A stretch of DNA of 64,000 nt from Megasphaera sp. MJR8396C (GTDB lineage: Bacteria > Bacillota > Negativicutes > Veillonellales > Megasphaeraceae), in contig NZ_KQ958144.1 of assembly GCF_001546855.1 (NCBI RefSeq), positions 1 through 64,000 on the forward strand. Direction: 5' to 3'. Of this stretch, positions 1-64,000 are shown piece by piece. A model generated the notes under the pieces. It was given only the letters and a program-made list of their open reading frames with translations. It was not told where the DNA came from and did no database searches. The position numbers and the translations under genes were made by a program. Position 1 is the first letter of the stretch. Each line of letters opens with the position of its first letter.

Positions 1-388
1 CGACAGCGCAGAAGCTGGCGACAACATCGGTGCACTTCTCCGTGGCGTTGACCGTAAAGAAATCGAACGCGGCCAGGTTCTCGCAAAACCGGGCACGATT
101 CATCCGCACACAAAATTCAAAGCTCAGGTTTACGTTTTGACGAAAGACGAAGGCGGCCGTCATACGCCGTTCTTCAATGGCTATCGCCCGCAGTTCTACT
201 TCCGTACAACGGACGTAACCGGCGTTATCCAGCTTCCGGAAGGCACTGAAATGTGCATGCCTGGCGACAACGTCAAAATGGACGTCGAACTGATCACTCC
301 GATTGCTATCGAAGCTGGTCTTCGCTTCGCTATTCGTGAAGGCGGCCGTACCGTAGGTGCTGGCGTCGTTTCCGAAATCGAAGGCTAA
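1..388 (+). CDS. tuf: Elongation factor Tu, 3' part
   Basis: The reading frame is open from the window edge and ends with TAA at 386-388. The visible 128 or so residues are the C-terminal half of EF-Tu: the segment with [45 protein letters not shown] and the terminal [10 protein letters not shown] are family hallmarks of beta-barrel domains 2 and 3. EF-Tu carries aminoacyl-tRNA to the ribosome as a GTP complex in the cytoplasm. The GTPase domain lies outside the window. It is followed by its own intrinsic terminator and then the S10 operon, which is the common str-to-S10 junction in Firmicutes. Confidence 0.97.
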
Positions 389-424
389 AAATCACCTGCA
401 GCAGATGACCTCTGCTGTTATAAG

Positions 425-459
425 GACGAACTGTTACTTCGTAGCAGTTCGTCTTTTTC
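425..459 (+). terminator. Intrinsic terminator after tuf
   Basis: A GACGAACTG arm at 425-433 pairs with CAGTTCGTC at 445-453, followed by a T-rich tract. It separates the tuf transcript from the S10 superoperon. Confidence 0.88.
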
Positions 460-531
460 TTTAGCATGATGGAGATACATGAAAGGTATGTTAAATCGGT
501 CAGAAAATTTTTGAAATGCCTTGAAAAATCC

Positions 532-560
532 TTGCGTCATGCCCGCTTTTGTAGTAAACT
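532..560 (+). promoter_or_regulatory. Candidate promoter of the S10 superoperon
   Basis: TTGCGT (532-537) and TAAACT (555-560) are separated by exactly 17 bases. It lies in the 304-base gap between tuf and rpsJ, which otherwise holds the tuf terminator, an A/T-rich stretch (600-620) and an imperfect hairpin at 621-640 (a GCCCGC arm against GCGGGG). The roughly 125-base leader could host ribosomal-protein feedback control, but I recognise no known leader family in it. Confidence 0.55.
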
Positions 561-692
561 AGGTAGGTACGCGACAACAGGGAAATACTCTCTAAAACGC
601 GCTAAACTATGATATAAGATGTTGCCCGCAAAGCGGGGAAACTCTTATGGAGCAGTCTATTCAATGAAATAGACGTTAGGAGGAATTAAGTA

Positions 693-1004
693 ATGGCAAA
701 ACAGGAAAGAATTCGTATTCGCCTCAAAGCTTACGATCACAAAACGCTTGATCAGAGCGCGGCGAAAATCGTCGACACGGCGAAACGTACCGGTGCAATG
801 GTATCCGGACCGATTCCGCTTCCGACAGAAAAGAACATCTTCACGATTCTTCGTTCTCCCCATGTTAACAAAGACTCTCGTGAACAGTTCGAACTCCGTA
901 CGCACAAACGCTTGATCGATATCCTCGAAGCATCGAACAAAACCGTTGATGCCTTGACCCGTCTCGATCTGCCGGCTGGCGTAGACATCGAAATCAAATT
1001 ATAG
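693..1004 (+). CDS. rpsJ: 30S ribosomal protein S10
   Basis: The 103-residue product has the full S10 length and motifs such as [10 protein letters not shown] at the N-terminus, [25 protein letters not shown] split over the middle, and [12 protein letters not shown] at the end. S10 sits in the head of the small subunit and in bacteria also binds NusB in antitermination complexes. The ATG is preceded by AGGAGG. It is the first gene of the ribosomal superoperon, with rplC starting 14 bases downstream. Confidence 0.98.
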
Positions 1005-1018
1005 GAGGAGGTGCGATT

Positions 1019-1657
1019 ATGTCTAAAGCTATTTTGGGTAAAAAATTAGGTATGACTCAGGTCTTCACCGAAGAAGGCGCAGTCGTCCCTGTAACCGTCG
1101 TCGAAGCTTCCCCGAACGTAGTTGTACGCGTCAAGACCGTTGATACGGACGGATACAACTCCATTCAGCTCGGCTATGGTGAAATCAAAGAAAAACATCT
1201 GACGAAACCCGTTAAGGGTCAATTCGACAAAGCAGGCGTAGCTCCTGTTAAGTATCTTCGCGAATTCCGTTTGACAGATACGCCGGAATATACGGCAGGC
1301 CAAACTCTGGCAGCTGATATTTTCGCAAGCGGCGATCTCGTCGACGTAATTGGCACCAGCAAAGGTAAAGGGTTTGCAGGTACTATCAAACGTCACGGTT
1401 TCCACCGCGGACCGATGGGTCACGGCTCTAAATCTCATCGTGAACCCGGTTCTCTCGGACCTATGACCAGTGGTGGCGGCGGTAAAGTCGTCAAGGGTAA
1501 AAAACTTCCTGGACAAATGGGTGGCAACCAGGCAACCGTTCTTCATCTTTCAATCGTTAAAGTCGATATGGACAAGAACCTGATCTTGGTTAAAGGCGGC
1601 ATCCCGGGCGCTAAAGGCAGCTTGGTTATGATTCGCGATACCGTAAAACCCCGCTAA
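1019..1657 (+). CDS. rplC: 50S ribosomal protein L3
   Basis: This 212-residue protein begins [15 protein letters not shown] and contains the highly conserved [22 protein letters not shown] segment followed by the glycine-rich loop region ([22 protein letters not shown], in two parts) that reaches toward the peptidyl transferase centre. L3 is an early-assembly 23S rRNA binder. ATG is preceded by GGAGGAGG. It lies second in the operon between rpsJ and rplD as in most bacteria. Length and motifs are normal. Confidence 0.98.
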
Positions 1658-1688
1658 TAGTTGTCTACAGGAAGGAGGATAAAATATA

Positions 1689-2312
1689 ATGCCAAAAGTA
1701 AGCACGTATAATATTGCCGGTGCACAGACCGGTGAAATCGAATTGAACGATAGCGTATTTGGCGTTGAAGTGAACGAAGCCGTTATGCGTCAGGCCGTTC
1801 TCCGTCAGCTCGCCAACCAGCGCTTAGGCACACATTCCACCAAAACTCGCGGCCTCGTTCGCGGCGGTGGCAGAAAGCCTTGGAAACAGAAAGGAACCGG
1901 CCGGGCCCGTGTAGGCAGTAACCGCAGCCCGTTGTGGGTTGGTGGCGGTACCATTTGGGGTCCCCATCCGCGCTCTTACGAACAGAAAATGCCTCGTAAA
2001 GCTCGCCGTCTCGCTGTTAAATCCGCGTTAAGCGATAAAGTCAATACTAATGAATTGTTCGTCCTCGACGAAATCAATCTCGCAGCTCCGAAAACGAAAG
2101 AAGTTGTTACGCTCATCAATAACTTCAAATTCGCTGGTGAAAAAGTTCTGTTCATCACCGATAACGATGAAGTTGTAGAACGCTGCGCACGCAACATCAA
2201 AGGCGTTAAAGCCATTTCTACGACTGGCGTCAACATCTTTGATCTGCTCCACTACACGAAATTGTTCGTTACGAAGAGCGCTGTCGCTAAGATTGAGGAG
2301 GTGCTCGCATAA
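1689..2312 (+). CDS. rplD: 50S ribosomal protein L4
   Basis: The 207-residue product shows the L4 signature LGTHSTKTRGLVRGGGRKPW and KGTGRARVGSNRSPLW, the extended loop that lines the peptide exit tunnel. L4 binds 23S rRNA; in some bacteria it also represses its own operon, which cannot be judged here. Its stop codon shares one base with the rplW start (TAATG), indicating translational coupling. Confidence 0.98.
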   Translation: MPKVSTYNIAGAQTGEIELNDSVFGVEVNEAVMRQAVLRQLANQRLGTHSTKTRGLVRGGGRKPWKQKGTGRARVGSNRSPLWVGGGTIWGPHPRSYEQKMPRKARRLAVKSALSDKVNTNELFVLDEINLAAPKTKEVVTLINNFKFAGEKVLFITDNDEVVERCARNIKGVKAISTTGVNIFDLLHYTKLFVTKSAVAKIEEVLA

Positions 2313-2596
2313 TGAACATGCATGATCTCTTGTTAAAACCGGTCATCACCGAAAAAACGACGATGATGATGTCTGATGGCAAATATACATTTAAAGTACC
2401 GCTCCATGCTAACAAAGTTGAAATTCGTAAAGCTGTTGAAGCCATTTTCGGCGTCAAAGTTAAAAGCGTAGCAACACTTCGCACGATGGGTAAATTCAAG
2501 CGCATGGGCAAATACATCGGCAAGCGCCCGGATTACAAAAAAGCCATCGTAACCCTTCAGGAAGGCGAAACCATCGAATTCTTCGAAGGAGCTTAA
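2312..2596 (+). CDS. rplW: 50S ribosomal protein L23
   Basis: A 94-residue L23: LLLKPVITEKTTMMM at the N-terminus and RMGKYIGKRPDYKKAIVTL near the C-terminus. L23 lies at the exit of the polypeptide tunnel and is the docking site for trigger factor and SRP. Two in-frame ATGs (2312 and 2318) are possible starts; the first overlaps the rplD stop and has GGAGG about ten bases upstream. Confidence 0.97.
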   Translation: MNMHDLLLKPVITEKTTMMMSDGKYTFKVPLHANKVEIRKAVEAIFGVKVKSVATLRTMGKFKRMGKYIGKRPDYKKAIVTLQEGETIEFFEGA

Positions 2597-2626
2597 GCAT
2601 TTAACGAATAAGGAGGAGGCACTACA

Positions 2627-3454
2627 ATGGCCATTAAATCATTTAAACCGTACTCCGCTAGCCGCCGTTTCATGACTGTTTCGACATTCGAAGACATTAC
2701 GGCGTCTAAACCGGAAAAATCCTTATTGGTCAAAGTAACCAATAAGGGCGGTCGTAATAACAGCGGCCGTATGACTGTCCGTCACCAGGGCGGCGGTCAC
2801 AAACGCCGTTATCGTTTGATCGACTTCAAACGTATTAAAGACAATATCCCGGCAAAAGTTGCGACGATCGAATACGATCCGAACCGCTCTGCCAACATCG
2901 CCCTTCTGTTCTATGCAGACGGCGAAAAGAAATACATCATCGCTCCGAACGGCCTTAAGGTCGGCGACGTCGTTTACAGCGGCCCGGAATCGGATATCAA
3001 GATCGGCAACGCTTTGCCGCTCCAGAACATCCCCCTCGGTACTCTCGTACACAACGTTGAAATGAAAATCGGCAAGGGCGGCCAGATGGTTCGTTCTGCT
3101 GGTGAATCGGCACAGCTCATGGCTAAAGAAGGCAACTATGCACTTCTTCGTCTGCCGTCGGGCGAACTTCGTCAGGTACACATCCGCTGCCGCGCTACCA
3201 TCGGTGTCGTCAGCAACACGGACTATGAAAACATCACCATCGGTAAAGCCGGCCGTTCCCGCTGGTTGGGCGTTCGTCCGGGCAACCGTGGTGTCGTCAT
3301 GAACCCGTGCGACCATCCTCATGGCGGTGGTGAAGGTAAGGCTCCTGTTGGTCGTAAACGCCCGGTTACTCCTTGGGGTAAACCTGCTTATGGCGTCAAG
3401 ACTCGCGACTCTAAAAAAGCTTCCAATAAGTTTATTGTGAAGAGACGTAAATAA
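2627..3454 (+). CDS. rplB: 50S ribosomal protein L2
   Basis: This 275-residue protein has the universally conserved L2 features: the [20 protein letters not shown] region near residues 45-65 and the C-terminal HPHGGGEGK loop containing the histidine near the peptidyl transferase centre, then [14 protein letters not shown]2 is required for subunit joining and peptidyl transferase structure. ATG follows a strong AGGAGGAGG site. Next gene is rpsS, 24 bases downstream. Confidence 0.98.
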
Positions 3455-3478
3455 GTGTTGAGGAAAGGAGATAACTAA

Positions 3479-3754
3479 GTGTCCAGATCCATTAAAAAGG
3501 GCCCATTCGTAGCACATCATCTCTTGAAGAAAATCGACGCTATGAACGAAGCCAACGAAAAGAAAGTCATCAAAACCTGGTCCCGTGCATCGATGATCCT
3601 GCCGAACTTCGTCGGCCACACGATTGCTGTTCACGACGGCCGGAAACATGTACCTGTCTATATCACGGAAGATATGGTAGGTCATAAATTAGGCGAATTT
3701 GCACCGACTCGTACATTCAAGGGTCATGCTAAAGCCGAAAAAGTAACTCGATAA
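3479..3754 (+). CDS. rpsS: 30S ribosomal protein S19
   Basis: The 91-residue product starts at GTG (3479) after AAAGGAGATA. The sequence [37 protein letters not shown] and [16 protein letters not shown] are the S19 hallmarks. S19 pairs with S13 in the head of the small subunit. Its position between rplB and rplV is standard. Confidence 0.97.
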
Positions 3755-3770
3755 GAAGGGGGTAACATAA

Positions 3771-4106
3771 ATGGCAGTAAAAGCTGTTACGAAACACATT
3801 CGCATTGCTCCCCGTAAAATTCGGATTGTAGCTGACTTGGTTCGGGGTAAAAACGTCGGCGAAGCTATCTCTATCTTGAAATTCACTCCGAAAGTGGGTT
3901 CTCGTGTAGTTGAAAAGACTTTGCGCAGTGCCGTTGCTAATGCGGAACACAATAACGATATGGACGTTGCAAAATTGTTCATTTCTGAAATTTTTGTTGA
4001 CCAGGATTCCACGATGAAACGTATTCATCCGCGCAGCCGTGGACAGGCTTTCAAAATTCTCAAACATTCCAGTCATTTGACGGTTGTTGTTGACGAAAAA
4101 GCATAA
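3771..4106 (+). CDS. rplV: 50S ribosomal protein L22
   Basis: A 111-residue L22 with the typical [18 protein letters not shown] start region and the C-terminal [15 protein letters not shown] beta-hairpin, the part that lines the exit tunnel and is altered in some macrolide-resistant strains. Nothing unusual is seen in that loop. It follows rpsS by 16 bases and precedes rpsC by 13. Confidence 0.97.
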
Positions 4107-4119
4107 GGAGGGAAATGTA

Positions 4120-4788
4120 GTGGGTCAGAAAGTTAATGCCCATGGATTCCGCGTCGGCGTTTCCAAACCATGGGACGCAAAATGGTATGCAGAAAAAGAT
4201 TACGCTGCACTCTTAAATGAAGACGTTAAGATCCGTGAATTCTTAAAGAAACAGTTATACATTGCAGGGGTTTCCCGCATTGAAATCGAACGCTCTGCAA
4301 AACGCATCAAATTGGTTATCCATACTGCTAAACCGGGCATGGTCATCGGCCGTGGCGGCGCAGGTATTGAAGATATTAAAAAAGCGTTGAAAGCCTTCAC
4401 GACGAAGACCGTCGACGTAAACATTGCTGAAATCAAACAGGCCGAAATGGATGCAACCTTGGTTGCTGAAAACGTTGCCAGCCAGCTCGAACGCCGTATC
4501 GGCTTCCGCCGCGCTATGAAACAGTGCGTTGGCCGTACGATGCGTATGGGTGCTAAGGGTATCAAGATCATGTGCTCCGGCCGTCTTGGCGGTGCTGAAA
4601 TCGCTCGTAGCGAAAGCCTCCGCGATGGTTCCATCCCCTTGCACACGCTCCGCGCTGACATCGACTATGGCTTTGCTGAAGCTCATACGACGTATGGCTG
4701 CATCGGCATTAAATGCTGGATTTACAAAGGTGAAATCCTCCCGGAAGCCAAAAAAGCTCCGAAAAAGCACGAAGGGAGTGAAGCGTAA
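4120..4788 (+). CDS. rpsC: 30S ribosomal protein S3
   Basis: I place the start at GTG 4120, which gives [14 protein letters not shown], the usual S3 N-terminus, with GGAGGG about eight bases upstream; an in-frame ATG farther up (4084) lies inside rplV and is not supported. The 222-residue product contains the KH domain motif [14 protein letters not shown] and the conserved [13 protein letters not shown] segment. S3 forms part of the mRNA entry channel. Its TAA shares a base with the rplP ATG. Confidence 0.96.
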
Positions 4789-5213
4789 TGTTAATTCCAA
4801 AACGTGTCAAATATCGTAAACAGTTCCGTGGCCGTATGAAAGGCCAGGCACATCGTGGTAATAAAGTCGCTCATGGTGAATATGGTCTCGTCGCTCTCGA
4901 ACCGTCGTGGATTACGAACCGTCAGATCGAAGCTGCCCGTATCGCTATGACACGTTACATCAAACGTGGCGGTAAGGTTTGGATCAAGATTTTCCCGGAC
5001 AAACCGGTTACGGCAAAACCGGCTGGTACTCGTATGGGTTCCGGTAAAGGTGCTCCGGAATACTGGGTTGCTGTTGCAAAACCGGGCCGCGTACTCTTTG
5101 AAATGGGTGGTGTTAGCGTAGAAGTTGCTCGTGAAGCAATGCGTCTCGCCGGCCATAAGCTGCCGATTAAAACGAAGTTTGTTGTTAAAGGTCAGGAATT
5201 AGGTGGTGAATAA
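4788..5213 (+). CDS. rplP: 50S ribosomal protein L16
   Basis: The 141-residue protein opens [19 protein letters not shown] and carries the L16 signatures [25 protein letters not shown] (in two stretches) and [18 protein letters not shown]16 contacts the A-site tRNA elbow. It overlaps rpsC by one base and is followed at once by rpmC, so rpsC-rplP-rpmC are tightly coupled. Confidence 0.98.
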
Positions 5214-5214
5214 A

Positions 5215-5415
5215 ATGAAGGTTAAAGAAATCCGTGCGCTGAGCGCTGCCGAAATGGATGAAAAAGTGGTTAGCCTGAAAGAAGAATTGTTTAACCTCCG
5301 TTTTCAACATGCGACCGGCCAATTAGAAAATCCAATGCGTATCCGCGAAGTTAAAAAGACAATCGCTCGCATCAAAACGGTACAGCGTGAAGCAGAACTG
5401 AAAGCGCAGGCGTAA
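5215..5415 (+). CDS. rpmC: 50S ribosomal protein L29
   Basis: A 66-residue L29: [14 protein letters not shown] followed by [19 protein letters not shown] and the helical tail [15 protein letters not shown] use ATG 5215, one base after the rplP stop, rather than an in-frame GTG at 5203 inside rplP. L29 lies next to L23 at the tunnel exit. Confidence 0.96.
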
Positions 5416-5457
5416 GAACGTCCATAATTGGAATCTAAAAGGAGGTCACAAGCACAG

Positions 5458-5712
5458 ATGGAAAGAAATGAACGTAAAATTCGCGTAGGTAAAGTAGTCA
5501 GCGATAAGATGGACAAAACAATTGTCGTTGCTGTAGAATATAAGACGCAGCATAAGCTGTATAAAAAGCCGATCATCTCGACGGTTAAATTTAAAGCCCA
5601 CGATGAAAACAACGAATGCCACATTGGCGACGTCGTTCGTATTGAAGAAACCCGTCCGCTGTCCAAACAGAAACACTGGAGAGTCGTGACGATCGTAGAA
5701 AAAGCTAAATAA
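5458..5712 (+). CDS. rpsQ: 30S ribosomal protein S17
   Basis: The start is taken at ATG 5458 ([21 protein letters not shown]), which gives 84 residues and has AAGGAGG at a good distance; an upstream in-frame start would place that site inside the gene. [20 protein letters not shown] and [15 protein letters not shown] are typical of S17, an OB-fold primary 16S rRNA binder. Confidence 0.96.
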
Positions 5713-5737
5713 GCTTCATTAATTAGGAGGTTAAGCC

Positions 5738-6109
5738 ATGATTCAGCAAGAAACTATGTTGAATGTTGCCGACAATACTGGTGCCAAGAAGATTTTGTGC
5801 ATCCAGGTCATGGGTGGCTCGTATCGTAAATATGGCAACATTGGTGATATCATTACAGCATCTGTTAAAGATGCATCACCCGGTGGCGTTGTCAAGAAGG
5901 GCGATGTAGTCAAAGCTGTTATCGTCCGTTCTAAGAAGGGTTTGCGTCGTGCTGACGGTTCCTATATCCGTTTCGACGAAAACGCCGCTGTCGTAATCAA
6001 CAACAATGATAAAAGTCCGAAAGGTACTCGTATTTTTGGGCCCGTTGCCAGAGAATTGCGTGAAAAAGATTTCATGAAGATTATCTCCCTGGCTCCGGAA
6101 GTATTATAA
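5738..6109 (+). CDS. rplN: 50S ribosomal protein L14
   Basis: A 123-residue L14 with [18 protein letters not shown] at the start, [15 protein letters not shown] in the middle and [19 protein letters not shown] at the end, all nearly invariant in the family. L14 forms an intersubunit bridge and is the docking site for RsfS. Position between rpsQ and rplX is standard. Confidence 0.98.
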
Positions 6110-6125
6110 GGAGGGGGTGTTCTCA

Positions 6126-6443
6126 ATGGGTAAAATGCATGTAAAAACAGGCGATACGGTCATTGTCATTGCCGGTAAAGAAAAAGGCAAAAAGGGTAAG
6201 GTTATCGCAACGTATCCGAAAAGAGACCGCGTCGTAGTTGAAGGCCTTAACATGGTTAAGCGCCACACGAAACCGAGTCAGAACAATCCTCAAGGCGGCA
6301 TTATCACCAAGGAAGCAGCGATTCATGTTTCCAACGTAATGCTCGTAGATCCTGAAAGCGGCAAACCGACTCGTGTCAAAATGGTCCAGCAGGCCGATGG
6401 CACTAAAGTTCGTACAGCCGTAAAGAGCGGTAAAGCTATCTAA
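6126..6443 (+). CDS. rplX: 50S ribosomal protein L24
   Basis: I choose ATG 6126 ([21 protein letters not shown]), giving 105 residues; GTG 6117 is in frame but sits on the GGAGGGGG ribosome binding site. The KOW motif ([15 protein letters not shown]) is at residues 12-28, and [15 protein letters not shown] is the conserved middle. L24 is an assembly initiator on 23S rRNA. Confidence 0.96.
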
Positions 6444-6464
6444 TAAGAAGGGAGGCCCTTGAGA

Positions 6465-7004
6465 GTGTCCAGATTAAAAGACAAATACCTTTCCGAAGTT
6501 GTGAAGGGTTTACAGGAAAAATACAGTTATAAAAATGTAATGCAGATTCCGAAGGTTACCAAAGTGGTTATCAACATGGCCGTTGGCGAAGCTGTTACCA
6601 ACTCCAAAGCCTTGGATGCTGCTGTTAGCGATATGACCATCATTTCTGGTCAGAAACCGATCATCACGAAAGCTAAGAAATCCATCGCAGCTTTCAAAAT
6701 CCGTGAAGGCATGAACCTTGGCTGCAAAGTTACGCTGCGCGGTGAACGCATGTATGAGTTCCTCGACAAACTGATGAACTTGACCCTGCCCCGTGTCCGT
6801 GACTTCCATGGTGTCAGTGCAACCGGCTTCGATGGCCGCGGCAACTATACCCTCGGCCTGAAAGAACAGCTTATCTTCCCGGAAATCGAATATGATAAGG
6901 TTGATAAAGCTCGCGGCATGGATATCACCATCGTTACGACGGCTGCGACCGACGAAGAAGGTCGCGACATGTTGAAACTGATGGGCATGCCTTTTGAAAA
7001 GTAA
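6465..7004 (+). CDS. rplE: 50S ribosomal protein L5
   Basis: From GTG 6465 the product is 179 residues ([20 protein letters not shown]), the usual length of Firmicute L5; a TTG at 6459 adds two residues and is too close to GGGAGG. Motifs include [35 protein letters not shown] and [20 protein letters not shown]5 binds 5S rRNA and contacts S13 across the subunit interface. Confidence 0.95.
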
Positions 7005-7022
7005 TAGAGGAGGATAACATAC

Positions 7023-7292
7023 ATGGCAAAGAAATCGATGCTTGAACGTGAAAAGAAACGTGAAAAATTAGTTGCCAAATACGCTAAGCTCCGCGCTGAA
7101 CTCAAAGCAAAGGGCGACTATGAAGCACTTTCTCAGCTGCCGGCTAACGCATCTCCGGTTCGTCTGCACAATCGCTGCAAAATAACCGGCCGTCCTCACG
7201 GTTATATGCGTAAATTTGGCATCTGCCGCATCACATTCCGTGAACTGGCTTATAAAGGTCAGATCCCTGGCGTTAAAAAGGCCAGCTGGTAA
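7023..7292 (+). CDS. rpsN: 30S ribosomal protein S14, zinc-free long form
   Basis: The 89-residue protein is the long, zinc-independent (C-minus) S14: [31 protein letters not shown] and [19 protein letters not shown] are clear. It lacks the two CxxC pairs of the 61-residue zinc form that is found at this operon position in Bacillus. S14 sits in the head of the small subunit. A second S14 paralogue elsewhere in the genome cannot be excluded. Confidence 0.97.
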
Positions 7293-7323
7293 CACGTATT
7301 CCATGGAGGGAGGTTTTTAGATT

Positions 7324-7716
7324 ATGGCAATGACCGATCCGATTGCGGATATGCTCACAAGAATCCGTAATGCTAACTCGGCATATCACGAAAAAGTAGA
7401 AATCCCTGCTTCGAAGATTAAAGCAGCAATGCTCGACATCCTCAAAGAAGAAGGTTTCGTCAAAAACTACGAATCCGTAAACGAAGGCAAAACGCTGAAA
7501 GTTACGTTGAAATATGGTTCTAATAAAGAAAAAGTAATTACCGGCATCAAGAGAATTTCCAAACCGGGCCTGCGCGTATACGCTGGCAAAGAAGAACTCC
7601 CGCGCGTTCTCGGTGGTTTGGGGATCGCTGTAATTTCTACGTCTCAAGGCGTTATGAGCGACAAACAGGCTCGTAAACTCGGCTTGGGCGGCGAAGTTCT
7701 CGCTTACGTCTGGTAA
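7324..7716 (+). CDS. rpsH: 30S ribosomal protein S8
   Basis: A 130-residue S8: [27 protein letters not shown] (in two parts) at the N-terminus, [18 protein letters not shown] in the middle, and the invariant [22 protein letters not shown] at the C-terminus. S8 is a central primary binder of 16S rRNA. ATG follows GGAGGGAGG. Confidence 0.98.
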
Positions 7717-7733
7717 AATTTGGAGGTGTCAAT

Positions 7734-8276
7734 ATGTCCCGAGTAGGTAGAATGCCTATTGATATTCCGGCAGGCGTAAATGTAAACCTCGATGGCCACG
7801 TAATTACCGTAAAAGGCCCGAAAGGCGAACTCACACGTACGCTTCACCAGGATATGAAAGTCACAATTAATGACAACGTTATCACTGTAGAACGTCCGTC
7901 TGACGATAAAAATCACCGTGCACTGCACGGCCTCACCCGCGCACTCGTAGCCAACATGGTCAAAGGTGTTTCGGAAGGCTTCAAAAAAGAATTGGAAATC
8001 GTTGGTGTTGGTTACAGAGCTCAGATGAAAGGCAAGAAACTCGCCTTGACCCTTGGTTTCTCCCATCCCCTCGAACTCGACGCTCCGGCTGGTGTTACCA
8101 TCGAATGCCCGAGTGCAACGCAGATCCACATTTCCGGTGCAGACAACGAAGTTGTCGGTGAATTCGCTGCTAAAGTTCGCGGCTACCGTCTCCCTGAACC
8201 GTATAAGGGCAAAGGTATCCGTTATGTTGGCGAACATGTCCGTCGTAAAGCCGGTAAAGCTGGTACTAAGAAATAA
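7734..8276 (+). CDS. rplF: 50S ribosomal protein L6
   Basis: The 180-residue product has the duplicated L6 fold with [14 protein letters not shown] at the start and [22 protein letters not shown] at the end, the C-terminal signature that contacts the sarcin-ricin loop region. ATG lies 17 bases after the rpsH stop with a GGAGGTG site. Confidence 0.98.
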
Positions 8277-8302
8277 CATTTAATTAGAAAGGAGTGAATT
8301 CC

Positions 8303-8665
8303 TTGAATAAGAGTAAAAACACAATCCGTTTGAAACGGCATTGGCGTTTACGCAAGAACATCAACGGCACGGCAGAACGTCCGCGTCTCAACGTTTTCCG
8401 CAGCCTTAACAATATCTATGCCCAGGTCATCGATGACGTCAACGGCGTAACCTTGGTCTCTGCAAGCTCTTTGGACAAAGAACTGAAAGATCAGAACGTC
8501 ACCGGCGGCAACGCTGAAGGCGCAAAATTAGTAGGTGCTTTGGTTGCCAAACGCGCTGTTGAAAAAGGTATTACGACCGTCGTTTTCGACCGTGGCGGTT
8601 ACATCTATCACGGCCGTGTCGCAGCTCTCGCAGAAGCAGCTCGTGAAGCTGGCTTGAAATTCTAA
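8303..8665 (+). CDS. rplR: 50S ribosomal protein L18
   Basis: I set the start at TTG 8303 ([20 protein letters not shown]), about ten bases after AAAGGAG, giving 120 residues; the in-frame GTG at 8294 touches the ribosome binding site. Conserved parts are [20 protein letters not shown] and [27 protein letters not shown]18 binds 5S rRNA together with L5 and L25. Confidence 0.95.
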
Positions 8666-8683
8666 TCAAGGAGGAAATAACAC

Positions 8684-9184
8684 ATGGCAAAAGTTGACCA
8701 TGCAGGTCTCGAATTACAGGAAAATGTAGTATTCATCAACCGTGTTGCTAAGGTAGTTAAAGGCGGCCGCCGTTTTTCCTTCAGTGCCCTCGTTGTTGTC
8801 GGTGACGGCAATGGCCGTGTTGGCGCAGGTTTAGGCAAAGCCGGTGAAGTTCCTGAAGCAATCCGCAAAGGCGTTGAAGACGCTAAGAAACATATGATTT
8901 CCGTTCCGTTGAAAAACGGTTCCATTCCCCATAAAGTTACGGGTATTTTCGGCGCAGGCCAGGTATTCCTGAAACCGGCTGCTGAAGGTACTGGCGTTAT
9001 TGCCGGCGGCCCGGTTCGTGCCGTATTGGAACTGGCTGGCGTCCGCAACATCCTCACCAAATCGATCGGTTCTTCCAACCCGAACAACATGGTTCAGGCT
9101 ACGCTCGAAGGTTTGAGCAGCTTGAAGGATGTCAATAAAGTTGCTGAACTCCGTGGCAAAACTGTAGAAGAAATTTACGGTTAA
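8684..9184 (+). CDS. rpsE: 30S ribosomal protein S5
   Basis: A 166-residue S5 with [21 protein letters not shown], the [21 protein letters not shown] double-stranded-RNA-binding segment, and the C-terminal half with [25 protein letters not shown]5 controls decoding fidelity at the mRNA entry tunnel. Spacing to rpmD is 18 bases. Confidence 0.98.
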
Positions 9185-9202
9185 TAAGGAGGATATAACA
9201 AG

Positions 9203-9382
9203 ATGGCTCAGGTTAAAGTTACACTCGTAAAGAGTTTGGCTGGCCGTCCTGGCGATCAGCGTGCAACCATCGTTGCTCTCGGTCTCCACAAGACGAACTC
9301 CAGCGTAGTAAAGGAAGTAACTCCCCAGATCAAAGGGATGCTTCACAAAGTAGAACACTTGGTAAAAGTAGAAGAAATTTAA
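9203..9382 (+). CDS. rpmD: 50S ribosomal protein L30
   Basis: A short 59-codon gene read directly from the sequence: [37 protein letters not shown] and a C-terminus ending in KVEEI. ATG 9203 follows AAGGAGGAT. The [18 protein letters not shown] region is the L30 signature. It sits between rpsE and rplO as in most bacterial spc operons. Confidence 0.96.
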
Positions 9383-9403
9383 TATAGAAGGAGGTGCGCT
9401 GAA

Positions 9404-9868
9404 TTGAAACTTCATGAAATGAGTATTGTTCCTGGTTCCAAGAAAAAACGTAACCGCGTCGGCCGTGGTATCGGTTCCGGTAACGGCAAAACTGCCGGTA
9501 AAGGTATGAAAGGTCAGCTTTCTCGTAGCGGCGGCGGTAAGCGCCCGGGCTTCGAAGGTGGCCAGATGCCGCTGTATCGTTTGCTCCCGAAACGTGGTTT
9601 TACCAATATTTGGGGTAAAGAATATGCAGAAGTCAATGTTTCTGTACTCAACCGCTTTGAAGACGGCACGACTGTCGATCCCGTTGCTTTAGTCGAAGCT
9701 GGCATCGTTAAAAATGTCCGCGATGGCATCCGCATCCTCGGCAATGGCGAACTCGAAAAGAAACTGACCGTCGTAGCCAATGGTTTCACGAAATCTGCTA
9801 AAGAAAAGATTGAAGCTGCAGGTGGTAAGGTTGTAGTACCGGGAGAAGAACCGGTAGCAGAACAGTAG
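9404..9868 (+). CDS. rplO: 50S ribosomal protein L15
   Basis: The 154-residue L15 starts at TTG 9404 after [47 protein letters not shown] and [25 protein letters not shown] (two stretches) are the classical glycine- and basic-rich L15 N-terminus. L15 is a late assembly protein of the large subunit. Confidence 0.97.
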
Positions 9869-9880
9869 GGGTGATTTGCG

Positions 9881-11143
9881 ATGTTAGAGAACATCCAAAA
9901 CGTACTTAACGTTCCGGAATTCCGGAAACGGGCGGTCTTCACTCTTATTATGTTCGTCGTTTTCAGACTGGGTGTTCACATTCCCGTACCGGGTGTCGAT
10001 TCGTCGGTCATTGAAAACCTCTTCAGCAGCGGCAACTTGTTCGGACTTCTCGACTTGTTCGCCGGCGGAGCACTGAGTAAGTTCTCCATCCTGGCTATGA
10101 GCATCACGCCGTACATCAACGCGTCGATCATCATGCAGCTGCTGACCGCCGTCGTTCCAACCTTTGAACAATGGGCCAAGGATAATCAGGAAGGCCGCGA
10201 TAAGATCCAAAAGGTCACGCGGTACGGTACGGTTGTCCTGGCATTGATTCAGGCCTTTGCCATGAGCTATGCACTGAAAGTCAACGGTGCACTCATCGTC
10301 GACAGCTGGGCTATGGTCGTCATGGTATCACTGATTCTCACGGCAGGGACTTGCTTCCTCATGTGGCTCGGTGACCAGATCACAGCCGGTGGTATCGGCA
10401 ATGGCATTTCGCTGATCATCTTCGCCGGTATCGTAGCGCGTTTCCCTCAGGGCGTCATGACGATTTATCAGTACATTCAGGCCGGTTCGATTAACATCTT
10501 CCAGGCCTTACTTTTTGTCGTTATCGCTTTGTTCATGATCATTGTGGTCATCGAAGTTACCCAGGGACAGCGACGCGTTGCCGTACAGTATGCTAAACGC
10601 ATTGTCGGCCGCAAGATGTACGGAGGCCACTCGACACATATTCCGCTGAAAGTCAACCAGGCCGGCGTTATCCCCATCATTTTTGCATCGTCTGTACTGA
10701 TGTTCCCGATCACGATCGCACAGTTCGTACAGAATGACACAGTCCAATGGATTGCCAGCTACTTTGCATGGGGCACCGTTACTAACACGGTCATGTACGC
10801 CGTTCTGATCATGTTCTTCACATATTTCTACACGGCTATTTCGCTGAACATCCCTCAGCTTACGGAAAATATGCAGAAGTATGGCGGCTTCATCCCCGGT
10901 ATTCGTCCGGGCCAGCCGACAGCCCTGTATATCGATCGCATCATGACGAGAATTACCCTCGCCGGTGCCTTCTTCTTAGCATTCATCGCCATCCTGCCGA
11001 ACTTCATCGGTTGGATTACTGGCATTGAAGGGGTTTACTTCGGCGGTACGGCCATCCTCATCGTCGTCGGTGTTGCCATCGATACGATGAAGCAGGCAGA
11101 ATCCTTAGTTTTGAATAGACAATATCAAGGATTTATGAAATAA
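9881..11143 (+). CDS. secY: Protein translocase subunit SecY
   Basis: A 420-residue, strongly hydrophobic protein with ten predicted membrane spans; SecY is the channel of the Sec translocon in the cytoplasmic membrane. Recognisable pieces are RKRAVFTLIMFVVFRLGVHIPVPGVD (split here) at helix 1, the plug-domain region GLLDLFAGGALSKFSI, LGDQITAGGIGNGISLI, and LNIPQLTENMQKYGGFIPGIRPGQ in the cytoplasmic loop that contacts SecA and ribosomes. It follows rplO as usual. Confidence 0.98.
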   Translation: MLENIQNVLNVPEFRKRAVFTLIMFVVFRLGVHIPVPGVDSSVIENLFSSGNLFGLLDLFAGGALSKFSILAMSITPYINASIIMQLLTAVVPTFEQWAKDNQEGRDKIQKVTRYGTVVLALIQAFAMSYALKVNGALIVDSWAMVVMVSLILTAGTCFLMWLGDQITAGGIGNGISLIIFAGIVARFPQGVMTIYQYIQAGSINIFQALLFVVIALFMIIVVIEVTQGQRRVAVQYAKRIVGRKMYGGHSTHIPLKVNQAGVIPIIFASSVLMFPITIAQFVQNDTVQWIASYFAWGTVTNTVMYAVLIMFFTYFYTAISLNIPQLTENMQKYGGFIPGIRPGQPTALYIDRIMTRITLAGAFFLAFIAILPNFIGWITGIEGVYFGGTAILIVVGVAIDTMKQAESLVLNRQYQGFMK

Positions 11144-11159
11144 TAAGGGGGTAGTTTGA

Positions 11160-11810
<651 letters not shown>

Positions 11811-11812
11811 GC

Positions 11813-12565
11813 ATGATCATCTTAAAATCAAAACGGGAAATTGAATATATTCGCGACGCTGGCCGTATTACGGCCAATGCCTTAGCTCTCATGAAAAAGC
11901 TGGCAAAGCCCGGCATTACGACGGGTGAGCTCGACCAGCGCTGTGAAGACTATATCCGCAGTTGCGGCGCTTTTCCGAGCTGTAAAGGCTATTACGGATT
12001 CCCGGCAACTATTTGCGCCAGCGTAAATGAAGAAGTCGTCCATGGGATTCCGGGCCATCGCAAGCTTAAAGATGGCGATATAATCAGCGTTGATTTAGTT
12101 GTAAATAAAAATGGCTACCATGGCGATTCGACGGTAACGATTCCTGTCGGCCACGTGAACCCGGCAACCCTCAAATTATTGAAGGTTACTGAAGAATGCC
12201 TTTACAAAGGCATCGAACAGGCTGTAGCCGGCAATCACCTTGGCGATATCGGTCATGCCGTCCAGGCCTACGCTGAATCCTTTGGGTACAGCGTCGTCCG
12301 AGATTACGTCGGACACGGCATTGGCACGGATATGCACGAAGATCCGGAAGTACCGAACTACGGTATGCCCGGTCACGGCGAGTTGTTGGAACCGGGCATG
12401 GTCCTGGCTCTGGAACCGATGATCAATATGGGTACGGAAAAAGTCCGCCAGTTGAAAAACGGCTGGACCGTCGTCACACAAGACGGCAAACCGGCAGCCC
12501 ACTTCGAACATACAGTAGCGATCACGGAAAACGGCCCTGAAATTCTGACCTTACCGGATGAATGA
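11813..12565 (+). CDS. map: Methionine aminopeptidase, type I
   Basis: A 250-residue type Ia enzyme that removes the initiator methionine. [17 protein letters not shown] supplies the first metal aspartates, [18 protein letters not shown] the conserved histidine, and LEPMINMG and the C-terminal [16 protein letters not shown] the glutamates. It begins two bases after the adk stop and overlaps the next gene by four bases (ATGA). Confidence 0.98.
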
Positions 12566-12834
12566 TGGAACGAACTCCGATGATACCTGTCTGCACGGTC
12601 GTAGAATGCCTGGCAGGCAAGGATAAAGGCTGCTTGTATGTTGTTGTCGGCAGTTTGGCTTATCCCTACGTATGGATTGCTGACGGTAGAAAGTACAACC
12701 TGGATAAGCCGAAGAAAAAGAACTGCCGGCATCTCCGGATATTGGGAACGAGCGTATCTGAAGGAAGCGCTGGTCCCGTGAGAATCAGCAATGAATGGAT
12801 ACGGTCCGTCTTAAACCGGGCTATGAAGAATTGA
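12562..12834 (+). CDS. Small KOW-domain RNA-binding protein (L14e-like)
   Basis: A 90-residue protein with a KOW-like motif near the N-terminus ([18 protein letters not shown]) and a basic middle ([14 protein letters not shown]). Short proteins of this type lie between map and infA in many Clostridia and related groups and are annotated as KOW-domain RNA-binding or ribosomal L14E-like proteins; the function is not established. It overlaps map by ATGA and so is probably translated with it. Confidence 0.85.
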
Positions 12835-12848
12835 CCAGGGAGGTTACT

Positions 12849-13067
12849 ATGTCGAAGGTAGATGTCATTGAAGTAGAAGGCGTCGTCGTTGAAGCCTTGC
12901 CAAACGCCATGTTCAAAGTCAAACTTGAAAATGAACACATCGTGTTGGCTCATGTCTCCGGTAAAATGCGTATGAATTTCATTCGTATCCTTCCGGGCGA
13001 CCGGGTCACACTTGAATTGACACCGTATGATCTGAATCGCGGTCGCATTACATACCGCTTTAAGTAA
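12849..13067 (+). CDS. infA: Translation initiation factor IF-1
   Basis: From ATG 12849 the product is 72 residues ([20 protein letters not shown]), the exact family length; upstream in-frame starts lie inside the KOW gene. [27 protein letters not shown] and [21 protein letters not shown] mark the OB-fold of IF-1, which binds the ribosomal A site during initiation. GGGAGG precedes the start. Confidence 0.97.
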
Positions 13068-13090
13068 GAGTATTACGCAGGAGGTTAATA

Positions 13091-13204
13091 ATGAAGGTAA
13101 AACCGTCAGTAAAAAAGATTTGCGAAAAATGCAAAATCATTAAACGTAAAGGCCGTGTCATGGTCATTTGCGAAAATCCGAAACATAAACAGAAACAGGG
13201 TTAA
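13091..13204 (+). CDS. rpmJ: 50S ribosomal protein L36
   Basis: A 37-residue reading frame found directly in the sequence: [20 protein letters not shown], then [17 protein letters not shown]. Cys11, Cys14, Cys27 and His32 make the zinc site of the zinc-binding form of L36. ATG follows AGGAGG. Its place between infA and rpsM is canonical. Confidence 0.97.
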
Positions 13205-13226
13205 TAAGCAGGAGGTGAATGAATAG

Positions 13227-13595
13227 ATGGCACGTATAGCCGGTGTGGATTTACCACGTGATAAACGAGTTGAAATTGGTTTGACTTACATTTTAGGTAT
13301 TGGTCTTTCTTCTTCCCAGCAGATTCTGGCGAAGACTGGCGTAAACCCGGATACCCGCGTTCGCGATTTGACGGAAGACGAAGTACAGAAAATTCGTGAA
13401 GTCATCGGTTCTGATTATAAAGTAGAAGGCGATCTTCGCCGTGACACAGCACTCAACATCAAACGCCTGATCGAAGTTAATTCGTATCGCGGCAAACGTC
13501 ATCGCGCAGGTCTTCCCGTTCGCGGTCAGCGCACCAAGACCAATGCACGTACGCGTAAAGGTCCGAGAAAAGCTGTAGCAGGTAAGAAGAAATAA
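13227..13595 (+). CDS. rpsM: 30S ribosomal protein S13
   Basis: A 122-residue S13 starting [21 protein letters not shown], with [20 protein letters not shown] and the basic tail [16 protein letters not shown] that reaches toward the P-site tRNA. ATG follows AGGAGGTGA. Confidence 0.98.
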
Positions 13596-13623
13596 GATTC
13601 TTTAAGTAAGGAGGGAAACGATT

Positions 13624-14013
13624 TTGGCTAAGAATGTCAGAAGCAATAAAAGAAAAGAAAAGAAACATGTAGAATCGGGCGCAGCTCATATTCGTTCTAC
13701 ATTCAACAATACAATCGTTACGATTAGTGATACAAAAGGCAATGCACTGTCTTGGGCAAGTGCCGGCGGCCTCGGTTTCCGCGGTTCCCGTAAGAGCACT
13801 CCGTTTGCTGCACAGATGGCTGCTGAACAGGCTGCAAAAGCAGCTATGGAACATGGCCTTCGTCAGGTAGAAGTCTTCGTAAAAGGTCCGGGCTCGGGTC
13901 GTGAAGCTGCTATCCGCGCATTGCAGGCAGCAGGTCTCGAAGTAAACTCCATCAAAGACGTAACGCCTATTCCGCATAACGGTTGCCGTCCGCCTAAACG
14001 GAGACGCGTATAA
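13624..14013 (+). CDS. rpsK: 30S ribosomal protein S11
   Basis: The 129-residue S11 starts at TTG 13624 after AAGGAGGG. Conserved segments are [27 protein letters not shown] (two parts) and the C-terminal [19 protein letters not shown]11 shapes the platform of the small subunit. The next gene is rpoA; the rpsD gene that often lies here is absent. Confidence 0.97.
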
Positions 14014-14062
14014 TCGATGATTAACCAAGGTGTTTTGATTCTGAAATAGGAGGATTTTCCTG

Positions 14063-15043
14063 ATGAGCGAAGATAACAAATTTAAAGTTAAAACCGTCGA
14101 AGTCAACGACGGCGGTACCTATGGAAAATTCGTATGCGAACCTCTGGATCGGGGTTACGGAATCACATTGGGTAATAGTTTGCGGCGTGTCCTCCTGGCA
14201 TCACTGGATGGCGTAGCAATCACTTCGATTAAAATCGATGGTGTTCTCCATGAATTTTCGACCATTCCCGGTGTCCGGGAAGACGTTTCGGAAATCATCC
14301 TCAACCTCAAGCAGGTTCGGATTAAATTCCTGGATGATGACGTAGACGAAGTCGACATCACTATCGATATCTCTGGTGAATGTGAATTCACTGCAAACGA
14401 TCTTAACGTAAACTCAGACATTGAAATTTTAAACCCGGATCTTCATATCGCAACCCTCGATACGGAAGCTGACATCCATATGCAGTGCCATATCGAACGC
14501 GGTAAAGGCTATGTTCCGTCCACGCAGAACAAGAAAGAAACGGATATGATCGGCGTCATTCCCATCGATTCCATCTTCTCTCCGATTGTGCGCACGAACT
14601 ACAGCGTTGGCAACATCCGGGTAGGCAACGAAATGGACTATGATTCGTTGACCCTTGAAGTAACGACAGATGGCAGCATCACGACTGAAAATGCCGTTGC
14701 TAAGGCTGCATCGATTATGATCAGCTACTTAAACTACTTCCAGAACATCGCAACCGATGCAAAGGTAAACGATGAAAAAGCTATCTTCACTGACGACGAT
14801 GGCGAACCCGTGGAAGAATCGACAGAACCCGATAAGGGCAAAATCAAGATCGAAATTCTTGACTTGTCTGTCCGCGCTTCGAATTGCCTGAAACGTGCAA
14901 ATATTTACACCATTGGCGATCTCACCGAACGGACGGAAGACGACTTGTCGAAGATTCGCAACCTCGGCAAGAAATCTGTCGATGAAATTATTGAAAAGTT
15001 AGAAATGCACAACTACTACTTAAAATCGAGTAATGAAGAATAG
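14063..15043 (+). CDS. rpoA: RNA polymerase alpha subunit
   Basis: A 326-residue alpha subunit. The N-terminal dimerisation domain shows GYGITLGNSLRRVLLASLDG and ISGECEFTANDL; an acidic linker (DDDGEPVEESTEPDKG) leads to the C-terminal domain with LDLSVRASNCLKRANIYTIG and SKIRNLGKKSVDEIIEKL, which binds UP elements and activators. It is followed by rplQ 17 bases later. Confidence 0.98.
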   Translation: MSEDNKFKVKTVEVNDGGTYGKFVCEPLDRGYGITLGNSLRRVLLASLDGVAITSIKIDGVLHEFSTIPGVREDVSEIILNLKQVRIKFLDDDVDEVDITIDISGECEFTANDLNVNSDIEILNPDLHIATLDTEADIHMQCHIERGKGYVPSTQNKKETDMIGVIPIDSIFSPIVRTNYSVGNIRVGNEMDYDSLTLEVTTDGSITTENAVAKAASIMISYLNYFQNIATDAKVNDEKAIFTDDDGEPVEESTEPDKGKIKIEILDLSVRASNCLKRANIYTIGDLTERTEDDLSKIRNLGKKSVDEIIEKLEMHNYYLKSSNEE

Positions 15044-15060
15044 TTCGAGGAGGATGAACA

Positions 15061-15399
15061 ATGGCTTATAGAAAGTTGGGACGAGACAGCTCCGCACGTA
15101 AAGCATTGCTGCGCAGCATTGTCACCTCTTTATTCCAGCATGAACGCATTGAAACGACGGAAGCAAAGGCAAAAGAACTTCGCAAAGTCGCTGACAAAAT
15201 GCTTACCCTCGCAAAACGCGGCGATCTCCACGCTCGCCGTCAGGCTTTGGCATACATGGTGGATGAAGATGTTGTCAAAAAACTGTTTGACGAAATTGCA
15301 CCGAAATACACCGATCGTCAGGGCGGTTATACTCGCATCATCAAGACTGGCGTTCGTCAGGGCGATGCTGCTCCGATGGTAATCATCGAATTAGTATAA
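15061..15399 (+). CDS. rplQ: 50S ribosomal protein L17
   Basis: A 112-residue L17 with [37 protein letters not shown] and the C-terminal [19 protein letters not shown]. It closes the ribosomal superoperon and is followed 13 bases later by a strong terminator. Confidence 0.98.
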
Positions 15400-15412
15400 A
15401 CGTATGAATGAG

Positions 15413-15442
15413 AAGGAGCTGTCCTGAGACAGCTCCTTTTTG
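15413..15442 (+). terminator. Terminator of the ribosomal superoperon
   Basis: AAGGAGCTGTC (15413-15423), loop CTGA, then GACAGCTCC (15428-15436) and a T tract. It ends the approximately 15-kb ribosomal transcript. Confidence 0.9.
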
Positions 15443-15500
15443 TATATGCTCATCCGGAATCTCCGGAACGAGCTTCATTTTCTGGAAAAGGAGTGATACT

Positions 15501-15935
15501 ATGCCGTATCGTATGATGTTAGCTGTAAATTTCACCCCGGAACGACTGGAACAACTTAAACTGTTGGCCTTGCTTACGAAATCGAAGATCAAGGCCGTGA
15601 CCGATGACGAAAAGGGAGAAACCGTCGGCAAGGTCTTGGGCCTGACCGATGAAGAAATCGCCGAAATCTCGGCCATGCGACAGGACACGGAAGAAGCGAG
15701 AGTTCACGAAAATATGAATGAAGATGAAAATCTGCCGCCGGTTACGAAAGAAGCGATCATTCTCTGCGGATTCGACCATAAAGTCGTCAACCTGCTCTTG
15801 GACAGCATTCGCCGGGGCCGCCTTAAAAACGTACCTTTAAAGGCCATGCTGACGCCCAATAATATTTCCTGGACCATCGAAACGATTTTGCAGGAACTTT
15901 CGAAAGAGCACGAATATTTTCATAAAAAGAGGTAA
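15501..15935 (+). CDS. DUF3783-like small protein
   Basis: Start taken at ATG 15501 after AAAGGAGTG; 144 residues. The C-terminal half (ILCGFDHKVVNLLLDSIRRG, then VPLKAMLTPNNISWTIETIL and a final ELSKEHEYFHKKR) resembles the DUF3783 family, small proteins of unknown function with a conserved TxxN-W pattern and a C-terminal ELxxEH helix. The N-terminal half (FTPERLEQLKLLALLTKSKI) looks helical and unlike anything I know. It is followed six bases later by the NUDIX gene, so the two are probably cotranscribed. Confidence 0.7.
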   Translation: MPYRMMLAVNFTPERLEQLKLLALLTKSKIKAVTDDEKGETVGKVLGLTDEEIAEISAMRQDTEEARVHENMNEDENLPPVTKEAIILCGFDHKVVNLLLDSIRRGRLKNVPLKAMLTPNNISWTIETILQELSKEHEYFHKKR

Positions 15936-15940
15936 GGACC

Positions 15941-16429
15941 ATGCGTCCCACGACACTTTGCTTTCCCGTTCGGCCGGACGGGAAAGTATTGTTAGGCCGT
16001 AAAAAACGCGGCTTTGGCGTCAGCAAATGGAATGGCTTCGGCGGAAAAATCGAAGCCGGCGAAACTTTTTTGCAGTGCGCCGTAAGAGAGCTTCGAGAAG
16101 AAACGGGCTTAAGGGCCGAGGAAAAGGATTTTGAATTGGTCGGTTTCCTGGACTTTCATTTTAGCGCAGCTCCTGAACTGGATCATATCGGATACGTCTA
16201 TATCCTGCGTCATTGGCAGGGGGAAGTCTGTGAGAGTGAAGAAATGGAGCCTTGCTGGTTTGCGCCTCATGACTTTCCTTACGACGAAATGTGGAAAGGG
16301 GACCGGACCTGGGTTCCTAAGGTATTGAAAGAAGACTGCGTCAAAGGCATCATCACCTTCGCAGCCGACGGGGAAACCGTTCAGGAAATGGAGATTCAGC
16401 CTTTCCATCCACAGGGATTCGAAGTTTAA
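15941..16429 (+). CDS. NUDIX hydrolase, MTH1-like (probable 8-oxo-dGTP diphosphatase)
   Basis: The 162-residue protein has a complete NUDIX box, GGKIEAGETFLQCAVRELRE then ETGL, at about residues 36-58. The stretch LLGRKKRGFGVSKWNGFGGK is strikingly like the substrate pocket region of the MTH1 subfamily that hydrolyses oxidised purine nucleotides. Family knowledge suggests cleavage of 8-oxo-dGTP or related nucleotides to monophosphates, preventing mutation; substrate is inferred. Neighbouring HD-domain gene follows 25 bases later. Confidence 0.85.
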   Translation: MRPTTLCFPVRPDGKVLLGRKKRGFGVSKWNGFGGKIEAGETFLQCAVRELREETGLRAEEKDFELVGFLDFHFSAAPELDHIGYVYILRHWQGEVCESEEMEPCWFAPHDFPYDEMWKGDRTWVPKVLKEDCVKGIITFAADGETVQEMEIQPFHPQGFEV

Positions 16430-16454
16430 TTTTTGACGAAAGGCGGCATGCCGG

Positions 16455-17210
16455 ATGAATCGCGATTTCGTAATTTCACAGTTTAAAAGCTATGCAGCAA
16501 ACTTTGATGCCGCCGATGAAGGCGTTTCCCTGAAGTTAGCCCACTCTTTACGGGTCAGTTCCTGGTGTGACCGACTGGCGCGAGCCTTACACCTTTCGCC
16601 GGACGACGTGGATTTGGCCTGGCTCATCGGTGTCCTTCACGACATCGGCCGCTTTGAACAACTGCGGGAATACCATACGTTCATCGATTATCAGTCCATG
16701 GACCATGCGAAATATGGGGCGCGATATTTATTTCAGGAAGGCCATATCCGCGATTTTCTGCACGATGATAGAGAGGATGTCGTCATTGAAAAGGCCATTG
16801 CTCAGCATAATGCCTATCGCTTGTCGGAGGATCTATCGCCGCGGCAGCGCCTTTTTTGCCAGCTCATCCGCGATGCCGATAAACTCGATATCTTTAAGGT
16901 CTGTGCCGACGGCCTGCGGCAAGGTCTGAATGTATGGCGTGTCGATGATACGGACTTTGAACATCAGCCCATTTCAGCGGCCGTCATGAAAGAGGCCCGG
17001 CAGAAAAAACTCGTCCAGACGCAGGTGAAAAAGACCTTTATGGATTTTTATGTCGGTACCCTTTGCTTTTATTTTGACTTGGTTTATGATGAGAGTCGGA
17101 GACTTGCCAGAGAGCAGGGAGCTTTCGATGAGCTCCTCCGATTTCACTCCCAGAATCCGGACAGTGAGGCAAAATTAAATGAAATACGCCGCCTCATTGA
17201 CGGCGACTGA
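16455..17210 (+). CDS. HD-domain phosphohydrolase
   Basis: A 251-residue protein with the HD signature: His in LAHSLRVSSWCDRLARAL near residue 27, and LIGVLHDIGRFEQLREY near residue 60 with the paired His-Asp. A further IAQHNAYRLSEDLS and RDADKLDIFKV provide the later histidine and aspartate ligands. The family hydrolyses phosphate esters of nucleotides or similar compounds; the substrate is not predictable. It sits with a NUDIX hydrolase, which may hint at nucleotide clean-up. Confidence 0.85.
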   Translation: MNRDFVISQFKSYAANFDAADEGVSLKLAHSLRVSSWCDRLARALHLSPDDVDLAWLIGVLHDIGRFEQLREYHTFIDYQSMDHAKYGARYLFQEGHIRDFLHDDREDVVIEKAIAQHNAYRLSEDLSPRQRLFCQLIRDADKLDIFKVCADGLRQGLNVWRVDDTDFEHQPISAAVMKEARQKKLVQTQVKKTFMDFYVGTLCFYFDLVYDESRRLAREQGAFDELLRFHSQNPDSEAKLNEIRRLIDGD

Positions 17211-17267
17211 ATTTTTCCGGCATATCGATGCCGGATCCTATCAATACGTAATGGAGGGCCTATCAAC

Positions 17268-18197
17268 GTGGAAATCTTGATTACTGGCGGTGCCGGGTTT
17301 ATTGGATCACATATCTTGGCAGCGCTGCAGGGGCGGCCGGATATACAGGTCGTCGTTTTCGACAATTTATCCGGCGGGTCTCGAGACCATGTGCCCAGCG
17401 GGATGGAGCTGATCGAAGGGGATATCTGTGATAAAGACGCGTTAGACGCCGTTTTCAGAAGGCATTCCTTCTCGGCTGTCGTCCATTTGGCAGCCCAGAC
17501 GATGGTTCCTTTTTCCGTAGAACAGCCAATCGTCGACTGCCGGGTTAATTTAGAAGGCGTTCTTCAGGTCCTGGAAGGATGCCGGACCTATAAGGTACCT
17601 CATATTCTCTTTTCATCGAGCGCTGCCGTGTATGGCGATAATTTGAATATTCCCCTGGAAGAAGGCGAACGCCTGCTGCCGACGTCGCCTTACGGCGTTA
17701 CCAAGATGACGACAGAGCACTACCTGCGGGTCTATCATGAGCTGTACGGCTTGGATGCTACCGTTTTTCGCTTTGCCAATGTCTACGGTGAACGACAGGG
17801 CGAAAAGGGCGAAGGCGGTGTCGTCAGCATCTTCTGTAAACTCTTATCGGAGAACCAAGGCCTTACGGTCTATGGCGACGGTAAGCAAACGCGGGATTTC
17901 GTCTATGCCGGGGATATCGCCCAGGCCATCATCCGGGCCCTGCCCCTTACCGGCTATCATACGATAAACGTGTCGACGGGAACCGAAACCAGCGTCAACG
18001 AACTGATCGAAAGCTTTGAAAAAGCCGTGGGCCATGCCGTATCCGTTGACTATAAGGACGCCCGGCCCGGCGATATTATGCGCTCGGTCTTAAGCAATAA
18101 GACCTTGGAATCGCTTCTTTCATTCGTTCCTCCGACAGACCTTGCCGAAGGGATCCGCCGCACCTATGAGTGGTACCGCAGTGCCGCTTCGAAGTGA
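17268..18197 (+). CDS. NAD-dependent sugar-nucleotide epimerase (GalE-like SDR)
   Basis: A 309-residue extended short-chain dehydrogenase beginning at GTG 17268. The Rossmann motif GGAGFIGSH is at residues 6-14; the catalytic Ser lies in ILFSSSAAVYGDN and the Tyr-Lys pair in SPYGVTKMTTEHYL. RFANVYGERQ and GDGKQTRDFVYAGDIAQAI are typical of UDP-glucose 4-epimerases and related enzymes. It probably makes a UDP-hexose for surface polysaccharide or galactose use. No other sugar genes are next to it, so the exact substrate is open. Confidence 0.85.
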   Translation: MEILITGGAGFIGSHILAALQGRPDIQVVVFDNLSGGSRDHVPSGMELIEGDICDKDALDAVFRRHSFSAVVHLAAQTMVPFSVEQPIVDCRVNLEGVLQVLEGCRTYKVPHILFSSSAAVYGDNLNIPLEEGERLLPTSPYGVTKMTTEHYLRVYHELYGLDATVFRFANVYGERQGEKGEGGVVSIFCKLLSENQGLTVYGDGKQTRDFVYAGDIAQAIIRALPLTGYHTINVSTGTETSVNELIESFEKAVGHAVSVDYKDARPGDIMRSVLSNKTLESLLSFVPPTDLAEGIRRTYEWYRSAASK

Positions 18198-18209
18198 GGC
18201 CGCATCGCC

Positions 18210-18238
18210 TTGACAGGCATGGTAAAACATGACACAAT
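18210..18238 (+). promoter_or_regulatory. Candidate promoter of pyrF-pyrE
   Basis: TTGACA (18210-18215) and CACAAT (18233-18238) are 17 bases apart, followed by a short leader to pyrF. The -10 matches only four of six consensus bases. No PyrR loop is seen in this leader, unlike the pyrB leader. Confidence 0.45.
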
Positions 18239-18278
18239 TAACTAGATATGCCTATATAAGTATACAGGAGGAGAGCTC

Positions 18279-18992
18279 ATGGCAGATGATAGAATCATTG
18301 TGGCTTTGGATGTCCATTCACTGGAAGACTTGAAGAAGCTGGTTGAGACACTGGGGGACCGTGTTTCCTTTTATAAAGTCGGGATGGAACTGTTTTACAG
18401 TGCCGGTCCCGATGCGGTGCGGTATTTGAAGGATCAGGGAAAACACGTTTTCCTCGATTTGAAAGTACACGACATTCCCAATACCGTCGGGCAGAGTATT
18501 CGCGCTTTGACCCGTCTCGGCGCTGACTTCATGACCCTTCACGGTACGGGCGGCCGGGCCATGATGGAAGCGGCAGCCGAAGCCGTCCGTGATGAAGCGG
18601 AAAAATTACGTATCGAACGGCCGCGCCTGTTGGCCGTCACCGTGCTGACCAGCATCGATGAAGATGCCTGGAAGGAAATCGGCGGTCGGGACAATATTGC
18701 CGACTCGGTCAAAAACCTAGCAAGACTTGCCAAAGAAGCCGGTATCGACGGTACCGTATCGTCGCCGTATGAAGCTAAGGAAATCCGTTCGATGAACGGT
18801 CCGGAATTCCTCATCGTCACGCCGGGCATTCGGCCTACTTTTGCCGTTGCCAACGACCAGAAACGCTTTACGACGCCGTCTCAGGCGCTGCGTGACGGGG
18901 CTTCCCATTTAGTTATCGGCCGGCCGATTACCAAAGCGGACGATCCGAAAGAAGCAGCCGCAAAGATTTTAGCAGAAATTCAGGGGGTATAA
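18279..18992 (+). CDS. pyrF: Orotidine 5'-phosphate decarboxylase
   Basis: The 237-residue enzyme makes UMP from OMP, the last de novo pyrimidine step. RIIVALDVHSLEDLKKLV opens the barrel; the catalytic Asp-Lys-Asp array is in FLDLKVHDIPNTVGQS near residues 59-75; VTPGIRP and HLVIGRPITKADDP bind the phosphate. ATG follows AGGAGGAG. pyrE starts six bases downstream. Confidence 0.97.
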   Translation: MADDRIIVALDVHSLEDLKKLVETLGDRVSFYKVGMELFYSAGPDAVRYLKDQGKHVFLDLKVHDIPNTVGQSIRALTRLGADFMTLHGTGGRAMMEAAAEAVRDEAEKLRIERPRLLAVTVLTSIDEDAWKEIGGRDNIADSVKNLARLAKEAGIDGTVSSPYEAKEIRSMNGPEFLIVTPGIRPTFAVANDQKRFTTPSQALRDGASHLVIGRPITKADDPKEAAAKILAEIQGV

Positions 18993-18998
18993 TTCATT

Positions 18999-19586
18999 AT
19001 GTTGACAGAAGAAGAAGTAAGACAGTTATTAGTCGAAACCAAGGCCGTATTGGAAGGTCATTTTCTCTTGACGTCGGGACTGCACAGCCCGCTGTATGTC
19101 GAAAAATTCAACGTTCTCCAACATCCGGAATATACGGAAAAGCTCTGCAAGGAATTGGCTGAACGCTTTAAGGACCAGAATGTACAGACCGTTATGGGCC
19201 CCATGACCGGCGGCATCCTCTTGGCTCATGAAGTCGGCAAAGCTCTCGGTACGCGAGCCATCTTTACGGAACGGGAAAAGGGCGTCATGACCCTTCGCCG
19301 CGGTTTCCATATCGAACCGGGTGAACGCGTCCTTATCGTAGAAGATATCGTAACCACCGGCGGTTCGGTTCAGGAAGTCGTCGATGTCGTTAATAAAGCC
19401 GGCGGCGTCATCGTCGGTGTCGGCCTCCTCGTCGACCGCAGCGGCGGTAAGGCTGAATTCGGTGTACCGAAAGACAAGGTACAGGCTCTGCTTCACTTGA
19501 CGGTTCCGACGTACAAACCGGAAGAATGCCCTCTCTGCAAACAGAGCATCCCCATGACCGAACGGGGAAGCCATCACTTAAAATAA
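18999..19586 (+). CDS. pyrE: Orotate phosphoribosyltransferase
   Basis: A 195-residue enzyme transferring phosphoribose from PRPP to orotate. The PRPP loop VLIVEDIVTTGGSVQEV is at about residues 109-125, and LTSGLHSPLYVEKFNVL resembles the N-terminal substrate region. The C-terminus carries a CPLC pair, seen in one branch of PyrE proteins. It follows pyrF directly; the rest of the pathway (pyrB, pyrC, carAB) is 5-12 kb downstream and separate. Confidence 0.95.
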   Translation: MLTEEEVRQLLVETKAVLEGHFLLTSGLHSPLYVEKFNVLQHPEYTEKLCKELAERFKDQNVQTVMGPMTGGILLAHEVGKALGTRAIFTEREKGVMTLRRGFHIEPGERVLIVEDIVTTGGSVQEVVDVVNKAGGVIVGVGLLVDRSGGKAEFGVPKDKVQALLHLTVPTYKPEECPLCKQSIPMTERGSHHLK

Positions 19587-19610
19587 TTTAGGTCAGGAGA
19601 TGTTTTGTTC

Positions 19611-20546
19611 ATGGAAATGTTATCGGCCATAGCCCCGTTTTTTGTGGCCGGTTTGATGGGGACCATATTCGCCCGCTTTACGGGTATGAATATGAGCATG
19701 TGTGTCCTCCTCCTGTTTTTGTATATGGGAGCCAAACCGGTCGAAGCCATCTCGGCTATGTTGATGTTTAACGTCTTTACGTATTTTACCGTCTACTCCC
19801 AGCTCCACGTCATGCGGATCAAAAGCTTTGCCTTCTTCCCCGGCGTGCGGCTGGCTATCCCCATCTTGATTACCGTCGGGGTGGCGGCCCTGAATCCTTT
19901 TGTCGGTATCGCTTTCTTTATCCTCGTATTCCTCTTGGAAATCTTTGCTAAGATTTACCGGGAAATGAACCCCAAGTCCCGGCCTTCAAAATGGCAGATC
20001 GTTCAGATGGTCATTTCAGCCAGCGTCTTAGTGATCATCGGAGCCGTTGCCGTTCAGTTCATTCCGGAAAATTATTACTACATCGTCGGCGGCGTTACGA
20101 TCTTGCTGTACGCGGTCATCATGTGGCGCATGGGTGACCGGCGCAAAGGCACGGCCTGGTGGGATAAATGGCTGTACCTGTCGGCACTGCTTACCGGCCT
20201 CAGCGGCATCGACGGGACGGACTGGCTGACGGCCATGCGCCGCAATCCTGAATCGGTCTTGTCGAAATGCTTCCCCATCGTCATCAATGGGGCCATGCTG
20301 ATTGCCTTGGTCGTTTCGTACGGCGTGTACCGCTATTTTTCAATCGGTGCCTTGTTTGCTACCATCGGTACAGCTGTCGGCATTCGCCTTTTCGGCTTGT
20401 ATGAACATTCGGGCAAAGGCAGCTTCTCTTACCTGACCCTGGGCGTCGCCGTCTTGACGGCCTTAGTATTCATGATCGTCCAGCCTGTACCCCATGGATT
20501 CCCCATCGTGCCCATGGCCGATGAAACGGGATTCTTTAGCTTTTAA
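19611..20546 (+). CDS. TauE/SafE-like integral membrane protein
   Basis: I prefer ATG 19611, ten bases after CAGGAGA, over TTG 19605; 311 residues. There are eight or so hydrophobic spans, a short RKG/DRR loop region near residue 175, and no soluble domain. The pattern of an N-terminal GLMGTIFARFTGMNMSM hairpin and paired four-helix halves recalls the TauE/SafE (TSUP) sulfite/organosulfonate exporter superfamily, but the match is by eye and weak. The substrate is unknown. It follows pyrE closely and may be in the same transcript. Confidence 0.55.
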   Translation: MEMLSAIAPFFVAGLMGTIFARFTGMNMSMCVLLLFLYMGAKPVEAISAMLMFNVFTYFTVYSQLHVMRIKSFAFFPGVRLAIPILITVGVAALNPFVGIAFFILVFLLEIFAKIYREMNPKSRPSKWQIVQMVISASVLVIIGAVAVQFIPENYYYIVGGVTILLYAVIMWRMGDRRKGTAWWDKWLYLSALLTGLSGIDGTDWLTAMRRNPESVLSKCFPIVINGAMLIALVVSYGVYRYFSIGALFATIGTAVGIRLFGLYEHSGKGSFSYLTLGVAVLTALVFMIVQPVPHGFPIVPMADETGFFSF

Positions 20547-20620
20547 TTGACAAAGGACGGCTCTTTTTGACAGGCTCCCTTTAAGCAGACATGGGACATC
20601 CTAAAACTCATGCCATAAAC

Positions 20621-20674
20621 CGACCTCTTGGAGTTGGACTTGAAAAAGATCTAACTGTAAGAGGTCGATTTTTT
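20621..20674 (+). terminator. Long inverted repeat with T tract
   Basis: CGACCTCTT (20621-20629) pairs with AAGAGGTCG (20659-20667), with further partial pairing inside (GAGTTGGA against TCTAACT), followed by ATTTTTTATG. It probably terminates the pyrFE transcript. The remainder of the 273-base gap before mcrB contains nothing I can identify. Confidence 0.7.
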
Positions 20675-20819
20675 ATGTCAAAATATAGATGTGAATTCAA
20701 ATGGATAGGGATAGATGATTTGTAAGTGCGCAGGATAGGGAATCGTGTCCAGTGAGTATCGTGATGTTACGCTTGGACATAGATAGCTGTATGCATGCAG
20801 TTTAAAGGAGGTACAGTCC

Positions 20820-23243
20820 ATGTTCAATAAATCCAGGTTAAAGGAAATTCTGACTCAGTATAAAAAAGATTTTCTGCCGAATCATTGGAAAGAGGAAAAA
20901 TACAAATGGGAAGCCATCAAATGTTTTCAGGATAATTGGGATGTAGATGCAGCTGATTTTGCAGCTATGTTGTCAAAGTCACTGGCCGAGACCGATAATT
21001 TGCTTACGTCTATGAATAATTTCCCCAAGGGAATGATCCTCGGCTTTGCTAAGCATGAACCCGAGGAAGTCCGAGCCATGTATCTAGATCTCTTTGATGA
21101 AGATAAGGAGGTTTATGATCGTATCCATGTTTTTAAGACAAAGTCTGCTATTCTTCGCGATAAATATGGTAAGGAGGGCGACCAGCACTACCAGCATGAA
21201 AATGCCATAACCGTCTACCTATGGCTGCGATATCCGGAAAAATACTACATCTATAAGTTCGGAGAGGTGAAAGCCGTATCGGACGTATTGGAAAGTGGCT
21301 ATCGGTTTAAGAAAGGTTCCTATAGGGATAATCTTCGAAATTTTTATGAATTCTATGATGAAATCTGTGAAGAACTGAAGCAAGATACGGAGCTTGTGGA
21401 GCTCTTTCGAAGTCAGCTCACGGACACCTGCTATCCGGATCCGGAGCTGAAAACACTGACCTTCGATGTCGGATTCTATATCAGTCGGGACTATGCCAAA
21501 GGTCATCATTCCGGGGAGGATGGGTCCCCAAGCGAGGGATGGCAGCCAACCCCGTCGGACTATGATCCGGGATTGACGGAACAGGATTGGGGGACGCTTT
21601 TACAGGATAAGGACGTTTTTAACGAAAGTTGTCTCCAAATTATGAAGCGGCTCAAAGAGTGTGGCGGAGCCGCTAGTTGTACACAGCTGGCCGCTACATA
21701 CGGGGAATCAAAGAATTTCTATAACGCCAATTCATCGGCTTTGGCAAGGCGAGTCGCGGAAAAGACCGGTTGTCCCCTGCCGCCTGATCGTGATTCTAGA
21801 GATTCCAAATGGTGGCCCGTCTTATATGTGGGGAAATACGCATCCAAAGAAGATGGTGGCGCTTTTATATGGAAACTGCGTGATCCCCTTTCAAAGGCCC
21901 TTGATCAGGTTGATTTGAGTGATGTTGACCTTTTCGCAGCGTCTGCTGATGAAAAGGCTGAACCTTCCTACTGGTGGATGAACGCCAATCCAAAAATCTG
22001 GAGTTTTTCGAATCTGCAAGTTGGCGAAGTTGAGGCTTATACCCTATATAACGAAGACGGGCATAAGCGAAGAATTTTCCAGCACTTTATCGATGCCAAG
22101 GCCGGTGATTTCGTTATCGGTTATGAAGCAAACCCGGTAAAGCAGATCGTGGCGCTTGTCCAAGTTAAAGAAGGACAGGACGGGTCGAAGATATATTTTG
22201 AAAAGACGGAAGGATTGTCTTCTCCCATAGACTATCAGACGCTCAAAGAATGTCCGGAACTAAAGGATATGGAATTTTTCCGAAATCCGAACGGCAGCTT
22301 TTTCAAGTTGACTAAGGCTGAGTATGAATTCATCATGGATATGATTCGCGATGAAAATCCCTTGAAGATGGATGCGGCGATGCAACCCTATACAAAAGAT
22401 GATTTTCTGTCTGAAGTCTATCTGTCTGCGGAGGACTATGATCGTCTGACGGAAGTGCTGTTTAATAAGAAGAACGTCATCCTGCAGGGGGCGCCCGGCG
22501 TCGGCAAGACCTTCTGTGCTAACCGACTGGCCTATTCGCTGATGGGAGAAAAGAACGACCATCAGATTGAATTCATTCAGTTTCATCAGAGTTATTCCTA
22601 TGAGGATTTCATGATGGGGTATAAGCCGAATGAGTCGGGCGGTTTTACGTTGAAAACGGGGGTATTTTACCGGTTCTGTCAGAAGGCCGCCAATCAACGG
22701 GATAAGAAATTCTTCTTTATCATTGATGAAATCAACCGCGGTAACTTGAGTCAAATTTTTGGGGAACTGTTAATGCTAATTGAAAAAGACTACCGTGGTA
22801 AGACGATCACCCTTGCGTATAATGGCATACCCTTTTCTGTACCGGACAATCTCTATATCATCGGCATGATGAATACGGCTGACCGAAGCCTGGCCATGAT
22901 TGATTATGCCTTGCGGCGGCGGTTCAGCTTTTTTGAACTTGAACCGGGATTCGATTCAAAGGGGTTCAACGCCTATAAGGATAAGCTGGCGAATGAAACC
23001 TTTAATGAACTCATTTCTAAAGTCAGCGAACTAAATGAAGAACTTCGGCGAGATAAATCCCTGGGGAAGGGATTCTGTATCGGACACAGCTATTTCTGCG
23101 GTAGGACGAAAGATAACTGTACCGACAGATGGATGCAGGCCGTTGTCGATTATGATATTTTGCCCATGCTTTCGGAATACTGGTTTGACGATGACAGCAA
23201 GGTGCAGCGTTGGGATACGATCCTGCATGGAGTCTTTCAATGA
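20820..23243 (+). CDS. mcrB: McrB-like AAA+ GTPase with EVE domain
   Basis: An 807-residue protein. Residues 1-210 are an uncharacterised N-terminal region; about 225-370 resembles a wHTH-like unit ending in WPVLYVGKYA and FIWKLRDP; about 382-515 is an EVE domain (YWWMNANPKIWSF, NEDGHKRRIF, AGDFVIGYEANPVKQIVAL), a modified-base reader; 525-800 is the McrB AAA+ motor with Walker A GAPGVGKT (about 556-563), Walker B FFIIDEINRG (about 631-640) and the McrB signature MMNTADRS plus RRRFSF. With McrC it should form a modification-dependent (type IV) restriction complex that translocates and cuts DNA carrying modified cytosine or another base. Base composition is visibly more A/T-rich than the flanking core genes, consistent with acquisition by transfer. 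Confidence 0.9.
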   Translation: MFNKSRLKEILTQYKKDFLPNHWKEEKYKWEAIKCFQDNWDVDAADFAAMLSKSLAETDNLLTSMNNFPKGMILGFAKHEPEEVRAMYLDLFDEDKEVYDRIHVFKTKSAILRDKYGKEGDQHYQHENAITVYLWLRYPEKYYIYKFGEVKAVSDVLESGYRFKKGSYRDNLRNFYEFYDEICEELKQDTELVELFRSQLTDTCYPDPELKTLTFDVGFYISRDYAKGHHSGEDGSPSEGWQPTPSDYDPGLTEQDWGTLLQDKDVFNESCLQIMKRLKECGGAASCTQLAATYGESKNFYNANSSALARRVAEKTGCPLPPDRDSRDSKWWPVLYVGKYASKEDGGAFIWKLRDPLSKALDQVDLSDVDLFAASADEKAEPSYWWMNANPKIWSFSNLQVGEVEAYTLYNEDGHKRRIFQHFIDAKAGDFVIGYEANPVKQIVALVQVKEGQDGSKIYFEKTEGLSSPIDYQTLKECPELKDMEFFRNPNGSFFKLTKAEYEFIMDMIRDENPLKMDAAMQPYTKDDFLSEVYLSAEDYDRLTEVLFNKKNVILQGAPGVGKTFCANRLAYSLMGEKNDHQIEFIQFHQSYSYEDFMMGYKPNESGGFTLKTGVFYRFCQKAANQRDKKFFFIIDEINRGNLSQIFGELLMLIEKDYRGKTITLAYNGIPFSVPDNLYIIGMMNTADRSLAMIDYALRRRFSFFELEPGFDSKGFNAYKDKLANETFNELISKVSELNEELRRDKSLGKGFCIGHSYFCGRTKDNCTDRWMQAVVDYDILPMLSEYWFDDDSKVQRWDTILHGVFQ

Positions 23244-24310
23244 CAAAGGATAAGCGCATCTTTATAAAAAATATCTATTACATGCTGTCCTATGCCTTCG
23301 CCATACTCAGACAATCTACCTATGAAGAAATCGAGAAAGAGCCTTTTGAGAATATCAACAATCTGTTTGCGGCGATTCTTTCTAAAGGAATCGGTTTGCA
23401 GCTCAAGCAAGGCCTTTACCGTGAATATATTCATCGCGTAGAAAATCGATACGTCGTTCGCGGAAAAATCAATCTGCCGGGGACGCTGAAAAATCGGTTG
23501 CAGCACCGTATTGCGGTGACCTGTGACTATGGAGACCTTTCCGAGGACAACTTACTCAACCGGATTCTAAAATCGACGGTTTGCTTGCTGTTGAAGCAGG
23601 AAGATGTACAGGACAAGTATAAGGCAGAACTCAAGCGGGAAATGCTGTTTTTCTCGAATGTTGCCGAAATTGATTTAAAACAGGTCCGATTCTCGGACAT
23701 CTGCTTTCAGCGAAATAATCGCACGTATCAGATGCTGCTTGCCATTTCTCAACTGCTGATAGAAGGCTCGCTTCTGACAACCGAAGAAGGCAAGTTTCGT
23801 CTGATGGGCTTTTTGGATGAACAGCGAATGAGTCGCCTGTATGAGAAATTTATTCTCGAATATTATGTACAAGAATTTGGCCAGCGGCTAAAAGGATTCT
23901 CCGCACGGGCGTCGCAAATTCCCTGGCAGCTCGATGATGGTTTTGATGCCTTGCTTCCCGTCATGCAGACCGATATCACACTGACGTACGGTTGTCAGAC
24001 ACTCATCATCGATGCCAAATATTACCATCGGATACTGCAGACCCATTTTGACGTAGAGACCCTTCATTCCGGCAACTTGTATCAGATCTTCACGTATGTG
24101 AAGAACAAAGACGCCGAGGTTGCCGGAACAGGGCACCAGGTTTCTGGAATGCTGCTCTATGCGAAAACTGATAGCGACGTGGTGCCCAATCATGTCTATC
24201 ATATGAGCGGCAATCAAATTTCTGTAAAAACACTCGATTTGAATCAGCCCTTTTCGAAGATTGCCGAGCAGTTGGATGGCATTGTAAGGAATCATTTCGG
24301 AATATTGTAA
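23240..24310 (+). CDS. mcrC: McrC-like restriction nuclease subunit
   Basis: Start at ATG 23240 overlaps the mcrB stop (ATGA), giving 356 residues. The N-terminal part starts RIFIKNIYYMLSYAFAIL, typical of McrC/5-methylcytosine restriction proteins. The C-terminal half carries a PD-(D/E)xK nuclease core: Asp245 in QTDITLTYG and Asp258-x-Lys260 in LIIDAKYY, followed by a QIFTYVKN helix. McrC activates McrB GTP hydrolysis and supplies the nuclease. No methyltransferase or other defence gene adjoins the pair. Confidence 0.9.
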   Translation: MTKDKRIFIKNIYYMLSYAFAILRQSTYEEIEKEPFENINNLFAAILSKGIGLQLKQGLYREYIHRVENRYVVRGKINLPGTLKNRLQHRIAVTCDYGDLSEDNLLNRILKSTVCLLLKQEDVQDKYKAELKREMLFFSNVAEIDLKQVRFSDICFQRNNRTYQMLLAISQLLIEGSLLTTEEGKFRLMGFLDEQRMSRLYEKFILEYYVQEFGQRLKGFSARASQIPWQLDDGFDALLPVMQTDITLTYGCQTLIIDAKYYHRILQTHFDVETLHSGNLYQIFTYVKNKDAEVAGTGHQVSGMLLYAKTDSDVVPNHVYHMSGNQISVKTLDLNQPFSKIAEQLDGIVRNHFGIL

Positions 24311-24430
24311 ATTCCTTTGGATTTTATTGGACTGGGTCAGTCCGAAAGCAGGAGAACTTACTTCTTTGTCGAAATATATAAACATATGTCATTATCTATC
24401 GCTTATGTTTGATGGGAGGGGGAGTCCCTT

Positions 24431-24928
24431 ATGAAAAAGTGTATGATGGCGGCCCTGTTTATGGCGGCCTTGGCGGTTAGTCCTGCTTTTGCGTATAATG
24501 AAGGGCCAATCATGGGGCCCTATGTATCGGTGCCGGGATTGACGGCCATCCAGCAGTGTAAACTCATGGTTGCCGGCAAGGTCATGGATCCGGCTGACGG
24601 AGCGGTGCTGCAGAAAGGCGATGTGGTCATGATTCCACTGCGTAAAGTCGCTGAACAGTTAGGGTATACGGTAAATTGGGACCCGACGGACCAGAGCGTC
24701 CGCGTCGAAATGAACATTGCCTATATCATCATCAAACCCGGTGAAGACTGGTATGAACGCATCGGGACGATTAAGAAAATCAATTTGAACCGCATCTTCC
24801 AATATGGCACGGGCCCGGTCAATGTTAACGGCACGATGTACGTACCGGCTCAGCTTTTTGAAGCCTTGTACAATAACGTGTCCGTTTCCCCGCAGGAGGT
24901 AATGATTACGCCGGCGGACCAGGCTTAA
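24431..24928 (+). CDS. Secreted stalk-domain (copper amine oxidase N-like) protein
   Basis: A 165-residue protein with a clear signal peptide (MKKCMMAALFMAALAVSPAF, cleavage expected after AFA or so). The mature part has the pattern of the Cu_amine_oxidN1 stalk domain: VMIPLRKVAEQLGYTVNWDP then VRVEMN and a later MYVPAQLFEALY. Such domains are non-catalytic modules of exported proteins in Clostridia and Negativicutes. A small palindrome (TTAGGG/CCCTAA, 24942-24956) lies just after the stop and may terminate it. Function unknown. Confidence 0.8.
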   Translation: MKKCMMAALFMAALAVSPAFAYNEGPIMGPYVSVPGLTAIQQCKLMVAGKVMDPADGAVLQKGDVVMIPLRKVAEQLGYTVNWDPTDQSVRVEMNIAYIIIKPGEDWYERIGTIKKINLNRIFQYGTGPVNVNGTMYVPAQLFEALYNNVSVSPQEVMITPADQA

Positions 24929-24965
24929 AAATAATCCGGCTTTAGGGAAGACCCTAAAAAATTTC

Positions 24966-24994
24966 TTGACTTTATAGGCCATGGCCGATAAAAT
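24966..24994 (+). promoter_or_regulatory. Promoter of pyrB-pyrC-carA-carB
   Basis: TTGACT (24966-24971) and TAAAAT (24989-24994) with a 17-base spacer. Transcription would start near 25001, just ahead of the first PyrR-type loop. Confidence 0.75.
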
Positions 24995-25004
24995 AGATAG
25001 AGAA

Positions 25005-25142
25005 TATACGACAGTCCTGTGAGGCTGTGTGATTCTTATACTTCTAGCTTGTACCTTTAATATAGTCCGGAGAGGCTACAAAGGGACATATTTTGCCATG
25101 CTTAGAATATGACCTTTGCCTTTCGGCAGAGGTCTTTTTTTT
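25005..25142 (+). promoter_or_regulatory. PyrR-type attenuator with two binding loops
   Basis: Two sites match the PyrR RNA consensus ARUCCNGNGAGGYU exactly: AGTCCTGTGAGGCT at 25013-25026 and AGTCCGGAGAGGCT at 25064-25077. The second sits in a hairpin closed by CCTTT (25054-25058) and AAAGG (25080-25084). An intrinsic terminator follows (GACCTTTGCC at 25111-25120, TTTC loop, GGCAGAGGTC at 25125-25134, then T8). AAAGG can alternatively pair with the CCTTTG of the terminator arm, giving the expected antiterminator. So UMP-bound PyrR should favour termination. pyrR itself is not in the window. Confidence 0.9.
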
Positions 25143-25155
25143 CAAGGAGGATTCG

Positions 25156-26100
25156 ATGGTTAATATACAGGGCAAGAGCCTGTTGGGACTCCAAGGAGTG
25201 CCGAGGGAAGAAATTGAGTTGATCTTGAAGGTGGCCAAGAAAATGAAGGCTGTCGTCAAGAGCGACAACAAGAAACTGTCTTTGCTCAAAGGCAAGTCGG
25301 TGGTCAACATGTTTTGGGAACCGAGTACCCGTACCCGCGGTTCTTTTGAAATGGCTGCCAAGTATCTCGGTGCCGACGTCATCAATTTCACGCCCCGAGG
25401 AAGTTCCATTCAAAAAGGGGAAAGCTTCCGCGACACGCTCTTAACGGTGACGGCCATGGGTGTCGATGCCATCGTCATGCGTCAGAAACAGGAAGGTTCG
25501 CCGTACTTTGCCCAGCGCTGTGTCGACCCGATCATTATCAACGCCGGTGACGGAGCTCACGAACATCCGACGCAGGGCCTCCTCGACATGTTCACCATCC
25601 AGGAAGTGAAGGGCCGCATCGAAGGATTGAAGGTCGTCATCGTCGGCGATATCGACCACGGCCGCGTTGCCCGTTCCAATATTTACGGCCTCAAGACGAT
25701 GGGCGCCGACGTCCACCTCGTCGGCCCGCGGACGCTGCTCCAGCCGGAACTGGAAGCCATGGGCGTCACCGTCCACTATGACCTGAAGGAAGCTCTCAAG
25801 GATGCCGACGTCATCAACGTCCTGCGCATTCAGAAGGAACGGCAGGGCATCGGATTCTTCCCCAGCGCCGGCGAATATAACTCGCTGTTTGGAATCAAGA
25901 AAGACCGCCTCAAATGGGCTAAAGACGACGTCCTCGTCCTTCATCCGGGCCCGATGAACCGCGGCATCGAAATTGATTCCGACGTTTGCTACAGCGAACA
26001 TTCTTCGATTCAGGAACAGGTCATGAACGGCGTATCCGTCCGCATGGCCGTATTATATCTGACAATTATGGGAGGCGATGACGTTGACATTACTCGTTAA
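25156..26100 (+). CDS. pyrB: Aspartate carbamoyltransferase catalytic subunit
   Basis: Start at ATG 25156 after AAGGAGGATTCG; 314 residues. The carbamoyl-phosphate motif FWEPSTRTRGSFEMA lies near residue 54, GDGAHEHPTQGLLDM near 133, and HPGPMNRGIEI near 263. It makes N-carbamoyl-aspartate. No regulatory pyrI subunit follows, so this is likely an unregulated trimer as in Bacillus. The 3' end overlaps pyrC by 23 bases. Confidence 0.97.
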   Translation: MVNIQGKSLLGLQGVPREEIELILKVAKKMKAVVKSDNKKLSLLKGKSVVNMFWEPSTRTRGSFEMAAKYLGADVINFTPRGSSIQKGESFRDTLLTVTAMGVDAIVMRQKQEGSPYFAQRCVDPIIINAGDGAHEHPTQGLLDMFTIQEVKGRIEGLKVVIVGDIDHGRVARSNIYGLKTMGADVHLVGPRTLLQPELEAMGVTVHYDLKEALKDADVINVLRIQKERQGIGFFPSAGEYNSLFGIKKDRLKWAKDDVLVLHPGPMNRGIEIDSDVCYSEHSSIQEQVMNGVSVRMAVLYLTIMGGDDVDITR

Positions 26101-27372
26101 AGGCGGCAGAGTTATCAATCCGGCTATGCAGCAGGATGAAATTTGCGATATCCTCATTGAAAATGGAAAAATTAAAGAAGTCGGTGCCAATCTCACGGCA
26201 GACAAGGCAGAAGAAGTTTTTGACGCTTCCGGTCTCGTCGTAGCACCGGGCTTCATCGATATGCACGTCCATCTCCGTCAACCCGGCCAGTCGGGCAAGG
26301 AAACGATCGAAACGGGAACTCAGGCAGCGGCTGCCGGCGGCATTACCCGCGTAGCCACCATGCCTAACACCAAACCGGTCATCGATTCGGCCATTGTCGT
26401 CGACGGCTTGAAGTATAAGATCGAACACGAAGCGAAGGTTAAGGTAGAAATTATCGGCGCCATTTCTAAAGGCCAGCAGGGCCAGGAATTGTCGGCCATG
26501 GGCGCGATGGCCAAAGAAGGAGTCGTCGCTTTTTCCGATGACGGCCACTACGTCGAAAATTCCGACTTCATGCGTAAAGCCATGGAATATGCCAGCATGT
26601 TCCACAAGATCATCATCGACCACTGCGAAGATGACAACCTCATCGAAGGCGGGAATATGCACGAAGGCGTCGTATCGAATGAATTGGGCATGAAAGGCCG
26701 TCCGGCCGTTGCCGAAGACATCGCCGTTGCCCGCGACATCTTCTTGGCAGAAGCGACGGGAACACCGGTCCACATCGCCCACATCAGCACCAAGAACGCC
26801 GTCGACCTCGTCCGCCAGGCTAAAAAGCGCGGCGTCCAGGTTACGGCAGAAGTTACGCCGCAGCACCTCATCTTTACCGATGAAGCCCTGCGCACCTTTG
26901 AAACGCGCTACAAAATGAATCCGCCGATCCGCTCGGACATCCACCGCGATGCCTGCGTCGAAGGGCTTAAAGACGGCACCATCGATGCTGTCGTTACCGA
27001 CCATGCACCCCATGAATGGGAAGAAAAAGACCAGGAATTCAATTTGGCACCCAGCGGCTTCGTCGGCCTTGAAACGAGTGTCGGCGCTATGCTGACCCAT
27101 TTGTATCATACGGGCATCATCGACCTCATGAGCCTGGTCAATGTCATGTCGACGGCTCAGGCCAAGATCCTCAATCTGGATGCCGGCGTCATTGCACCGG
27201 GGAAAGATGCCGATTTAACGTTCCTTGATCTCGATAAAGAATGGACCGTCGATTCCTCGAAATTCTATTCCAAGGGAAAGTCGACTCCTTTTGATGAAAT
27301 GATCTTCAAAGGGAAGGCGGCAGCGACCATCGTCAATGGTAAATTTGTGATGAAAAACGGGGAGGTTTTATA

Positions 27373-27373
<1 letters not shown>
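26078..27373 (+). CDS. pyrC: Dihydroorotase, class I
   Basis: A 431-residue metal amidohydrolase. DMHVHLRQPGQSGKETI supplies the first metal histidines, HCEDDNLIEGG and HIAHISTKNAV later ligands, and TDHAPHEWEEK the catalytic aspartate. It cyclises carbamoyl-aspartate. Start may be ATG 26078 or TTG 26084; GGAGG ends only a few bases before the ATG, so the TTG has the better spacing. Either way it lies inside the pyrB end. Its stop shares a base with the carA start. Confidence 0.96.
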
Positions 27374-28434
<1,061 letters not shown>

Positions 28435-28435
28435 C

Positions 28436-31639
<3,204 letters not shown>

Positions 31640-31670
31640 GGTTACAGGCCTTGAATCGGTCTGCTAATAC

Positions 31671-31704
31671 AGAAGTCTCTCACAATCGTGGGAGGCTTCT
31701 TTTT
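31671..31704 (+). terminator. Terminator of the pyrB-carB operon
   Basis: AGAAGTCTCTCAC (31671-31683), loop AATC, GTGGGAGGCTTCT (31688-31700), then T tract. Confidence 0.85.
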
Positions 31705-31800
31705 ATGCCCGCAGTTTTGATATGGACCGGCAAGGTGGGATCGGGTTTTGTAAGGAGAAATTATGCTATAATAAACATAATTACAGAAAGGATGATGATC

Positions 31801-32277
31801 ATGAAATTAAAGCACAGCTTACTTGCGGTGACCTTTGGCGCCGCCTTGACCTTTGGCAGCATCTTTGGCGCCCAGGCCTTCTTCAACAGTCCCTTGGCAG
31901 CCAACAGTAATTACCGGCCCATCAACTTCGGCATGGGCTACGAAATGTACGTCGACCTCAGTTCCTTAGAAACCATTAAAGATAACGGCCAGGGCTGGAT
32001 CTTTAAGGTCAATGTCTTCCGCTCGCCGGAAGATTCGGGACGCATCGAAGGGACGTATACCCTGACCTATAAGATTTTCCGCGGACAGGCCTGGATATAC
32101 AATGACTCGACCAATACCTGGCTGGAAATCCCCATGCGGAAGAAAGAACTGAAGCATAAGGATATTGCCGACTTCGTCACGGTCAACCTCTGTTACCGCC
32201 AGAAGACGGGTCAGTATTTAAACGATGACTACGGCTATGTTCAGGGGATGGAACGCTATTACAAGGGGGAGTCGTAA
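31801..32277 (+). CDS. Secreted protein of unknown function
   Basis: ATG 31801 is about ten bases after AGAAAGG (nearer ATGs at 31792 and 31795 are too close), giving 158 residues. A signal peptide is evident (KLKHSLLAVTFGAALTFGSI, cleavage after AQA). The mature part is small and rich in Tyr and Trp (MYVDLSSLETIKDNGQGWIF, YKIFRGQAWIYNDS). I do not recognise the family. Similar-looking short exported proteins are frequent in Negativicutes. Spacing to the following ldcA start is a few bases. Confidence 0.65.
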   Translation: MKLKHSLLAVTFGAALTFGSIFGAQAFFNSPLAANSNYRPINFGMGYEMYVDLSSLETIKDNGQGWIFKVNVFRSPEDSGRIEGTYTLTYKIFRGQAWIYNDSTNTWLEIPMRKKELKHKDIADFVTVNLCYRQKTGQYLNDDYGYVQGMERYYKGES

Positions 32278-32292
32278 CGGATGCGGCCGTTC

Positions 32293-33200
32293 ATGTTCCG
32301 GCGCCGCTGAAAACCGGTGACTACATCGGCATCGCGGCACCGGCAACGCATGACGAGGGGCAGGATATTTCAAAGGCGGTGGCACGTCTGAAGCAGGCCG
32401 GTTACCGGGTAAAAGTCATGCCGACGACGTCCGGGTCCTACGGCTTCTTTTCCGGAACCGATGAGGCGCGGGCCAATGATGTGAACGCCTTATTCCATGA
32501 CGATGACGTAAAGGCCATGGTCTGCCTTAATGGCGGTTACGGCTCGGCACGCATCCTCGATAAACTCGATTATGACTATATCGCAGCCCATCCCAAATGG
32601 GTCGTCGGCTTTAGCGATATTACGGCCCTTCAGGTGGCCTTGTGGGAAAAGAGCCATCTGGTTACGGCCAACGGCCCGTTGATGGTTACTTTAGGGGATG
32701 CGAATGATTATACAGCCAATCAATTTTTTAACGGTCTGACCCGGTCTGACTGGCACGGTAACTTGGCCTTGCCGGCTGGACGCAAATTGAAAACGATCGT
32801 TTCCGGGACGGCAAAAGGCCCCATCGTAGGTGGTAACTTGACCCTCATTGCCTCTCTCGTCGGTACACCCTATGCTCTCGACGGCACAGGGTGTATTTTG
32901 GTGCTCGAAGATACGGGAGAAAGCTCGTACCGTATCGACCGCATGATGAATCAGCTCTGGCAGAGCGGCCTCTTATCGCGGGTTTCTGCCATTGTTTATG
33001 GCGATTTTACGGCTTCTTCTCACGACGAAGGTGACTTTACGACGGATGAGGTATTGGATTATTATGCTCACTTGGCTCAGGTACCGGCCATCAAGGGCCT
33101 TCCCGTTGGCCATACGTCTAATAAGGCCTTTATTCCGTACGGTATCACGGTTTATCTTAATGCTAGTGGGCCGGAAGCGTCCTTGTCTTTTCAGGAATGA
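32293..33200 (+). CDS. ldcA: LD-carboxypeptidase, start out of frame (apparent 1-base frameshift)
   Basis: The body is a complete S66 LD-carboxypeptidase: nucleophile Ser in VGFSDIT, Glu in VLEDTGESSYRID, His in GLPVGHTSNKAFIPYG; it removes the terminal D-Ala of the peptidoglycan tetrapeptide. The homologous N-terminus (PAPLKTGDYIGIAAPAT) is in frame only from 32298 and has no ATG, GTG or TTG before GTG 32379, which would cut off that strand. ATGs at 32281 and 32293 with a good AAGGGGGAG site are one frame off and reach TGA at 32308. Adding one base at about 32296-32300 restores MFPAPLKTGD. It is either a recent frameshift, a sequencing error or an unusual start. Confidence 0.8.
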
Positions 33201-33254
33201 TAAGTTTTGACGAAAAGGTATAATGATAATTATGTAAAAACAATGCATATTTTA

Positions 33255-33298
33255 TTGACAAAACATTTTAATTCAACTATAATGAATTAAAATTCAAT
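33255..33298 (+). promoter_or_regulatory. argC promoter with twin ARG boxes
   Basis: TTGACA (33255-33260), 17-base spacer, TATAAT (33278-33283). The palindrome TGAATTAAAATTCA (33283-33296) matches the ArgR consensus and overlaps the -10. A second, half-conserved box (33260-33277, ending ATTCA) lies exactly three bases upstream, the canonical ArgR pair spacing. Arginine-dependent repression is expected. Confidence 0.85.
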
Positions 33299-33357
33299 AA
33301 AACATCAAGGTATAAGCTATTTAGAGGTATAAATTGTGTTTCTGGGAGTGATGCATT

Positions 33358-34302
33358 GTGAAGACGAAAGTATTTATAGATGGACATGAGGGGACGACAG
33401 GCCTTCGGATTCATGAACGCCTGAGCCAGCGTCAGGATATCGAATTGATTCCCATCGCTGACGAACACCGCAAGGACCCCGATGCCATCCGCGCCTGCCT
33501 CAAAGCCGCCGACATCGCCTTCCTTTGCCTTCCCGACGATGCGGCTGCTGAAGCCGTCAAATTGGCAGAAGGCTGCAACGTCCGACTCATCGATACGTCG
33601 ACGGGCCGGCGGGTAGCACCGGGCTGGACCTACGGCTTCCCTGAATTGTCGAAGGCGCAGGAAAAAGCCATCGCCCACAGCGATTTCGTCGGCAATCCCG
33701 GCTGCCATGCCAGCGGCGCCATTTCGATTTTGCAGCCCTTGACGGCAGCGGGATTGGTCCCGGCCGATTATCCGGTGACGGCCTTTTCCCTGACCGGGTA
33801 CAGCGGCGGCGGTAAGAAGATGATCGCCCAATATGAAGGCCATAAGAGCGCTGACCTTTTGGCACCGCGTCAATACGGCCTGAGCCAGCAGCATAAGCAT
33901 TTAAAAGAAGTCGTTTCCATCTGTCATTTGGCACAGGAACCGGTCTTTACGCCCATCGTCGATGACTATTACAGCGGCATGGAAGTGATGATTCCTTTCT
34001 TCAGCCAGCTGTTGACTAAAAAGGTTACGGCAAAAGACGTGTGGAATATCTTAGCCGAGCATTATGAAGGCTGCCCCTTCATCCACGTCCTCGACTTTGG
34101 GGTCGACAAGGGCGGTTTCATCAGTGCCAATGACATGAGCGACTACGATGACATGGAAATCGTCGTGACCGGCAATGACCAGCGCATCATGGTCACGTCT
34201 TTATTCGATAACCTGGGAAAGGGCGCTTCCGGTGCGGCCATTCAGAACATGAACCTCATGATGGGCATCGATGCAACGACAGGATTACAGTTAAAACATT
34301 AG
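33358..34302 (+). CDS. argC: N-acetyl-gamma-glutamyl-phosphate reductase, short type
   Basis: The 314-residue enzyme starts at GTG 33358 and belongs to the shorter ArgC type rather than the roughly 340-residue form. KVFIDGHEGTTGLRIHERL binds NADP; FVGNPGCHASGAI holds the catalytic cysteine; SLTGYSGGGKKMI is the conserved glycine-rich turn. It reduces acetylglutamyl phosphate to the semialdehyde. First gene of the arg operon. Confidence 0.94.
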   Translation: MKTKVFIDGHEGTTGLRIHERLSQRQDIELIPIADEHRKDPDAIRACLKAADIAFLCLPDDAAAEAVKLAEGCNVRLIDTSTGRRVAPGWTYGFPELSKAQEKAIAHSDFVGNPGCHASGAISILQPLTAAGLVPADYPVTAFSLTGYSGGGKKMIAQYEGHKSADLLAPRQYGLSQQHKHLKEVVSICHLAQEPVFTPIVDDYYSGMEVMIPFFSQLLTKKVTAKDVWNILAEHYEGCPFIHVLDFGVDKGGFISANDMSDYDDMEIVVTGNDQRIMVTSLFDNLGKGASGAAIQNMNLMMGIDATTGLQLKH

Positions 34303-34317
34303 AAAGGTGGAGTCAGT

Positions 34318-35037
34318 ATGAGTCAGGTTTATGATAACTTTGGCGTACCGCAAGGATTTCAGGCTGCCGGTACGTACAGCGGATTATGCAGCAGCCGTGT
34401 GAAATTAGATGTCGCCATGATCGTAAGCCGACGAGACTGCTCCATCGTAACCGATACGCAGCAGGGGATGACGGCCCGGTCCGGAAAGGTCCTGGTACTG
34501 CACAATGGAATGGCGCTTCCAGAAGGCCTGAGGGGGCGCGAAATTTCAGAGGAAGTCTGTCAGGCCGTCGGTACCTGTATCGAAGAAGCTCCGGCTTCGG
34601 TAGCCCTCGTCGCCAGCGGTGCCAAGGGCCAGTATTTCCGGCCATCCCTCTTGATCCATAGTCTGAAAAATCTGACGGCCGGCCTCGATACGGATAGTCA
34701 GCCTGTCGAAGCCGTTATCGACAATGGCGGTGACGTGTCGGCCCAGACCGTTCTTCTGGCAGATAACGGCGGGGCCTTAAGCGGCATTGCCGCTGACGGG
34801 ACGGCGGACAGCGACGGCTTATGCGTCATCATGACCGACGCCGAAGCCGACGGCGCTATGATTGAAACGGCACTGGCTCAGGTCAAGGCTGATATGGATA
34901 CGGAGAATTTTACCTTCATCGTCATGGCCAATGGGGGAGCCGGCAGTCAGCCGGTCGGCCAGGATGACTTTTCCGAAGGAATCGAAGCATTACTGGTAAA
35001 ATTAGGCTTTCAACATGCTTTGAAAGCGTGCAGTTAA
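34318..35037 (+). CDS. Short ArgJ-like protein lacking the ArgJ nucleophile region
   Basis: A 239-residue protein at the argJ position between argC and argB. Its start (GVPQGFQAAGTYSGLCSSRV) and the segments VLVLHNGMALPE, VALVASGAKGQYFRP and IVMANGGA can be laid along the first 260 or so residues of ArgJ (ornithine acetyltransferase, usually near 400 residues). The autocleavage motif KGSGMI...ATML is gone: where the Thr should be there is ADSDGLCVIMTDA, and the DGDTSTND motif is degraded to IDNGGDVSAQ. The C-terminal half is missing. The frame is intact and well translated-looking, so it is not simple decay. Function unknown; it cannot be an ordinary ArgJ. Confidence 0.75.
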   Translation: MSQVYDNFGVPQGFQAAGTYSGLCSSRVKLDVAMIVSRRDCSIVTDTQQGMTARSGKVLVLHNGMALPEGLRGREISEEVCQAVGTCIEEAPASVALVASGAKGQYFRPSLLIHSLKNLTAGLDTDSQPVEAVIDNGGDVSAQTVLLADNGGALSGIAADGTADSDGLCVIMTDAEADGAMIETALAQVKADMDTENFTFIVMANGGAGSQPVGQDDFSEGIEALLVKLGFQHALKACS

Positions 35038-35055
35038 CTAGGGGGAAGACAATAT

Positions 35056-35964
35056 ATGTTCAAAAGAAGTGATCTCGTTTCAGAGGATGTAAAAGCCGTG
35101 ACCAATGCCCAAAAGGCGCAGATTTTGATGAATGCCCTGCCATACATCAAAAAATACAACGGAAAAATCGTCGTCGTCAAATACGGCGGCAATGCCATGA
35201 TCAATGAAGACTTGAAGCGGTCGGTCATGGGCGATATCGTCTTATTGAACCTCATCGGCGTCAAAGTCGTCCTGGTCCACGGCGGCGGTCCGCATATTAA
35301 ATCGGCGCTGGATCAATTGGGCATCGAATCGAAGTTTATCAATGGCCTGCGGGTGACCGACGAAGCGACGATGAAGGTCGTCCAAATGGTCCTGGCCGGC
35401 CAGGTCAATAAGGATCTGGTTAATCTCATCGGCTCCATCGGCGGCAAGGCCATCGGCCTCTGCGGCATCGACGACCAGATGATCAAGGTCCGCAAACAGA
35501 GCGACGAACTGGGCTATGTCGGACGCATTACCGACGTCGACGTATCCATCATTCAGGATAACCTCGATAAAGGTTATATCCCGGTCATCTCGACGATCGG
35601 GACCGATACCAATGGCCAGGCTTACAATATCAATGCCGATACGGCTGCGGCTCAGATTGCCGGCGCCCTAAATGCCGAATGTATGCTGTCCATGACCAAT
35701 ATCGACGGCGTATTAAAAGATCCGTCCGATCCCGATTCACTGTTGACGGAAATTACCCTTGAACAGTCTCGTCAGTTAGAGCAGGACGGCATCATTGCCG
35801 GCGGCATGATTCCCAAAGTACAGTGCTGTACCGATGCCATCAAAGCCGGTGTCAAGCGGGTGTTTATCATCAACGGCACCGTACCTCACGCCATTCTCAT
35901 TGAAATGCTGACCGAAGAAGGCTTGGGAACGATGTTCGTCGGCCACTATTCGTTAGGGAAGTAA
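35056..35964 (+). CDS. argB: Acetylglutamate kinase
   Basis: A 302-residue amino-acid kinase. KIVVVKYGGNAMI (near 37) and VVLVHGGGPHIKSALDQLG (near 74) bind ATP and substrate; AGGMIPKVQCCTDAIKAGV and a C-terminal EEGLGTMF are typical. The N-terminal extension (about residues 1-30, helical) resembles that of arginine-inhibited hexameric kinases, suggesting feedback control. It is 18 bases after the ArgJ-like gene. Confidence 0.96.
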   Translation: MFKRSDLVSEDVKAVTNAQKAQILMNALPYIKKYNGKIVVVKYGGNAMINEDLKRSVMGDIVLLNLIGVKVVLVHGGGPHIKSALDQLGIESKFINGLRVTDEATMKVVQMVLAGQVNKDLVNLIGSIGGKAIGLCGIDDQMIKVRKQSDELGYVGRITDVDVSIIQDNLDKGYIPVISTIGTDTNGQAYNINADTAAAQIAGALNAECMLSMTNIDGVLKDPSDPDSLLTEITLEQSRQLEQDGIIAGGMIPKVQCCTDAIKAGVKRVFIINGTVPHAILIEMLTEEGLGTMFVGHYSLGK

Positions 35965-36025
35965 GGCTGTTCTTTTGGTACACTGGATTGTCGACCCGGA
36001 TTAGGGCAAAAAGGAGATACAGAAC

Positions 36026-37198
36026 ATGGCAGAAGATTATAAAACTCTGGATAAACAATATATCGTCAACGTCTACAATCGGATCGGTGCCGTCCTAGAC
36101 CACGGCAAGGGAGCCACCTTATACGACGTAGAGGGGAAAAAGTATATCGACCTCAGTGCCGGCATTGCCGTCAATATCTTTGGCGTCTGTGACGACGAAT
36201 GGATTCAGGCCGTCGAAACGCAGCTCCATAAATTGAGCCACATTTCGAACGTCTTTTACACGGAACCGCAGACCGTCTTGGCCGAAAAATTGTGCCAAAA
36301 GACGGGGATGAAGAAGGTGTTCTTCTCGAATTCCGGTGCCGAAGCCAATGAATGTGCCATTAAGACGGCCCGGAAATATTCTCACGATAAATATGGCGAC
36401 GGCCGCCATACGATCATCACCTTGAAAAATAGTTTCCATGGCCGGACCTTAGCGACCCTGACGGCCTGCGGCCAGGACTCTCTCCATCAGGACTTTGGTC
36501 CCTTCGTCGACGGTTTCGTTTACGCCGAAGCCGATAATTTTGACGACGTCAAACACTTATGCGAAACGAATAAGGTCTGCGCCATCATGATGGAAATGGT
36601 ACAAGGCGAAGGCGGCGTCCATCCCCTCGATAAGGATTTTGTCAAACAGGTGGAAGCTTACGCCAAGGCTCACGACATCCTGATCGTCGTCGATGAAGTC
36701 CAGACCGGCAACGGCCGTACGGGATACCTCTATGCCTATATGGGCTACGGTATCGAACCGGATATCGTCTCGACGGCTAAAGCCATCGGCGGCGGCCTGC
36801 CCTTAGGCGTCACCCTGTTTGCTTCTTCGACGGAACATACCCTGACCGACCACACTCATGGCTCGACCTTTGGCGGCAACCCAATCTGCACAGCCGGCGC
36901 CATTTCCATCATCGACCGACTGACGCCGGAACTCATGGAAGAAGTCCAAAAGAAGGGCCAGTATATTAAAGAAGAATTGGAACCGTGCCAGCACGTCGAC
37001 CACGTATCGGGCATGGGCCTCATGATCGGCGTTGCCCTGAAAGACAAAGATCTGAGTGACGTTGTCGAAGGCTGCGTCGCAAAAGGCGTCCTGGTCCTGA
37101 CGGCCAATGGCCTGCTCCGGCTCCTGCCGCCCCTCAACATCTCCTGGGATGACTTGAAAGAAGCCATTGCTATTGTGAAGAAGGTCATCGATAAATAA
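36026..37198 (+). CDS. argD: Acetylornithine aminotransferase
   Basis: The 390-residue class III aminotransferase shows FSNSGAEANECAIKTARKY for cofactor phosphate, NSFHGRTLATL, VVDEVQTGNGRTGYLYAY for the pyridine Asp, and the PLP lysine in STAKAIGGGLPLG. It converts acetylglutamate semialdehyde to acetylornithine. Last arg gene here; the deacetylation step and argFGH are elsewhere. Confidence 0.95.
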   Translation: MAEDYKTLDKQYIVNVYNRIGAVLDHGKGATLYDVEGKKYIDLSAGIAVNIFGVCDDEWIQAVETQLHKLSHISNVFYTEPQTVLAEKLCQKTGMKKVFFSNSGAEANECAIKTARKYSHDKYGDGRHTIITLKNSFHGRTLATLTACGQDSLHQDFGPFVDGFVYAEADNFDDVKHLCETNKVCAIMMEMVQGEGGVHPLDKDFVKQVEAYAKAHDILIVVDEVQTGNGRTGYLYAYMGYGIEPDIVSTAKAIGGGLPLGVTLFASSTEHTLTDHTHGSTFGGNPICTAGAISIIDRLTPELMEEVQKKGQYIKEELEPCQHVDHVSGMGLMIGVALKDKDLSDVVEGCVAKGVLVLTANGLLRLLPPLNISWDDLKEAIAIVKKVIDK

Positions 37199-37268
37199 GG
37201 GAGAGGGGAAACTTATCGTACCTTCCTGCAAATAAAATATTTTTATAAAATCTCAGAGCTAGAAACAA

Positions 37269-37298
37269 GGCCCGGCGTAGATGCGCCGGGTCTCTTTC
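37269..37298 (+). terminator. Terminator of the arg operon
   Basis: CCCGGCG (37271-37277), loop TAGATG, CGCCGGG (37284-37290), followed by TCTCTTTCT. Confidence 0.75.
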
Positions 37299-37318
37299 TG
37301 TATACGGAGCCTCCTTTC

Positions 37319-37347
37319 TTGCTATTGGCCGGTGAATTTCGTACAAT
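37319..37347 (+). promoter_or_regulatory. Candidate promoter of ornithine decarboxylase
   Basis: TTGCTA (37319-37324) and TACAAT (37342-37347) with a 17-base spacer, about 50 bases before the ATG. Confidence 0.6.
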
Positions 37348-37399
37348 ATGGCTATACCAGCAATTGGGTAGTTTTTGAAGCCAATAAGGAAGGCCATAC

Positions 37400-39559
37400 A
37401 TGAAACATTTAAAAATAGCTTACAGTTTTGACGTACAGTATTACTTTGTCGACAGCGACCGGGACATCGTGCCCATTGAAGAAACGGACTTTACCGATGT
37501 CGCCGTAGCCGTCCTGTCGGATCAGGATTTTTCTTATATTGACACCATTACCGAGACAGGATTCGGCATCCCCATCATGGTCATCATGCCCGGCGGTGAG
37601 AAACTGCCGGAAGCGTATATCGACAAGGTCGACGTCGTCTTGACGGAAGAAATGGTCAATAAGAGCCGTTGCATTGCCGCTGCCGAACGCTTGGCCGGCC
37701 GCTATGAACAGACGGTGCTGCCGCCCTTTTTTGCCGACCTCGTCGACTACGTCAATGAAAAGAATACGCCTTTTGACTGCCCGGGCCACCAAGACGGCTT
37801 ATTTTTCAAAAAGCATCCGGCCGGACGATACCTCTATGATTTCTACGGACCCCACATTTTCCAGTCCGATATTTGTAATGCCGACGTCACCTTAGGGGAC
37901 CTCCTCATCCATGAAGGGCCGGCCCTCGAAGCCCAGGACTTTGCCGCCGAAGTATTCCATGCCGATAAGACCTATTTCGTCCTCAACGGCTCGTCGTCGG
38001 CCAACAAGGTCGTGGCCAACGCCTTATTGGCCCCAGGCGATTTGGTCCTCTACGACCGCAACAACCATAAGTCCGTCGCCATCGGCGCCCTCATCCAGGC
38101 CGGCGCTGAACCGGTCTATTTGGAAACGGCCCGCAATCCCTATGGCTTCATCGGCGGCATCGACGCCCACTGCTTCGGTGAAGGCTATCTGCGTGAGTTA
38201 GCTGCCGAACGAAATCCTGAAAAGGCTAAGGCAAAACGGCCTTTCCGACTGGCCGTCATCCAGCTCGACACCTATGACGGCACGTTATACAATGCCCGTT
38301 ACGTCGTCGACCGCATCGGCCATCTCTGCGACTACATCCTCTTTGATTCGGCCTGGGCTGGCTATGAACAGTTTATTCCCATGCTCAAGGACTGCTCGCC
38401 TCTCCTCCTCGATTTACAGGACGACGATCCGGGCATCCTCGTCGTCCAGTCGGTCCATAAACAGCAGGCCGGGTTTTCCCAGGCTTCGCAGATCCATAAG
38501 AAGGACAATCACATCCATGATCAGAAGCGCTACTGCAACCACAAGGTATTTAACAATTCCTTCATGGCCAATGCTTCGACAAGTCCTTTTTATCCCATGT
38601 TTGCCACCATTGCCGTCAATGCCAAGATCCACGCCGGTGCTGCCGGCCGCAAGATGTGGCTGGACTGCGTAAAATTGGGTATCGACGCCCGAAAAGATAT
38701 CCTGCGCCGCTGCCATTATATCCGCCCCTTCGTAGCGCCTGTCGTTCACGGAAAGCTTTGGCAGGAAGGGGATACCGATGACATAGCTCATGATTTGGCT
38801 TACTTTACCTTTGAGCCCGGTGCCAAGTGGCACGCCTTTGAAGGCTACGGAGACGGTCAGTATCGCGTCGACCCCTGCAAGCTCCTGTTGACGACGCCCG
38901 GCATCGATGCCGAATCGGGAGAATATGAAGATTTCGGGATCCATGCCAATATCTTGGCGACGTACCTGAGAGGGAACGGCGTCATTCCTGAAAAGTGCGA
39001 TTTAAATTCCATTCTGTTCCTCCTGACGCCGGCAGAAAATAAGAATAAGATGCGCCTCCTCGTCTCCCAGTTGGTCCGCTTTGAACGCTTCGTCGATCAC
39101 GACGTTCCCATGCAGGAAGTCCTCCTCGGTGTCTACAACGCCCATCCGGACCGCTATGCCGGCTATACGATACGCCGACTTTGCCAGGAAATGCACGATT
39201 TTTATAAATCCCATCACGTCAAAGATTTACAGAAAAAACTGTTCCGCAAGGAATACTTCCCGGAATACGTCATGAGCCCCCAAGAAGCTCATCACTCCTT
39301 CGTCCGCGGCCAAGGCGAATTGGTTGCTCTCGACAATATCGAGGGCCGCATCGCCTTGGAAGGCGCCCTGCCGTATCCGCCGGGCGTCCTCTGCGTCGTA
39401 CCGGGCGAACGCTGGTCGAAGACGGCTGTTCAGTATTTCAAGGCCCTTGAAGAAGGCCTTAACGAACTTCCCGGATTTGCCTCGGAAATCCAAGGCGTCT
39501 ATTTGGAAAAAGAGGACGATGGCCGCATCCATGCCTACGGCTACGTCCTAAAAGAATAA
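37400..39559 (+). CDS. Ornithine decarboxylase, large bacterial type
   Basis: The 719-residue protein has the three-domain layout of fold-type I basic amino-acid decarboxylases: an N-terminal wing domain (1-110), a PLP domain and a C-terminal domain. The PLP lysine is in QSVHKQQAGFSQASQIHKKD (about residue 355), the form typical of SpeC/SpeF ornithine decarboxylases; FVLNGSSSANKVVANAL and FDSAWAGYEQF are also conserved. It makes putrescine. Placement right after the arg genes links ornithine synthesis to polyamines. Lysine or arginine as substrate is less likely. Confidence 0.85.
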   Translation: MKHLKIAYSFDVQYYFVDSDRDIVPIEETDFTDVAVAVLSDQDFSYIDTITETGFGIPIMVIMPGGEKLPEAYIDKVDVVLTEEMVNKSRCIAAAERLAGRYEQTVLPPFFADLVDYVNEKNTPFDCPGHQDGLFFKKHPAGRYLYDFYGPHIFQSDICNADVTLGDLLIHEGPALEAQDFAAEVFHADKTYFVLNGSSSANKVVANALLAPGDLVLYDRNNHKSVAIGALIQAGAEPVYLETARNPYGFIGGIDAHCFGEGYLRELAAERNPEKAKAKRPFRLAVIQLDTYDGTLYNARYVVDRIGHLCDYILFDSAWAGYEQFIPMLKDCSPLLLDLQDDDPGILVVQSVHKQQAGFSQASQIHKKDNHIHDQKRYCNHKVFNNSFMANASTSPFYPMFATIAVNAKIHAGAAGRKMWLDCVKLGIDARKDILRRCHYIRPFVAPVVHGKLWQEGDTDDIAHDLAYFTFEPGAKWHAFEGYGDGQYRVDPCKLLLTTPGIDAESGEYEDFGIHANILATYLRGNGVIPEKCDLNSILFLLTPAENKNKMRLLVSQLVRFERFVDHDVPMQEVLLGVYNAHPDRYAGYTIRRLCQEMHDFYKSHHVKDLQKKLFRKEYFPEYVMSPQEAHHSFVRGQGELVALDNIEGRIALEGALPYPPGVLCVVPGERWSKTAVQYFKALEEGLNELPGFASEIQGVYLEKEDDGRIHAYGYVLKE

Positions 39560-39570
39560 GCTTGTAAACG

Positions 39571-39614
39571 AAAAAAACACGATTTCTTCCGTGAAGGAAG
39601 AAATCGTGTTTTTG
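39571..39614. terminator. Bidirectional terminator between odc and metF
   Basis: AAAAACACGATTTCTTCC, loop GTGA, GGAAGAAATCGTGTTTTT; a near-perfect palindrome with A and T tracts that serves both convergent genes. Confidence 0.92.
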
Positions 39615-39624
39615 GTTGCTCGTC

Positions 39625-40479
39625 TTACAGCAGGTTTTTGACTGCTTCGGAAATTCGTTTGGCAATGTCCGGATTGTTCATGGTGTAGACGTGGATGCCG
39701 TCGACGCCGTTGGCCAGAAGGTCGGCAATCTGGTCGATGGCATAGGTGATGCCGATGTCGTACATGGCGTCGGGTTTGTCGCCGTATTTGGCAATGGCCC
39801 GCTGGAATTTGATGGGCAGGGTGGCGCCGCACATGGCGATCATGTTTTCGATTTGGCGCTTGTTGGTAACCGGCATGATGCCCGCTTCGATGGGCACCTT
39901 GATGCCGGCGATTTCACAGCGTTCGCGGAAGCGGTAAAATACGGTATTGTCGAAAAACATCTGGGAAATCAGTTCGCTGGCACCGGCATCGACCTTGGTC
40001 TTGAGGTTTCGGATGTCGGCAACGACGGTCTTGGCTTCGGCATGGCCTTCGGGATAGCAGGCGCCAGTGATGTTGAATTCCGGCTCTTTTTCCTTAATGA
40101 AGGCGATGAGGTCGCTGGCATGTTCAAAGCGATGGGACCGTTCTCTTCCCGGCGTTTCGTCGCCGCGAAGGGCCAGGATGTTTTCGATTCCCCGTGCTTT
40201 CAGCTCTTCTAAGGTTTCGAGGGCTTCTTCTTCCGTAAGGTAGATGCAGGGCATGTGGGCCACGGTTTCGCAGCCCAGGTTCTTTATATAGGTTGCAACT
40301 TCTGTCGTGCGGTTGCTGCCCTGGCCGCCGGCACCGCAGGTTACGCTGATGAAGTCCGGTCGGATCTTGCTCAGTTCATCCAGTGTGGGATATACGCTTT
40401 CGATGGGAGTATCTCGTTTTGGCGGGAAAACTTCGAATGAAAAGACTGTCTTTTTGGTAAAAAGCTCGTTAGTGTGCAT
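39625..40479 (-). CDS. metF: Methylenetetrahydrofolate reductase
   Basis: A 284-residue MTHFR. FSFEVFPPKRD with the catalytic Glu, PDFISVTCGAGGQGSNRT, and ILALRGDETPG for FAD are family marks; LISQMFFDN is also typical. It makes 5-methyl-THF for methionine synthesis. It lies about 100 bases after metQ on the same strand and is probably under the same SAM-I riboswitch. Slightly shorter than the 295-residue E. coli protein but complete. Confidence 0.95.
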   Translation of the reverse strand: MHTNELFTKKTVFSFEVFPPKRDTPIESVYPTLDELSKIRPDFISVTCGAGGQGSNRTTEVATYIKNLGCETVAHMPCIYLTEEEALETLEELKARGIENILALRGDETPGRERSHRFEHASDLIAFIKEKEPEFNITGACYPEGHAEAKTVVADIRNLKTKVDAGASELISQMFFDNTVFYRFRERCEIAGIKVPIEAGIMPVTNKRQIENMIAMCGATLPIKFQRAIAKYGDKPDAMYDIGITYAIDQIADLLANGVDGIHVYTMNNPDIAKRISEAVKNLL

Positions 40480-40509
40480 ACATCAATGTCCCCCTCAGAT
40501 CGTAAGAAG

Positions 40510-40545
40510 ATAAAGGCTGCCCCCATAGAGGCAGCCTCTTTTCTT
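40510..40545. terminator. Hairpin between metQ and metF
   Basis: GGCTGCC and GGCAGCC arms around CCCATAGA. The T-rich tract is on the plus-strand side (TCTTTTCTT), so for the minus-strand metQ-metF transcript it is only a weak terminator and may give partial read-through. Confidence 0.5.
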
Positions 40546-40581
40546 ATCTTTTATTATATTGAAGATTTTCGGTCCTGTCTA

Positions 40582-41412
40582 TTAGAAACTCGGTAAGATA
40601 GCGCCTTGGTACTTATCTTCGATGAATTTCTTGACTTCCGGAGACTGGAGCGCTTTGACGAGCTTCTGGATTTCCGGACGGTTTTCGTCGCCGTCACGAA
40701 CGACGAGGACGTTAGCATACGGCGAATCCTTCGGTTCCAGGAAGAGGGCGTCTTTCAACGGATTGAGGCCGGCTTCCATAGCGAAGTTGGTGTTGATGAG
40801 GGCGATGTCGACGTCGTCGATGGAACGGGGAATCTGAGCCGCTTCGAGTTCGACGAACTGGAGATTTTTATCGTTCTTTACGACATCCTGAACGGTAGAC
40901 GTGATGTTGCCGCCGTCTTTAAGGGTGATGAGACCGGCACTCTGGAGAATGAGGAGGGCGCGGCCGCCGTTGGTCGGGTCGTTGGGGATGGCGACTTTGG
41001 CGCCGTCAGCGAGGTCTTTCAGATCTTTGATTTTGCGGGAGTAAATGCCCATCGGTTCGACGTGGATCTTGGCGATGGCTTTTAATTTCGTGCCGTGTTC
41101 GCTGTTGAATTTATCGAGGTACGGCGTGTGCTGGAAGAAGTTGGCATCCAGTTCTTTGTCGTTTAACGCCAGGTTCGGTTTGACGTAATCCGTAAATTCG
41201 ACGACTTTGAGATCGACCCCTTCTTTGGCTAAGAGCGGTTTGATTTCGTTGAGGATTTCAGCGTGCGGAACGGGCGTAGCGCCGACGGTGACGGTGACAT
41301 TTTTGTCGGACGAAGCCGTCGTCTGGGAATCACTGCCGCAGCCGGCGGCTAAGAATGCGACGGCCATCAGGGCCGCAGCAGCGAGAACGGAAAGTTTTTT
41401 GAAATTTTTCAT
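40582..41412 (-). CDS. metQ: Methionine ABC transporter binding lipoprotein
   Basis: Start is ATG at 41412 (MKNFKKLSVLAAAALMAVAF) with AGGAGGC upstream; 276 residues. A lipobox LAAGC at about residues 23-27 marks it as a lipoprotein. VTVGATPVPHAEILNEIKP, ANFFQHTPYLDKFN and the VEPMGIYSRKIK region are NlpA/MetQ hallmarks. It binds methionine for an ABC importer. No metN or metI is present beside it, so its ATPase and permease are encoded elsewhere. The SAM-I riboswitch upstream supports methionine as ligand. Confidence 0.95.
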   Translation of the reverse strand: MKNFKKLSVLAAAALMAVAFLAAGCGSDSQTTASSDKNVTVTVGATPVPHAEILNEIKPLLAKEGVDLKVVEFTDYVKPNLALNDKELDANFFQHTPYLDKFNSEHGTKLKAIAKIHVEPMGIYSRKIKDLKDLADGAKVAIPNDPTNGGRALLILQSAGLITLKDGGNITSTVQDVVKNDKNLQFVELEAAQIPRSIDDVDIALINTNFAMEAGLNPLKDALFLEPKDSPYANVLVVRDGDENRPEIQKLVKALQSPEVKKFIEDKYQGAILPSF

Positions 41413-41468
41413 GAGTATGCCTCCTGTTAATATGATAGTCAGACCTTTTTGCTTCGCCATTATCCATG

Positions 41469-41606
41469 AAAAAAAGCCTCTTCCCGAAAGAGAAAGAGGC
41501 TTGTCCTTGATTCTTTATCTCTCGGAATACATTCCGCAGGAATTAGCACCGTGTTATCGGTTGCCGGGCTTCATAGGGCCAGTCCCTCCGCCACTCTGGA
41601 TAAATG
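41469..41606 (-). promoter_or_regulatory. SAM-I riboswitch (S-box) with terminator
   Basis: On the minus strand the order is TTATCCAGAGTGGCGGAGGG, then ACTGGCCCTATGAAGCCCGG and CAACC, then GTGCTAATTCC, matching the S-box core (P1, the kink-turn GGAGGGACTGGCCC and the GCAACC pairing). A terminator follows: GCCTCTTTCTC, TTTC-type loop, GGGAAGAGGC and T7 at 41500-41469. High SAM should switch off metQ (and metF). Confidence 0.97.
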
Positions 41607-41628
41607 TCGTTCAATTGTCTTGTGTAAT

Positions 41629-41656
41629 AGTTTACCATGAATGGGCAATTTGTCAA
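41629..41656 (-). promoter_or_regulatory. Promoter of the SAM-I-metQ transcript
   Basis: On the minus strand TTGACA (41656-41651) and TAAACT (41634-41629), 16-base spacer; transcription would begin close to the aptamer. Confidence 0.75.
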
Positions 41657-41749
41657 TACGAAAATACGCAAGAATCTTGTCGATTTAAAATGATGTTGTG
41701 CAAAAAAGTTATCTTTTAAACCGAAGAGGGGCCTTGCCATATTCCCATC

Positions 41750-41778
41750 TTGACAAGGGACGGCTGTCAGTATATAAT
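41750..41778 (+). promoter_or_regulatory. Promoter of the T-box-ECF operon
   Basis: TTGACA (41750-41755), 17-base spacer, TATAAT (41773-41778): a perfect consensus promoter about 20 bases before the T-box stem I. Confidence 0.9.
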
Positions 41779-41794
41779 CTAAAGCAAATTATAA

Positions 41795-42068
41795 ATGTTG
41801 TCGATGAACGAAACGAGTATATCCGATTGTGGCAGCTACAGCGAGCCGATGGCAGTGAAAGTTCGGCGCAGACCGGCGGGTAGAATGGATTCGGGAGATG
41901 CGGCCTGAACGGTGACCAGTAGGGTGCGACGGTGTATTTCCACCGCTATCAAAGAGACGTGTATCGCCATGAGGCCGTACATGTAGAGCTGGACTCACTG
42001 AGTCAATTTGGGTGGTACCGCGGAAGAATCTGAACCTTTCGTCCCTTTGTAGGGATGGAAGGTTTTTT
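41795..42068 (+). promoter_or_regulatory. T-box leader, specifier UGG (Trp)
   Basis: The leader has the GA/kink-turn region GATGAACGAAACGAGTA, the AGCGAGCC...GGCAGTGAAAG apical part, the T-box proper TGGGTGGTACCGCGG (42009-42023) and a terminator (AACCTTTC at 42033, TAGGGA/TCCCTT inner stem, GGAAGGTT and T7 ending near 42068). In the specifier loop GAA-TGG-A places UGG at 41886-41888, a tryptophan codon. Uncharged tRNA-Trp should therefore turn on the downstream ECF transporter, which agrees with its TrpP-like substrate component. It accounts for most of the 490-base gap before the first coding start. Confidence 0.88.
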
Positions 42069-42098
42069 TGTTGTCTTCAAGCAAAAGGAGAGAGAAAG

Positions 42099-42914
42099 AT
42101 GCTGGAAATGAAGGATGTCAGTTTCAATTACGGTAGCGGTGTTCCCGTATTGGAAAGTGTCAATGTGCAAATCGGTGAAGGCGAGTTCATCGGTCTCGGC
42201 GGCCGTAACGGCTGCGGCAAGACGACGGTGACCCGCCTGCTCATGGGGCTCGAAAAGCCCGTATCCGGTGAGATTTTATATAATGGCAAGGTCATCAATG
42301 ACGACGATGCCTCGATTCGCAGTCATTTTATCGGCTACGTTTTCCAGCGGCCGGAGCGGCAGATGTTTCGGCCGACGGTCCGCGAAGAAGTGGCTTACGG
42401 CCCCAAGCAGCTGGGCATGAGTGAAGCCCAGATACAGGCGGCTGTAGACGAAGCTTTGAAAGCGACGCAGCTGACCGACCTTGCCGAATCGTATCCGCCC
42501 AATCTCAATCGCGGCGAAAAACAGCGGGTCGCCATCGCCTCGGCCATCGCCATGCATACCCAGTACATCATCCTCGATGAACCGACGAGCGGTCAGGACA
42601 GCGAAGATAAGGAACAGCTCATGGAACTCTTGAGCGAGCTCCATCAAAAGGGCATGACCATCCTCATCATCAGCCATGATATGGATATTTTTGCCGAATA
42701 CTGTCAGCGGGTCATCGTCATCGGCAATCATACCAAGGCCTTTGACGGGACGCCGGAAGAACTGTTTACCAAGCGCGATGATTTATATGATTTAGGCCTG
42801 AGCCGGCCTGATGCCGTCGCCTTGTCCATGGCGGCACCGGATTTTCCTTATTGTAAATCGATGAAAGAGTTTACGGCAGCCATGCTGGAAAGAATTGGAG
42901 GTACAAACAAATGA
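42099..42914 (+). CDS. ECF transporter ATPase subunit (first EcfA)
   Basis: Start ATG 42099 after AAAAGGAG; 271 residues. Walker A is GGRNGCGKTTVTRLL, the signature is an unusual LNRGEKQRVAIASAIA, Walker B YIILDEPTSGQD, and a Q-loop lies in YVFQRPERQMF, typical of EcfA proteins. It energises uptake together with the second ATPase domain in the fusion protein and with EcfT. The gene overlaps ecfT by ATGA. Confidence 0.92.
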   Translation: MLEMKDVSFNYGSGVPVLESVNVQIGEGEFIGLGGRNGCGKTTVTRLLMGLEKPVSGEILYNGKVINDDDASIRSHFIGYVFQRPERQMFRPTVREEVAYGPKQLGMSEAQIQAAVDEALKATQLTDLAESYPPNLNRGEKQRVAIASAIAMHTQYIILDEPTSGQDSEDKEQLMELLSELHQKGMTILIISHDMDIFAEYCQRVIVIGNHTKAFDGTPEELFTKRDDLYDLGLSRPDAVALSMAAPDFPYCKSMKEFTAAMLERIGGTNK

Positions 42915-43597
42915 TGAAAAAATTTGTCCCCGTTACGAAATTAATCGGTACCTTTGCCTTTTCTTTCTGGGCACTGGTCATGCACACGACCCTTCCGTTA
43001 GTCTGTCTGGTCGTCCTTGAACTCATCCTCTTAGGCATGTGCGGCAGCTTGTCGCGCAATATCAAGGCCGTCTTCAGTCTGGTCATTTTCGCGGCCTTCC
43101 TGGCTGTCGTCCAGCTTCTCGGCGGCGGTTCCCTGGAATCGGCTTACGTCACGGGCCTTCGCATGTTGGCCATGACCATTATCTTCATCATCTTGCTGAC
43201 GACGACGCGCCTTCAGGATTTGACGGCAGCCTTGGTCAAGCAGATCAGGATTCCTTATGAATACGCCTTCATGTTTACGGCGGCCCTGCGCTTCGTACCG
43301 GATTTCATCGCCGAAAGCCAGGCCGTTCAGGAAGCCCAGGCCTGCCGGGGCCTCTCGACGAAGGGCAATATTTTTAAGAAACTCGTCAATTATATGAGCG
43401 TCGTCCAGCCGCTGATGCTCAAATCCCTGGGCCGGTCGGAAACGATGGCCCTCAGCCTGGAACTGCGCGGATTCGGCAGTCACGAACACAGTTTTATGAG
43501 CAACGTTCAGCCGAAAGGGCGCGATTACATCGTCATCGTTGTCATGTTAGCCTTGAGCTGCGGCATCGTTTACCTGCGGCTTCAGGGAATGGTATAG
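42911..43597 (+). CDS. ECF transporter transmembrane subunit EcfT
   Basis: A 228-residue membrane protein with about five hydrophobic spans and the coupling helices: AQACRGLSTKGNIF and ALSLELRGFGS are the two A-R-G type motifs that contact the ATPases in EcfT. It overlaps the upstream ATPase by four bases and precedes the S-A fusion by 12. This is a group I, dedicated ECF module since all parts are in one operon. Confidence 0.92.
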   Translation: MMKKFVPVTKLIGTFAFSFWALVMHTTLPLVCLVVLELILLGMCGSLSRNIKAVFSLVIFAAFLAVVQLLGGGSLESAYVTGLRMLAMTIIFIILLTTTRLQDLTAALVKQIRIPYEYAFMFTAALRFVPDFIAESQAVQEAQACRGLSTKGNIFKKLVNYMSVVQPLMLKSLGRSETMALSLELRGFGSHEHSFMSNVQPKGRDYIVIVVMLALSCGIVYLRLQGMV

Positions 43598-43609
43598 GAG
43601 GGGAACTCG

Positions 43610-45085
43610 ATGAAACAAGTAGCAGACATTTCTAAATTAGAATTTCATCACCGTCAGGGCGGTCAGTTCCGCTGGATTACCATTACGACCCTGATGCTGG
43701 CCATCGGGACGATTCTCCATCTCGTATCGCCGAGCGTCGGCGGTGTTACGCCGAACTGGACGATTGCCACCTACTGCGTCGCCATTTGTTTGACCAAACC
43801 CAGTTATAAACAGGCTCTTGGCATCGGTCTCGTCGCAGCCTTAGTCAATGTCCTGACGTCGAAATCGGGCTTTCCTTACGGCAACCTCATCAGTGAACCT
43901 GTCGGCGCCCTGACCTGCGCCTTTATCGTCAAGAACCTGGCTTTCATCAAATTAAAGGGCCATTCCTGCCTGCCCGTCCTGACCGGCTTTGCGGCAACCT
44001 GCATGAGCGGCGGCGCCTTCGTCACTATTTTGAAATTCGTCATGGATCTTCCCAACGTCGTCTATTTTACGGCCATGCTGCCCTTAGTCGTCGTCATCGG
44101 CGCCTTGAATGCCATCGTCACGCCGCTCATGTATTTTCCGGCTCTGCGCCTCTTCGTATCGCGGGGCATCCTCGATTCCCTCGAAGAACAGGAAGTGGCT
44201 TCGGACCACAGCATGTATGAGTTGAAGCCGACGCAGGAAGGCCTCATCTCCATGGAACACCTTTCTTATATCTATAATAAACAGAAGACACCCGTCCTCG
44301 ACGATGTCAACTTGACCGTTCAAAAAGGCGATTTTCTGGTCATTACCGGTGAAAGCGGCAGCGGTAAGAGTTCGCTGTGCATGGCCATGACCGGTGCTAT
44401 TCCCCATTATTTTGGCGGCGTCATGAAAGGCATGGTCTACGTAAACGGTCAGGCGACGACGCAGACGACGATTTCGAAGCTGGCCGCCCAGGTCGGTGCC
44501 ATGCTCGACGATTACGACAGCCAGTTGGTGGCCATGACCGTTGAAGAAGAAATCGCCTTCAGCCTGGAAAATCAGGGCGTAGCTCCCGATAAGATCGACC
44601 AGGCCGTTACGGCGGCTTTGGAAAAGGTCCATATGCTGCCCTATCGCCAGCGCCCCTTGACCAAACTCTCCGGCGGCCAGCGTCAGCGATTGGTCATTGC
44701 CGACGTCTTGGCAACCAATCCCGACATCCTGGTCTTTGACGAACCGACGTCGGCCTTGGACCCCGAAGGGACCCACGAATTTTACGAATTGATCCACGAT
44801 TTGAACGTCACCTACGGTCACACCATCGTCGTCGTCGAACACACCCTGGAAGCGGCGCTGCCTTATGCCAACCGACTGGTCCTCATCGACCACGGCCATA
44901 TCCTCAGCGACGCCGACGTCGAAACGACCCTGCGCTATATGTACGACCACGATATTTATGCCAGCGCCATTCCCAAGATGTTCGCCTGCCAGATGGATCT
45001 TGAAAAAGCGGGCTGCCGCTTCGATGCGCCCTGGCTTTCGACGGAAACGGCCGTTGCCGCTGTCCAGAAAGGACTCCAGTCATGA
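43610..45085 (+). CDS. Fused TrpP-like S component and EcfA ATPase
   Basis: A 491-residue two-domain protein. Residues 1-195 are hydrophobic and resemble the tryptophan S component TrpP: LAIGTILHLVSPSVGG, P...ALGIGLVAALVNVLTS, FPYGNLISEPVGALTCAF. Residues 213-491 are an ABC ATPase with Walker A GESGSGKSSL, signature LSGGQRQRLVIADVLA and Walker B ILVFDEPTSALDP. S components are usually separate proteins, so covalent fusion to the ATPase is uncommon. The Trp T-box upstream independently supports tryptophan as substrate. It overlaps the next gene by ATGA. Confidence 0.9.
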   Translation: MKQVADISKLEFHHRQGGQFRWITITTLMLAIGTILHLVSPSVGGVTPNWTIATYCVAICLTKPSYKQALGIGLVAALVNVLTSKSGFPYGNLISEPVGALTCAFIVKNLAFIKLKGHSCLPVLTGFAATCMSGGAFVTILKFVMDLPNVVYFTAMLPLVVVIGALNAIVTPLMYFPALRLFVSRGILDSLEEQEVASDHSMYELKPTQEGLISMEHLSYIYNKQKTPVLDDVNLTVQKGDFLVITGESGSGKSSLCMAMTGAIPHYFGGVMKGMVYVNGQATTQTTISKLAAQVGAMLDDYDSQLVAMTVEEEIAFSLENQGVAPDKIDQAVTAALEKVHMLPYRQRPLTKLSGGQRQRLVIADVLATNPDILVFDEPTSALDPEGTHEFYELIHDLNVTYGHTIVVVEHTLEAALPYANRLVLIDHGHILSDADVETTLRYMYDHDIYASAIPKMFACQMDLEKAGCRFDAPWLSTETAVAAVQKGLQS

Positions 45086-45657
45086 AACTCCTCTGTTTAG
45101 GTGACAGTCTGACCTATGGTTACGATGTGCGGCCTCAGGAACGATGGACGACCTTGGTTTCGAATCGAAGTACGATAGAGATTGATAACAAGGGGCAGTG
45201 CGGCGATACGACGGCCGGCATGGTCTTTCGCCTGCACCAGCTCGACCTTATCGGCTACGATGCCTTCTTCGTCATGGGCGGCTCCAACGATATCCTCCTC
45301 GACAAGGATTTCTCCGCCGTCTGCCGGAATATGGAAAGCCTGGTTTCGCTGTTAAAATCCCAGGAGGAGCCCGTTTATATCGGCATTCCACCACTGACCA
45401 AATCGGAAAGCGCCTACTATGGCTGGCAGGAAGCCGGTGCCGTACATCGTCATAATGAGATCCTCCGCCGCTATCGCCAGTGGCTCTTGGACTATAGTGC
45501 GAACATGGACTGTACGGTCATCGACTTTTATCAGGCTCTGCTGGATGGCGAAGAGGCATCCGGGAAACCTCTCTACGCCGACGGCGTTCATCCCAATGCC
45601 GAAGGCTACGCCTTTTTTGCCGAAGCGGCACTGAAGGTGCTGGCGGCAAAGGCCTGA
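45082..45657 (+). CDS. GDSL/SGNH hydrolase
   Basis: A 191-residue cytoplasmic SGNH hydrolase: block I GDSLTYGYD (Ser), block II GQCGDTTAGM (Gly), block III GGSNDILL (Asn), and DGVHPNAEGY (Asp-His). No signal peptide. The family includes acyl-esterases and thioesterases. It is translationally coupled to the tryptophan ECF genes (ATGA overlap), but I see no obvious biochemical link. Confidence 0.88.
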   Translation: MKLLCLGDSLTYGYDVRPQERWTTLVSNRSTIEIDNKGQCGDTTAGMVFRLHQLDLIGYDAFFVMGGSNDILLDKDFSAVCRNMESLVSLLKSQEEPVYIGIPPLTKSESAYYGWQEAGAVHRHNEILRRYRQWLLDYSANMDCTVIDFYQALLDGEEASGKPLYADGVHPNAEGYAFFAEAALKVLAAKA

Positions 45658-45699
45658 TTCCTCATTTTTTATCGTGAAAATTTCATACTGCATACATAG

Positions 45700-45744
45700 C
45701 AAATCCCTCTGCCTTTCGTGTTCGAGAAGCAGAGGGATTTTTTG
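45700..45744. terminator. Bidirectional terminator
   Basis: AAATCCCTCTGC and GCAGAGGGATTT arms around a 17-base loop, with T tracts on both sides. It separates the ECF operon from the convergent MFS gene. Confidence 0.88.
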
Positions 45745-45748
45745 TATC

Positions 45749-47104
45749 TCAATGATTTAAGGTAGGTTCGGTGCCGGTGTAAAGGGCTGTCTTCGTTCGG
45801 GTGTCGAGGTGTACGTTTTCTTTCACCGTGCCATTTACCTTATATTTCAGGGTCAGGACTAAGAGGCCGGCGCTGAACATGAACAGGGCCATCAGGTAGT
45901 AGCCCATGGCGAAGCTCCCGGTCTGGGCCTGGACCCAGGCCATCATATTGGGCCCGAACATGCCGCCCAGGTTGCCGCAGGAATTGATGAGGGCAATGGA
46001 ACCGGCAGCGGCCGGACCGGAGAGGAAGGTCGTCGGAATGGTCCACCATACGCCCATGGATGCATGGATGCCGATGGCTGACAAGCAGATGAGAAACAGG
46101 GCGACGCCCATGTTGTGGGCAAAGGGCGAGAGCCCGAGGCCGACGGCGCCGACCGTGAGGGCGGCAAAGACGTGCCATACCTTGTCGCCGGTAACCGTTG
46201 CCGTATGGCCGATGATGAGCTGAACGACGAGGGCTGCTGCCATGGGGATGGCGATGGCCCCGCCGATGAGGGACGTCGACCAGCCGGAGAGGTTTTTCAG
46301 GACCGTCGGCATCCAGAAGTAAAAGCCCCAGAAACCGACGACCCACAGGAAGTAGATGAAGCAGAGCTTTAAGACTTTGGCATCGGTAAAGGCCTGAAGG
46401 ACGGTATATTTTTTCACGTGCTGCATGGCCCGTTGTTCTTGTTCATACATGTTGGTCAAGTATTCTTTTTCGGCGCCGGTCAGCCAATGGACTTGGTCCG
46501 GACGGTCTTTGACGGCCAGTAAGAAATAGAAGGCGAAGATGAGGGCCGGAATCGATTCCAAGATGAAGAGTTCCTGCCAGCCTAAGAGGCCGAAGAAAGA
46601 GTGTTCCAGTAGGACGCCGGCGATAGGAGCGCCGACGATGGTCGAAAGGAGGAGGGACGTCAGCATGAGCGACGTCGCCCGGGCCCGTTCGGCTGCCGTG
46701 AACCAGCGGGGGAATAAGAGGGAATAGATGACCGGATAGAGGCTGGCTTCGGAGGCTCCTAAGAGGAAGCGGCAGAGGTAGAATTGCCACTGCGTCGACA
46801 CGAAGGCCATGCAGAGGCTGACGGCGCCCCAGGTGAACATGATGCGGGCAATCCATTTCGACGCCGAAAACTTAGCGGCAAAGAGGGAACCGGGGATTTC
46901 CAGCAGCAGGTAACCGGCAAAGAAGATGCCGGCGCCAAAGCCGTATACTTCTGGCGACAACCAGCCCAGGGTCTGAGTCATGGTCAGCTTGGCATAGGAA
47001 ATGTTGACGCGGTCGATGCAGGCAATAATCGAAACGAGAAAGACCGGTAAAATAATGCGCAGATCTCTCCGCCGTTTAAGACTGTCGAAATTGATGTTTT
47101 CCAT
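45749..47104 (-). CDS. MFS transporter, anion:cation symporter (ACS) family
   Basis: A 451-residue protein with twelve predicted spans. RRRDLRIILPVFLVSIIACIDRVNISYAK and the GFGAGIFFAGYLLLEIPGSL run, then RFLLGASEASLYPVIY, are typical of the ACS family that imports organic acids such as glucarate or phthalate-like compounds. The start codon is preceded by GGAGG. The leader is a T-box that reads best as isoleucine, so the substrate may be a branched-chain amino acid precursor or relative; this is inference. Confidence 0.88.
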   Translation of the reverse strand: MENINFDSLKRRRDLRIILPVFLVSIIACIDRVNISYAKLTMTQTLGWLSPEVYGFGAGIFFAGYLLLEIPGSLFAAKFSASKWIARIMFTWGAVSLCMAFVSTQWQFYLCRFLLGASEASLYPVIYSLLFPRWFTAAERARATSLMLTSLLLSTIVGAPIAGVLLEHSFFGLLGWQELFILESIPALIFAFYFLLAVKDRPDQVHWLTGAEKEYLTNMYEQEQRAMQHVKKYTVLQAFTDAKVLKLCFIYFLWVVGFWGFYFWMPTVLKNLSGWSTSLIGGAIAIPMAAALVVQLIIGHTATVTGDKVWHVFAALTVGAVGLGLSPFAHNMGVALFLICLSAIGIHASMGVWWTIPTTFLSGPAAAGSIALINSCGNLGGMFGPNMMAWVQAQTGSFAMGYYLMALFMFSAGLLVLTLKYKVNGTVKENVHLDTRTKTALYTGTEPTLNH

Positions 47105-47155
47105 GATGCATTCCTCCTAGTAATCAGTTAGATTGTCATAAGATAAACATGAAAT

Positions 47156-47430
47156 AAAAAAACTCCCGCCCCATGAAGGGACGGAAGTTTTATATCCGCG
47201 GTACCACCCGATATTCCTTGCCAAAAAAACGCAAGGCGCTTTGTAACGTACTATCATACGCATTTCCTGTAACGTGGATCAGACGGTGCAGTTTACTGGT
47301 TTCAACTGCAATTCTCAGAGATGATTTTCCACGCTTCCTCCGGCTGCCGGCTTTCACCATACCCGGCTCGCTGTGTGCTTTTGCAAAGCTGTACTCTTTC
47401 TCGTCATCGAATGTCAATATATCGTGTTTA
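47156..47430 (-). promoter_or_regulatory. T-box leader of the MFS gene, specifier probably AUC (Ile)
   Basis: On the minus strand: GATGACGAGAAAGAGTACAG (kink-turn region), AGCGAGCCGGG and GGTGAAAGCCGGC (apical stem I), then GGAAAATCATCTCTGAG, the T-box CGGGTGGTACCGCGG (47210-47196) and a terminator (AACTTCCGTCCC / GGGGCGGGAGTT then T7, 47190-47156). The specifier reads AUC (47325-47323) when aligned from its 3' side and followed by the required purine. The alternative AAU (Asn) is followed by C. The bulge UGGU fits discriminator A73, as in tRNA-Ile, and not G73 as in tRNA-Asn. Confidence 0.8.
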
Positions 47431-47443
47431 AGTTATGCACCCT

Positions 47444-47472
47444 ATCATAGACTCATGAAGAAAGTTTGTCAA
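47444..47472 (-). promoter_or_regulatory. Promoter of the T-box-MFS transcript
   Basis: On the minus strand TTGACA (47472-47467), 17-base spacer, TATGAT (47449-47444), just upstream of T-box stem I. Confidence 0.85.
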
Positions 47473-47513
47473 GGAAAAAATGAAAAATATAAGGCGCAAA
47501 ATAATTTCTCAAT

Positions 47514-47544
47514 AAAAAAAGACTATCGCTTGACGATAGTCTTT
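47514..47544 (-). terminator. Terminator of tmRNA
   Basis: On the minus strand AAGACTATCG, loop TCAAG, CGATAGTCTT, then T7, directly after the tmRNA 3' end. Confidence 0.88.
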
Positions 47545-47550
47545 TGAATC

Positions 47551-47901
47551 TGGTGGAGATGAGGAGAGTCGAACTCCTGTCCGTAAATGCCGCCCCATGA
47601 ACTTCTCCGAGCGCAGACCTTGTTAGGATCTTAAACCGTTTTCGTACAAGGACAAACTAGACGATTCCAGCCTGTGAGTTTCCCGACACGGCTACCAGGC
47701 AAAACCATGTGGTATCCCGCTAAGTGACGTCTGCAAACTGCCCGCAGGATTAGCAGCAAGAGACGTTAGCCGCCCTTAGGCAGCTAAAGCAAAATTGTTT
47801 TCTTTTGCGTTTAATTTAAAAGGTTCACCGATTTACGGGCAGATGAAACCCCGGCTCGCTATTCATGATACAACCATCCACGTCGAAACCTTTACATCCC
47901 C
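47551..47901 (-). ncRNA. ssrA: tmRNA
   Basis: The 351-nt RNA has a tRNA-like end: 5' GGGGATGTAAAGG pairs with 3' CATCTCC followed by encoded ACCA, and the T-arm GAGTTCGACTC is present. The 5' part GGTTTCGACGTGGATGG is the usual tmRNA start. The tag frame (47808-47776) begins at a GCA resume codon and reads AKENNFALAA before TAA; with the charged alanine the added tag is AAKENNFALAA. The C-terminal ALAA is the normal proteolysis signal. The RNA rescues stalled ribosomes with SmpB. Confidence 0.96.
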
Positions 47902-47935
47902 ATGGATGCAGAATCCTATACAGGGATTCAATATA

Positions 47936-47963
47936 AGTATAACATACATTTTACAAATTGCAA
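47936..47963 (-). promoter_or_regulatory. Promoter of tmRNA
   Basis: On the minus strand TTGCAA (47963-47958), 16-base spacer, TATACT (47941-47936), about 35 bases before the mature 5' end, leaving a short precursor leader. Confidence 0.7.
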
Positions 47964-47983
47964 CTGTTCTTCGACGGGTCTTA

Positions 47984-47992
47984 TGATATAAT
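47984..47992 (+). promoter_or_regulatory. Extended -10 promoter of the YdcF gene
   Basis: TGATATAAT, a TGn-extended -10 box (TATAAT 47987-47992); no clear -35. The leader after it (48000-48060) can fold into GGGGCA/TGCCTC and GACTC/GAGTC stems of unknown meaning. Confidence 0.55.
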
Positions 47993-48079
47993 AGTAGCGA
48001 CGACGGGGCATCTCACTTTTTCTGATAGTGCCTCTCATCGAAAAGACTCGAACCAGAGTCGTAAGAAGGTGTCACTGAC

Positions 48080-48841
48080 ATGTTGTATCTTATTAAATGG
48101 ATGTACGCTTGGATTTTGCCCTTAGGCGGCATAGTACTGGCCTTTATGATTCTCACGGCCTATCTCTTTCGAAAGAAGCAGGGCGGCCGCTGGGCTATGC
48201 TCATCATTACGGCCCTGTTCTACCTGTTGTCCATCGAGCCCGTTTCGGACAGCCTCATCCGTCCTTTAGAAACGGCCTATGACCAACCGTCCCTGGAATC
48301 CCTTGACGGCGATGTCATCATCGTCCTCGGCGGCGGCTCCCGGGCCGGCGTACCCGATGTCGACGGCGTCGGTCAGGTCGGAAGTGCGGCGGCCAACCGG
48401 TTCTTGACAGCCCTTCGCTTGGAAAAGGCCAAGAACATCCCTATCTTGTTGTCCGGCGGAACCGTCCTTGAAGGCGAAGCCAATGAATCGCATATTGAAA
48501 AGCGGATGCTCCTGTCGCTGGGCGTTCCGGACAATCGAATCTTTATGGACGATAAAAGTCGAAATACGGCAGAAAACGCGGCTTTCTCCAAAGAAATCTG
48601 CCGGCAGCAGGGCTGGAAGAAGCCCATTCTGGTAACCAGTGCTTTCCATATGCCGCGGGCAGCCCGGTTTTTTAGCCGTGAAGGCATCGACTTTATACCC
48701 TATCCGTCGGACTATCGCATCAATGCCAAGATGATTTGGTCGCCTTACAGTGTCGTGCCTCAATCGGCGTACCTCCTCGATTCCTGCCTGGCCATCAAGG
48801 AATACGTCGGCATCGCGGCCGCCTCTTTGGGCATGCAATAA
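48080..48841 (+). CDS. YdcF/SanA family (DUF218) membrane-anchored protein
   Basis: A 253-residue protein with two N-terminal membrane spans (LDFALRRH-region in another frame is not used; the real one is YLIKWMYAWILPLGGIVLAF and AMLIITALFYLLS). The DUF218 domain follows: DVIIVLGGGSRAG, ILLSGGTVLEGE, MDDKSRNTAENAAF and ILVTSAFHMPRAARFF. Relatives (YdcF, SanA, ElyC) act in envelope processes; E. coli ElyC affects lipid-carrier use for peptidoglycan. The reaction is unknown. Confidence 0.87.
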   Translation: MLYLIKWMYAWILPLGGIVLAFMILTAYLFRKKQGGRWAMLIITALFYLLSIEPVSDSLIRPLETAYDQPSLESLDGDVIIVLGGGSRAGVPDVDGVGQVGSAAANRFLTALRLEKAKNIPILLSGGTVLEGEANESHIEKRMLLSLGVPDNRIFMDDKSRNTAENAAFSKEICRQQGWKKPILVTSAFHMPRAARFFSREGIDFIPYPSDYRINAKMIWSPYSVVPQSAYLLDSCLAIKEYVGIAAASLGMQ

Positions 48842-48844
48842 ATT

Positions 48845-50005
<1,161 letters not shown>

Positions 50006-50080
50006 TTTGTAGCGACGCATTTCCCAACGGGTAAACAGCCTCCCGTTACAAATCAGATTGAAACATCGAAAAGCGCTGAA

Positions 50081-50118
50081 AGGGGCTGTCGCTGCGGCGA
50101 CAGCCCCTTTTGTTTTTC
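50081..50118 (+). terminator. Terminator after gapA
   Basis: AGGGGCTGTCGC, loop TGCG, GCGACAGCCCCT then TTTGTTTTTC. It separates gapA from gpmI, perhaps with partial read-through. Confidence 0.88.
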
Positions 50119-50147
50119 TTTACTACAAAAAGGAGTAAAACACTACA

Positions 50148-51671
50148 ATGGCAAATAAAAAACCAGTAATGTTAATCATCATGGATGGTTTTGGCTGCAG
50201 CGATATCCAAAAAGATAATGCCGTAGCCCAGGCAGACCTCAAGGTCCTGCCGAAACTTTGGAAAGAATATCCCCATTCCTTCCTCGGTGCTTCGGGTGAA
50301 GATGTCGGCTTGCCTCACGGCCAGATCGGCAACTCCGAAGTCGGCCATCTCAATATCGGTGCCGGCCGCATCGTATATCAGGCCCTGACTAAAATCACCA
50401 AAGACATCAAAGAAGGTCCCTTCTTTGAAAAGCCGGCCCTGGTCGGCGCTATGGAAAACGCCAAGAAGAACGATTCGGCGCTCCATTTATTGGGCCTCGT
50501 ATCTCCCGGCGGCGTTCACAGCAGTGAACAGCACCTCTTCGGCCTTCTTGAAATGGCCAAACGCTTTGGCTTGAAAAAAGTCTATGTCCATGCCTTCCTC
50601 GACGGCCGCGACGTATTGCCCCGCAGTGCCGGCGAATTCTTGAAGGAACTCGAAGATAAATGCGCAGAACTCGGCGTTGGCGAAATCGCCACCATCAGCG
50701 GTCGTTATTACGCCATGGACCGCGATAAACGCTGGGAACGCGTTGAAAAAGCTTACGATGCCGTAGCCTTGGCAGAAGGACCGCAGGAACCAGATGCAGC
50801 CACGTGCTTGAAACATTCTTATGAAGCCGACGTTTCCGATGAATTCGTCGTTCCGACGGTCATCCATAAACACCCCGTTGAAGATGGGGACAGCGTCGTC
50901 TTCTTCAACTTCCGCCCCGACCGGGCTCGTCAGCTGACGACGGCTTTCGTCGTTCCCGACTTTGCCGAATTCCCGCGTCCGAAGAAATTGGACGTCTACT
51001 TTGCGACCATGACCCGCTATGAAGATGATCTTCCGGCTCACGTCGTATACGACAAGGAACGGATTCCGCATACCTTGGGCGAAGTCCTGGCCAAAGCCGG
51101 CAAGACCCAGCTGCGCATTGCTGAAACGGAAAAATACGCTCACGTTACGTATTTCTTCAACGGCGGCGAAGAAGAACCGAATCAGGGCGAAGACCGTATC
51201 TTGGTACCGTCCCCGAAGGTTGCTACCTATGACCTGCAGCCGGAAATGAACGCACCTATCGTTACGGAAAAAGTCATCGAACAGATCAAAGCCGATAAAT
51301 ACGACATGATTATGCTCAACTTTGCCAATGCCGACATGGTCGGTCACACCGGTGTCTTTGAAGCGGCTGTCAAAGCCGTTGAAACCGTCGACACCTGCGT
51401 CGGTAAAATCGTCGAAGCACTCCGCGCTGTCGACGGCCAGCTGCTCATCATCGCTGACCACGGCAATGCAGAAAAGATGGCTGATCCCGAAACGGGCAGC
51501 CCCTATACGGCTCATACGACCAATCACGTACCGTGCATCTTGGTCAGTGAAGAACACAAGAATGAACATCTCCACGACGGCATCTTAGCCGATGTCGCTC
51601 CGACGATGCTGACCCTGGCCGGAATGGATATTCCCAGTGAAATGACAGGCAAGAGCCTGCTTGATCAGTGA
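50148..51671 (+). CDS. gpmI: Phosphoglycerate mutase, cofactor-independent
   Basis: A 507-residue manganese-dependent enzyme. PVMLIIMDGFGCSD holds the first metal aspartate, QIGNSEVGHLNIGAGR the catalytic serine, and DGRDVLPRSAGEF, NFRPDRARQLT and LIIADHGNAEKM the remaining ligands. It interconverts 3- and 2-phosphoglycerate. No enolase gene follows in the window. Confidence 0.97.
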   Translation: MANKKPVMLIIMDGFGCSDIQKDNAVAQADLKVLPKLWKEYPHSFLGASGEDVGLPHGQIGNSEVGHLNIGAGRIVYQALTKITKDIKEGPFFEKPALVGAMENAKKNDSALHLLGLVSPGGVHSSEQHLFGLLEMAKRFGLKKVYVHAFLDGRDVLPRSAGEFLKELEDKCAELGVGEIATISGRYYAMDRDKRWERVEKAYDAVALAEGPQEPDAATCLKHSYEADVSDEFVVPTVIHKHPVEDGDSVVFFNFRPDRARQLTTAFVVPDFAEFPRPKKLDVYFATMTRYEDDLPAHVVYDKERIPHTLGEVLAKAGKTQLRIAETEKYAHVTYFFNGGEEEPNQGEDRILVPSPKVATYDLQPEMNAPIVTEKVIEQIKADKYDMIMLNFANADMVGHTGVFEAAVKAVETVDTCVGKIVEALRAVDGQLLIIADHGNAEKMADPETGSPYTAHTTNHVPCILVSEEHKNEHLHDGILADVAPTMLTLAGMDIPSEMTGKSLLDQ

Positions 51672-51713
51672 TGATCTCCGTCGTTCTGCCGCATTGCGAA
51701 GGGAGAGAGTAAG

Positions 51714-52736
51714 ATGGAACAAGATACGCTGAGTATCTTTCAAAAAATAGCTCCCGATGTTATGGGGACCATTAAGGAACGATATTTACTATTGCGGCAT
51801 ATTGCCGACGCCGAACCGGTCGGACGCCGGACTTTGGCCGGCCTTTCCGGATTGTCTGAACGCGTCGTCCGCTCTCATGTCGACGTCCTGCGCCGCAGCG
51901 GCATCGTCCGCTTTACGACGCTGGGCATTGCCATGGAGCCGGAAGGAAAGCGACTCATGCCGGACCTCTTGGAATGCTTCCTGCGCCTGAATAACCTCGA
52001 TGACATCCAGCGTCAGATCCGGCAGAAGCTGGGTCTGAAAAATGTCTACATCGTTCCCGGCGACAGTGACAGCGATAAGACGGCTAAGGAAGAATTGGGG
52101 CGCCGCGGTGCCCTGCTCTTAAATGATCTCTTTGGCAGTGTCGATACCGTCGCCATCAGCGGCGGTTCGACCATGGCCGAAGTGGCCCGGATGCTGCCGG
52201 AATGCCTGGCCAATGTGACCATTTTGCCGGCCCGGGGCAGCATGGGTAACCACGTCGAAGTACAGGCCAACTACATTGCGGCCAATGTCGCGGCTAAGAC
52301 CCACAGCTCGTACCGGATGATTCACATCCCCGAAGGGCTCAGCGATTCAGCCCTGCAGATGATGCTCAAGGCCGACCGTCAGACCCAGGAAAACGTGGCT
52401 ATGACGGCCAGGGCCCAGGTCGTTATCTTTGGTATTGGCCGAGCCGACCGCATGGCCAGAAAAAGGGGCATGACCAACCTTCAACGCGATGCCCTGCACA
52501 GCCTTGGCGCCTGCGGCGAATCCCTTGGCTGCTACTGCGGCCTCGACGGCAAGATTTTATATGGTACGAATAATATCGGTATCTCGCTGCGAGAAATAAA
52601 ATATCACCCTCACGTCATCGCCGTAGCCGGCGGTGCTAGCAAAGCCGAAGCCATCGTCGGCGTCATGCGGGCCTGCCATACGGGCACGCTGGTCACTGAC
52701 GAAGGGGCGGCTGAAAAAATCATACAACTGCTTTAA
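51714..52736 (+). CDS. cggR: Central glycolytic genes regulator, SorC family
   Basis: A 340-residue SorC/DeoR-type regulator. An N-terminal winged helix (LAGLSGLSERVVRSHVDVL, about 40-65) precedes a sugar-phosphate sensor domain with VDTVAISGGSTMAEVARML, RGSMGNHVEVQANYIAANVA (two parts) and IIGRADR-like FGIGRADRMA. CggR represses glycolytic genes and is released by fructose-1,6-bisphosphate. Here it lies between gpmI and pgk rather than in front of gapA. Confidence 0.92.
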   Translation: MEQDTLSIFQKIAPDVMGTIKERYLLLRHIADAEPVGRRTLAGLSGLSERVVRSHVDVLRRSGIVRFTTLGIAMEPEGKRLMPDLLECFLRLNNLDDIQRQIRQKLGLKNVYIVPGDSDSDKTAKEELGRRGALLLNDLFGSVDTVAISGGSTMAEVARMLPECLANVTILPARGSMGNHVEVQANYIAANVAAKTHSSYRMIHIPEGLSDSALQMMLKADRQTQENVAMTARAQVVIFGIGRADRMARKRGMTNLQRDALHSLGACGESLGCYCGLDGKILYGTNNIGISLREIKYHPHVIAVAGGASKAEAIVGVMRACHTGTLVTDEGAAEKIIQLL

Positions 52737-52755
52737 TTAGAGGAGGAACCTATTC

Positions 52756-53937
52756 ATGAAAAAAACAATCACCGACGTCAATGTCGAAAACAAACGCGTT
52801 TTTGTCCGTGCAGACTTTAACGTACCCCTTGATGAAAACTGCAATATCACTGACGATACGCGTATCCAGAAGACGCTGCCGACGATTAAATACTTGCTCG
52901 AACACAATGCGGCTGTCATCTTGTCCAGCCACCTTGGCCGTCCGAAGGGACAGGTTGTCGAAAAGTATTCTTTGAAACCCGTCGCAAAACGCCTGTCTGA
53001 ACTCCTCGGCGTCGACGTCAAATTTGCTCCCGATTGTGTCGGTGCTGAAACGAAGGCCATGGCCGACGCTCTCAAACCGGGCGAAGTTCTCCTCTTGGAA
53101 AACCTCCGTTTCCATAAGGAAGAAGAAAAGAACGGTGAAGATTTCGCTCGTCAGCTCGCTTCCTTGGCTGAAGTCGGCATCAACGATGCTTTCGGCTGCT
53201 GCCACCGCGCTCACGCTTCCGTTGCCGGCATCACTCAGTTCCTGCCCATGGCTTCGGGCTTCCTCCTCGAAAAAGAAATCCGCTTCATCGGCGGTGCTGT
53301 CGATAACCCGGCTCATCCCTTCGCAGCTATCATCGGCGGCGCTAAAGTATCCGATAAGATTGAAGTTATTTCCAACCTCTTGCCGAAAGTCGATCTCATG
53401 ATCATCGGCGGCGGCATGGCCAACACCTTCTTGGCTGCCCAGGGCTATGGCATCGGCAAATCTCTCGTCGAAGCCGACAAAATCGACTTGGCTAAAGAAC
53501 TCATCGCCCAGGCTAAAGAACAGGGCACGAAACTGCTCCTTCCGGTCGACGTCATGGTCGCTGCTGAATTCAAAAACGACGCTGACCACAAAGTCGTCTC
53601 CGTCGATGCCGTTCCGGCCGATTGGATGATCCTCGACGTCGGCACCAAGACCCAGGAACTCTTTGCCAAAGAATTGGCTTCCATGAAACTCATCGTTTGG
53701 AATGGTCCTATGGGCGTCTTTGAAATGGAAAACTACGCCAAAGGCACGGAAGCCGTTGCTAAAGCCGTTGCTGATTCCGACGCTGTTTCTATCGTCGGCG
53801 GCGGTGACTCCGTTTCGGCTGTCAACAAGACCGGTCTTGCCGACAAGATCAGCCACATCTCGACGGGCGGCGGTGCTTCCCTCGAATACCTCGAAGGCAA
53901 ACAGCTCCCGGGCGTCGTTGCTTTGAGCGATAAATAA
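52756..53937 (+). CDS. pgk: Phosphoglycerate kinase
   Basis: A 393-residue kinase: [15 protein letters not shown] at the N-terminus, [26 protein letters not shown], and the C-terminal nucleotide site [20 protein letters not shown] and [14 protein letters not shown]. It makes ATP from 1,3-bisphosphoglycerate. ATG follows GGAGGAA, 20 bases after cggR. Confidence 0.97.
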
Positions 53938-53972
53938 GTCGTTTCATACTATTTCATATACATACGCCGGAT

Positions 53973-54025
53973 GCCCGGAACTTCCACTGTCCTGACGGCA
54001 TGCTCCTGAGGGACAGGGGCCGGGC
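53973..54025 (+). other. Structured pgk-tpiA spacer
   Basis: GCCCGG (53973-53978) pairs with CCGGGC (54020-54025), and ACTGTCCT pairs with AGGGACAG inside, giving a long hairpin without a T tract. It may stabilise or process the mRNA between pgk and tpiA; it does not look like a terminator. Confidence 0.55.
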
Positions 54026-54052
54026 AGATCTGGCCAAGGAGGAAAATTTATT

Positions 54053-54814
54053 ATGCGTAAAACTATTATTGCCGGTAACTGGAAAATGAATCATTTAGGC
54101 GCAGACGCTAAGGCTACGATCCAGGGCCTCATCGAAAAAATGCCCAAAGACGTAAAAGCTGAAGTCGTCATCGCTCCCGTTTTCCCGTATCTTTCGACGG
54201 CTGTTGAAATGACCAAAGGCACGGCTATTCACGTCGCTGCTCAGAATATGCACTGGGAAGAAAATGGCGCCTTCACGGGCGAAGTTTCGCCGGCCATGCT
54301 CGTCGATATCGGCGTAACACACGTCATCCTCGGCCATTCCGAACGCCGGACCTATTTCAATGAAACGGATGAAACGGTCAACAAGAAGACCAAAGCCGCT
54401 CTCGCTCACAACTTGACGCCGATCGTTTGCTGCGGCGAAACCCTCGAACAGCGCGAAGAAGGCATCATGCAGTCTTGGATCGAAGGCCAGATTGAAAATG
54501 CCCTCAAAGGCATTTCTGAAGCTGACATTAAAAAAGTTGTCATCGCTTATGAACCGATCTGGGCTATCGGCACGGGCAAGACGGCCAGCGCGGCTCAGGC
54601 TGAAGAAGTTTGCGCCATTATCCGCAAAAAATTGGCTGCCCTCTACGGCGCAGCTGCAGCTGAAGACGTATCCGTCCTCTACGGCGGCAGCGTTAAAGGC
54701 GGCAACGTCGCTGAACTGACTGGTTCTGCCGATATCGACGGCGGCCTCGTTGGCGGTGCCAGCCTCAAAGCCGATGACTTCTTAGCCATCATCAACAATG
54801 CTGTTGTAAAATAA
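54053..54814 (+). CDS. tpiA: Triosephosphate isomerase
   Basis: A 253-residue TIM barrel with the catalytic Lys in IAGNWKMNHL, His in GHSERRTYF, Glu in AYEPIWAIGTGKTAS, and the phosphate-binding VLYGGSVKGGN. It closes the glycolytic cluster and is followed by a strong terminator. Confidence 0.98.
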   Translation: MRKTIIAGNWKMNHLGADAKATIQGLIEKMPKDVKAEVVIAPVFPYLSTAVEMTKGTAIHVAAQNMHWEENGAFTGEVSPAMLVDIGVTHVILGHSERRTYFNETDETVNKKTKAALAHNLTPIVCCGETLEQREEGIMQSWIEGQIENALKGISEADIKKVVIAYEPIWAIGTGKTASAAQAEEVCAIIRKKLAALYGAAAAEDVSVLYGGSVKGGNVAELTGSADIDGGLVGGASLKADDFLAIINNAVVK

Positions 54815-54830
54815 ATTGGATTTCCATTTC

Positions 54831-54864
54831 CCCGCACGCTTCTCTCGATTCGTGCGGGTTTTTT
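54831..54864 (+). terminator. Terminator after tpiA
   Basis: CCCGCACG, 12-base loop, CGTGCGGG, then TTTTTT. Confidence 0.9.
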
Positions 54865-54938
54865 CTGTCTGTGAGGACTTTTGCATGACTGCCTCTACTT
54901 TGATACAATAAAGAACAGGTGATGAAGGAGGTATTCAT

Positions 54939-55889
54939 TTGAATTATATTTTATACGTCTTTTCTTTTTTGTGTATGGCCATAGGCGGAGGGGCCTGGTT
55001 CTTTTATAATCGCCCCGTCGGGACTGTGGGCATCATTCTTTCCCTCTATATTCTCTATCGACTGGAACGGCAGCCCCGCCTGTTGTCCTTGAAACTTACA
55101 CGGCGGAAGGGAAAGTCGGGCGGCCAATATGATGCTTCTTTTGAAAAAGCCGTAGCCGATTTTAATCGTATGGAAGGTGAGCGGTGGGACTTGACCGATC
55201 CGGACCTTAAAGAAACGGCTGCCAATATGCAGCATATTGCCCGTAATCTCCTCTACTACTTGCAGCAGTATCCGGAACGGATTCCCTTAGCCGATCCTTT
55301 TATTCATTACTATCAGGACCGAGCCGTCTTTTTGGTCCACAAATATAAGCAGCTCGTCGCGACGGGCCTTAAAACCCAGAAGGTGGTGGCGACAAAGCAG
55401 AAGGTAAGAACTTTGCTGACCCAGATGGACGAAGCTTATGAAAATCAATTTACCGAGGTCCTGCAGGGAGAACTGCAGGTGATTGACGGGGAAGTCGTCG
55501 CTATGACCCGCAATTTAGCCAATCGGGGTGTCTATCGGGAAAATGGTTCCGGTTCGGGAAAGCGGCGGCAAAGCGCCTTTTCGCGGTGGAAACAACGAGC
55601 CTCCAACCGCTTCGATGCCTATACGGACGGTACCTTTTCATCCATCACACCGGAACTGCGCCACAAAATCAATGAAGAACGGCTGATTACGGCGGCACTG
55701 GCCTTCTTCTTAGGTTCCTTTGGCCTTCAGCACTTTTACATGAAGCGCAATCGGCGAGGCTATGTCTATGTGCTGTTTTGCTGGACCTTCATTCCCGGAT
55801 TTTTAGGAATCGTCGAAGGGATGCGGTTGGTAAATATGACGACCGATGAATTTTACTACGCATCGTATTTACGCAAATACAGAGCCTGA
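54939..55889 (+). CDS. XpaC-like and TM2-domain membrane protein
   Basis: A 316-residue protein starting at TTG 54939 after AAGGAGG. Two membrane segments at the N-terminus, a soluble helical part (about 55-190) resembling the XpaC/5-bromo-4-chloroindolyl-phosphate family, a basic linker, and a C-terminal TM2 domain (ALAFFLGSFGLQHFYMKRNR, then GYVYVLFCW and FIPGFLGIVEGM). TM2 modules occur in many small membrane proteins of unknown role. The two-module combination suggests an envelope-associated function, otherwise unknown. Confidence 0.7.
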   Translation: MNYILYVFSFLCMAIGGGAWFFYNRPVGTVGIILSLYILYRLERQPRLLSLKLTRRKGKSGGQYDASFEKAVADFNRMEGERWDLTDPDLKETAANMQHIARNLLYYLQQYPERIPLADPFIHYYQDRAVFLVHKYKQLVATGLKTQKVVATKQKVRTLLTQMDEAYENQFTEVLQGELQVIDGEVVAMTRNLANRGVYRENGSGSGKRRQSAFSRWKQRASNRFDAYTDGTFSSITPELRHKINEERLITAALAFFLGSFGLQHFYMKRNRRGYVYVLFCWTFIPGFLGIVEGMRLVNMTTDEFYYASYLRKYRA

Positions 55890-56065
55890 CGGAAAGGATT
55901 TTTGCCGAAAATAAGTTTTTATGAAAACTGTTTGTAAAATATATAGAGAAAAAAGACGAAATATGTTACCATCAGACGAGAGGGGCTAATAGTTCAGGCC
56001 GTATGTAAGTTATTTTGATATGGAGTATCTATCGTTTCTTGGATTTTTAATTAAAAGGAGAACTC

Positions 56066-56401
56066 ATGATACAAAAATACTTTTCCTACACCGGACGACT
56101 TAACAGACTGCGCTATTTTTTAAGAATTCTCGTCGTTATGATTCTTGCTTCCATTTTAGGGACCTTATTGGTACAAGTTTCTGAATATCTGGCTTATATT
56201 GTATCCTTCATTGCCTCTATCAGTGCCATTATGTTGGGCATCCGTCGCTGCCATGATCTCGACCGGAGCGGTTGGTTTTATCTGTTGATGTTTATCCCCA
56301 TCATCGACTTCTTCGTGGCCCTGTACTTGCTGTTTGCGGCAGGGACCCCTGGTCCGAACCAGTATGGCGCCGATCCCTTGGACAGCCAGTTTGCCGGCTG
56401 A
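56066..56401 (+). CDS. DUF805 membrane protein
   Basis: A 111-residue protein with an N-terminal YFSYTGRLNRLRYFLR motif, three to four membrane spans, and the conserved IRRCHDLDRSGWFYLL and GPNQYGADPL ends of DUF805 proteins. The family is widespread and of unknown function. A close relative with a zinc ribbon lies 280 bases downstream. Start at ATG 56066 after AAAGGAG. Confidence 0.88.
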   Translation: MIQKYFSYTGRLNRLRYFLRILVVMILASILGTLLVQVSEYLAYIVSFIASISAIMLGIRRCHDLDRSGWFYLLMFIPIIDFFVALYLLFAAGTPGPNQYGADPLDSQFAG

Positions 56402-56558
56402 TAAAGAAACTTCCGGCATCCCAAAGTTTCTTTATGGATGGCATCTGTTTTTGTATTATCCATATCAGTACACCTCTTGCGCCGTAGCCCTGGTTGCTTG
56501 ACATATGAATAAAACGTACAGAGACTGTGAAGTATCCGGCCTTTATGCGTTGTGAAGA

Positions 56559-56592
56559 CCGTAGCCGCCTTTGTTGCTGCTACGGTTTTTTT
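56559..56592 (+). terminator. Terminator between the two DUF805 genes
   Basis: CCGTAGC, 14-base loop, GCTACGG, then T7. Confidence 0.88.
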
Positions 56593-56625
56593 ATGTATAC
56601 GTAAAGAAAAAATTGTATTTTGTTA

Positions 56626-56634
56626 TGGTATAAT
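56626..56634 (+). promoter_or_regulatory. Extended -10 promoter of the second DUF805 gene
   Basis: TGGTATAAT, a TGn-extended -10; no -35 at the proper distance. Confidence 0.6.
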
Positions 56635-56680
56635 TTATTATAAAAGAATAAACATAATACGTTGGAAAGAAGGCTTTTAG

Positions 56681-57205
56681 ATGGATAAGTTTTGTTCATA
56701 CTGTGGGGCTCCCTTGGCTGAAGGGGCGAAGTTTTGTGGTCATTGTGGAAAGAAAGTTGGGATGCCTTCAGGAGAAGTCGATGTTGAGCCTAACTCCGAC
56801 TTCCGTGTATTTCCTAATCGGGATTATTATGATAAAAACCCAGCTAATGACTATACGATTAAGGAACAATACTTTTCCTATCACGGGCGTCTCAATCGTA
56901 AGCGGTATTTCTTTAGAAGCCTTGCGGAAATCTTTGTTTTTGTAGTTCTGGTCATCCTATCTGTGGTTATTTTCCCATTGATGATATTGGTGGTTCCCGC
57001 TGCGATTGCCATTACCGTTTCCGGTGTCATGCTGACCATTCGGCGCTTCCATGATCTTGATAAAAGCGGCTGGTTCTATCTCTTTTTATTCGTTCCCGTT
57101 GCCGATGTTATCGTCTCGCTTTACTTGGTATTTGCCAAAGGGACAGACGGTCCCAATCGCTATGGTCCCGATCCGTTGTTCGAGGCACCGCTGTTGAAGC
57201 ATTAA
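56681..57205 (+). CDS. Zinc-ribbon DUF805 membrane protein
   Basis: A 174-residue protein: an N-terminal zinc ribbon (CSYCGAPL then FCGHCGKKVG, residues 4-27), a polar linker, and a DUF805 domain with YFSYHGRLNRKRYFFR, three or four spans, IRRFHDLDKSGWFYLFLF and GPNRYGPDPL. It looks like a duplicate of the upstream DUF805 protein with an added zinc-binding head. Function unknown. Confidence 0.88.
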   Translation: MDKFCSYCGAPLAEGAKFCGHCGKKVGMPSGEVDVEPNSDFRVFPNRDYYDKNPANDYTIKEQYFSYHGRLNRKRYFFRSLAEIFVFVVLVILSVVIFPLMILVVPAAIAITVSGVMLTIRRFHDLDKSGWFYLFLFVPVADVIVSLYLVFAKGTDGPNRYGPDPLFEAPLLKH

Positions 57206-57263
57206 CATAACCTTTGCCTTGCGAAGGGAATCATAAGTTTTCTTAGTATAAGGAGGATTTGTT

Positions 57264-58043
57264 ATGTCTTTAAATCGTCTGCGTGATTTGGCGGCGGCTA
57301 AAAGTGCAGCTATCGGTACTTTTGTCAGTATGGGGAATATGTCGGAAGTGGAGTGTCTCGGCTATACGGGTCTTGATTTTGTCGTCATCGATACGGAGCA
57401 CGGCCCTTTTGATACGGAAACAATGATGAACCTCATCCGAGCTGCTGAATTGGTCCACCTCGTGCCCGTCGTGCGCCTGGCCAATGTCGACCATAAAGAC
57501 ATCCAGCGGGCGGCTGACTGCGGAGCTCAGGCCATTATTTTACCTTGTCTTCGAGAACTCGATGATTTTAAGAAAGCCGTAGCCTTGGCTAAATACGCGC
57601 CCATTGGGCAGCGAGGGTTCATCAAAGGGCGGGGAACCCATTTTGGCAACGCTCCTTGGGCGGCAACGGAGACGTTGGAAGAGTATTATGCCAACAGCAA
57701 TGAACGGCTCTTAGTCATGCCACAGTGTGAAACGAAGGAAGCCTTGGAGCAAATCGAAGACATCGTTCAAATTGAAGGATTAGATGGCATCTTCATCGGT
57801 CCCTACGATCTTTCAACCTGTCTCGGTATCCCAGGCCAATTTGAGACCCCGGTTTTTAAAGAAGCCACGGATCGGATCCTGAAAGCTTGTCACGACGCCG
57901 GAAAGCTTTGCTATATCTTTACCGGTACGACCAATCAGGCCAGAGACTATATTGCTCAAGGTTACGACGGCATCGCCCACAATCTCGACTTCAATATCCT
58001 CATCGAGGCCTATAAACAAGTCGTGGCCGATATCCGAAAATAG
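57264..58043 (+). CDS. HpcH/HpaI-type 2-oxo-acid aldolase
   Basis: A 259-residue class II aldolase. DFVVIDTEHGPFDTETM, VPVVRLANVDHKDIQRAAD, GAQAIILPCLRE and GLDGIFIGPYDLSTCLG hold the metal Glu/Asp and pyruvate-binding Arg. Such enzymes split 2-keto-3-deoxy acids or hydroxy-oxo acids to pyruvate and an aldehyde. It lies convergent to the sorbose/mannitol-type PTS genes, so a link with sugar-acid breakdown is possible but unproven. Confidence 0.87.
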   Translation: MSLNRLRDLAAAKSAAIGTFVSMGNMSEVECLGYTGLDFVVIDTEHGPFDTETMMNLIRAAELVHLVPVVRLANVDHKDIQRAADCGAQAIILPCLRELDDFKKAVALAKYAPIGQRGFIKGRGTHFGNAPWAATETLEEYYANSNERLLVMPQCETKEALEQIEDIVQIEGLDGIFIGPYDLSTCLGIPGQFETPVFKEATDRILKACHDAGKLCYIFTGTTNQARDYIAQGYDGIAHNLDFNILIEAYKQVVADIRK

Positions 58044-58089
58044 ATGGGGACGAAAAGTATTGACTAAATCGCACGGATAATATTGCATG

Positions 58090-58138
58090 AAAAAAGCCTT
58101 GTACCTGATGACCGGAGTCATCAGGTACAAGGCTTTTT
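58090..58138. terminator. Bidirectional terminator
   Basis: AAAAAGCCTTGTACCTGATGA and the matching TCATCAGGTACAAGGCTTTTT flank a short CCGGAG loop; a perfect stem with A/T tails serving the convergent aldolase and dehydrogenase genes. Confidence 0.95.
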
Positions 58139-58173
58139 CCTAATGTATAGAGAATTTGAGAAGGAAAGCGTAA

Positions 58174-59439
58174 TTAGATTTCGACGTTGAAGTGTTTGAG
58201 AATCATTTTTTCAGCTTCACCGTTCCACAGGCCCTTATGGGCTTTGCAGCATTTGTCCAGTTCTAAGAAGAACGGGTCTTTTTCGCCGAGTTTAGCGAAG
58301 TCTTCGATAGCTGTCATGGGCATGTTGAACTGGGTATAAGCCAGTTTTTTGCCGCCAGGGATGTTGGGAAGATTCAAAGTCGTTTCAGCGATGCTGTCGA
58401 TGCCGCCGACGTGTGTTACCATGACGGCCGGATCGATGATGCCTTTGGCTGCCAGGGTGTTGGCTTCGATGAGGTCATTGTTGTTGCCGCCTGTCGTGCC
58501 CATGATATGGGTGCTGGTGTAGTGGCAGTCGTAAAGGTTGATTTCAGCGCTGAAGTTTTTGTCCGTCGGGCCGGAGAAGAAGTTGAGGCATCCGTCAAAG
58601 GCCAAGAGGCGGTTGCCGAGTTCAGCAACGGCGCGGATCGGGGTGTAGACGAAGACGTCGTCGTAGCCGTGGCCATCGGTGAGGGCCATGAGTTCGTCAT
58701 AAGCCGTGTCCATGTTGGACGTGTTGACGTAGATGAGTTCGACGCCGTTTTCGGCTGCGTATTCCGGGGATACGACTTCTTTGGCTCTGGCGATGCGGGC
58801 ATCATTGATATCGGTGACGACGATGCGTTTCGGTTTGTTTTTATAGTTGATGCCGTAGCTTACTGCGCCGAGACCCATGGGGCCGCAGCCGCCGAGGATG
58901 ATGATGTTGCCGCCTTCTTTGGTGCCCATAGCGTGGTCGTAGTTCTGTTTATTCGTATGGTAGTTGGCATGATAGCCGCCGATGATGCAGCTCATGGGTT
59001 CGCCCAAGGAGGCTTCGAAGAAGCTTTCTCCTTCGTAAGGCATGAGAGCGCCTAATTCCATGACTTCATGAGGGAAGATGCAGTACGTAGCGTCGCCGCC
59101 GAAGAATTCATAAGAATAGCCAGGGGAGGCCAGGCTGCCTTTGTAGTTCAAGGCCGGCTGCTGAGCAAAACGCATGCCCGGTTTGAACTGATCCTGCCAT
59201 TTTTTGCCGACTTTTACGATGACACCGGCAAATTCATGACCCGTAATGATCGGGTTGGTATCGATGTTCTGGGGAGCTCGTTTGTGGTTTTTGCCCTGTT
59301 CAACGAGTTTGTATGTCGACATGCAGATGCTGTCGGTAATGATTTTCGCTAAAATTTCATCGTCTTTGATTTCCGGAAGTTCGAATTCTTCTAAACGTAA
59401 ATCGCGGGTACCGTACATTCTGACTGCTTTTGTTTTCAT
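58174..59439 (-). CDS. Zinc-type dehydrogenase, L-sorbose-1-phosphate reductase-like
   Basis: A 421-residue medium-chain dehydrogenase. GHEFAGVIVKVG carries the zinc Glu/His region, GGCGPMGLGAVSYG is the nucleotide motif, and MYGTRDLRLEEFELPEI is the usual start. Length and pattern match SorE-like enzymes that reduce sorbose-1-phosphate to glucitol-6-phosphate. It is the third gene of the EIICB-EIIA-dehydrogenase group, so it should act on the phosphorylated sugar or polyol that the PTS delivers. Substrate is inferred. Confidence 0.8.
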   Translation of the reverse strand: MKTKAVRMYGTRDLRLEEFELPEIKDDEILAKIITDSICMSTYKLVEQGKNHKRAPQNIDTNPIITGHEFAGVIVKVGKKWQDQFKPGMRFAQQPALNYKGSLASPGYSYEFFGGDATYCIFPHEVMELGALMPYEGESFFEASLGEPMSCIIGGYHANYHTNKQNYDHAMGTKEGGNIIILGGCGPMGLGAVSYGINYKNKPKRIVVTDINDARIARAKEVVSPEYAAENGVELIYVNTSNMDTAYDELMALTDGHGYDDVFVYTPIRAVAELGNRLLAFDGCLNFFSGPTDKNFSAEINLYDCHYTSTHIMGTTGGNNNDLIEANTLAAKGIIDPAVMVTHVGGIDSIAETTLNLPNIPGGKKLAYTQFNMPMTAIEDFAKLGEKDPFFLELDKCCKAHKGLWNGEAEKMILKHFNVEI

Positions 59440-59502
59440 GGTAAAATCCTCCTAAATAGGTAAGTAGATGTAGACGTTAATATTGAGTAACGAAGCAAAT
59501 GA

Positions 59503-59934
59503 TTAGGCTTCGAGGTTTGCAAAGGTATTGAAGATGTCGTCGGCCGAGCTGTGAAGCAAGTCTTCGACGTCGTCTTCATCGGAGCAGGTAATGGCGATGT
59601 TGCTCAGAATATCGAGGTGTTCATCGCCGACGCCGGCAATGCCGATGACGAGCTTTACCGTTTCGCCGCCCCAGTCGGTGCCGTCCGGGAAGGTCATGAC
59701 GACCAGACCCGATTTTTTGACTTCCCCTTTGCTGGCTTCAATGCCGTGGGGAATGGCGACGGCGTTGCCGATAGCCGTATTGAATACTTCTTCTTTATCG
59801 AGCATAGCCTGGGTGTATTTTTCGCTGGTGTAGCCATCCTCAGAGAAAATCTTTCCGATTTTTTTGATGATATCTTCTTTGGGCTGAGGCGGGCAGTTCA
59901 GGATGATATTTTTCTTCTGTAAAATGGTATTCAT
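59503..59934 (-). CDS. PTS EIIA component, mannitol/fructose type
   Basis: A 143-residue EIIA. The phosphorylated histidine is in GNAVAIPHGIEASKG (about residue 63). It passes phosphate from HPr to the EIIB domain of the adjacent EIICB. It lies 15 bases after EIICB on the same strand. Confidence 0.93.
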   Translation of the reverse strand: MNTILQKKNIILNCPPQPKEDIIKKIGKIFSEDGYTSEKYTQAMLDKEEVFNTAIGNAVAIPHGIEASKGEVKKSGLVVMTFPDGTDWGGETVKLVIGIAGVGDEHLDILSNIAITCSDEDDVEDLLHSSADDIFNTFANLEA

Positions 59935-59949
59935 AGAGAACGTCTCCTT

Positions 59950-61353
59950 CTATTTTTCATTGCGGGCAGCTGCTAATTCATCGACGAGCATGCCGTATTC
60001 GGGAGCTGCCATAAAGTTAGTAATCGTAATCAGACGGGCGTGGGGAGCGCTGGCTTTGGCTCGTTCGGCCAGGTCTTTGTGGCAAACGACGAGTTGTGCA
60101 TCTGCCGGAACTTCAGAAACGGATGCGTGGCTGACGGTGATGTCGGTCAGTCCTGCTTTTTTGAATTTTTTCTGCAGGACGGCGGCGCCCATGGCACTAG
60201 AACCCATGCCGGCATCGCAGGCGAAGACGACGTTGGTGATATGTTTTAAATCGACGGATACAGGAGCCGTTGCGGCTGCATTCTTCGATTCGGCTTTCAT
60301 ATCCTGCATCTTCTGCTGGGCTTCTTCGAGGGATTCACCCGATTTTGCATTGGACAGTTTGATGATGGGCGATGCGATGACGAAGGAAACGACCGTTGCA
60401 ATGACGATGCTTAAGATGACGGCTAAGGTCGAGCCCTTAGGCGCCATAGCCAGGTAGGAAATGAGGCTGCCGGGAGCCGGCGGGCCGGAAAGACCGAGGT
60501 CAAAGATCATGTTGTAGAACAGGGCTGCTACGCTGCCGCCGATGGTGGCTAAGAGAAGGGCCGGGTTCATGAGGATGTACGGGAAATAGATTTCGTGAAT
60601 GCCGCCGAATAAGTGGATGATTAAAGCACCGGGGGCGGATTGGCGGGTCATCTTGTCTTTGGCAAATAACCAGTAGGCTAAGAGGACGCCGGCGCCGGGT
60701 CCAGGGTTAGTTTCAATCATATAGAAGATGGATTTACCCGATTCGGCTACTTGTTCAGCGCCAAGGGGAGTGAAGATGCCGTGGTTGATGGCGTTGTTGA
60801 GGAACAGGACTTTTGCCGGTTCTACGAAGAGACCGATGAGGGGGAAGATGCCGGCCTGCAAGAGGAATTGAACGCCTGCCGTCAAGAAGGCCAGGATGAC
60901 GCCCATGACCGGACCGATCAGTTCAAAGCCGATGATGGCCATGATCATGCCCAGGATACCGACGGAGAAGTTATTGACGAGCATTTCAAAACCCGGTTTG
61001 ATGTGGCCGTCGACAGCTTGGTCAAATTTTTTGATGACAAGGCCTGCCAGCGGACCCATGACCATGGCTCCTAAGAACATGGTGTATGTCGTACCGGTGA
61101 TGACGCCGACCGTTGCGATGGCGCCCATGACGGCACCGCGAAGGCCGCCGACGATCTTGCCGCCTTGGAAGGCGATGAGTAAGGGAAGAGCGTAGGTCAG
61201 GAACGGTCCGACCATTTTAGCTAACTGTTCGTTTGGCAGCCAGCCACTGGGAATGAAGAGTGCCGTGATAAGACCCCAGGCGATGAAGGCGCCGATGTTC
61301 GGCATGACCATACTGCTGAGGAAGCGGCCGAAGGATTGTATTTGTGCTTTCAT
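59950..61353 (-). CDS. PTS EIICB component, mannitol family
   Basis: Start is ATG at 61353 (MKAQIQSFGRFLSSMVMPNI) after GGAGG; 467 residues. The EIIC part has about eight spans with LIIHLFGGIHEIYFPYILMNP, the mannitol-family GIHE motif. The EIIB domain (from about 375) has the phosphocysteine in VVFACDAGMGSSAMGAAVL. It imports and phosphorylates a hexitol or similar sugar. The family resembles MtlA, but with a SorE-like dehydrogenase instead of mannitol-1-phosphate dehydrogenase beside it. Confidence 0.92.
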   Translation of the reverse strand: MKAQIQSFGRFLSSMVMPNIGAFIAWGLITALFIPSGWLPNEQLAKMVGPFLTYALPLLIAFQGGKIVGGLRGAVMGAIATVGVITGTTYTMFLGAMVMGPLAGLVIKKFDQAVDGHIKPGFEMLVNNFSVGILGMIMAIIGFELIGPVMGVILAFLTAGVQFLLQAGIFPLIGLFVEPAKVLFLNNAINHGIFTPLGAEQVAESGKSIFYMIETNPGPGAGVLLAYWLFAKDKMTRQSAPGALIIHLFGGIHEIYFPYILMNPALLLATIGGSVAALFYNMIFDLGLSGPPAPGSLISYLAMAPKGSTLAVILSIVIATVVSFVIASPIIKLSNAKSGESLEEAQQKMQDMKAESKNAAATAPVSVDLKHITNVVFACDAGMGSSAMGAAVLQKKFKKAGLTDITVSHASVSEVPADAQLVVCHKDLAERAKASAPHARLITITNFMAAPEYGMLVDELAAARNEK

Positions 61354-61370
61354 AGTAAGCCTCCAATTTT

Positions 61371-61472
61371 GTAACCATAAATTCCATTGACGGAGCAGGA
61401 CTCGGCACTCCGGACTGCGCTGTGCTGCTCTCTTGATGGTTACAGTATACCTTCCGTACATACCGAAATCAA
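61371..61472 (-). promoter_or_regulatory. PTS operon promoter and nested inverted-repeat leader
   Basis: On the minus strand TTGATT (61472-61467), 17-base spacer, TATACT (61449-61444). The leader begins with GTAACCAT (61443-61436), which pairs with ATGGTTAC (61378-61371); inside are GAGCAG (61430-61425) and CTGCTC (61398-61393). The nested repeats could be an operator or an RNA structure for the PRD-type regulator encoded upstream. Confidence 0.65.
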
Positions 61473-61568
61473 TTAAAAGTAATTTAACTTTGTCCACATT
61501 AAAGATGACAACCGTGAAGGAATCAGTATCTATCTGGGCTGAGCGGTCTCTGCCGCCGTCCCGGGATG

Positions 61569-61577
61569 TGGTATAAT
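61569..61577 (+). promoter_or_regulatory. Extended -10 promoter of the LytTR gene
   Basis: TGGTATAAT (TATAAT 61572-61577), TGn-extended -10; it diverges from the PTS promoter. Confidence 0.6.
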
Positions 61578-61608
61578 AAGAACAAAACGAAGGAATGGAG
61601 ACGATAAT

Positions 61609-62388
61609 ATGGGTTTTTCAGTCGTAATTATTGATCACGAGCCGCTCATGGCAGCCCGATTAAAAAAGTGCCTGCTTACGGTGGCCCCGGATATGACTGT
61701 CGCCGCCATTTGTTATGAAGGAGAACTGGCAGCAGCCTGCCTTGCCGAATATAAACCGGACCTCGTCTTCCTGACGATTGAAATGCCGCGCCTAAGCGGT
61801 CTTGCCATTGCCGAGGCGATTCAGCGGGGAGATGGGCCCAAACCGGATCTCGTCTTTGTGACCGGGGAACGCGATTTCGTGTCCCATACGCTGAGGCTGA
61901 CGGCCCTGGACTATTTAGTCAAGCCCGTGACCGAAGGGGAAGTGGCGCAGGCTGTCCGAAAGTTCAAGGCCCTGCACATAAAAAAAGAATCTTCTCCGAG
62001 AGAAGATTCTTCTGTGGCTGATTCCAAAGAAAGCGATACCCTTTCGCTGCGGGCACGGCGGTTTTCCGTCAATGAAGGCGATAAGATCAAGCTCATTGCA
62101 TCGGATGATATTCGGTTGATTTATGCGGAAAAGCGCCGGACCTTTTTAGTTACCCTCGAAGGGAAGACCTATTCCACGCATTTCAGCCTGATTCAATTTG
62201 AACAGCGCCTGCCAGAATCGGTATTCTTCCGCTGTCACCGTAACTATATCGTCAATATCGATGAGGTTCGGCAAATCGAACCCTGGTTCAATCACCAGTA
62301 TGTATTGATTCTCCGCGGGCAGGAAAAGGATCCCGTCCCCGTTGGCCGCTCTTATCTCAAAAAATTACGACAGTATATTTATCTATAA
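61609..62388 (+). CDS. LytTR regulator with degenerate receiver
   Basis: A 259-residue protein of receiver plus LytTR form. The receiver (1-120) has VVIIDHEPLMAARL in place of the usual acidic D-D pair, and DLVFLTIEMPRLSGL where the phosphorylated Asp should be: it is Thr. The later Thr and Lys (FVTGERDF, YLVKPV) remain. Residues 125-150 are a polar linker, encoded by an inverted repeat. The LytTR DNA-binding domain (about 155-255) has VTLEGKTYSTHFSLIQFEQRL and FFRCHRNYIVNIDEVRQIEPW. Without the Asp it is unlikely to be switched by a histidine kinase; none is present. It lies between and divergent from the PTS operon. Confidence 0.9.
   Translation: MGFSVVIIDHEPLMAARLKKCLLTVAPDMTVAAICYEGELAAACLAEYKPDLVFLTIEMPRLSGLAIAEAIQRGDGPKPDLVFVTGERDFVSHTLRLTALDYLVKPVTEGEVAQAVRKFKALHIKKESSPREDSSVADSKESDTLSLRARRFSVNEGDKIKLIASDDIRLIYAEKRRTFLVTLEGKTYSTHFSLIQFEQRLPESVFFRCHRNYIVNIDEVRQIEPWFNHQYVLILRGQEKDPVPVGRSYLKKLRQYIYL
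61978..62010 (-). terminator. Minus-strand terminator inside the LytTR gene
   Basis: Perfect 11-base stem: AGAATCTTCTC, loop TCG, GAGAAGATTCT on the minus strand, followed by TTTTTTTAT. It would end the PRD regulator transcript coming from 62383. Confidence 0.75.
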
Positions 62389-64000
62389 TCCGAGGGCCTG
62401 GGCAAAGTAGGCCTTTAAAATCCGCTGCAGCTGGCCGCGGATTTTTTCTTCATCATGGCCGTGGATGGCCTGGGCAAAAGAGGGATCACTGACCAGGGCA
62501 CTACTGATGGAGCCGAGGACGTCGGTGTGGAGCTGGCTCTGTTCGTCTTGGGGCATGACCAGGAATAAAATCGTGGAAATGCCGTGAAAATAAGGGTCTG
62601 TAAACGTGCTTCCATCAGGAACGGCCGTATAGAACAGGGACTGGGTTACGGCTGTCGTGCGGCAGTGGAGCAGGGCAAAGCCTTGTTCCGGGAAAATCTG
62701 GCTGTTCAGCCGTTCACGGTTTATGATGGCGTCAAACAGTTGGGCCGAAAGTTCTTCCTCTTCCGTGGCCGCCGAAGCCAGGGTATGGACGGCTTCGGCA
62801 AAGGTCGCTTTTTCGGGCAGTGTGAACTGCTGATACTGTCGCAGGATGCCGGCGATTTCCTGTGACAGGAGCTGCGTTTTATCTAAGGTAGAAATAAAAT
62901 CGTCCCCTGTCGGTTTATCGACGGCGGGTTGTTTTTTAGGGACATGAGCGTACTCTTCGATTTTGCCTTCAATACGATGGAGCTCAGACGGTGAAATCAG
63001 GGGAGATACGAAGAGGACATCGGCATCGGGCAGCGATAAGGGCAGACTGGACACGAAGAAATCCGTTTCCTTTCGAACGGCTTCGGTTACGGCATCACTG
63101 CCATAGGCCTGAAGTTGTACATTTTTAGGCAGTTTGTTCTGCAGTCTCGTCATCATCAGGCGGGCGATGCCAAAGCCGCTGGCACAGACGATGCCAATGG
63201 ACACTTTTCGCGTGAAGGCTTCGTTTCCTTTGATCCTCTCTAAAGCGGCACCAAAATGAATGGTCAAGTAGCCGACTTCATCCTCCGATACCGGCGTCTG
63301 TAAGGCCAGGGACAAGACGTTGGCCGCCCGCTTGGCTTTTTGAAAGACGTCGGCGTATTCACGCTTGATATCGTCGAGGATGGGGTTGATGATGTTTAAA
63401 TGGTGCTGGAGCCGGATGATGGTCGGCTGCAGATGAACGAAGAGGCCTTGGAGAAATTCGTCGTCACAGCGAAGGTCATAGGCCAGACGGGTGTCGAAGG
63501 CTTCAATCATGTCGTCGATGAGGCGTAAGAGTTCCGATTCATCGACGTTGCTGGGGAGATCCCAAAGGTCGCTGTCGTGATAGCGGATTTTTGCGCCCTT
63601 GATGTGAAGGAGGAGATAAGAAGCCTCGATGGGCGGCATGGTAAGCTGGAATTCTGCTTCCATGGCGGTCACGATCCGTCGGGCCAGATCGGCATCGTCA
63701 CTATCTTCAATGACGGGGATGACCTCGTCGTCCATCTCGTCGGGCTGTCCTTTGGCAATGCGCTCGACGGCGATGGCAATGTGGATGATCAGGCCGATTT
63801 TTGCCGTATCCGTAAATTGACGGATTTTTTTTTCGTCCATTTTTTTGAGCACGTCGTAAACGCGTTCGATCGTATGGGTGTTCAGCAGTTGGTAGACGCC
63901 GGTATCGGTGATATGGGCCAAGGCCTTCGATAAGGATTCATCGGCGTTTTGTAAATCCTTGAAGGCGTCGGCGCTCGTCGTTTCACTGATGAAGCGGTGC
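62383..64000 (-). CDS. PTS-regulated transcriptional activator (MtlR/BglG type), 5' end outside window
   Basis: The frame is open to the window end; its TTG-like start at 63921 is not a real start because the frame continues upstream. The visible 539 or so residues hold the end of a PRD1 (near 63800), PRD2 (about 63600-63250), an EIIB-like domain (GIVCASGFGIARLMMTRLQ) and an EIIA-like domain (FALLHCRTTAVTQS with its His). Such proteins activate a PTS operon according to phosphorylation by HPr and the PTS. It is convergent with the LytTR gene (6-base overlap). The N-terminal DNA-binding part lies outside. Confidence 0.9.
   Translation of the reverse strand, partial: HRFISETTSADAFKDLQNADESLSKALAHITDTGVYQLLNTHTIERVYDVLKKMDEKKIRQFTDTAKIGLIIHIAIAVERIAKGQPDEMDDEVIPVIEDSDDADLARRIVTAMEAEFQLTMPPIEASYLLLHIKGAKIRYHDSDLWDLPSNVDESELLRLIDDMIEAFDTRLAYDLRCDDEFLQGLFVHLQPTIIRLQHHLNIINPILDDIKREYADVFQKAKRAANVLSLALQTPVSEDEVGYLTIHFGAALERIKGNEAFTRKVSIGIVCASGFGIARLMMTRLQNKLPKNVQLQAYGSDAVTEAVRKETDFFVSSLPLSLPDADVLFVSPLISPSELHRIEGKIEEYAHVPKKQPAVDKPTGDDFISTLDKTQLLSQEIAGILRQYQQFTLPEKATFAEAVHTLASAATEEEELSAQLFDAIINRERLNSQIFPEQGFALLHCRTTAVTQSLFYTAVPDGSTFTDPYFHGISTILFLVMPQDEQSQLHTDVLGSISSALVSDPSFAQAIHGHDEEKIRGQLQRILKAYFAQALGL

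Follow-up and report, generated by a model that had tools for sequence, protein, structure and literature searches.

A degenerate ArgJ descendant without catalytic residues occupies the argJ position in the arginine operon of Megasphaera

Results

Layout of the arginine operon

The window analysed here, a 64,000-nt stretch of DNA from Megasphaera sp. MJR8396C (contig NZ_KQ958144.1, positions 1 to 64,000), carries an arginine operon in which a short gene that we call X lies between argC and argB (Table 1). A sequence-only reading of this DNA had placed X in the argJ slot, and the ORF coordinates together with the profile matches of the neighbouring genes bear this out; ArgJ (PF01960, TIGR00120) has the same slot between argC and argB. 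The frame of X is intact, running from an ATG at 34318 to a stop codon at 35035-35037 and encoding 239 aa, and the ribosome-binding-like sequence GGTGGAG lies directly 5′ of the start. X is separated by 15 nt from the argC stop codon and by 18 nt from the argB start. Because a promoter-like site precedes argC and a terminator-like stem follows argD, argC-X-argB-argD looks like a single transcription unit. No Rfam match was found within positions 27000-41000 of the window. An Orn/Lys/Arg decarboxylase gene (window 37400-39559) adjoins the 3′ end of the arg operon and is kept in M. massiliensis (L017); it might serve polyamine supply.

Table 1. Features of the arginine locus and the transcarbamylase gene. 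Positions refer to the window unless a contig is given.
Feature	Position	Strand	Basis
X, ArgJ-derived protein of 239 aa, degenerate and lacking catalytic residues	34318..35037	+	ORF reading, profiles, alignment
argC type 2, N-acetyl-gamma-glutamyl-phosphate reductase	33358..34302	+	TIGR01851, E 2.1e-107
argB, acetylglutamate kinase	35056..35964	+	TIGR00761, E 4.5e-76
argD, acetylornithine aminotransferase family	36026..37198	+	TIGR00707, E 9.1e-124
promoter-like TTGACA-17-TATAAT (12/12) upstream of argC	33255..33283	+	consensus match only
terminator-like stem, 11 pairs, after argD	37268..37293	+	consensus match only
transcarbamylase with rewritten second-substrate motifs	G000:C60:31249-32196 (L118:9249-10205)	minus	motif reading, identity search

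Descent of X from ArgJ

Arginine synthesis by the energy-saving cyclic route has ArgJ as its defining enzyme. As a single sequence, the X protein of the window matches no Pfam or NCBIfam profile, and its comparison with the PDB gave a marginal match to the ornithine acetyltransferase 1vz6 (E 0.045); PDB matches to the MS2 coat protein and HGF were put down to chance. The relationship emerges at the level of the family, where 10 of the 12 X orthologs match TIGR00120 (best 8.3e-6) and eight match PRK05388 (best 3.5e-8). An hhalign comparison of the X alignment with an alignment of ArgJs from the same order gave 97.3% and an E-value of 1.7e-11, and a search of 380 genomes of the class with a profile of X found genes of ArgJ length (~405-425 aa) outside the family, down to 2.5e-16, those whose sequence was read being full-length ArgJs with their motifs intact. 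Weak second matches of X in five genomes were fructose-bisphosphate aldolase by eye and were set aside as chance. Common descent with ArgJ, in line with the ArgJ likeness noted in the sequence-only reading, is thus established by hhalign, the X profile and the TIGR00120 matches of the orthologs, and the family-level match is to ArgJ and not to some other family. By score, the matching X orthologs reach 15-25 bits against a PF01960 cut-off of 32, and X lies below every curated cut-off. An AlphaFold2 model of X built from 4 sequences had a pLDDT of 34.

The ArgJs closest to X come from one genus (g30) in another, neighbouring family (f5) of the class, with which X shares descent. There the operon order is argC-argJ-argB-argD and argC is likewise of type 2. 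The genes of the Megasphaera family are 55-58% (argC), 55-59% (argB) and 53% (argD) identical to those of the f5/g30 operon, whereas identity to ArgJ-bearing genomes of the same order is only 25-28% for argC and 42-47% for argB. Because argC and argB are nearer to the argC-argJ-argB-argD operon of the other family than to the ArgJ genomes of their own order, X is the argJ of a type-2-argC operon, eroded in place. The common ancestor from which Megasphaera and the sister genus derive possessed an argC(type 2)-argJ-argB-argD operon resembling that of the other family, and the argJ in it lost the active-site loops, the self-cleavage segment and the last ~140-165 residues to become a protein of ~240 aa.

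ArgJ elements missing from X

X and ArgJ share the blocks KGFxAxGxYxGI..DLALIxS, the helix region LC(Y)ITTDxAxxPxLLxxAL and the strand (A)NGxAG. It had been suggested that X follows the N-terminal part of ArgJ; the N-terminal blocks are indeed similar, but X aligns with roughly the first 265 residues of ArgJ, beyond the cleavage point, and so amounts to more than an alpha chain.

Motifs were compared with the ArgJs of f5/g30, the closest outside the family. The 13 residues around YTTNLVKGAP are absent from X, as is the TTN-APV loop; HNGxALP stands where ArgJ has NSGNANx; and the oxyanion motif STGVIG is replaced by (S/N/Y/T)G(A/V/D/I/S), that is (S/N/Y/T)G for STG, with Gly alone invariant across orthologs. 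The TTD of the ArgJ motif IMTTDT is lost. The nucleophile-bearing segment KGSGMIHPNMAT (GMxxPNMAT) is replaced and 4 residues shorter in 12/12 orthologs. Most of the ArgJ stretch FNMLSVDGDTSTND is gone, as is the DGDxSTND loop, and X also lacks KGSGM and the C-terminal motifs DGEGATK, EDPNWGR/ADANWGR and YDYVKINGxY (including YDYVKINGEY). The catalytic residues and motifs of ArgJ are missing in all 12 X orthologs. The nucleophile and the C-terminal part are therefore absent, as had been noted from the sequence, yet this is not the whole story, several further ArgJ motifs having gone as well.

In ArgJ, a Thr nucleophile and self-cleavage are established, with Ala199/Thr200 as the residues concerned in M. 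tuberculosis (PMC5887547). The monofunctional ArgJ of that organism is an ArgJ-fold protein of arginine synthesis, as X may be, but it keeps the nucleophile (Thr200), the self-cleavage and both chains (PMC5887547), whereas X, with 239 instead of ~405 residues, keeps none of these. Because the catalytic residues are lost, we predict that X lacks ornithine acetyltransferase and N-acetylglutamate synthase (NAGS) activity.

No second, split or frameshifted ArgJ

The position of X and its N-terminal similarity to ArgJ would also be expected of a full-length argJ that is frameshifted, misassembled or split, with the catalytic part encoded in a different frame or at another genomic site. A six-frame PF01960 search of the 17 genomes that make up our family sample (Megasphaera and the sister genus) found no match over the cut-off and hence no genuine ArgJ, and at E<=1 it returned the X copies and one 45-residue match, nothing else. 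The rest of the window's own genome contained no PF01960 match. A split ArgJ, with X as alpha chain and a separate beta chain, was accordingly rejected, as no C-terminal ArgJ half scored over the cut-off in the 17 genomes. All 12 orthologs are short and come from independent assemblies, no frameshifted full-length argJ lies at the locus in any related genome, argB begins 18 nt beyond X, and X itself reaches past the cleavage point. Unless the missing part is unassembled in every genome, the searches refute this explanation, and we regard it as extremely improbable. A separate instance of argJ decay is seen in a different genus of the order (G058:C8:57141-57724), where an N-terminal and a C-terminal piece of argJ remain but the middle is gone.

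Conservation, selection and occurrence

Orthologs of X occur in 12 genomes of the family as ORFs of ~227-242 aa with 29-87% identity to the window copy and no stops. The NG86 dN/dS of X against five genomes was 0.133, 0.173, 0.156, 0.161 and 0.211; for the neighbouring genes, in the pairs where it was readable, it was 0.014-0.118 (argB) and 0.067-0.178 (argC). X is under purifying selection that is weaker than on its neighbours, and with a dN/dS ~2-12 times that of argB it evolves faster than any other gene of the operon. The earlier view that X is an intact gene and no obvious pseudogene agrees with the ORFs and with dN/dS values of 0.13-0.21. Invariant positions number 37 and include T19, Y20, S21, R27, D31, S37, C41, H62, R72, E75, C81, S110, S115, T173 and D174, and the X-argB spacing ranges from 13 to 178 nt across genomes.

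ArgB is found over the cut-off in 14 of the 17 genomes, and 12 of these 14 have X, kept intact under purifying selection since it shrank; the three argB-less genomes all lack it. In G003 and G004 (loci L049 and L044), X is cleanly missing and argC abuts argB, with argC-argB-argD retained. The argB tree puts G003 beside G014 (support 0.82), the genome with the most divergent copy of X, and leaves G004 unplaced. Because G003 and G004 keep argC-argB-argD and the unusual transcarbamylase described below without X, the pathway does not always depend on X, an accessory gene that is open to loss and not indispensable. X was also sought in viral contigs and plasmids, and none was found there.

These patterns bear on a second explanation, by which X is a decaying relic: argJ would have become useless after a change of the pathway and would be slowly lost, perhaps held by translational coupling between argC and argB. 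X does evolve fastest within the operon, it is highly divergent in G014 and missing in the related G003 and in G004, and its spacing to argB varies. Its dN/dS is nevertheless far from 1, the ORFs stay intact in 12 genomes down to 29% identity, and what is conserved is the residues of the protein, not the spacing, and the locus has no Rfam match. Taken together, we consider slow decay fairly unlikely.

The remaining arginine pathway

Because no PF01960 match exceeded the cut-off in the 17 genomes, ornithine arises in some other way or is bypassed, which sustains the earlier suggestion that it must come by another route. ArgH was found over the cut-off in 15/17 genomes, with an apparent argG adjoining in the loci looked at. 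ArgE was found over the cut-off in 0/17 genomes; its absence is weakly evidenced because just 2 of 14 control genomes reach the same cut-off. An ArgE-like gene of the X-less G004 (230 bits) was not accepted as evidence of a replacement, its neighbour looking like an MFS transporter by eye. Genome G000 carries M20D CpsA-like amidohydrolases (L067-L069) and YgeY, and the M20D enzymes could act in deacylation. Among the PF00583 proteins that the genome encodes, none was recognisable as a NAGS.

A third explanation would make X catalytically active, with the active site moved to a new place and the ArgJ scaffold rebuilt around invariant Cys, His, Asp and Arg residues and performing N-acetylglutamate synthesis or acyl release. 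The lack of ArgJ, of an ArgE over the cut-off and of a recognisable NAGS would leave it a task, the gene is retained within the operon, and C41, C81, H62, R72, E75, D31 and S21 are invariant in 12 orthologs down to 29% identity. Against this, all catalytic elements of ArgJ are gone, X resembles no other acyltransferase or amidohydrolase, the two genomes without X keep argC-argB-argD and the transcarbamylase, and the M20D amidohydrolases could deacylate. We judge a new enzyme activity unlikely.

A family-specific transcarbamylase

No canonical ornithine transcarbamylase (OTC) scored over the TIGR00658 cut-off in any genome of the family. The window's genome encodes a transcarbamylase that reaches 205 bits against this cut-off of 281, and its counterpart is present in 14/14 argB-positive and 0/3 argB-less genomes. 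Within the family, identity to the copy of the window's genome is at least 78% (best piece), and the best match outside the family has 40% identity. The gene is in two pieces in G003 (two ORFs) and in G015, where the second piece is 66% identical. The motifs read SNRTY, DTWVDMEF and HDMPxHPGxE in place of the canonical STRTR, DxWxSMG and HCLPxxRGxE, in each copy that spans them. For DTWVDMEF and HDMPxHPG this means 13 of 14 genomes, G015 having been read for the first piece only. Elsewhere in the class, 20/20 carbamoyltransferases whose sequence was read have the canonical motifs.

The protein is closest to OTCs, with 1a1s as best PDB match (1.8e-44) and N-acetylornithine transcarbamylase (AOTCase) at about 1e-15. 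Because the second substrate of transcarbamylases is influenced by the SMG loop and the HxLP motif (PMC4581275), an altered second substrate is likely for the family enzyme. The same review proposes that the Asp of HDLP meets an alpha-amino group (PMC4581275). Taken alone, the additional acidic residues are no pointer to N-acetylornithine.

Discussion

The reading of X that we favour, with about even confidence, is that of an ArgJ pseudoenzyme devoid of ArgJ chemistry that may act in a rewired arginine pathway as an accessory protein, binding a ligand or a partner. X would be unable to transfer acetyl groups while probably retaining the core of the N-terminal ArgJ fold. In its most likely mode, non-catalytic X would bind an acylated intermediate and/or ArgB or ArgC and tune flux, the acetyl group would be handled by other enzymes, and the pathway would also use the family-specific transcarbamylase with its altered second-substrate motifs. 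Some points speak against this interpretation. A new active site would account equally well for the many invariant polar residues; a dN/dS ~2-12 times that of argB also fits a protein on its way out; and there are gaps at NAGS and at ornithine release for which no other gene could be named, one of which X might fill in the genomes that have it.

More tentatively, and with rather less confidence, the family might use an undescribed variant of arginine synthesis in which ArgJ has become a non-catalytic regulator or subunit of ArgB/ArgC, OTC a transcarbamylase for a new substrate, and the acetyl recycling of ArgJ is bypassed. Bacteroides, which makes arginine through succinylated intermediates, offers a precedent for such pathway gaps (PMC7311316). 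The Bacteroides type and the AOTCase/SOTCase enzymes resemble the Megasphaera family in lacking a recognisable ArgA/ArgJ or canonical OTC and in having a transcarbamylase with altered second-substrate recognition (PMC7311316, PMC4581275). They differ in that the Megasphaera-family transcarbamylase is nearest to OTCs and has its own motifs DTWVDMEF and HDMPxHPG, and an ArgJ remnant is not mentioned in the portion of the Bacteroides account considered here (PMC7311316). Our literature search returned no paper connecting ArgJ with a pseudoenzyme and nothing on the arginine genes of Megasphaera.

If the pseudoenzyme reading is true, the reduction of ArgJ to a non-catalytic protein, with the operon and argB, C, D, G and H persisting, would be a natural experiment in the change from an enzyme to a regulator or scaffold. 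X and the motif-rewritten transcarbamylase point to an undescribed arginine synthesis in common bacteria of the gut and rumen, for which current annotation would give the wrong call on arginine prototrophy. Elsewhere in the window (20820-24310), an EVE-AAA protein adjoins an McrBC-family protein, likely a type IV restriction (McrBC-like) pair.
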